Shown: positions 1 to 27,358 of the stretch, piece by piece
Numbering within the stretch: the first letter of the stretch is position 1
How the letters are laid out: each line of letters starts with the position of its first letter
From: a virus
DNA length: 27,358 bases
IMG/VR virus record: IMGVR_UViG_3300036985_002078
Span: 1-27,358 of that record
Reading direction: 5' to 3' (one strand)
Notes under the pieces: model-generated
The model's database searches: none
Seen by the model: the letters and a program-made list of their open reading frames with translations, nothing else
What the model was told of the DNA's origin: nothing
Program-made: the position numbers and the translations under genes

Positions 1-237
1 GCACTCGCCATGGTGGTCGTGGGCATTGTCATTGTTCTGTGGCAGACCGGCATTGGCACAGCCATCCGCGTTGCCATCGGCTGGCTCCCCCGCTCCAAGG
101 TCCGCGATGCCGACCTCGCAGTTGGTATGCTTGATCCCAACAACCCTGAGAATGCACGCGAGTATGTCGCCGCGCGACGTGCCTCAGACCCGGAGTTTGA
201 TGCTGCGTGGCGACGAATACAAAAGAAAGGTTCCTAA
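1..237 (+). CDS. small single-pass membrane protein, possibly 5'-truncated by the window edge
   Basis: The reading frame is open to the left edge. The first ATG in view is at 10 and would give 75 aa, but the nine bases before it hold no Shine-Dalgarno, so the true start may lie outside the window. The N-terminal 30 or so residues are strongly hydrophobic (MVVVGIVIVLWQTGIGTA then more hydrophobic residues), consistent with one membrane segment. A charged soluble tail follows, rich in Arg, Asp and Glu and ending RRIQKKGS. The stop overlaps the start of the next tiny membrane gene (TAATG at 235-239), so the two are probably translated together. A role at the host envelope, such as a lysis accessory or superinfection factor, is only a guess; no family is recognised. 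Confidence 0.6.
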   Translation, partial: ALAMVVVGIVIVLWQTGIGTAIRVAIGWLPRSKVRDADLAVGMLDPNNPENAREYVAARRASDPEFDAAWRRIQKKGS

Positions 238-350
238 TGCTTGCTGACTTCTCATCCGTCCTCGGTTCCCTGTGGTTCTCCCTACTCCTTGGATGCGTCG
301 GCCTCGGTGCCGGCTGGTTCCTCCGTGGTAAGTATGGCTCTAAGTTTTAA
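237..350 (+). CDS. 37-residue membrane miniprotein
   Basis: This short ORF begins at the ATG that overlaps the previous stop (TAATG) and ends with TAA at 348-350. It encodes 37 residues: a short N-terminus (MLADFSS), a hydrophobic helix of about 20 residues containing WFSLLLGCVGLGAGWF, and a basic tail RGKYGSKF. The layout predicts one transmembrane helix with the positive end in the cytoplasm. Translational coupling to the preceding membrane protein and the lack of any other gene here support it being real. Function is unknown; small phage membrane proteins of this size include lysis and exclusion factors, but nothing specific shows here. Confidence 0.5.
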   Translation: MLADFSSVLGSLWFSLLLGCVGLGAGWFLRGKYGSKF

Positions 351-368
351 GTGAAGTAACTACTTCAC
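351..368. promoter_or_regulatory. operator-like perfect inverted repeat
   Basis: GTGAAGTA-AC-TACTTCAC is a perfect 8-bp dyad with a 2-bp centre, starting directly after the stop codon at 350. The 2-nt centre is too short for an RNA hairpin loop, so a dimeric DNA-binding protein is the likelier reader. A weak -10-like TATACG lies at 377-382. If it is used, the dyad would cover the -35 region. No second perfect copy was noticed in the window. Confidence 0.45.
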
Positions 369-390
369 CCTCCACCTATACGGTGTGCCG

Positions 391-424
391 CACACGCGGG
401 GTTGCGCTTCGCGCCCCGCGTGTG
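391..424 (+). promoter_or_regulatory. strong GC-rich leader hairpin, possible attenuator
   Basis: CACACGCGGGG (391-401) pairs perfectly with CCCCGCGTGTG (414-424) around a 12-nt loop that holds a further GCG/CGC pair set. No T-tract follows, so it is not a classic intrinsic terminator. GTGTG at 383-387 could pair with CACAC at 391-395 instead, giving an alternative fold. It sits in the untranslated leader 30 bases before the nuclease start, so it could tune transcription or protect the message 5' end. Confidence 0.5.
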
Positions 425-454
425 CTGTCTTCACCCATTACCAGAAAGAACGCT

Positions 455-1666
455 ATGCCCCCAGAAACCGAACGTCCGATCTACCCCACCAACTCAGGCA
501 AGGAATCAATGGAGTGGCTTGCCTTCCATGGTCTTGCGCCCCGCAGTGTAGGCATCCGCTCCTCTGACTACCGCATGATGCGCTCTTGCCCGTTCACGTG
601 GTACCTGTCCCGCCGGCTGGGACTAACCAAAGCTGACCGCTACAGCGCAGCTCTGTCCCGCGGTTCGTGGGCACACCTTGCCTTCGCCTCCCTCTGTCTA
701 CGCAAGGACACAGAGAAGGCACTCCAGATGTACGACAACGCCATTGACGCACGCATCCAAGAGATCATCAAGCACGGCAAATCTGTTGGCCGTAACTCCG
801 ACCTGATCCGTGAGATCTGTGAGCGCGAGGAGAAAGACGCACGTACTGCATGGGCTTGGTTCTGTGCAGCTACCGAGATTGTCTACGAAGACAGCGGCAT
901 GAACCTCAACAAGTGGATGTCGGGAATAAACATCGTCGCTCAGGAACCCACCATCCGACATGGTGATCGGGTCATCCAGCCTGACGCACTTATCACGTTC
1001 CCAATGAACCCCAAGATATTGTGGATCGTTGACTTCAAGACCACAAGTGTCAGTCCCTTTGACCGTTTGCAAGCATGCCCTATTGAGTTCCAGACTCAGC
1101 ACTACTTCCAAACTATGCTGGATCTCAACCTCTCTGACTACAACTGTGAGTCGCTGGGTGGGGTCATTCATCTTGCCGTGCAGAAACCCACCATCGAGTT
1201 TGGAATGAAGGATCGTCCCTTCACCATGGATACCTCGCCGCTCAAGAGTGGTCCTCGTAAGGGTGAACCGCGTAATGAGAAGATATTTGTTGGTGACCCT
1301 GACCCAGCTATCTACCAGCAGCGATGCTACGAGTGGTATGCAGGTACTGGTGAGTATCTACATCTAGAGCCTGAGCGCCTGACAAATCCATGCGTGAACT
1401 TTTCTTATACAAGTGCACAACATCTTCTTGAAGATGACATGGTAAAGATGTACAATCGACGTCTTGCATTCTGTCGCAAGTACGCAGAGCTTGAACCGTA
1501 CCCAGAAAACTTTGAGATGGGTGATCCAATCCAAGGAACCGGATCACCTTCTCAATACCTTCCATTCATGTTGACTTCACCTGGAGTGTGGCCCGACATC
1601 GTTCATCGCGAAGGGTTTGTGCAACGTGACCGCGACGACGCAATCATTGAAGGAGAAACAGTATGA
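455..1666 (+). CDS. PD-(D/E)XK nuclease, RecB/Cas4-like
   Basis: Predicted 403-aa exonuclease of the RecB/Cas4-type PD-(D/E)XK superfamily, acting on phage DNA during recombination or replication. The catalytic core is visible: PD at residues 176-177 (QPDALI) and DFK at 193-195 (WIVDFKTT), followed by a QTQHYF element like the family's helical Q-x-x-x-Y motif. The N-terminal SCPFTWYLSRRLG (44-56) and GSWAHLAF (70-77) match the usual start of such domains. I chose ATG 455, preceded by AGAAAGAA. A GTG at 383 in the same frame would run through the leader hairpin and lacks a ribosome site. The stop overlaps the next start (ATGA, 1663-1666). The following P-loop ATPase and SSB-like genes complete a module common in phages. 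Nuclease class is secure; the exact substrate is inferred. Confidence 0.85.
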   Translation: MPPETERPIYPTNSGKESMEWLAFHGLAPRSVGIRSSDYRMMRSCPFTWYLSRRLGLTKADRYSAALSRGSWAHLAFASLCLRKDTEKALQMYDNAIDARIQEIIKHGKSVGRNSDLIREICEREEKDARTAWAWFCAATEIVYEDSGMNLNKWMSGINIVAQEPTIRHGDRVIQPDALITFPMNPKILWIVDFKTTSVSPFDRLQACPIEFQTQHYFQTMLDLNLSDYNCESLGGVIHLAVQKPTIEFGMKDRPFTMDTSPLKSGPRKGEPRNEKIFVGDPDPAIYQQRCYEWYAGTGEYLHLEPERLTNPCVNFSYTSAQHLLEDDMVKMYNRRLAFCRKYAELEPYPENFEMGDPIQGTGSPSQYLPFMLTSPGVWPDIVHREGFVQRDRDDAIIEGETV

Positions 1667-2073
1667 GCGACGAGAAACGCAAGCACCCATTCACATGCTT
1701 CTACACCGAGATCCTTGAGAAGATCATTGCTCCCAAGATCATGGAAGTAGTCAGCATAGAACCCGCAACCAGCCGGAGTGATCTACTCCGCAAGTTCAAT
1801 CAAAGATACAACTCACAAGTATCAACCACTACGTTCACCGATTGGTGCGACCAACTAGACGTAAGGTTTGAGACTGTTGTTAAGGTGAGTATCCCAGGCT
1901 ATCGCGCTACACCGGCAACGCGTCAGCCCACCATCCCTGAGCAGGAGATAGAAGACGACTCGCCGGTTGTCTTCGACGAACCAAGACCAGACATCACTTC
2001 AAACTCGTTCCAAATGGGAGAACGAATGGTTCTTCCAGGCGGTGCAAAAGCACCCTCTTACTATCAAGATTAA
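1663..2073 (+). CDS. small protein with putative helix-turn-helix domain
   Basis: 136 aa, starting at an ATGA overlap with the nuclease and preceded by a good GGAG ribosome site. Residues about 35-75 (SRSDLLRKFNQRYN ... TTTFTDWCDQLDVRF) have the helix-turn-helix spacing of a small DNA-binding domain. The second half is acidic and Pro-rich, probably disordered, and ends in GGAKAPSYYQD. Its place between nuclease and ATPase suggests a DNA-binding partner of the recombination/replication module or a regulator of the operon. The helix-turn-helix reading comes from sequence pattern only, and I do not recognise a named family. Confidence 0.65.
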   Translation: MSDEKRKHPFTCFYTEILEKIIAPKIMEVVSIEPATSRSDLLRKFNQRYNSQVSTTTFTDWCDQLDVRFETVVKVSIPGYRATPATRQPTIPEQEIEDDSPVVFDEPRPDITSNSFQMGERMVLPGGAKAPSYYQD

Positions 2074-2082
2074 GGCACCATC

Positions 2083-2982
2083 ATGACGCATGCCCTCGCT
2101 ACAGGAAAAACGATTGCTTCTAAATACCCTTCACTTGGCTCTTCGGTGGTCACTGGTCGCGTCCCTATTGGGCGCATGTTCGGTTTGGTTGTTGGCGAAG
2201 CAGGTAGTGGAAAGTCATTCTTGTTTCAATCAAACCCGAATGCGTTTATCATCAACTTGGACGAAACGCCGGCGGTATGCCCGACGAGTGAATCGACGAT
2301 GTGGCCGGTGCCGGGACCGGATGGTCGCACCATTGGTGTGGATGGGAGTCCGATTGTAATGTCGTGGAAGCTAGTCGAAGAGAAGCAGAAGCAACTCATC
2401 GAACTAGCAGTTAAGAACCTGCCACGACCAGAGACCATTGTGATTGACACCCTTGGTGCAGCACTTCGTATGTTGCGACCACATATCGCCAGCCTGTACG
2501 GACGCGAGAAGTTTACTGACGTTGATGGCCGACTTGGTTGGGAGCGCCTGTTTGACACACTCATTGAGTTTGCAGTCACGCTACGCCGACACGGCTACGG
2601 CGTGTACTTCATTGCTCACTTGTCACGCAAGCACATCCCACTCAACGAGAACCAGCATGTAGAGGAATACAAGATCATCATCAGTGATGGCTTGTACGCC
2701 CGACTGTTCCCGATGTTTGACATTGTCATCCCCATCACCACCAACTGGGACACCGTTGAAGAGTCCCGTGTTGTTGAGAACAAGGTAGGCGAGCACGTCA
2801 TCAAGCAGAACAAGATAACTAGCCGCCGTATCAGGCAGCACTTTGCCACATTCAGCAATCCGAAGTTCGAGGGTATTGCCAAGGTCCGAACTATGCAGCC
2901 AATGGAGACATTGAAGTTGCCATCAGAGAACGCTTGGCAAGAACTACAGGTTGCGTACAACGAGGCAAACGCGCCCCGCTAA
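2083..2982 (+). CDS. Sak4/RecA-like P-loop ATPase
   Basis: 299-aa NTPase of the type often called AAA_24 or Sak4, likely driving single-strand annealing or strand exchange on phage DNA. Walker A is GEAGSGKS at residues 38-45. Walker B is the hydrophobic strand TIVIDT at 118-123, with Asp122 as the metal-binding acid. A later strand ends in YFIAHL (175-180), where RecA-fold ATPases carry a sensor residue. The gene follows the helix-turn-helix gene by 9 bases with AAGG upstream of the start. Nuclease, ATPase and SSB-like protein together fit a phage recombination module. The fold and ATP binding are clear. Whether it is a recombinase (Sak4) or a helicase loader cannot be told from sequence alone. 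Confidence 0.8.
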   Translation: MTHALATGKTIASKYPSLGSSVVTGRVPIGRMFGLVVGEAGSGKSFLFQSNPNAFIINLDETPAVCPTSESTMWPVPGPDGRTIGVDGSPIVMSWKLVEEKQKQLIELAVKNLPRPETIVIDTLGAALRMLRPHIASLYGREKFTDVDGRLGWERLFDTLIEFAVTLRRHGYGVYFIAHLSRKHIPLNENQHVEEYKIIISDGLYARLFPMFDIVIPITTNWDTVEESRVVENKVGEHVIKQNKITSRRIRQHFATFSNPKFEGIAKVRTMQPMETLKLPSENAWQELQVAYNEANAPR

Positions 2983-2994
2983 CGCGGAGGGCGC
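2971..2994 (+). other. hairpin overlapping the ATPase stop codon
   Basis: GCGCCC (2971-2976) pairs with GGGCGC (2989-2994) and an inner CGC (2977-2979) with GCG (2984-2986), leaving a TAAC loop and a 2-nt bulge. The TAA stop lies in the loop. No T-run follows directly, although the next 60 bases are T-rich. It may be a weak terminator or an RNA-stability element between the ATPase and SSB-like genes. Confidence 0.35.
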
Positions 2995-3054
2995 GTCCGC
3001 CTCTCCCACTATCGTTTGTTTGGTTTCATTTCCATTCCTATTTAGGAGCTTACT

Positions 3055-3579
3055 ATGCCAGTTGACTCGAAAGTCAGAACGATGTTTTCCGCCCTCAACG
3101 ACACCTTCAAGAGCGCACAAGCCGACTCCGGTCTAGGCGCACTTGGATGGTGGCCAGAAGAAGGCAACCATGATTGCTTGGTTACCGACGTGAACATGCA
3201 GGAGTCCCCATTCAAGCAGTCCGATGGCAGCACCTACCCCGGTGTTGAGATCCAGTTCTCCTACCAGCTCATTACTGACCCAGGTCAGCAGGAGCCACGC
3301 CGGTGGGTCGGCTCACCCTTCCGCATCCCAACGGACACCAGTGTCCTGACGGATCCAAAGGCTAAGATCCGCGCTGAGATCGAACTGCGCCGCCTCAAGG
3401 GACACCTGACCGTGTGCCTACGCCGTGAACCACAGGACATGGGTGTGGCTTTGGGAGAAATTTCCCATCGTCTGGAATCCACGGATTCTGTTGTAGCGGT
3501 TGTGGTTAAGTGCCAGTATGATCAAGCAGGCGGTAAGACCTACCGCAAGGAGTTCTTGCAGAAGGCACTCTCGACCTGA
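3055..3579 (+). CDS. single-stranded-DNA-binding-like protein (DUF669-like)
   Basis: 174 aa with a strong AGGAG ribosome site eight bases before the ATG. The pattern is that of phage SSB-like proteins of the DUF669 kind. An N-terminal helix is followed by GWWPEEGNHDCLVTDVNM (about residues 31-48), then YPGVEIQFSYQL and further strands, consistent with an OB-fold. It ends in a short basic tail (KTYRKEFLQKALST). It closes the nuclease-HTH-ATPase group and would coat single strands exposed by the nuclease. An acidic SSB-type tail is absent. The SSB role rests on fold pattern and context rather than a diagnostic motif. Confidence 0.6.
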   Translation: MPVDSKVRTMFSALNDTFKSAQADSGLGALGWWPEEGNHDCLVTDVNMQESPFKQSDGSTYPGVEIQFSYQLITDPGQQEPRRWVGSPFRIPTDTSVLTDPKAKIRAEIELRRLKGHLTVCLRREPQDMGVALGEISHRLESTDSVVAVVVKCQYDQAGGKTYRKEFLQKALST

Positions 3580-3582
3580 TTT

Positions 3583-3640
3583 CCTATGCCCCACCAGCCG
3601 GTGAGGGGGTTACCCACAAGGTGCCCCCTCACCTCATAGG
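3583..3640 (+). other. nested inverted repeat downstream of the SSB-like gene
   Basis: An outer pair CCTATG (3583-3588) / CATAGG (3635-3640) encloses a perfect 9-bp stem GTGAGGGGG (3601-3609) / CCCCCTCAC (3624-3632). A 17-codon ORF (3586-3639) happens to run through it but has no clear ribosome site. Position, after the last gene of the module and before the intrinsic terminator, suggests a 3'-end RNA structure that blocks exonucleases or contributes to termination. Confidence 0.5.
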
Positions 3641-3659
3641 TGTTACGAGCCCCCGGAAG

Positions 3660-3696
3660 GGACTGGGTGTTGATGAGAATCCACCCAGTCCTTTTT
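3660..3696 (+). terminator. intrinsic (rho-independent) terminator
   Basis: GGACTGGGTG (3660-3669) pairs perfectly with CACCCAGTCC (3682-3691) around a 12-nt loop and is followed at once by TTTTT (3692-3696). This is the classic form and ends the nuclease-HTH-ATPase-SSB transcript. The next gene starts 23 bases further on, so it needs its own promoter or readthrough. Confidence 0.85.
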
Positions 3697-3719
3697 ATTA
3701 CTAGCCATAGGATACTGGA

Positions 3720-4202
3720 ATGCCATACGAATCGACCATCGTCTTGAATGTACCCGCGGACGGTACGTATTTCGATATCAAACAGCACATCAAAGAAACA
3801 ACAATACAACACGGTATTGAGCCAGAAAAGTGGTCAATTACTGTAACTAGTGAACCTCATTGCTCATGGGGTTACGTCTCATATGTGCATCCGTTTTATG
3901 GCGCAATAGACATGGTCAATGCAAGTTGGTCGTTACGTTTCCCCAACTGCTCAATAGAGCGGATTCACCGGGTCACTCAGAAGAAGTTCTTTGAGGACAT
4001 TGCCAACAACACGCGGAGTGGACTGATTGGAATTGGTATTGTCCACAACCTCGTTGAGCTAAGCAACAAGGGTGTATCCACCGCCGGCATGTTGGCTTGG
4101 ATTAAAGACGTACGTTTTGATTGCAAGCTAATCAAGGAATGCCTCGAAGGAGTGCGAGGCTTACCGTATGAGCCTGGAAAAGACCACAACAATTACCCTT
4201 GA
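3720..4202 (+). CDS. hypothetical protein, 160 aa
   Basis: Starts at ATG 3720 with an AGGA-like site about nine bases upstream, directly after the terminator. The N-terminus alternates hydrophobic and polar residues (STIVLNVPADGTYFDI), as in beta strands. The middle is rich in aromatics (CSWGYVSYVHPFYG), and the C-terminal half looks helical (KKFFEDIANNTRSGL). No catalytic or binding motif is recognised. The last 35 bases overlap the next gene in another frame, suggesting coupled expression. Lying behind a terminator, it belongs to a separate or readthrough transcript from the recombination genes. Confidence 0.6.
   Translation: MPYESTIVLNVPADGTYFDIKQHIKETTIQHGIEPEKWSITVTSEPHCSWGYVSYVHPFYGAIDMVNASWSLRFPNCSIERIHRVTQKKFFEDIANNTRSGLIGIGIVHNLVELSNKGVSTAGMLAWIKDVRFDCKLIKECLEGVRGLPYEPGKDHNNYP
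4141..4160 (+). promoter_or_regulatory. hairpin with Shine-Dalgarno-like loop before the 4168 gene
   Basis: GCCTCG (4141-4146) pairs with CGAGGC (4155-4160), leaving AAGGAGTG exposed as the loop. GAGG in the 3' arm (4156-4159) lies eight bases from the ATG at 4168 and would be hidden when the hairpin forms, while the loop AAGGAG would be 15 bases away. It lies inside the upstream coding region. Confidence 0.4.
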
Positions 4203-4659
4203 ATCGGGCTGGGCACCCGGCAGGGGCGGTCGCTTGGAGACAAAGCGCCTGTACTTGAACGCAACCATCCCACGCCACTGGATGCCATCTAGGCACCGTA
4301 AACGGGGAATCAGCGAAGTCCTTGTAGTCCACTATCCCGACCACCCCCGCCACTGGTGGGCTGTTGTCCGCTACACCCTAGCAGCCAGCCACCCACCAGC
4401 GGGGGATCTGGTCGGACCGATGGAGGGAACCCCCTACCGAGTACGCAAGGCGGCCAACGTCTACACCCGAACGTGGGCAACCAGCACGGACATCCACATG
4501 TCCACCACCCTCAATCGCAATACGGTGTCCCAAATAGCCGAACTCACCACCCTCAACCCACTGTGGGTGGGCTCTCGATTCGTAGACCGCTGGGTCCACG
4601 GAGCCACCCGTTGGCACCCCGTACCAGCAGTCGTTGAATTGTGGATGCCACTCGGTTAA
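4168..4659 (+). CDS. hypothetical protein, 163 aa, rich in Trp, His, Pro and Arg
   Basis: Begins inside the end of the preceding gene, with GAGG eight bases upstream of the ATG, and ends in TAA at 4657-4659, sharing TTAA with the stop of the convergent minus-strand gene. The product is basic and rich in Trp, His, Arg and Pro (for example HYPDHPRHWWAVVRYTL and WVGSRFVDRWVHGATRWHP). This may be a compact beta protein, but no family is recognised. It looks more GC-rich than the gene before it. Because a long ORF also exists in another frame here (4356-4637), the choice rests on length, ribosome site and end position. It is the last plus-strand gene of the window. Confidence 0.55.
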   Translation: MSLEKTTTITLESGWAPGRGGRLETKRLYLNATIPRHWMPSRHRKRGISEVLVVHYPDHPRHWWAVVRYTLAASHPPAGDLVGPMEGTPYRVRKAANVYTRTWATSTDIHMSTTLNRNTVSQIAELTTLNPLWVGSRFVDRWVHGATRWHPVPAVVELWMPLG

Positions 4660-7600
4660 CGCTTCGGCAGATTGCTCCACACATACCGAGCGTTCTGTTC
4701 AATCGGGAACGTAGTAGTACCCGTTGCGTTTGGAACACTAGCACTCATGATGTCCTGATACTGTTCCTTCAAATCCTTATCAATCGAATCAATAGTTCTA
4801 CTTGACACACTCTCCTCACGAACACGCACGGCCTGTTTCATCTGCTGCTGCGTCACCGTGAGTGGCATTCCAAACTGCCTCTCGTAGTTAGCCTTGATCT
4901 GTCCAGCTTTTGCCATGTCATTGCCAAGTACAGATGCAATCCACTGCCGACGGATGTCACGCATCTGATCACGGTTTGACAACAAGAACTTGGTGACCTC
5001 AGTCTGGTTATTAAACCGGCCCATGTCGGTACCAATAGATCGTAAGATAATGTCTGCGCCCGAATACATACCAAGCATTCGTCCCTCTGCGTCATACATA
5101 GGGATGTTGCCCTCTGCATCAGGTGCACTCCAATCAGCAAACTTCTTCTGCAATCCAAGCGCCTGTAACGCTTCACTCTTTGGAGCACCACCAAGCGCAC
5201 GACTCAACGCGACCCCACCAGGGATAAGGAGGGGAACGATGTCGCTCATTACTTCCTTGTCACCACCAGACATCACTGCCCGGACTCCCGAGTACATGGC
5301 TTCTGCAAATGGTGGGGTCGGCAGTACAAACTTCTTGTCCTTCTCTACATCAATCTCTGGTGCCCAGCCAACAGCAAGTCCACGCGACACGTCAGCATCG
5401 AACATGTTCTTGAACACCTCGTATCCAATTGCAGATACACCAAGCATTCGGGCTGCATCAACACCCATGACTCCGTACTTGTTCTTGATTTCCATACCAA
5501 GTACGTTGCGCTCACCACCAATCATCCCCGGCATAGCAATGATGTTGACTGCTGATCGAACCGGGAACTGAAGGAACTGTCTAATAGCGGGGTTCCGCAA
5601 GTAGTCGTTGTAGAACATCAACGGCCTATTAAGCGGACTGCTACCAAACTGCATCATCTCAACCGCTTGACGTGCATCCTGTTGCGCGCGATATGGATCC
5701 AGCCTATTACTGCGACCGCCGGCAAGCCAGCCTTCTTCAGCAGCGTTCAACACGGCGTTTGCAGTTGCAACACGGTTGACCATTTCAGTTGCTTGAAACG
5801 GCTTCATCACCAACTCAAAGATGCCACCGCTCGGCTGCGTCAACTGCGATCCGTATCCAGCCTTCTCAACTGAGTTCCATGCAGAACCAATATCAGCAAT
5901 CTCACGAAGGTTTGTATTTACACCGCCAGTAAGAGTTCGCTTAAACGAACGATCCATTGCCGCTTCAATCTCTGCTGGAGACGCATTGCGTCCAAGCTTT
6001 GCACGTTCTCCTGAATAGTTGTACATCATCTCTATGGTCTGGCCATAGGCTCGTACTGTGTTCTTAAATCCCAGCTGATGCAAGTTGTGCAAGGGCTGTA
6101 ACAGATTAGTAAGAGCAGTGTTGAGGTTCAGACCAATCGTTGAACCGTAGAAAAGCTTTGCAACACCGCTACCAAGTTCTGCACTACCTGTTGGTGATGA
6201 TGCTCCATACCGACGCATACCACGAACAAACCGTTCTGAAACCCCACCAAGCTTCTCAACTGATTTGAACAAATCTGTGTTGGCTAGTTTCAAAGTCTGC
6301 GCACGGGTCCACTCCGACATGGCTACCGCTGCACCACTCTCCATAGAACGGTATCCCAGTAACGATGGAATCACATGCTTCTCCATGATGTTTGGCAAGT
6401 ACGCATCCGCTCCGAGTTGTTCTCGAAGAGCAGACATTTCCGTACTAATCAAATCATGCAAGGACAACCCACCAGCTGGGAGACGAGATTGTGGCGCGTA
6501 CTGTGGACGCGAAGACGCACGCATTCCCTTGACCATCCCGCCGGTGGGACCAGGGAAACGCACGTTTGTATTTGGACCACGGAAGTCTTGAAGAGCAGCA
6601 AGGACATTCTTGTCCGCCATTGGATTCTGCGAGAACATCACGACGTCTCGAGCAGCCGATCCAATGTACTTCTGAAGCGCAATATCAGGAGCCATCTTAA
6701 ACACCTTGTAGTGTCCGTTGACATCCGCGCGCCTTTGGCTCAGTGTTCTTTCGCGAGCGGACTTGAGCATGTCCTTTAGTTCTGGAGTAGAACCAAACTC
6801 GTCAATCAAGAACTGCACGTCATCGGGATCCATCGGCGATGAATCGCGCACACGAAACTTAGTGCGGCCAGACGGCGTTACCTCTCTACCAAACCCTGTT
6901 TGAAACCCACCACCCTGTGGCGCATAGACGGAATCAGCAACCTCTACCTTGGTCCCACCAACATTCTTGTAGGTAACTGATGTGTTACGCGGCAAGTAGT
7001 GCGGGTCATTTACAAGGGTCTTGTAGGTGTTGACAATCAGTCTTTCCATCTGGTCCGCGGTTGCCCCGCGACCTGGAAACTTCTTGCCGTACTCAATGAT
7101 TGCACCAGAAACCTCTGGCGACAACATGGAATTGATGGTCGTTGCTTCATCAAAGTTTAAGCGACCGTCTTTGCCAATGACACCCTGGTTCCGCAGATCA
7201 TTGACCGCACCACGGGCAATACGAAGAATCTTGTTGTCATCAATCTCAAAACGACCGGTCTTCTTAAACAATCTGTCGTTGCCATACAGCTTGGCACGAA
7301 CAGAGTTACGCATCTTGTTTGCGCCACGGATGAGATCCTTTAGTCCAAACTCATCAATATTGGCCTGCAACTTCCCAAGGTCGCCAATCAACTTCCCTCT
7401 ACTGATTGTCTGATACTCAACGGTGGGGCCAGAATGCAACACACCATCACCACGGTTGCCGTCCTTTGAGTACACACTAAACGAGCGGTACTCGCCGGCG
7501 TGGCGCTGCGCCTCGGTTGATGTTGAGTAACTTGTTGCGCTTATGGCATCATCAATCTGGACATCACCGGCAGCATCCTTAGAGATCTTTAGGAAGTTTG

Positions 7601-8369
7601 CCTCGCCCTTAATGAGCGCTTTGTTGAGTTGCTTAAATGCCTTCTTGCCAACATTCAACCACTCACTTTGGTTCTTACCAGCAGCGTCTTTCCAACTAGT
7701 CAACACCTCATACGAGTTAGGCTTGAGTCCCGTCACATACTTAAACTCAGCAGCTTTGTCGTAACCAGAGAGTTTTGCATGGAGAGTTCCACGAATGCGT
7801 TTGAGGTCGTGCTCAACACTTGCATTTGGCGCCATATCTGGATCAAGACTAGTAACCTTAACACGATGCTTTGTGCTCAAAAGTTCAAGCACACTAGTAA
7901 CACCAGGTGTTACATCCTTTGAGAAATTACGCTGAAGCCGCTGAAGCGAGTCAGGAATAGCCTCAAGCAACTTGTGCATTCGAGTTCCCTGCAACTCTTG
8001 CGATGCACTCAACCCACCAAAGAAGCGGAGCGCAGGCCATTGGGACTTTGCCCATTGACCAAAGCCAGCCTTCTCAACACCGCCCATAAACATGCGTCCG
8101 CTCTTGGCAAAGTTCTTGGTTGCCATAGCCCCACCAGCAACAAAGGCTAACCAAGTAAGCGGGTTGGCAAGGACATCAACAATAGTATCGGTGACTGCAT
8201 TGTCACCCATACTCTTCTTCAATTGCGTTGTATAGGTCTCGCGCTCACGTGGCGACAGCGCCGAAGGATCTGTTAAAGTCCTTCGGACGCTATCGCTTGA
8301 GGCAATGCCATTCCCTAACTGCGTGAGAATGACAGCAGGCTTGTCGTAGATCCGAATCGGATCAAACAT
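4656..8369 (-). CDS. very large putative internal virion / DNA-ejection protein
   Basis: 1237 aa, the largest product here and the last gene of the minus-strand structural block, the place held by the large internal virion protein in short-tailed phages. ATG 8369 follows AAAGG by six bases. The chain is mostly helical by composition. Possible membrane-active segments lie near residues 65-85 (VDVLANPLTWLAFVAGGAMA), about 725-755 (KLFYGSTIGLNLNTALTNLL), 930-950 and 968-988 (ARMLGVSAIGYEVFKNMF). The C-terminal 120 residues are charged, with the look of an alpha-helical tail. I searched by eye for a lysozyme or transglycosylase signature, as in T7 gp16, and found none. The role as an ejected channel-forming protein is inferred from size, position and hydrophobic segments. 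Confidence 0.7.
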   Translation of the reverse strand: MFDPIRIYDKPAVILTQLGNGIASSDSVRRTLTDPSALSPRERETYTTQLKKSMGDNAVTDTIVDVLANPLTWLAFVAGGAMATKNFAKSGRMFMGGVEKAGFGQWAKSQWPALRFFGGLSASQELQGTRMHKLLEAIPDSLQRLQRNFSKDVTPGVTSVLELLSTKHRVKVTSLDPDMAPNASVEHDLKRIRGTLHAKLSGYDKAAEFKYVTGLKPNSYEVLTSWKDAAGKNQSEWLNVGKKAFKQLNKALIKGEANFLKISKDAAGDVQIDDAISATSYSTSTEAQRHAGEYRSFSVYSKDGNRGDGVLHSGPTVEYQTISRGKLIGDLGKLQANIDEFGLKDLIRGANKMRNSVRAKLYGNDRLFKKTGRFEIDDNKILRIARGAVNDLRNQGVIGKDGRLNFDEATTINSMLSPEVSGAIIEYGKKFPGRGATADQMERLIVNTYKTLVNDPHYLPRNTSVTYKNVGGTKVEVADSVYAPQGGGFQTGFGREVTPSGRTKFRVRDSSPMDPDDVQFLIDEFGSTPELKDMLKSARERTLSQRRADVNGHYKVFKMAPDIALQKYIGSAARDVVMFSQNPMADKNVLAALQDFRGPNTNVRFPGPTGGMVKGMRASSRPQYAPQSRLPAGGLSLHDLISTEMSALREQLGADAYLPNIMEKHVIPSLLGYRSMESGAAVAMSEWTRAQTLKLANTDLFKSVEKLGGVSERFVRGMRRYGASSPTGSAELGSGVAKLFYGSTIGLNLNTALTNLLQPLHNLHQLGFKNTVRAYGQTIEMMYNYSGERAKLGRNASPAEIEAAMDRSFKRTLTGGVNTNLREIADIGSAWNSVEKAGYGSQLTQPSGGIFELVMKPFQATEMVNRVATANAVLNAAEEGWLAGGRSNRLDPYRAQQDARQAVEMMQFGSSPLNRPLMFYNDYLRNPAIRQFLQFPVRSAVNIIAMPGMIGGERNVLGMEIKNKYGVMGVDAARMLGVSAIGYEVFKNMFDADVSRGLAVGWAPEIDVEKDKKFVLPTPPFAEAMYSGVRAVMSGGDKEVMSDIVPLLIPGGVALSRALGGAPKSEALQALGLQKKFADWSAPDAEGNIPMYDAEGRMLGMYSGADIILRSIGTDMGRFNNQTEVTKFLLSNRDQMRDIRRQWIASVLGNDMAKAGQIKANYERQFGMPLTVTQQQMKQAVRVREESVSSRTIDSIDKDLKEQYQDIMSASVPNATGTTTFPIEQNARYVWSNLPKR

Positions 8370-8381
8370 TCATGGCCTTTA

Positions 8382-8831
8382 TTAGACAAATCGGTAGGTA
8401 ATAAGAACTCCGCAAACCGTACTGTGGTTGGTTGCAACCGAGTTGTTGTTGAAGCCAACGTACACACCAGCTGGAATGGTTGGTGGCAAGTTGTCCGTAG
8501 TAGCAACGTCAATTGGGCACGTAACAGTTGTGCTTAGAACTGGAAGTGCTGAAGAAGTTGATGCAAGAACGTTAGCAAGCACAGTTGTAGGAACAACAGT
8601 TCCATCAACTGAACGGCCATCGTATGCAGCTGTGTAAGTAGCGGTAGCACCAACAGTACCGCTACCGCAAACAACCTTCATTGCAAGGATCTTGCAAGTA
8701 GCAGGAGTTTGCCATGCGCGAATACCACTCGTTGCACCTGCAAGAATAGTAATGCCAGCAGCTAGTGGGCTAAATGGAACATAAACGGTAATGTCCGTAT
8801 TACGGAAATCTGTGGAAGCCATGAGTGCCAT
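8382..8831 (-). CDS. small beta-rich virion protein (decoration- or appendage-like)
   Basis: 149 aa with AAGGA seven bases before ATG 8831. The sequence is dominated by Ala, Thr, Val, Ser and Gly in alternating hydrophobic/polar runs, as in a jelly-roll or Ig-like surface protein, and has almost no helical or charged stretches. The C-terminus (TIPAGVYVGFNN ... GVLITYRFV) resembles the end of the next gene upstream (FVPAGNWILAKFSD ... AVTIRFRSR), so the two may be diverged copies. Position among virion genes suggests a head decoration or fibre component. No named family is recognised. Confidence 0.65.
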   Translation of the reverse strand: MALMASTDFRNTDITVYVPFSPLAAGITILAGATSGIRAWQTPATCKILAMKVVCGSGTVGATATYTAAYDGRSVDGTVVPTTVLANVLASTSSALPVLSTTVTCPIDVATTDNLPPTIPAGVYVGFNNNSVATNHSTVCGVLITYRFV

Positions 8832-8855
8832 GTGAGTGTCCTTTAAGGAAGAAGA

Positions 8856-9272
8856 TTACTTGAGTCGTGAGCGGAATCGAATCGTTACTGCAATGTGAGC
8901 GGTGTCAACGCCATCAGAGAACTTGGCAAGAATCCAATTGCCAGCAGGTACAAAGTTGTTTGCTGTGTTAATGGTTGGCTCGTACGTTCCAACAGTAGCA
9001 AGGCTAGTAACTGCAGTCTGCAATGACGTACCCGTGGTTGCTTGAGGAGTGGCGGCGTAGATAAGTTCAACATCTTCAGTAGCGTCAATAACTTGAACGC
9101 CAATGACAATGTCATCAACCACAATGCCAGTGCCGTTAGAAGCGCGTGGCTCAACATACATAATTGGCACACAATCAAGTGTAGCCGGAACGTCAGCATG
9201 ATTCATGTTCAGGCTGATAAGCTGAAAGTAGTCGGGGTAGTGCTCGTTTGGAAGAATGTTTTCGCCAGCCAT
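8856..9272 (-). CDS. small beta-rich virion protein, possible paralogue of the 8382-8831 product
   Basis: 138 aa, with an excellent AGGAG site six bases before ATG 9272. It is Ala/Thr/Val-rich with predicted beta strands throughout and ends in FVPAGNWILAKFSDG followed by a His and a VTIRFRSRLK terminus. The PAG motif, the His 14-15 residues later and the closing strand also occur in the neighbour at 8382-8831, suggesting a common fold or an old duplication. A surface decoration or tail appendage role is likely from context. The N-terminal part (NEHYPDYFQLISLNMNH) is distinct and could mediate attachment to the particle. Confidence 0.65.
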   Translation of the reverse strand: MAGENILPNEHYPDYFQLISLNMNHADVPATLDCVPIMYVEPRASNGTGIVVDDIVIGVQVIDATEDVELIYAATPQATTGTSLQTAVTSLATVGTYEPTINTANNFVPAGNWILAKFSDGVDTAHIAVTIRFRSRLK

Positions 9273-9302
9273 GTGTATCTCCTGTTGGGGTTAATCGTGG
9301 TT

Positions 9303-10076
9303 TTAATTGTACTGAGCGTTGGACATTCCAGCACCCAGTTCTTGCAAAAGATCGTTTCTTACAGACCCGCCAATGACAACTGCACCAGACGGAAGTGTCC
9401 GGCCAGCAGCAATTCTCATGTAAAGGTCAGGAGCCTCCGACTGAAGGCGCATCAAATTCTGGTCAATACTGTTTTGAATGTGGAGTTTGTTCTCCCGATT
9501 CTGCATCATCTGAAGAGCGTCACGGTGGGCCTGTTGTTCAAGATCAGCCCTTGAACGAGCCTCTTCTTCGGCATAGTCATTCCGATACTTCTTGATTGCA
9601 CCCAAGCCAACACCAGCAAAAGCACCGCCAAGCAGCGCCCCAAGCATCCCAAGCGGACCGCCGGCCTTACTCTGCATAACGCGTTTGCCAACAAGACCAG
9701 CGGTGTACGAGGGTCCTTCACCGGCTGCATATGAAAGTGACATCTTTCCTGGATGTCGACGCAATGGAATCATGCGACCGTCAGGCAATTTAATCTGTGG
9801 CGACGAACCAGACAGAGTAATGTCTGGATGAAGCGGATATGGAGGTTTAACAACAGGAGGAGCGGGTTCGGGCTCCTGCGGAAGCGGTTTGAACTTTAAA
9901 CCCTGCAGTTCAGGAACACCGTTTTTAGATTTAGTGCCCTTTGTTTTTTTAACCCTTTCCTTTTTGATTTCAGGATTAGGATTCTTTGGAAACATTTTGC
10001 GTCGAGCAGCCAGTTTTCTTTTGGCTGATTGAACGTTTCTATCGTCAGGCGGATTAGTGGTTTGTTGGTCTTCCAA
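9303..10076 (-). CDS. basic protein with one Gly-rich membrane segment, putative ejection protein
   Basis: 257 aa if it starts at TTG 10076, two bases after the previous stop and five bases after AGGGG. The frame is open further upstream, but that would overlap the previous gene by about 95 bases and has only TTG/GTG starts; ATG 9995 lacks a ribosome site. Layout: Lys/Arg-rich region (18-52), Pro-rich linker (53-85), a single Gly-rich hydrophobic helix with GxxxG spacing (139-160, e.g. GMLGALLGGAFAGVGLGA), then a charged coiled-coil-like stretch (165-215). The same order of basic tail, membrane helix and polar tail appears in the gene upstream. Among internal virion genes this suggests a DNA-associated protein that enters the host membrane during ejection (inference). 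Confidence 0.65.
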   Translation of the reverse strand: MEDQQTTNPPDDRNVQSAKRKLAARRKMFPKNPNPEIKKERVKKTKGTKSKNGVPELQGLKFKPLPQEPEPAPPVVKPPYPLHPDITLSGSSPQIKLPDGRMIPLRRHPGKMSLSYAAGEGPSYTAGLVGKRVMQSKAGGPLGMLGALLGGAFAGVGLGAIKKYRNDYAEEEARSRADLEQQAHRDALQMMQNRENKLHIQNSIDQNLMRLQSEAPDLYMRIAAGRTLPSGAVVIGGSVRNDLLQELGAGMSNAQYN

Positions 10077-10077
10077 A

Positions 10078-10893
10078 TTAACCCCTATCGCTATTGATGA
10101 TGGACATGATCTCAGCCGGTGAAAGGGTGCGCTCTGATTGCAACTGCGCGAGTCGAGCGGTATCCCCACCAATCAGGCCGGCAAGTTGGGAAGAATTACC
10201 AAAGTTGGAACCGCGGTACATCTTCTCGTCCAAGTTGTTTCCTGCGTAGCCAAGGTTGCGAGCGCTGCTTAATTCTGATTGCTCAGCAAGCAAATCACCC
10301 ATACGCGGTTCTTCTTCCATAAGACCAGCCATGCCACCCATGCCACCACCCATGTCGCCCATCTCACCGCCACCACCTTCAAGTTCATCTTGAATCTTCT
10401 TTTGGGTCAACATGCTGTTACGCATTTGCTCTTCTTCACTTCCACTAGCCAAACGATCAACAATCATTGGGATCAAAGTAAACGCAAGAGCAAGCGGAAT
10501 GTTGCCAGCCATTGTCCTCATAAACCCAGGAGCAGCCGCGGCACCAGCACCACCCGCAGCAGTTTTACCACCAGCACCAAACAGCAAATTCATTCCCCTC
10601 CTAAGCAATCCCGGCTTGCCATCAACAGTAGGCTTTGGTGTTGCTTTTGCTTTTGCCCTTGAAGTAGATCGTCGGCCACTACTACGACGAGTACGGGCCT
10701 TCTTTGGAAGCGGATTATCTTCAGCAGTAGTTGCAGCTTTTGCAGTCCTTCCCTTTGTCTTCCTTGGCTTCTTCTTTGTGCCATCAAGACTGTCAAAGTT
10801 CAAAGCACTCTCTGTAGTTTCAGAAGGAGGATCCGGTACTAAACCTATTGTTCCGGCTGCCTCAGCTCCTCGAATTAAATCTTCCATTTTCAT
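10078..10893 (-). CDS. histone-tail-like basic protein with one membrane segment, putative ejection protein
   Basis: 271 aa. ATG 10893 overlaps the previous stop (ATGA) and has GGAG upstream. Residues 40-100 form a Lys/Arg/Ala/Ser-rich tail (KKKPRKTKGRTAKAA, KKARTRRSSGRRSTSRAKAK) resembling histone H1 tails, well suited to binding DNA. It is followed by a Gly/Ala run and a hydrophobic helix at about 130-148 (NIPLALAFTLIPMIVDRL). A Gly/Met stretch (173-192) and an acidic, polar C-terminus ending in SPAEIMSIINSDRG close it. The architecture parallels the next gene. It is likely packaged with or ejected beside the genome; no family name can be given. Confidence 0.65.
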   Translation of the reverse strand: MKMEDLIRGAEAAGTIGLVPDPPSETTESALNFDSLDGTKKKPRKTKGRTAKAATTAEDNPLPKKARTRRSSGRRSTSRAKAKATPKPTVDGKPGLLRRGMNLLFGAGGKTAAGGAGAAAAPGFMRTMAGNIPLALAFTLIPMIVDRLASGSEEEQMRNSMLTQKKIQDELEGGGGEMGDMGGGMGGMAGLMEEEPRMGDLLAEQSELSSARNLGYAGNNLDEKMYRGSNFGNSSQLAGLIGGDTARLAQLQSERTLSPAEIMSIINSDRG

Positions 10894-11240
10894 TTGTAAA
10901 ACTCCACTGTGTTAGATGGATCAATCAAAGTTGACATTGCAGCTGGAACAAACACACCAACAGTGCAATCCCACTTATCGTCCTGTTTGATAATCATAAA
11001 TGCTGAATTAACTTGCGACCAAATTGGATCGTCCCGAAGACTCCACAACCAGCCACGTATTGCCTTGTGAGTTGGCTTGCTCGTTGACCACCTCCGGCTG
11101 GTGGTTCCACAATCGTAAAACATCAGGTCATTATCAAGCGCAAGACCAATGCAATCTTCAGCGTCCTTGTTGACAATAGCAACTCCATATTGAGTTACGG
11201 AGTCAAACGCTAATCGGACTGCTTCTTTCCAGAGGTTCAT
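10890..11240 (-). CDS. hypothetical protein, 116 aa
   Basis: Coupled on both sides by ATGA overlaps (11237-11240 and 10890-10893), so it is made together with the internal virion-like proteins. It is a small mixed alpha/beta soluble protein: N-terminal helix (NLWKEAVRLAFDSV), strand YGVAIVN, then DCIGLALDNDLMFYDCG, a basic Ser/Thr stretch and two tryptophan-containing segments (RGWLWSLRDDPIW). In T7-like phages a small GNAT-related gene sits at a comparable place, but I see no acetyl-CoA-binding signature, so I leave the function open. Confidence 0.65.
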   Translation of the reverse strand: MNLWKEAVRLAFDSVTQYGVAIVNKDAEDCIGLALDNDLMFYDCGTTSRRWSTSKPTHKAIRGWLWSLRDDPIWSQVNSAFMIIKQDDKWDCTVGVFVPAAMSTLIDPSNTVEFYK

Positions 11241-12934
11241 GGCGCTCGCTTGGTCATGTTTGATTCAGCTTCTTTAATCAAGTCTGCGTATGAACGGGAA
11301 CTTGGATTATCGTATAGATCTTGTAGACGCTGTTTTTCTGATTCAATCTCTGCAATCTTGCCGGTGTGGCCAGCAAGAAGCTTCTCTATATCCTTGGGAG
11401 ACATCTTTACACCATTAAACTCTTGGTCACCAAGATTCTCAGAACGCATGATCTCATCAATGAGGTCTTCGTCGTTGGACATTCCACCGTAAACGCCAGT
11501 GCGCTTGCCCATCTTGTCCATACGAGAAACTTCTTTAAGCAAGTCATCGCGATCAATTGATTGGTTGTTTCCAAGAGCCATATCTAACTTGCGAACGATT
11601 CGTGCCATTGCATCAATATCATTGTCCGGCATAGCAGCAGCAATCATTCTGCTCTTGGTAGCAAGACCACGGAAGTACTGAAGCGTGGCAGACATTGCCT
11701 TGGTTTGAATGGTTTCGCGACCACCATTGGCATTAAGCGCCTCCCTGCGTTGCGCTTCTAACTTCATAATTCCGTCAGTATTTTTACTGGGATCTGTACC
11801 ATCAATTTGAGCAGAAATATTTAATAGAGTGTGCTTAATGACTTCACTTGGAACACCAAACTGAGATAAAGCCTGAGCAATATCTAGTTTAGACATTGCA
11901 ACTTCATTTCCTTGAGCATCTCGTTGGGGAGTCAATTGCTGTTGAATAAAAGTATCAAGATCAGCTGGTGCAATTTTTCCACCGGTTGCATTTGAGATTG
12001 CAGCAGCAACATGCTTTGCCAGAGTTGCGTTTACTTCGTGGGTAATCCCATCTGAATCAATTTGCATGTCCTCGTCTGGACTAGTAATACCAGCACCAAA
12101 GGTGTTGGCTATTTCTCGCAAGTTTGGATTTTCGCCAAAGAACATGTCTTTAACCCCACCAAGAAGTGGGGAATTAACTATGGCTTCTGATGGCTTTAGG
12201 AATTGATATCCGTGGGTTATACCAGCGTCATCAATGTAACCAGTTTCGCCTTCACTTTTTTGTGTAATACCTTTAAGAGTGGCTGCGTTTTCTTTTCCGC
12301 GGCGAATGAATTGATCGTGGATATTCCGTAATGCGTCATCCGAAGCACGACCAGCAGCATCGCGAGATGTCTTGTTCATCTCTTGAAGTTGCTGTTGGGT
12401 TTGCTTTGCGTGCTCAAGAATGGTCTTGATCTCAGACATACGCTTGCCGGCCAAAAGCTTTGCCGTGCCAATATCTCCCGACAGGTCAGAAGCCTTCTTG
12501 CGTTGGGCTACAATCATAGGAGCAAGCCTCTCGCGCTCGGCAGCATTTGCTTGAGCAAACTTCAACTCAAGGATCTTGTTCTGCGCGTTTACACGGAAAA
12601 GATCATCCTGAAGCTTTCGAGTGTTCTCATCACTCCTATCTCTAGACGCAATGTTTAACTTGTCGCTTTCCTTTTTTGCATCAATTTCACTCTTGGAAAC
12701 TGATTCACGCGAAGCAATTTCTGCACGACCAAGTTCCGTCTGTTCTTTAGACTGCGCTATATTTGCTTCTCGATTAGCAGCAGAATCAATAAGATCGTTG
12801 GCATTCTTCTGCCTGTTGTTAAGCAAGCCAGCGTAGCCAAGTCCAACATTTGCAGCATTTGGATCGCCCATTTGAAACTGCTGCATAGCAGGGGCGCTAC
12901 CTTGTGAAACGGCTGATACGGGTTGAATTGCCAT
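11237..12934 (-). CDS. coiled-coil internal virion-like protein
   Basis: 565 aa, with AAGGA five bases before ATG 12934. Residues about 39-220 are a long, highly charged, helix-favouring stretch rich in Ala, Glu, Lys, Arg and Gln (for example KEQTELGRAEIASRESVSK), strongly suggesting an extended coiled coil. A more globular middle follows (about 230-510), then a second coil near the C-terminus (GKIAEIESEKQRLQDLYDN). The position after the tail nozzle-like gene and before the large terminal gene matches internal core proteins of short-tailed phages, which leave the head with the DNA. No enzymatic motif is seen. Confidence 0.65.
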   Translation of the reverse strand: MAIQPVSAVSQGSAPAMQQFQMGDPNAANVGLGYAGLLNNRQKNANDLIDSAANREANIAQSKEQTELGRAEIASRESVSKSEIDAKKESDKLNIASRDRSDENTRKLQDDLFRVNAQNKILELKFAQANAAERERLAPMIVAQRKKASDLSGDIGTAKLLAGKRMSEIKTILEHAKQTQQQLQEMNKTSRDAAGRASDDALRNIHDQFIRRGKENAATLKGITQKSEGETGYIDDAGITHGYQFLKPSEAIVNSPLLGGVKDMFFGENPNLREIANTFGAGITSPDEDMQIDSDGITHEVNATLAKHVAAAISNATGGKIAPADLDTFIQQQLTPQRDAQGNEVAMSKLDIAQALSQFGVPSEVIKHTLLNISAQIDGTDPSKNTDGIMKLEAQRREALNANGGRETIQTKAMSATLQYFRGLATKSRMIAAAMPDNDIDAMARIVRKLDMALGNNQSIDRDDLLKEVSRMDKMGKRTGVYGGMSNDEDLIDEIMRSENLGDQEFNGVKMSPKDIEKLLAGHTGKIAEIESEKQRLQDLYDNPSSRSYADLIKEAESNMTKRAP

Positions 12935-12943
12935 GTGTTTCCT

Positions 12944-14338
12944 TTATGCGTATCCGCCAAAACGATTACCACGTCGTCCTTGACCAAGAAGGCCCTGCAT
13001 ACGACCACCAAATCGCTCACTTGTTTCGCTTCCGGGCCGCATGTTCTGCGCGTTCATCATTGCAAGAATTGTGTCTGCAAGTTGCGGAGCGCCATACGGA
13101 TTTTCTTGAATGATTGCAAGTTGAGTACGGTCATTGTTTGTCTGCGCTTGCATTGCCGCAGCCAACGCACTGTTACTCAAACTGCCATTGAACTGTGACT
13201 GCTGCTGCATCATTTGGTAACCAGCCATCAATGCACGCTGGTTGTCCTGACTCGCTTGCATCCCCAGCCCACCAGCAATGGAAGCACCCTGTTGTGCCAA
13301 TGAGCCAAGGGTAGATCCCATAGTCATCTGAGATTGACCAAGGTTTGTTCTTGCGGCAAGCAAAGAGTTGGCTGCTTCTGAATCAGCATTAGCCGCATAC
13401 GATGCAGTCTGTTGACGCATCGTGTTGTTTAGGTTGTCCATTGCAGCTTGCTTGTCATCAGGACTCATGTTTGGGTCCGATTGAATTTGCTGCTTGGCAG
13501 ATGCAAACTGGCTTTGAATGCCGGAGACCCCGCCGGCAACTGTGTCCTTGCGGAAGAAGTCCTGGTGTTCAATTGCGTTTGCTTGAGTATCAACACCCCT
13601 CTGCATATCGGCGCGCGCGTTGGTGTTAGAGGCATTGATTGATTGGCGTGCACGGTCGTACACAGCATTTGACTGCCGGCCTTGATCACGCAATTCGTTC
13701 AAGCCGTCTTGTGCAATTTGATTGCCTTGTTGAGCATTCTGATTTGCCATGCCAACCCCACCATAGCCCATTGCTGTGCCCTGTTGAACGCTGTTGCTCA
13801 AGTTAGCAAGGTCGCCTCGCTGGCTACCCATGGCGTTATCCATGTTCTCGTAGTCGCGTGCGTAACCTTCACTCAAGAAATCGCCAGCAGCAATACCGCT
13901 TCCACCACGTTGTGGTCTGCCGTTCATCATGTTCATAAACTGTTGACGTGCATATGAGTCACTTGCACTTGCCATGCCATAAAGAGCACCAGGTCCATGC
14001 GGACTACCACTTGCACTTACACCGCGACCAACTCCCATAATGCGGCTTAGATCATTACCCCCAACAGAGTTGTCGCTATTGCGGTTCATCATCGGGATGT
14101 TTCCACCACGCGAACCACCAAACATGCTGCTCATGCTGCCGCCATGCGTTTGCATTGGTGGGTTCATTCCAGGAGGCATCTGCCCGTGTGGGTTAACGTA
14201 TCCCTGCCGAAGCGAGCCATCTGGATTACGCATCCGAGAGCGACCAACACCACCAAACTGACCAGGGCCAGTTCCGCGACCAGGAGTTCCACGGCCAGAA
14301 GGATTGCTTGAATCAAAGTTTCCAAATGGGCTAGGCAT
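12944..14338 (-). CDS. low-complexity Gly/Met/Gln/Asn-rich internal virion-like protein
   Basis: 464 aa from ATG 14338, which overlaps the nozzle-like gene stop by 8 bases. An upstream TTG at 14365 lies further inside that gene. AGGA stands about 12 bases before the ATG. The first 110 residues are a Gly/Pro/Met/Ser-rich disordered region (SGRGTPGRGTGPGQFGG). The rest is Gln/Ala/Asn/Ser-rich and helical (AKQQIQSDPNMSPDDKQAAM), ending in an Arg/Gly tail (GLLGQGRRGNRFGGYA). By eye the whole chain has no Cys and no Trp and only three Lys. Such composition fits a protein that threads through a narrow channel, as ejection proteins do. The role is inferred from composition and order. Confidence 0.65.
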   Translation of the reverse strand: MPSPFGNFDSSNPSGRGTPGRGTGPGQFGGVGRSRMRNPDGSLRQGYVNPHGQMPPGMNPPMQTHGGSMSSMFGGSRGGNIPMMNRNSDNSVGGNDLSRIMGVGRGVSASGSPHGPGALYGMASASDSYARQQFMNMMNGRPQRGGSGIAAGDFLSEGYARDYENMDNAMGSQRGDLANLSNSVQQGTAMGYGGVGMANQNAQQGNQIAQDGLNELRDQGRQSNAVYDRARQSINASNTNARADMQRGVDTQANAIEHQDFFRKDTVAGGVSGIQSQFASAKQQIQSDPNMSPDDKQAAMDNLNNTMRQQTASYAANADSEAANSLLAARTNLGQSQMTMGSTLGSLAQQGASIAGGLGMQASQDNQRALMAGYQMMQQQSQFNGSLSNSALAAAMQAQTNNDRTQLAIIQENPYGAPQLADTILAMMNAQNMRPGSETSERFGGRMQGLLGQGRRGNRFGGYA

Positions 14339-17045
14339 AGTTATTTGTGTTCCTTTCGGTGTCAAGGATACGTCCCTTTATACTCAGGGCAAGTAGCCTA
14401 AATGTCTGACCTACAACAAATGCTGCAAATTCAACACTCCACTGTGGACCAAGCACCATAGACGATGCGGTACCGGTGACCTTGGTTTGATTCCAGGCCG
14501 CATGGATAGGTGACGTTCCGTTGACAATTGTCTTCTTGGTGTCATCCGTTGACGGGTTGTACGAATAGCCCTTGAGGTACACGGTGTCTTCCTCACCCCG
14601 GTAGAGGTTGGCAAACCACCGGGAGAACTGGTTGTACCCAATAGCCGAGTCAACCGCGCCCGAGTACTCGTACCCGCTAATAAGCGCGCCAACAGAAGAC
14701 ACTTGCTTTGAGTTCATAAACATGCCAGCATCTGTTCCACCAGGAAGGATGGCTGTCTGCACCTTTACTACAACCGGATTGATAGCAATCAGTACGGTTG
14801 GCGAACTTGCATAGAACGGGGTTGCTGCTGGTGGGTCTATTTCATCATCAACTAATACAGCTTGTACACGTTCAAATCCACCAAGAGCACTCAGCAAACT
14901 AACAATCCTAAATGTGTACTGATAAAAATCAGTATTAGATGTAGAAGATGCTCTTGACGCAGTACTACCAACAATCTTGATGTACGCACCAATAATGGTG
15001 TAATCAGGAGTCCAATCATTTGTACGTGTTGCCCAAGTAAACGTGTAATATCCACCACTTTCAGTAATTGTTGCTAATACGCAACGATCACAAGCTCCAT
15101 CAATCAGTCCGTAATGCACACCCTCATAAGTATTAAATGCACTAGGAGTTTTTACACGATCAAGTGGATCTTCTGCCGGCATCATCAATCGCGCTCGATA
15201 AGAACCATTAGCAGCATTATTGATAATTGCTGTTTGTGACAACAAGAACAATGCAGTGTCTTCCAGCGGGCCACCAGCGATTTTTGCAAACAATCCGCGT
15301 GTGCATTTAACAAACGGCATGTGATGCAATTCACTGCACGTTCCGCTAGAGAACCACATAATAGCAGTCTTATTCTTCACCGGATTGTGGATGTAAAGGG
15401 CAGTAGTCCGCGGATCAAACGCCATTGAAATGCGACTTAAATCGTCTGCCCAATCAATGGACAATAGCCAGTCAACCGCTCCAACCTCATCCAACCGACC
15501 ATCCGCATACACAACCCGCAGACCCTGGTGGGTCACGTAGTAAACCATCGGCCCTACATTGGCAAGCGCATACGGACTTGTAATGCCGTATCCATTGTGC
15601 GCGCCCATGACGCGAACAAACGCGCCCTCGCGCATGATGAAGTACACCTGATTGCCTGAGAACCCAAGAAGGATCTGGCCGCACTGCTGAAACGCAATTG
15701 GACTATCGCCAAAGATGTCAGGTGTCCATCGACCCTTTGGCGCAAACAGTTCATAGGAACCATCTGATGCACTTGAGTATCGAATCTCTCCAACCGACTG
15801 CATCTGATCTTCTTTATTAGAAACCTGACCAGACGTATTAGAAAGAAACAACTGACTCTGATACGCCGCAGATGCCCCACCAAAGGGAACCGCACTCAAG
15901 AAAGATGGACGGTCTTGGAAGGTGTCTTGCATCACCAACTGACGGTCATCCTTCTGCACCGCGTATCCCCACTTTACTACAGTGGCTGGAAGTGATGGGC
16001 TTGTCCATGTAGGAGCAGCAGGTGAAGGACTAAGTACATATTCAGATGCAAGGAATGTTGCTTCAAGCTGAAGGATGCCAGCAGTAAATACACCAGCTGC
16101 ATTCGTGTTTCGTACTGTGCGCCAGATCTTTACCGTGTCGTATTTGGCAGTATCAACAATTCCAACAACACTAAACTTGCGAGTTGGTATTGCAGTTGTA
16201 GACGCAAATGTAACCGGAATAGAATCACTTAACTGTGATCGCCGGCCACTCAACGAATCTTCAAACTGCACCGCAAACGCGTAGTCACCAGCCTTTTGAC
16301 TAATAGCAGTACCCCAACGAGTTGAGTTGTCCGCCCATTTGGTAGGCGATGTACCTGCACTTGAGTACACAATAAACGAGCCAACGGGGTAGGGACTTGT
16401 AGCGGGATTTGGAAGCAGAGTATTTGATGGACTGTACGCACCACTTACAATCGTGGACACATACGAACCCACTGGCTTAACACCTGGACCAGCGTTTACA
16501 GATACAACACTACCGGTAGGAAACGTCACCGCGCGGGGATTTAAACCGCGGATACAAACGTACACCACACGCGGTGTAGGTGTCACGCTGATGGCGTAAT
16601 CCGTAAATGAAATACCAAGCTTTGTTGCATCACCGGAGTCGCCATCTACAAGAACTTTATAGAAGTAACTACCGCCACCATCAGTCCTGTACCCCTCCAT
16701 AAGCAAATCGCGTGTAGTTGTTTTTGGACGCTGCGCTAGATAAACCACTCCGTAACAGTAATGGTCTGATCCAATACGAGCACTAAATGTCCAGAAGTCT
16801 AAAACCTCTGCTCTAAACGTATCCGTTTTGTATGGATTGTCTTCGCCAATAAAACTTGCGTTTGGAATCTCGTCATATCGAAATACCCACGCTTGTTTGA
16901 AACCGGGATGCGGAACTATTGCGCCTTGGTTTGTGCCGTCAACTCCTACTAGTTCCCAAATAGGACTAGTGGTAGCGCCACCCTTCCAGACATCTTTGCT
17001 CTGGGAGGCTTTGTTCAGCGGGAGTGGCCAAGTGATTTCCTGCAT
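14331..17045 (-). CDS. large beta-rich tail protein, tail nozzle-like (T7 gp12 / P22 gp10 type)
   Basis: 904 aa, beginning at ATG 17045, ten bases after the zinc-ribbon gene, with no clear ribosome site. Almost the entire chain is predicted beta: repeated short strands with aromatic and Thr/Ser residues, such as SGNQVYFIMREGAFVRVMGA, YYVTHQGLRVVYADGRLDEV and FDPRTTALYIHNPVKNK. These blade-like repeats recall the beta-propeller body of podoviral tail nozzle proteins. Length is near the upper range of that family (T7 gp12 is about 800 aa). It follows the adaptor and fibre-like genes and precedes the internal virion-like genes, the order seen in T7-like phages. Family assignment is by pattern and context. 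Confidence 0.6.
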   Translation of the reverse strand: MQEITWPLPLNKASQSKDVWKGGATTSPIWELVGVDGTNQGAIVPHPGFKQAWVFRYDEIPNASFIGEDNPYKTDTFRAEVLDFWTFSARIGSDHYCYGVVYLAQRPKTTTRDLLMEGYRTDGGGSYFYKVLVDGDSGDATKLGISFTDYAISVTPTPRVVYVCIRGLNPRAVTFPTGSVVSVNAGPGVKPVGSYVSTIVSGAYSPSNTLLPNPATSPYPVGSFIVYSSAGTSPTKWADNSTRWGTAISQKAGDYAFAVQFEDSLSGRRSQLSDSIPVTFASTTAIPTRKFSVVGIVDTAKYDTVKIWRTVRNTNAAGVFTAGILQLEATFLASEYVLSPSPAAPTWTSPSLPATVVKWGYAVQKDDRQLVMQDTFQDRPSFLSAVPFGGASAAYQSQLFLSNTSGQVSNKEDQMQSVGEIRYSSASDGSYELFAPKGRWTPDIFGDSPIAFQQCGQILLGFSGNQVYFIMREGAFVRVMGAHNGYGITSPYALANVGPMVYYVTHQGLRVVYADGRLDEVGAVDWLLSIDWADDLSRISMAFDPRTTALYIHNPVKNKTAIMWFSSGTCSELHHMPFVKCTRGLFAKIAGGPLEDTALFLLSQTAIINNAANGSYRARLMMPAEDPLDRVKTPSAFNTYEGVHYGLIDGACDRCVLATITESGGYYTFTWATRTNDWTPDYTIIGAYIKIVGSTASRASSTSNTDFYQYTFRIVSLLSALGGFERVQAVLVDDEIDPPAATPFYASSPTVLIAINPVVVKVQTAILPGGTDAGMFMNSKQVSSVGALISGYEYSGAVDSAIGYNQFSRWFANLYRGEEDTVYLKGYSYNPSTDDTKKTIVNGTSPIHAAWNQTKVTGTASSMVLGPQWSVEFAAFVVGQTFRLLALSIKGRILDTERNTNNYA

Positions 17046-17055
17046 TGGCTACATC

Positions 17056-17472
17056 TTACGGTGTAACCGGCCATTTACCCGCAGGGCATTTGGCATCCGG
17101 CATCTTTCCTTTTACCGTCAATTCCGACCGCGGATTCTTTCCGCACCCACACGCTTTGCAGTACCCCACCAGCGGTGAGGGTTGGGGGTCAAGGCTGTCA
17201 CAGGACATGCACGCCTCAATGCGCGCCTCGTATTCACCCTGATCTAACTCCTTGGTAATCCGGCTAATCTCAGCCTTCATCCAAGACGCCGCCTTGTTCA
17301 CAATCGTGGGCGGCCGGACGCGTACTGGCTGAGCTGGTCGCGCCTGACGGGACGCACAGGTGACGCACTGGTTGAGATCCAGCCCCAGCGTGCATGCCGG
17401 CGTAGACCCCTCAAGACCCCACCGAAGGCAGTCCACGGACTCAATAATCTTTCCATCTACTTTGATCTTCAT
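17056..17472 (-). CDS. zinc-ribbon-like cysteine-motif phage protein (CPxGKW type)
   Basis: 138 aa from ATG 17472, which overlaps the previous stop (ATGA, 17469-17472). Cysteine pairs are at C36/C39 (CVTC), C88/C91 (CMSC), C105/C108/C110 (CKACGC) and C129 in CPAGKW, with further Cys at 15 and 27. The C-terminal series C-x2-C ... C-x2-C-G-C ... CPxGKW is a recurrent phage pattern that presumably holds zinc. The first 60 residues contain a possible second cysteine knuckle. Its function in phages is not established. Close coupling to tail genes suggests a virion or tail-assembly role. Confidence 0.7.
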   Translation of the reverse strand: MKIKVDGKIIESVDCLRWGLEGSTPACTLGLDLNQCVTCASRQARPAQPVRVRPPTIVNKAASWMKAEISRITKELDQGEYEARIEACMSCDSLDPQPSPLVGYCKACGCGKNPRSELTVKGKMPDAKCPAGKWPVTP

Positions 17473-18854
17473 GTCACGGTTGGTACGGTTACGCAAGGGA
17501 AATCATCAAAGTACGCCGGGTCTTTAATCATCGTAAAGTCGCTACCAGAAATAACAGATATCTTTTCAAATGTTGGATCTGAATCTGGGTCAGATATAAA
17601 TGCAGAGAAGATCTGACCAAATGGTTGTCCCGTGCAATAGCAAGTTCCAGACTCTTCAACAAGACCTGAATAGTTAAAAGCAGAAAGACTAACTTGAAGA
17701 CCTACTTTGTATATATAGGCAACATAGAAAGTAGCAGTCTTGTTACCGTTACTGTAAATTGGAGGTCCCCAACTAGTAACATTATCCAAACACGCTGGGC
17801 ATGAAGTAAAATCAAGGTTTACACATGCTTGTCCAATCCATGCGTTAGAGCTGCCAGTAGCTACAAACGTAGTTGCGCCGAGATCAGTTGAACTACCAAG
17901 TACATCATTTATCTTTGTTGCTAGAGCTTCGGATGTACCACCAATAATGCCAGCAAAAACGCAGTTGTCTACAGTGACATACATTCCGTTACTAAAGGTA
18001 ACCCAGCCAGTTCCATCACCAAGTGTGTAGGCGCAACTTCTTGTAATTGTAAAGCCAACTGTGTAAATCAATTCTTCTTCAAGAGCTCCGTAAAGATTGG
18101 CTGCTAAAGATATAAATCCTGTTGCTTTAGGTCCTGTGGGACTAAGTGTAAAACAAGGATCATCTACTCCGCTATCAGGATTACATTGATTAGTTGCGCC
18201 ACCAAGCTGATCACTTATGCTTGAGTAAAGTTGTCCAGGATCTGGTTGAGGTCCCGTATACAGACACTCTTCACAAGTAAATTGATCTGGCTGGCACTCT
18301 GTAACCTCTCGAATAAACGTAGGCCATACACCTATGTGCCATGCAGATGAAAAACTTCCTATTGAAACACTGCACGTATCAAACGGAGTACAACCAGTTG
18401 CGTATACGCCTGTCAAACTAAACGCAACAGTGAGTGTTGAATTGCAAGTAAAGCCACCAGTCCAAACTTCTGGACCCCAGTACTTGATTGAATCAATTAA
18501 ATTAGGACACAGGTCTGTGCACGGAAGAGCTGGATCTTTAAGAACTATGCTGTCAAGTGATCCAATATTGTGAGTTAGAGTTGGCGTTGAACTGCATGAA
18601 GCTTGAAACGTAAAACCGCTTACAAGGTAGTAGCACCCGCCGGCAACCATAAAGTAACAGTAGTCTGGATCAAGCACCTTGGGCAATCCAATGCTGTCAC
18701 GGTACTCATCGCAAAATGTAATGCCGCCAGCGCATGTGCCAATTTCGCCAATACAATCATATGTGCACGGAGCAGATGTACTGCACTTTGCAGCCGACCA
18801 CACCTTAACCAGTGTGCCATCACAACAACACTTGTTTGCCAGAATAAGACTCAT
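17469..18854 (-). CDS. cysteine-rich tail/appendage protein with internal duplication
   Basis: 461 aa from ATG 18854, overlapping the previous stop as ATGA; a TTG at 18872 would lie further inside the upstream gene. It contains 29 cysteines (about 6 percent), starting with CCC at 9-11. Two segments align: CPNLIDSIKYWGPEVW (116-131) with CPACLDNVTSWGPPIY (352-367), and ECLYTGPQPDPGQLYSSISD (196-215) with CYCTGQPFGQIFSAFISD (405-422). A shared KDPA occurs at about 106-109 and 444-447. The rest is Thr/Ser/Gly-rich beta. This looks like a duplicated, metal- or disulfide-stabilised appendage protein. No family is recognised; a receptor-facing role is inferred from its place among tail genes. Confidence 0.6.
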   Translation of the reverse strand: MSLILANKCCCDGTLVKVWSAAKCSTSAPCTYDCIGEIGTCAGGITFCDEYRDSIGLPKVLDPDYCYFMVAGGCYYLVSGFTFQASCSSTPTLTHNIGSLDSIVLKDPALPCTDLCPNLIDSIKYWGPEVWTGGFTCNSTLTVAFSLTGVYATGCTPFDTCSVSIGSFSSAWHIGVWPTFIREVTECQPDQFTCEECLYTGPQPDPGQLYSSISDQLGGATNQCNPDSGVDDPCFTLSPTGPKATGFISLAANLYGALEEELIYTVGFTITRSCAYTLGDGTGWVTFSNGMYVTVDNCVFAGIIGGTSEALATKINDVLGSSTDLGATTFVATGSSNAWIGQACVNLDFTSCPACLDNVTSWGPPIYSNGNKTATFYVAYIYKVGLQVSLSAFNYSGLVEESGTCYCTGQPFGQIFSAFISDPDSDPTFEKISVISGSDFTMIKDPAYFDDFPCVTVPTVT

Positions 18855-19876
18855 GGTGGTGGGGCTGGGCAATTACCAGATATTGGATTGTTAGCAGTAA
18901 ACCAGTACTTGGTGCCCCACTTAAACACCTGAACAATGACTCCAGTTGGAACAGCATTAACTTTGAAATCATCGTAATCAGTCAAGTCCATTTGGCTTCC
19001 ATCAACAGTTGATGGCTCGCCATAGGTCAAAGTACTTGTGTTGGCTGTCTCAAGAAAGTTGTAACAGGTAACACTACCCACGTCATTCTCAAAGAACGGC
19101 CAAGTTGCCTTTGTCTTTTGCAACGCTGCCGTGTATTCCCAATAGCCATTTGCCGCCTGAATAGCTGCACCGGTAATCTTGTACACACCAACAGCCTGTC
19201 GAGTAAATGCAGTTACGCGGCCAAACCCATCAACCGTAACATCTGACACCAGCCCAATATCAGTTGGTGGTGTCACGGTAATTACTTTTAGCTGAAGGGA
19301 ACTTCCGCCTAGCAATCCAAACGAATCAGTGCTGTCGTAATTCAGGCTTGCAACCTGATTGTTAGACATGCTTCCGCCCGGAGTAACTACTACCGGAAGA
19401 GTTGCACTCAAACTTCCAGTAGACGCACCGGTTGAGTAAGTAACTTCAACAACTCCATCGCCAGCATCAGTTACTTCGCCGTCTGGGAAGTTAAAGAAGA
19501 TTTGACTGACTGGATCAACAATGACTTCATTACTACTGATGTCGTAGAACTTGCATGAGATTGGATCCGAGCCGCCACCAGTAGTGTTAGTAGTATTTGA
19601 ATTATTAAATACTTCCCCGTTACCACCAGTTCCGCCACCAATAAAGATATTGGTTGGATTGAACCCACCAACTGGTGGTCCTGGAATCCAGGGAATTAAG
19701 AAGTTAGTTGACGGAACCGTTGGGTACGCAATGTTAAATGATGTGGGACTAGAGCCACCCGACGACCAACCTACCTGGGTGCCACCAAACAGATTACGAA
19801 GTAGCCATTGATTTGGCGTGTTTGGGTAGTTGCCCTCGTTATCCGTGATGTCTTTATCTTGCCCAGGAATAGGCAT
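18851..19876 (-). CDS. tail fibre-like protein
   Basis: 341 aa, with a TGATG junction to the adaptor gene (stop and start share A at 19876). The N-terminal 110 residues are Gly/Pro/Asn/Thr-rich (for example FIGGGTGGNGEVFNNSNTTN) and probably flexible. The middle has beta strands typical of fibre shafts (FFNFPDGEVTDAGDGVVEVT, DVTVDGFGRVTAFTRQ), and the C-terminus is a mixed beta domain ending in a Pro-rich tail (SGNCPAPPP). The phrase VTVDGFGRVTA resembles the short repeats seen in many phage fibre shafts. A fibre or appendage role is likely; the receptor is unknown. Confidence 0.55.
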   Translation of the reverse strand: MPIPGQDKDITDNEGNYPNTPNQWLLRNLFGGTQVGWSSGGSSPTSFNIAYPTVPSTNFLIPWIPGPPVGGFNPTNIFIGGGTGGNGEVFNNSNTTNTTGGGSDPISCKFYDISSNEVIVDPVSQIFFNFPDGEVTDAGDGVVEVTYSTGASTGSLSATLPVVVTPGGSMSNNQVASLNYDSTDSFGLLGGSSLQLKVITVTPPTDIGLVSDVTVDGFGRVTAFTRQAVGVYKITGAAIQAANGYWEYTAALQKTKATWPFFENDVGSVTCYNFLETANTSTLTYGEPSTVDGSQMDLTDYDDFKVNAVPTGVIVQVFKWGTKYWFTANNPISGNCPAPPP

Positions 19877-21030
19877 CAGATGTTTCTCCAGTCGTTCAAC
19901 TTGTTGTCCGCAGTGCTGCGCTCGAAGTACTTCGGCACGCGCATCTGCTGGCTACTGAAGTGATCCATGCACGTCTTCATTGCGTCCTTGTACTGTAACT
20001 GAAGCAATTGGAACTGCGACATTGGAATCTTCTTGTACGTCCCAAGCTTCATAGCCCCACCAACAGCTACGGCTTCATAGAGGGATTCAAGGCCAAATGG
20101 CGCGTACTCAACCGTTACCGTGCCGGCAGACGCATAGGTAAACGGTAGGCGAACGGTTGTCTTCCAATACGTGTTGTCCTTGGTCCAAGCAGAAACAATG
20201 CGTTCTTCAATAATGCCGGTAGTAGTCAAGATACGAACCGTGCTACCAAGATAGGCATTATCACGGCGATCAATGACACCAACAGTTGGCGATGTTGACA
20301 AGGGAATTGTGATGATTCCTTTGTCTGTAGCACACGTCAAACCGCTAACACTTCCAGCAGTTGTACTAATTGCATCACCACCAGAAGTTGCTGACAGCGT
20401 AAATGTTGTAGTTCCGTTGGTTGCAATAACGTAATACTTTGTACCGGTTGTGTATCCGGTAATGATGCCAGTTCCGCCATTTGTACCAGTGATAGTAATG
20501 TCTTGACCAACTACAATTGTTGTTGCAGTGGTGCAGGTAAATGCACCACTGCTTCCAATAGTTGCTAGTACTGGTGGGCCAACAAGAGTTGCCGGCGTAA
20601 TGAATGGCATGATCTCACCATTGTGCATGAACTGCAATTCAATGTCATCGTAGTCCTGGTCAGGTGTTGGATTGAAGACAATCATGTTGCCTTCTACCTT
20701 CCAGTTTGGACCACGATAGTGATACTCGGTACGTGGCATTGCCTCGCGGCTAACGTACTTGTCATCGTTGCGGATAGCCATACGCCACACCTCGCCAACA
20801 CATGGTGGGAGTGCGTAGTACTGTGTTCCCTGTGTAAGAGGAAATGGAATCCACACGCTAATTGGATTTGTTAGAGAGTTGTTGATGCGCGATGACACCG
20901 ATGCAAACATCGGGCTAATGACGTGCTTTACGAGGAAGTTGTCGTCGTACTTGGCATCAATAGATGGATCATCAAGATACGCACGGGTGCGATCTAGGAC
21001 TGTTTGGATAAATCCACCTGTTGCGTCCAT
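19876..21030 (-). CDS. head-to-tail adaptor-like protein with an inserted beta domain
   Basis: 384 aa, TAATG-coupled to the previous gene. The N-terminal helical part (FIQTVLDRTRAYLDDPSID ... FLVKHVISPMFASVSSRI) and the C-terminal helices (GGAMKLGTYKKIPMSQFQL, YKDAMKTCMDHF) match the plan of podoviral adaptor (tail tubular A-like) proteins that ring the portal exit. Between them, residues about 150-235 form a Thr/Gly-rich insert (GTNGGTGIITGYTTGTKYY, TTTFTLSAT), a beta sandwich of the type found as an add-on in many phage surface proteins. Order after the capsid group and before fibre and nozzle genes supports the call. The adaptor assignment is by architecture and context. Confidence 0.55.
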   Translation of the reverse strand: MDATGGFIQTVLDRTRAYLDDPSIDAKYDDNFLVKHVISPMFASVSSRINNSLTNPISVWIPFPLTQGTQYYALPPCVGEVWRMAIRNDDKYVSREAMPRTEYHYRGPNWKVEGNMIVFNPTPDQDYDDIELQFMHNGEIMPFITPATLVGPPVLATIGSSGAFTCTTATTIVVGQDITITGTNGGTGIITGYTTGTKYYVIATNGTTTFTLSATSGGDAISTTAGSVSGLTCATDKGIITIPLSTSPTVGVIDRRDNAYLGSTVRILTTTGIIEERIVSAWTKDNTYWKTTVRLPFTYASAGTVTVEYAPFGLESLYEAVAVGGAMKLGTYKKIPMSQFQLLQLQYKDAMKTCMDHFSSQQMRVPKYFERSTADNKLNDWRNI

Positions 21031-21557
21031 TAGTGTCTACCTGCCATTTGGCGAAGAGTTTCACAAGTCCGTGCATACGACGCGCCGCCTCTAGCAGCAC
21101 CAATCCAAGGCGTTTTACCAGTAGCAATATTACGAGCCTCAACATCATTTCCCTGCTTGTGAAGCATCTTAATTGCTTCCTTCTTTTGCAGCTCGTTTTC
21201 CTCATACTCATGCTTGCGCTGGCTCACGCCCAAACGCATTTTGTCCTTCATAGCACGCACCGTATCGTCAACCGGCGAACACCGCGCACGCAACTCCGAT
21301 GCCGACATCCAACCACCCCGATCCGGTGGGGTATCAAAGCACTCTAGTTCCAAGCACACGTCCGGCTTAAACAGCCACTTGGCAAACACGTAGTTGCCCG
21401 TGCGCTTGTGGTGGTACATGAACAACTCAGGAATACCGGTCACACGACGCGCAAAGCGGATCCAATCGCCATCGGGCATGATCTCATGATCTTCATACAT
21501 GGCAAGGCCGGCACACGCAGCCTCGTACTTAGCATCAAATGTGATCTCAATATCCAT
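21030..21557 (-). CDS. hypothetical protein, 175 aa
   Basis: The start is ATG 21557, which overlaps the previous stop (TAATG); a GTG at 21569 would overlap more and is less likely. The N-terminal half is a compact alpha/beta domain (MDIEITFDAKYEAACAGLAM, IPELFMYHHKRTGNYVFAKW), followed by a charged helix (QRKHEYEENELQKKEAIKML) and a Gly/Ala/Arg tail. It sits between the DUF6321-like protein and the adaptor, so a role in head completion or neck assembly is plausible. I recognise no named family. Confidence 0.65.
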   Translation of the reverse strand: MDIEITFDAKYEAACAGLAMYEDHEIMPDGDWIRFARRVTGIPELFMYHHKRTGNYVFAKWLFKPDVCLELECFDTPPDRGGWMSASELRARCSPVDDTVRAMKDKMRLGVSQRKHEYEENELQKKEAIKMLHKQGNDVEARNIATGKTPWIGAARGGASYARTCETLRQMAGRH

Positions 21558-21805
21558 TAGCAGTTCCACGCCCGAAGGCTTTTATTGATGCGGGAGTTTG
21601 GATCGTTTGCAGTCTTGGCGCTCGTCAACTTCTTCTTCATGCCGCTCATGCGCGCGCAGAACGACTTCTTGCGCGAACCGCCTTCGGGCTGGGGACGCTT
21701 TAGGTTGCCGCCAGTGGCGCTGTTGTATGCCTTCCGACCCAATTCACTCAGGCCGCCAAGCGGGTTCTTGTGCTTTGACTTGAATTGGAAGGACTTCTTT
21801 GCCAT
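21557..21805 (-). CDS. small basic protein, DUF6321-like
   Basis: 82 aa, starting immediately after the previous stop (TAA then ATG). It carries the conserved core GGLSELGRKAYNSATG then NLKRPQPEGGSRKKSFCARM, and ends in NDPNSRINKSLRAWNC. From memory this pattern, with its fixed PQPEGGSRKKSFCARMSG and a final WNC, defines a small family (DUF6321) found next to phage head genes. It is very basic and has two fixed cysteines. Function is unestablished; position between capsid and adaptor genes suggests a virion-assembly or DNA-contact role. Confidence 0.7.
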   Translation of the reverse strand: MAKKSFQFKSKHKNPLGGLSELGRKAYNSATGGNLKRPQPEGGSRKKSFCARMSGMKKKLTSAKTANDPNSRINKSLRAWNC

Positions 21806-22045
21806 TTAATAACGAGGTTTCTTCTTAGTTGCTTTTCTCTTAAAGTCTTTTGCAAGACTATCGGATTGTTTGTCTATTGCCATGAGTTGACGCAATCTGG
21901 CTTTTTCAGACTCTAGTCTGCTAAGAGCAGGAACTCCAGCGCGAAGCTTGTCGGCTTCAATTTCACCTTGTTGGTTGTAAAGCGCTTCTTGGTTAAGCAT
22001 TATCTGCTTTAACTTAATTCGCATTGATGGCGTTAGCTTGTCCAT
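21806..22045 (-). CDS. small helical basic protein, 79 aa
   Basis: Begins at ATG 22045, two bases after the previous stop, and ends directly against the next start. The protein is almost wholly alpha-helical by composition, with heptad-like spacing (MRIKLKQIMLNQEALYNQQG, LSRLESEKARLRQLM) and a Lys/Arg tail (KDFKRKATKKKPRY). A short coiled coil with a nucleic-acid- or capsid-binding tail is suggested. No family recognised. Confidence 0.6.
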   Translation of the reverse strand: MDKLTPSMRIKLKQIMLNQEALYNQQGEIEADKLRAGVPALSRLESEKARLRQLMAIDKQSDSLAKDFKRKATKKKPRY

Positions 22046-22047
22046 GG

Positions 22048-22239
22048 TTATCGAATTCCGTGACCAAACCCTGCTGGAAGTCCAGTTGGTTTGTATGGAG
22101 CGTAAGTACCTGTAGAAGTACTAGGAGCAGCACCGTATCGACCGGGTGCTGTTAGTGTTCCTGGCTTTTTCTTTTTCTTTGCGTTTTGCATCACGCCCAT
22201 ATTTCCACCGCCTGGCATACTCATAAGTGGGTTGTTCAT
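22048..22239 (-). CDS. small Gly/Pro-rich basic protein, 63 aa
   Basis: Starts at ATG 22239, nine bases after the stop of the Dps-like gene; no strong ribosome site is seen. It is low in complexity: a Met/Gly/Asn-rich start (MNNPLMSMPGGGNMGVM), a run of five lysines (KKKKK), then Gly/Pro/Thr/Tyr-rich sequence. It is probably disordered. Tight packing between neighbours supports it as a real gene. Function unknown. Confidence 0.5.
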   Translation of the reverse strand: MNNPLMSMPGGGNMGVMQNAKKKKKPGTLTAPGRYGAAPSTSTGTYAPYKPTGLPAGFGHGIR

Positions 22240-22248
22240 GTTTTTATC

Positions 22249-22599
22249 TTATTTCAGGGTCAGTAGGTACTTTGTGTGTTGAACAAGACCAAGCATTTCG
22301 TCGCGGATGTTGAGCAATGCGGTTTCTTTAGGACTAAAATCCGTTGGAACTTCATTGCGAAGAGTGTCTTCGAGATCATCAAGAACGTCTTCAATGTCAT
22401 CATCAATAACAATTGTTTTGATTTTGGAGAGAGGCTCACGACCCTTTACACCAATAAACGTTTCAACAAATGTGTCAATTAAACCGTCTAGGCCCTCGTA
22501 TGCCTTACCAAGCGCTTTGTGTTGGGCATAAGACGTAGTAAGCCAATGCTGCATACGGATAGACAGTTGAGCTTCAAGAATTTTTTCAATGCATGACAT
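22249..22599 (-). CDS. small helical protein with a Dps/ferritin-like motif (DUF5856-like)
   Basis: 116 aa from ATG 22599; the frame opens further upstream but only across the terminator. Residues 17-46 read QHWLTTSYAQHKALG then KAYEGLDGLIDTFVE, with H18-W19, H27, D38, D42 and E46. The H27-to-D42 (15) and D42-to-E46 (4) spacing equals that of the Dps ferroxidase set, while the first HW-to-His gap is 9 rather than 12. I recall similar sequences annotated DUF5856 in aquatic phages. A four-helix bundle that may bind iron or coat DNA is inferred. It is the first gene after the capsid terminator, with a TATAAT box just upstream and no Shine-Dalgarno, so it may be leaderless. Confidence 0.6.
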   Translation of the reverse strand: MSCIEKILEAQLSIRMQHWLTTSYAQHKALGKAYEGLDGLIDTFVETFIGVKGREPLSKIKTIVIDDDIEDVLDDLEDTLRNEVPTDFSPKETALLNIRDEMLGLVQHTKYLLTLK

Positions 22600-22605
22600 G
22601 TAGGC

Positions 22606-22611
22606 ATTATA
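22606..22611 (-). promoter_or_regulatory. candidate -10 box (TATAAT) for the Dps-like gene
   Basis: On the minus strand TATAAT occupies 22611-22606, ending six bases before the ATG at 22599. That would put the first transcribed base at or next to the A of the ATG. The hexamer 17 bases upstream (22634-22629, GGCTGT) is a poor -35. It lies just downstream of the capsid terminator, where a new promoter would be needed. Confidence 0.4.
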
Positions 22612-22620
22612 AGCGGCAGG

Positions 22621-22661
22621 CCAAAAACACAGCCACCAAGATCCGAAAATCCTGGTGGCTG
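22621..22661 (-). terminator. intrinsic terminator after the capsid gene
   Basis: Read on the minus strand, CAGCCACCAGGAT (22661-22649) pairs with ATCTTGGTGGCTG (22642-22630) through 13 positions including one G-U, with a 6-nt loop, and is followed by TGTTTTTGG. On the plus strand the wobble becomes an A-C mismatch and no T-tract follows, so the structure acts on the minus strand. It ends the portal-scaffold-capsid transcript. Confidence 0.8.
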
Positions 22662-22669
22662 GAGGTTTC

Positions 22670-22689
22670 CCCACTGGTGTGGCAGTGGG
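22670..22689 (-). other. second hairpin behind the capsid stop
   Basis: CCCACTG (22689-22683 on the minus strand) pairs with CAGTGGG (22676-22670) around a 6-nt loop, 13 bases after the capsid stop and just ahead of the intrinsic terminator. It has no T-tract of its own and may help stabilise the 3' end of the capsid message. Confidence 0.4.
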
Positions 22690-22702
22690 TGCTCTGAGAG
22701 GC

Positions 22703-24349
22703 TTACTCGCCGTACTGACGGTCAGTAGTCACGTTAGTCAGCTTCATACCGGCAGGCTGATCTGGGACCAACTGCATACGCAGCATTCCCGGCATCTGCA
22801 TGCCTTCGGTAACGAGCGTGCTGTTGCCAGACACGCGCTGAATTGGAACCTTTACGTCTGCATAGCCCAAGGACGGTCCAACGAACTCGAACGGAATAAA
22901 CGATTCCGCCTTGTCGAACTTCTGGGTGCCCTTTGGCGATGGTGGGACGTACTTCTTCCAGTTCGTTCCGCCCTTACGGATGCCGTAAACGGTGCCGTCC
23001 TCAATGTAATTCGAGGTGTAGCCCGTGTACGTGCGACCGTCAAAGGAGAACTTGAAGCCTTCCTGTGAACCTTCGTTCTGGAGACTTGAGAGGCGGTTGG
23101 TGCGATCCAGCATGTACTGGCCGATCTTCTGCGACTCGTAGTTCAGCCAAACGCCATCGGACGCAATAAGCGTATCGATGTACTGGCCGTACTTCTCCTT
23201 AGCACGATGGAATCCGCGGAGGTACTGACGCATCTTGTGCTCAGTCAACGTGCCAACGCTGGACTTCATGTACGAACGGAACTCAGGATGGACGTTAACG
23301 TCAATCTGATTACCCGTATCACGATCATTACCAAGCAAGTACTGACTTGCGTCAGATGCGCCGCTTGCTCCCGAACGAAGCCAACTATTGATGCCGGCAA
23401 AACCATAGCCGGTACCAGTGGTTGCAGATCCGTTGTTGAGCGTACGAGCGTTGGCAAAGTAAACGTAGTTGGTAGTACCAGCAGTCAACGAAATGGCAGA
23501 ACCAAATGCAATCGTTACATAGTTGGTAACTTCATCAACAGCAGCAACCCACGCCGAAATACGAGTGGTAGGTCCTTGTGCAGCAGCAGTAGACTGCGAA
23601 TCGTTCTTACGAATCTGAGTACTGCTTGCATCAAACACATCGACGCGCATGCCAAGTGCATAACGGTCAATGTTCTTTTCATTGGCATAGAACTTGATTG
23701 CAGTAATAGATGACACTACACCAGAAGTACCAGCAGCCGTAAATGTTGGCGTTGCCGACGAAAGGAAGTCGGTTGAGTATAACGCGGTACCAGTGGTGAA
23801 CGTAATGGAACCAACTTGGTAAGCGTTGTTCTCAGCCAAATACCAGTAGTTGCACAGGGTATGTGCAATCAGACGGGCATGACCTTCCAGCTTTGGTCCA
23901 ATGACTTCGCCAATGAAGGCTGGTGTGGCTTCCGCTGTCATTTCGCCAAGCGACATGTACAGGTTGGAAACCATTGCCTTCATACCAACGCCAAGACGGA
24001 ATGGACGAGCCATAACTCCGTCAGTTGCGTCAGGCCAGGTATTGGTGTTGGTCTGCTGTTGCAGCTTTGCACCAATGTCGCTGACGGTCTTATCACCGTA
24101 GAGAACAAAGTTGTCACGGTTGTCAGCCATGTCGAGCACGCCGGCCATCGAACCCATGTAGATCTTGAGGATCTTGAGGTCGCGTCCAATCATGCTCGCA
24201 GGACCAACACCTTGGTTAGTGACAAAGGTGTCACGCCAAGCGGGATCAAGGGCAGGCAAGAACACTTCGATGTTCTTGTTGAGGATTTCCTGGATCCGGC
24301 TTGACTGCTTGTCAAACAGAGATCCAGTACTAGAGAACTGTGCAGGCAT
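22703..24349 (-). CDS. major capsid protein with inserted beta domain
   Basis: 548 aa, directly after an acidic scaffold gene and a portal gene. The start ATG 24349 has a full AAGGAGG ribosome site nine bases upstream, the strongest in the window. The N-terminal helical part (RIQEILNKNIEVFLPAL, DLKILKIYMGSMAGVLDM) and the C-terminal sheet region (DVKVPIQRVSGNSTLVTEGM) fit an HK97-like shell protein. Residues about 178-310 form a Thr/Ser/Ala-rich beta segment (RYALGMRVDVFDASSTQIRK, NYVTIAFGSAISLTAGTTNY) consistent with an inserted surface domain. A terminator follows the gene. Capsid identity rests on gene order, size, expression signals and fold pattern. Confidence 0.8.
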   Translation of the reverse strand: MPAQFSSTGSLFDKQSSRIQEILNKNIEVFLPALDPAWRDTFVTNQGVGPASMIGRDLKILKIYMGSMAGVLDMADNRDNFVLYGDKTVSDIGAKLQQQTNTNTWPDATDGVMARPFRLGVGMKAMVSNLYMSLGEMTAEATPAFIGEVIGPKLEGHARLIAHTLCNYWYLAENNAYQVGSITFTTGTALYSTDFLSSATPTFTAAGTSGVVSSITAIKFYANEKNIDRYALGMRVDVFDASSTQIRKNDSQSTAAAQGPTTRISAWVAAVDEVTNYVTIAFGSAISLTAGTTNYVYFANARTLNNGSATTGTGYGFAGINSWLRSGASGASDASQYLLGNDRDTGNQIDVNVHPEFRSYMKSSVGTLTEHKMRQYLRGFHRAKEKYGQYIDTLIASDGVWLNYESQKIGQYMLDRTNRLSSLQNEGSQEGFKFSFDGRTYTGYTSNYIEDGTVYGIRKGGTNWKKYVPPSPKGTQKFDKAESFIPFEFVGPSLGYADVKVPIQRVSGNSTLVTEGMQMPGMLRMQLVPDQPAGMKLTNVTTDRQYGE

Positions 24350-24355
24350 TTTAAT

Positions 24356-24370
24356 CCGCCTCCTTGGCGG
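24356..24370 (-). promoter_or_regulatory. capsid ribosome-binding site inside a small hairpin
   Basis: On the minus strand CCGCC (24370-24366) pairs with GGCGG (24360-24356) around the loop AAGGA. The Shine-Dalgarno AAGGAGG thus runs from the loop into the 3' arm. It stands nine bases before the capsid ATG and could either present or partly mask the site. Confidence 0.5.
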
Positions 24371-24382
24371 TTAGTTGGTTAG

Positions 24383-25273
24383 TTATGCTTTGGATTCCCC
24401 ACCAGCGGAGGTTTCCACAGCCAAACGAGAGAGAGTGTCCGTATTCCATGCTCGAACATTCGTATCAATATCGCCACGTTCCATGCCCTTCTTAAACTCG
24501 GGCACCGCAACCGGTGGCTTTGCAGCAAGTGTGTCCATCTCCGTAACTGTTTCCGGTGTCCGACCAATTTGGTCAAAGTCACCGATGACTGTCGAATAAG
24601 ACTTTGCTACATCCATAGCAGCTCGCGCTGCCTCTTCTTGAATCCAGTCTTCGCTGAAAGTGCCACCAGACTTGTCTCGGCGTTCGTAGAGCCGATCCAT
24701 GGTTGCTTTGCGAATCTGGTCCTGAATTGCCTGGTAGGCACCCGTGGCATGTTCGCGTCCACGTGTCTTATCCAGACCTGTCAACATCTTCCCAATGTCT
24801 GAGTTACTGTCAATAGCCCCAGCAACTCCTTTTTCCATTTCTTGTTGCATTAAACGAAGCCGCATCTGGCGGGTTTCCGTTGCCAACTTGTCGTATCGTG
24901 GGTCGTTTTCCATTCGTTGTGCCTTGTTTCCTTGTGTGTTTTCTTCAACTTCTTCTTCTGGTTCATCATCAGTCTGCGACTGCGACTGGTTCCAGTCTCT
25001 TACGTATTCCTTGACCTCATCGTCATTGAATCCGGCTCCCTCAAGCATCTTGGATGCAGCCGAAGCAATCTCATGTTGTTCGCCCTCTCGACGAAGAAAC
25101 TGAGTAGCAGAATCACGAAACTCACGAAGGTTCCTTACTTCGTCATGTAACCCACCAGCCTGATGGATTGCATCAATCAATCGTTGTACTGGAATCAAAT
25201 CTCCATCCACTTCCACAAGAGTGTTGAGGTTCCGTACAACCTGTTCGTCTCCGGCATCGTTTTCATCAGCCAT
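24383..25273 (-). CDS. capsid scaffolding protein
   Basis: 296 aa, abutting the portal stop (TAA then ATG), with AGGG about ten bases upstream. It is strongly acidic and helical: an N-terminal acidic segment (MADENDAGDEQVVRNL), a DDEPEEEVEENTQG stretch near residue 100-115, then long charged helices (ATETRQMRLRLMQQEMEKGV). No enzymatic motif is present. Acidic, Gln/Glu-rich helical proteins of about this length between portal and capsid are typical assembly scaffolds that guide capsid folding and are lost or cleaved afterwards. No protease gene is seen in the window. Confidence 0.8.
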   Translation of the reverse strand: MADENDAGDEQVVRNLNTLVEVDGDLIPVQRLIDAIHQAGGLHDEVRNLREFRDSATQFLRREGEQHEIASAASKMLEGAGFNDDEVKEYVRDWNQSQSQTDDEPEEEVEENTQGNKAQRMENDPRYDKLATETRQMRLRLMQQEMEKGVAGAIDSNSDIGKMLTGLDKTRGREHATGAYQAIQDQIRKATMDRLYERRDKSGGTFSEDWIQEEAARAAMDVAKSYSTVIGDFDQIGRTPETVTEMDTLAAKPPVAVPEFKKGMERGDIDTNVRAWNTDTLSRLAVETSAGGESKA

Positions 25274-27262
25274 TTACATGTTTCCCTGCGGTTGAGCTGG
25301 CTCTGGTTGTCCCGGTTGACCAGCCACGTTGGCCATGTCATCTGGGTTTGGGACCATTGCCGGCAGTGTCTGTCCCATAAATCCAATTAATGATTCACGA
25401 TATGCCTTAAACGCATCCTGCACCTGAACACTTGCAACTGACATAATTGGGTTTGCCATAAAAGCACCCAGTACTCTCAATTGAATATCAGGTCGCGTTG
25501 TGTGCGGAGTAATAACAATCTGTTGCGTCTGCGATCCATCTCCAAACAGGAGCAGAATGTTTCGCACAACGCTTTCATATGCACTCTTCTCTTCTTCCAT
25601 CCAGATAGCAAGGTCTAAACCTTCCTTCATAGCAAACAACTTGAGGCCATCTGGGTCAGTAAGCCCCGCCTGAAGCATAGAAAGCGCTTCTTGCTTGCGA
25701 ACAACCTCACTCTTTGGTGATGTGTCCTGCACAGTAAAGGCAATCTGACTGAAGTTAGGCAGCGGATTGTTCTTAAAGGAGACAGTTCCGCTATCTGGAT
25801 CAATCATTGCACCCGCAAGATCCGTAGTTAGCTTGTTTACAGGCAAAGCGCGCTGGCTAACCAGCATTTGACCAGCCGCCTTAGCAACAACCGCTCGGTA
25901 CATGGTGCCAAATGCAGTCTGCACACCACTGGTGGGGTTCGTCATTGCCTTATTGATCTGCTCGTCAAGGAACTGTAGACCACTTGCGCTATCTACACGA
26001 CCCTTTTCGGCAATCAAGTCTTGCACTGGCGACAGGCCATCAATGATTGTCTTAGCAAACTGTGCCACCTTGCCTGGAACATCACCAGCATTGAATGGTT
26101 GGATGACCAATGGCTTAAAGTCATCGCCCATCAAAGCATCTTTGCTATACGACAAGTAGCGAAGACCCTGACCAACCTCACGCATGGTTGCGCGCTCGTT
26201 GATTGTGCCCTGCGGAATAAGCATCACGCCGTAACGGTCCATTGTGCGGATGTTGTTGAACAAACTCTTGAGGAGTCGCTCCATCTCGCGCACAATTCCA
26301 AACATTAGGTCAAACAAACCGGCACCATGGAAGGTTCCGTTGTCCATAAAGCGAGCAAAACCAATTGGGCAATACGCTTCAACGCGGCTCAGGTCTTGAT
26401 CGTCAATGACAACGTCACCACTTGAAACAATGTAGCGGCTGACAGTACCCCGTTCGCCATTGATCCAAGTCTCTCGGATCTTTGCGACCTGTTGGGTGTC
26501 CGAATCCTCAATATTGCCGCGGACCCCACCCTGAGCCATGGTAGAAACAAAGTAACCAGTACCGTTCCACGGCGCGTCCTGCGACTCTTCCATCTGATGA
26601 CCGTACTGCCAACGCCATACGTTCATTTCTTCAATATTGCTTTCAATCTTGCCAGTTCCGTACTTGTCCTTGAGGAAATTAAGTGGAACAAGGCGCTGAC
26701 GAATCATGCCACGAACCTTTGTATGGTCGTGTCCCAGTGATGGGAACGGCATCAATTCTTTCGGGTGGATGACTTCAAGATCGGCAGTAAGACCAACAGT
26801 AGGAGAATCAACCATATGACCCGTAATACCGCAGGAACCCAGAAGAGCATAGAGGTAGTTGAAATCTCGCTGAACTTGGACAAGCTGTTGATCACTGACG
26901 ACTGCATCTGCAATTAACTGCGCTATTGAACGCTCACGAAGACCAGCAAGAGAGAAACCCTGCCGCAGTGCGCGCGGGTGAAGATTCATTGTGTTCAGTC
27001 GAGCGGTTGTCTTGTCTACAATTGACAACAGTTCACTCGACTGAAACTCCATGTTGCCTTCCTCATCAAGATAATGAGGAGTGATGCGGCCAGTCCGCGG
27101 GTCAAAGACATCAAAGCGGCGAAAACCATTGAGGTAGTACCACGCCAGCAACCATAGGGTGCGGCGATAGGTGAGCTTAAGCATCTCACGGGATACGTGA
27201 GCGTCAATGATCTTGCCAAGCGTTCTTGGATCTTTGGGAAGGTTTACTCCGTCACTTGCCAT
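25274..27262 (-). CDS. portal protein
   Basis: 662 aa, with GAGGAAGG nine bases before ATG 27262. Portal proteins form the dodecameric DNA gate at one capsid vertex. The N-terminal region (RRTLWLLAWYYLNGFRRFDV, TTARLNTMNLHP), a central beta/helix part (RQRLVPLNFLKDKYG, WTINGERG-like strands such as RETWINGERGTVSRYIVS) and a long helical C-terminal part (FGIVREMERLLKSLFNNIRT, DEQINKAMTNPTSGVQT) match phage portals, as do its length and its place before scaffold and capsid. The C-terminus is Pro/Gln-rich and probably disordered (GQPGQPEPAQPQGNM). The call rests on order plus general resemblance; no single motif proves it. Confidence 0.8.
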   Translation of the reverse strand: MASDGVNLPKDPRTLGKIIDAHVSREMLKLTYRRTLWLLAWYYLNGFRRFDVFDPRTGRITPHYLDEEGNMEFQSSELLSIVDKTTARLNTMNLHPRALRQGFSLAGLRERSIAQLIADAVVSDQQLVQVQRDFNYLYALLGSCGITGHMVDSPTVGLTADLEVIHPKELMPFPSLGHDHTKVRGMIRQRLVPLNFLKDKYGTGKIESNIEEMNVWRWQYGHQMEESQDAPWNGTGYFVSTMAQGGVRGNIEDSDTQQVAKIRETWINGERGTVSRYIVSSGDVVIDDQDLSRVEAYCPIGFARFMDNGTFHGAGLFDLMFGIVREMERLLKSLFNNIRTMDRYGVMLIPQGTINERATMREVGQGLRYLSYSKDALMGDDFKPLVIQPFNAGDVPGKVAQFAKTIIDGLSPVQDLIAEKGRVDSASGLQFLDEQINKAMTNPTSGVQTAFGTMYRAVVAKAAGQMLVSQRALPVNKLTTDLAGAMIDPDSGTVSFKNNPLPNFSQIAFTVQDTSPKSEVVRKQEALSMLQAGLTDPDGLKLFAMKEGLDLAIWMEEEKSAYESVVRNILLLFGDGSQTQQIVITPHTTRPDIQLRVLGAFMANPIMSVASVQVQDAFKAYRESLIGFMGQTLPAMVPNPDDMANVAGQPGQPEPAQPQGNM

Positions 27263-27358
27263 TTGGGATTGCCTTCCTCATAACTTTAGTCCAGCCGGGA
27301 GGCATGTCTTCTAAGAGATCAACGCTTCCCATGTTCTTATTGATGAAAGCCAAATCGT
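27252..27358 (-). CDS. 3' end of an upstream gene (5' part outside the window)
   Basis: A minus-strand frame open from the right edge gives 34 codons (DLAFINKNMGSVDLLEDMPP ... VMRKAIPNGK) and ends in TGA at 27254-27252, overlapping the portal start by 11 bases. The overlap fits the tight packing of this operon. In many phages the gene before the portal is the terminase large subunit, but this short tail shows no terminase motif, so its identity is open. Confidence 0.5.
   Translation of the reverse strand, partial: DLAFINKNMGSVDLLEDMPPGWTKVMRKAIPNGK

Follow-up and report, generated by a model that had tools for sequence, protein, structure and literature searches.

Gene Organization of the Locus

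The window, by which we mean the whole 27,358-nt stretch of viral DNA analyzed here, contained on its minus strand a gene for a 116-amino acid protein of the Pfam family DUF5856, here called P0001, which was located between the genes for a putative major capsid protein and a DUF6321 protein (Table 1). The open reading frame extends from an ATG codon at position 22599 to a stop codon that ends at 22249, and the start matches the MSCI and MECI starts in many of the homologs. The virus lineage of the window is apparently known only from metagenomes, and the tested putative structural genes on the minus strand between positions 4656 and 27262 gave no PHROG or Pfam match, barring those for DUF5856, DUF6321, and the weak adaptor similarity.

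The preliminary description had placed P0001 next to the capsid gene. The gene order fits this placement, in that the gene for the 548-amino acid protein is situated after the portal-like gene and before the SU10-adaptor-like gene. The order recurred in 80 loci that contained the 548-amino acid gene, and consisted of genes for proteins of 662, 296, and 548 amino acids, a variable slot, the DUF6321 gene, a gene for a 179-amino acid protein, and the adaptor-like gene. However, the 548-amino acid protein matched no Pfam or PHROG family and nothing meaningful in the PDB, a tblastn search of 50,697 phage records was negative, and the AlphaFold model of the protein was poor (pLDDT 47). From gene order only, we consider it plausible that this is the major capsid protein. 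The 662-amino acid protein matched neither PDB nor PHROG entries, nor did it match the P22-like portal of MW202828.

A DUF5856 gene occupied the variable slot in 17 of the 80 loci, several of which are on incomplete contigs, and was located directly behind the 548-amino acid gene in 12 of them. It was also noted that the DUF6321 protein of the window is a stand-alone protein of 82 amino acids, the DNA of which matches cyanophage genomes, and that in other phages this domain is found at the C terminus of proteins as long as about 930 amino acids.

Table 1 Positions of the genes, sequence elements, and codons considered here
Feature	Position	Strand	Evidence or remark
384-aa protein, weak SU10-adaptor similarity	19876..21030	-	PF24175 E 5e-5, below cut-off
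DUF6321 protein, conserved downstream neighbor	21557..21805	-	Pfam PF19846 E 1.2e-20; synteny
DUF5856 Dps-like protein (P0001), 116 aa	22249..22599	-	Pfam PF19174, PHROG 858, AlphaFold, homolog conservation
D42 to E46 codons, Dps D78/E82 equivalents	22462..22476	-	Translation, hhalign register
G31 codon, Dps D67 position	22507..22509	-	Asp in T4-like and some other DUF5856 members
H27 codon, helix B start, Dps H63 equivalent	22519..22521	-	Translation, hhalign register
H18-W19 codons, helix A end, Dps H51-W52 equivalent	22543..22548	-	Translation, hhalign register
TATAAT, leaderless-type -10 element	22606..22611	-	Exactly 6 nt before ATG at 22599
Terminator-like hairpin behind putative capsid gene	22630..22661	-	14-bp stem, UUCG-type loop, then TGTTTTTGG
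Putative major capsid protein, 548 aa	22703..24349	-	Identity by position only
296-aa protein, putative scaffold position	24383..25273	-	Synteny
Probable portal protein, 662 aa	25274..27262	-	Weak hhalign to SU10 portal, E 6e-4; synteny

Putative Regulatory Signals Upstream of the P0001 Gene

The segment between the capsid-like gene and the P0001 gene (22600-22702, minus strand) holds a cassette of a terminator-like hairpin and a leaderless-type hexamer, which was also found behind the 548-amino acid gene in other loci (L187-L229). The stem-loop at 22661-22630 is followed by a T tract, and the 101-nt hairpin region folded with -41.3 kcal/mol (z -3.97). The relatives displayed the same layout of hairpin and hexamer, with stem sequences that differed.

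Over all distinct loci, a TANNNT motif located 6 nt before the start codon was observed behind the 548-amino acid gene in 34 of 55 cases. It was present in 9 of 9 distinct loci in which the first gene after the 548-amino acid gene encoded DUF5856, in 3 of 3 in which it encoded DUF6321, and in 8 of 10 in which it encoded the 179-amino acid protein. No such motif was found 6 nt before the start of the 296-amino acid gene (0/59), the 548-amino acid gene (0/61), the adaptor-like gene (0/35), or the 179-amino acid gene when this was located elsewhere (0/30). The motif thus tracks the position after the 548-amino acid gene, which argues that the slot, rather than any particular gene, bears the terminator and the leaderless-type promoter. 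Since the counts in a simple sigma-70 and terminator scan were not above those in shuffled sequences, the case for these elements rests on their conservation in the relatives. We infer that a transcript may start at the ATG of the DUF5856 gene. The earlier assignment of the gene to a shared head operon is therefore doubtful, or at least imprecise, given that the gene has a promoter-like element of its own and is preceded by a terminator hairpin.

Family Assignment and Predicted Fold

P0001 matched the DUF5856 profile (PF19174) over positions 1 to 94 of 94, with an E-value of 1.9e-17 and a score of 64.6 bits compared to the Pfam gathering cut-off of 34.6, and it was assigned to PHROG 858 with an E-value of 6.2e-19. 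The latter family, which includes the T4-like gene rI.-1 and with which P0001 shares the invariant residues, is labeled "starvation-inducible transcriptional regulator" with no mention of iron, and Pfam gives DUF5856 no function. The profile search suggested in the preliminary description thus yielded a DUF5856 match, whereas the ferritin/Dps profile PF00210 did not match P0001 at E-values up to 10. By sequence, P0001 is for this reason not a classical Dps, and it is classed as a Dps-like DUF5856 protein rather than as a member of PF00210.

The AlphaFold model, which was based on 49 homologs, was a confident four-helix bundle (mean pLDDT 94, pTM 0.86), as the proposed relationship to Dps requires. 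The helices are predicted at residues 3 to 20, 24 to 52, 55 to 58, 69 to 87, and 93 to 114, of which the third is a short BC helix. The helices of Dps come in the order A-B-BC-C-D, and the predicted helices of P0001 follow the same order. In a Foldseek search of the PDB with the P0001 model, the top 23 matches were all Dps proteins or bacterioferritins, with E. coli Dps in first place, followed by Dpr, mycobacterial and cyanobacterial Dps, and the bacterioferritins; the probabilities reached 0.99, but by E-value the matches were weak (best 0.17), with rmsd values of 4 to 6 Å. Among predicted viral proteins, the strong matches included proteins of uncultured phages as well as of Pithovirus and Fadolivirus; crAss-like phage proteins annotated as DNA-binding or DpsA matched less strongly.

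Ferroxidase-Type Ligands and Relationship to Dps

The translation confirmed the numbering of H18-W19, H27, D42, and E46 in P0001, as well as the reported spacings of 9, 15, and 4 residues, of which the last two (H-D-E) are the same as in Dps. A pattern that captures this arrangement (HWx7-10Hx14Dx3E) occurred in 3 of 200,000 shuffled versions of P0001. It was matched 213 times among the 19,031 open reading frames of at least 45 codons in all of the fetched loci, and all of the matches were in DUF5856 or Dps/ferritin-family proteins. The motif in P0001 therefore exceeds what is expected by chance.

An hhalign comparison of DUF5856 with an alignment of 13 Dps proteins gave an E-value of 5e-5 and a probability of 68% over helices A and B only. 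In this alignment, H18, W19, H27, D42, and E46 were placed on H51, W52, H63, D78, and E82 of Dps, and a deletion of 3 residues in the A-B loop accounted for the shorter first gap (9 instead of 12 residues). H51, H63, D78, and E82 were invariant in the 13 Dps proteins. The fifth Dps ligand, D67, corresponds to Gly31 in P0001 and its branch, although D67 also varies among the Dps proteins. A search of PDB sequences with a profile built from 40 diverse DUF5856 members gave H. pylori NapA (1ji4) as the best match (6.5e-4), and almost only Dps-family chains were recovered down to an E-value of 0.3. A search of the PDB with the P0001 sequence by itself gave 4 matches, including Dpr, with an E-value of about 1.3, which is too weak to stand alone. 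PF00210 gave no score, and the kinship with Dps is visible just by profile-profile or profile-PDB searches.

P0001 resembles E. coli Dps, H. pylori NapA, and S. suis Dpr (1umn) in the four-helix bundle with a BC helix and in the HW...H...D...E ligands, and an inter-subunit metal site like theirs is likewise implied by the model. It differs from them in length (116 compared to about 150 to 170 amino acids), in the absence of N- and C-terminal tails, in the shorter A-B loop, and in the glycine at the position of Asp67, a ligand that the T4-like members and a few more DUF5856 proteins retain. Furthermore, the D-helix motif NIRDEM...TKYLLTL of P0001 is absent from the Dps alignment.

We searched for free variation at H27, D42, and E46 among the homologs. 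These 3 residues and H18 were identical in 145 of 145 distinct homologs, including those in T4-like phages and Candidatus Actinomarina chromosomes, a conservation that is somewhat inflated because part of the set was gathered with peptide patterns that cover some of the ligand residues. The T4-like members were retrieved from annotated phage records by tblastn with no motif filter; they have lost W19 and kept the 4 core ligands. The only other positions conserved in all 145 homologs were L113 and the start methionine. W19 was a Trp in 133 of the 145 homologs and otherwise a Leu or Phe, while position 31 was an Asp in 12 and a Glu in 2; in the T4-like members it was mostly Asp, with Glu in Proteus and Providencia phages. 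Overall, the fold, profile, and conservation evidence backs the original view of P0001 as a protein with a Dps/ferritin-like fold and a ferroxidase-type ligand set.

Distribution and Genomic Context of DUF5856

Relatives of DUF5856 were identified by tblastn in 1,308 phage records at E-values up to 1. Outside the lineage of the window, the genes were located beside replication, nucleotide-metabolism, and lysis-control genes and not beside head genes. In 4 of 5 sampled T4-like genomes, the DUF5856 gene was situated behind the thymidine-kinase region and overlapped the end of an annotated rI-type gene, whereas the fifth genome had no such annotation. The DUF5856 gene started inside the end of the rI-type gene with an overlap of 8 to 14 nt (L290-L293), suggesting translational coupling. 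The T4-like rI.-1 gene thus sits behind rI, whereas the P0001 gene follows the putative capsid gene and has a promoter-like element of its own.

The other viral neighbors of DUF5856 included genes for DNA polymerase, a gp32-like protein, ribonucleotide reductase, and nucleases. On a viral contig of 347 kb (L079), the genes for DUF5856 and an Fe/Mn superoxide dismutase were located at positions 3992-4357 and 5930-6616, respectively; the dismutase gene lies about 1.6 kb downstream, which counts in favor of an iron-oxidizing function.

DUF5856 genes were also located among cellular genes in Candidatus Actinomarina, with a common gene order in 9 of the loci that were fetched. The loci in this marine bacterial family (L083-L096 and L294-L297) are chromosomal, and DUF5856 was present in 14 of the 42 genomes. 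PF00210 was detected in none of the 42 genomes, compared to 14 of 14 control genomes, a result that likewise counts in favor of an iron-oxidizing function but is provisional as genome completeness is unreported.

Proposed Function and Alternative Explanations

H27 is separated from D42 and E46 by 15 to 19 residues on one continuous predicted helix, corresponding to a distance of about 22 Å or more at 1.5 Å per residue. A single metal can therefore not be bound by these residues within a monomer, and the site would have to lie between subunits, like that of Dps; the model implies that this would occur in an antiparallel dimer. The explanation that we favor, and consider likely, is that P0001 is a minimal, tail-less, Dps-like mini-ferritin of the DUF5856 family. 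Two copies would pack antiparallel along helix B, as they do in Dps, and each H18/H27 pair would face the D42 and E46 residues of the partner copy, giving 2 metal sites per dimer. The protein probably oxidizes Fe(II) with peroxide or oxygen, which would limit Fenton damage to the host DNA and the replicating phage DNA during infection, and it would be made from its own transcript, which would begin downstream of the terminator that follows the putative capsid gene.

Of the 2 roles suggested in the preliminary description, iron binding and DNA coating, the Dps-like fold and ligands speak for the first; because these are supported, the management of host iron is the likeliest role of P0001. The second, under which P0001 would be part of the virion and would coat or protect the DNA inside, fared poorly and is in our view very improbable. 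The basic DNA-binding tail is a feature of a subset of DNA-binding Dps proteins, such as E. coli Dps. In P0001, helix A begins at residue 3 with no basic tail, the pI is 4.8, and the net charge is -8, compared to a family mean of -5.6. Some relatives in the same slot do have an N-terminal extension of some 20 to 45 residues, a potential tail, and tail-dependent contact with DNA is possible in these relatives but not in P0001. A virion protein would also fit the finding that 12 of the 17 DUF5856-bearing loci of this lineage have the gene immediately after the putative capsid gene. However, just 17 of the 80 loci with the capsid-like gene carry DUF5856 (some loci being incomplete), a terminator hairpin and a promoter-like element separate the 2 genes, and other phages have DUF5856 among replication or lysis-control genes. 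Most likely, it is the infected cell, rather than packaged DNA, that P0001 shields from damage by iron and peroxide.

This small gene, which invariably shares the strand of the putative capsid and adaptor genes and lies between them, might instead encode a structural head or connector protein that reuses a ferritin-like bundle with a merely structural metal site. We regard this as very improbable, since homologs are also found at a distance from head genes and on bacterial chromosomes, and since unrelated proteins can occupy the same slot, as would be expected for optional cargo. It is less improbable, but still unlikely, that DUF5856 proteins are dimeric metal-binding proteins with a Dps-type site but no cage or iron storage, in which Zn, Mn, or Fe serves structure, sensing, or regulation, such as lysis timing in T4-like phages. 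The short loops, the missing tails, a main branch that has lost the D67 ligand, the overlap with the end of the rI-type gene in 4 sampled T4-like genomes, and the PHROG label of transcriptional regulator are all consistent with such a function. Yet all 4 catalytic-type ligands are kept in all 145 sequences, the linkage to rI was not seen outside the T4-like phages, and it is the T4-like branch, beside rI, that retains an acidic fifth ligand, which fits iron chemistry.

Beyond the mini-ferritin proposed for P0001, we tentatively suggest, while leaning slightly against it, that DUF5856 as a whole forms its own minimal branch within the Dps superfamily and owes its spread mostly to viruses (T4-like phages, uncultured phages, and, according to the fold search, giant viruses). 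Its members would have a four-ligand inter-subunit ferroxidase site, might form dimers or a cage smaller than that of Dps, and would be the only ferritin-like protein left in Candidatus Actinomarina. With this, a Pfam family that lacks an assigned function but occurs in more than a thousand sequenced phage genomes gains a concrete candidate chemistry. If this is true, the control of iron and peroxide would be a common phage trait, shared by T4-like laboratory phages in which the gene is located behind the lysis-inhibition gene rI, and it would hint at how a marine bacterial family with no recognizable ferritin may handle iron. In our literature search, we found no paper that names DUF5856 or PF19174, and none that pairs Actinomarina with ferritin.

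Classical Dps proteins have been described in Lactobacillus phages (PMC6669764) and in the "Gratiaviridae" gut phages (PMC8008677), and have been proposed to raise the oxidative tolerance of the infected host (PMC6669764, PMC8008677). Our search with E. coli Dps showed that Streptomyces phages likewise carry a classical Dps. Both these proteins and DUF5856 are phage-borne ferritin-like proteins, but the former are recognizable as Dps, whereas DUF5856 is a separate, shorter family. The search with E. coli Dps retrieved 155 phage records at E-values up to 0.1, compared to the 1,308 records for DUF5856 at E-values up to 1, which is a rough comparison only as the limits differ.
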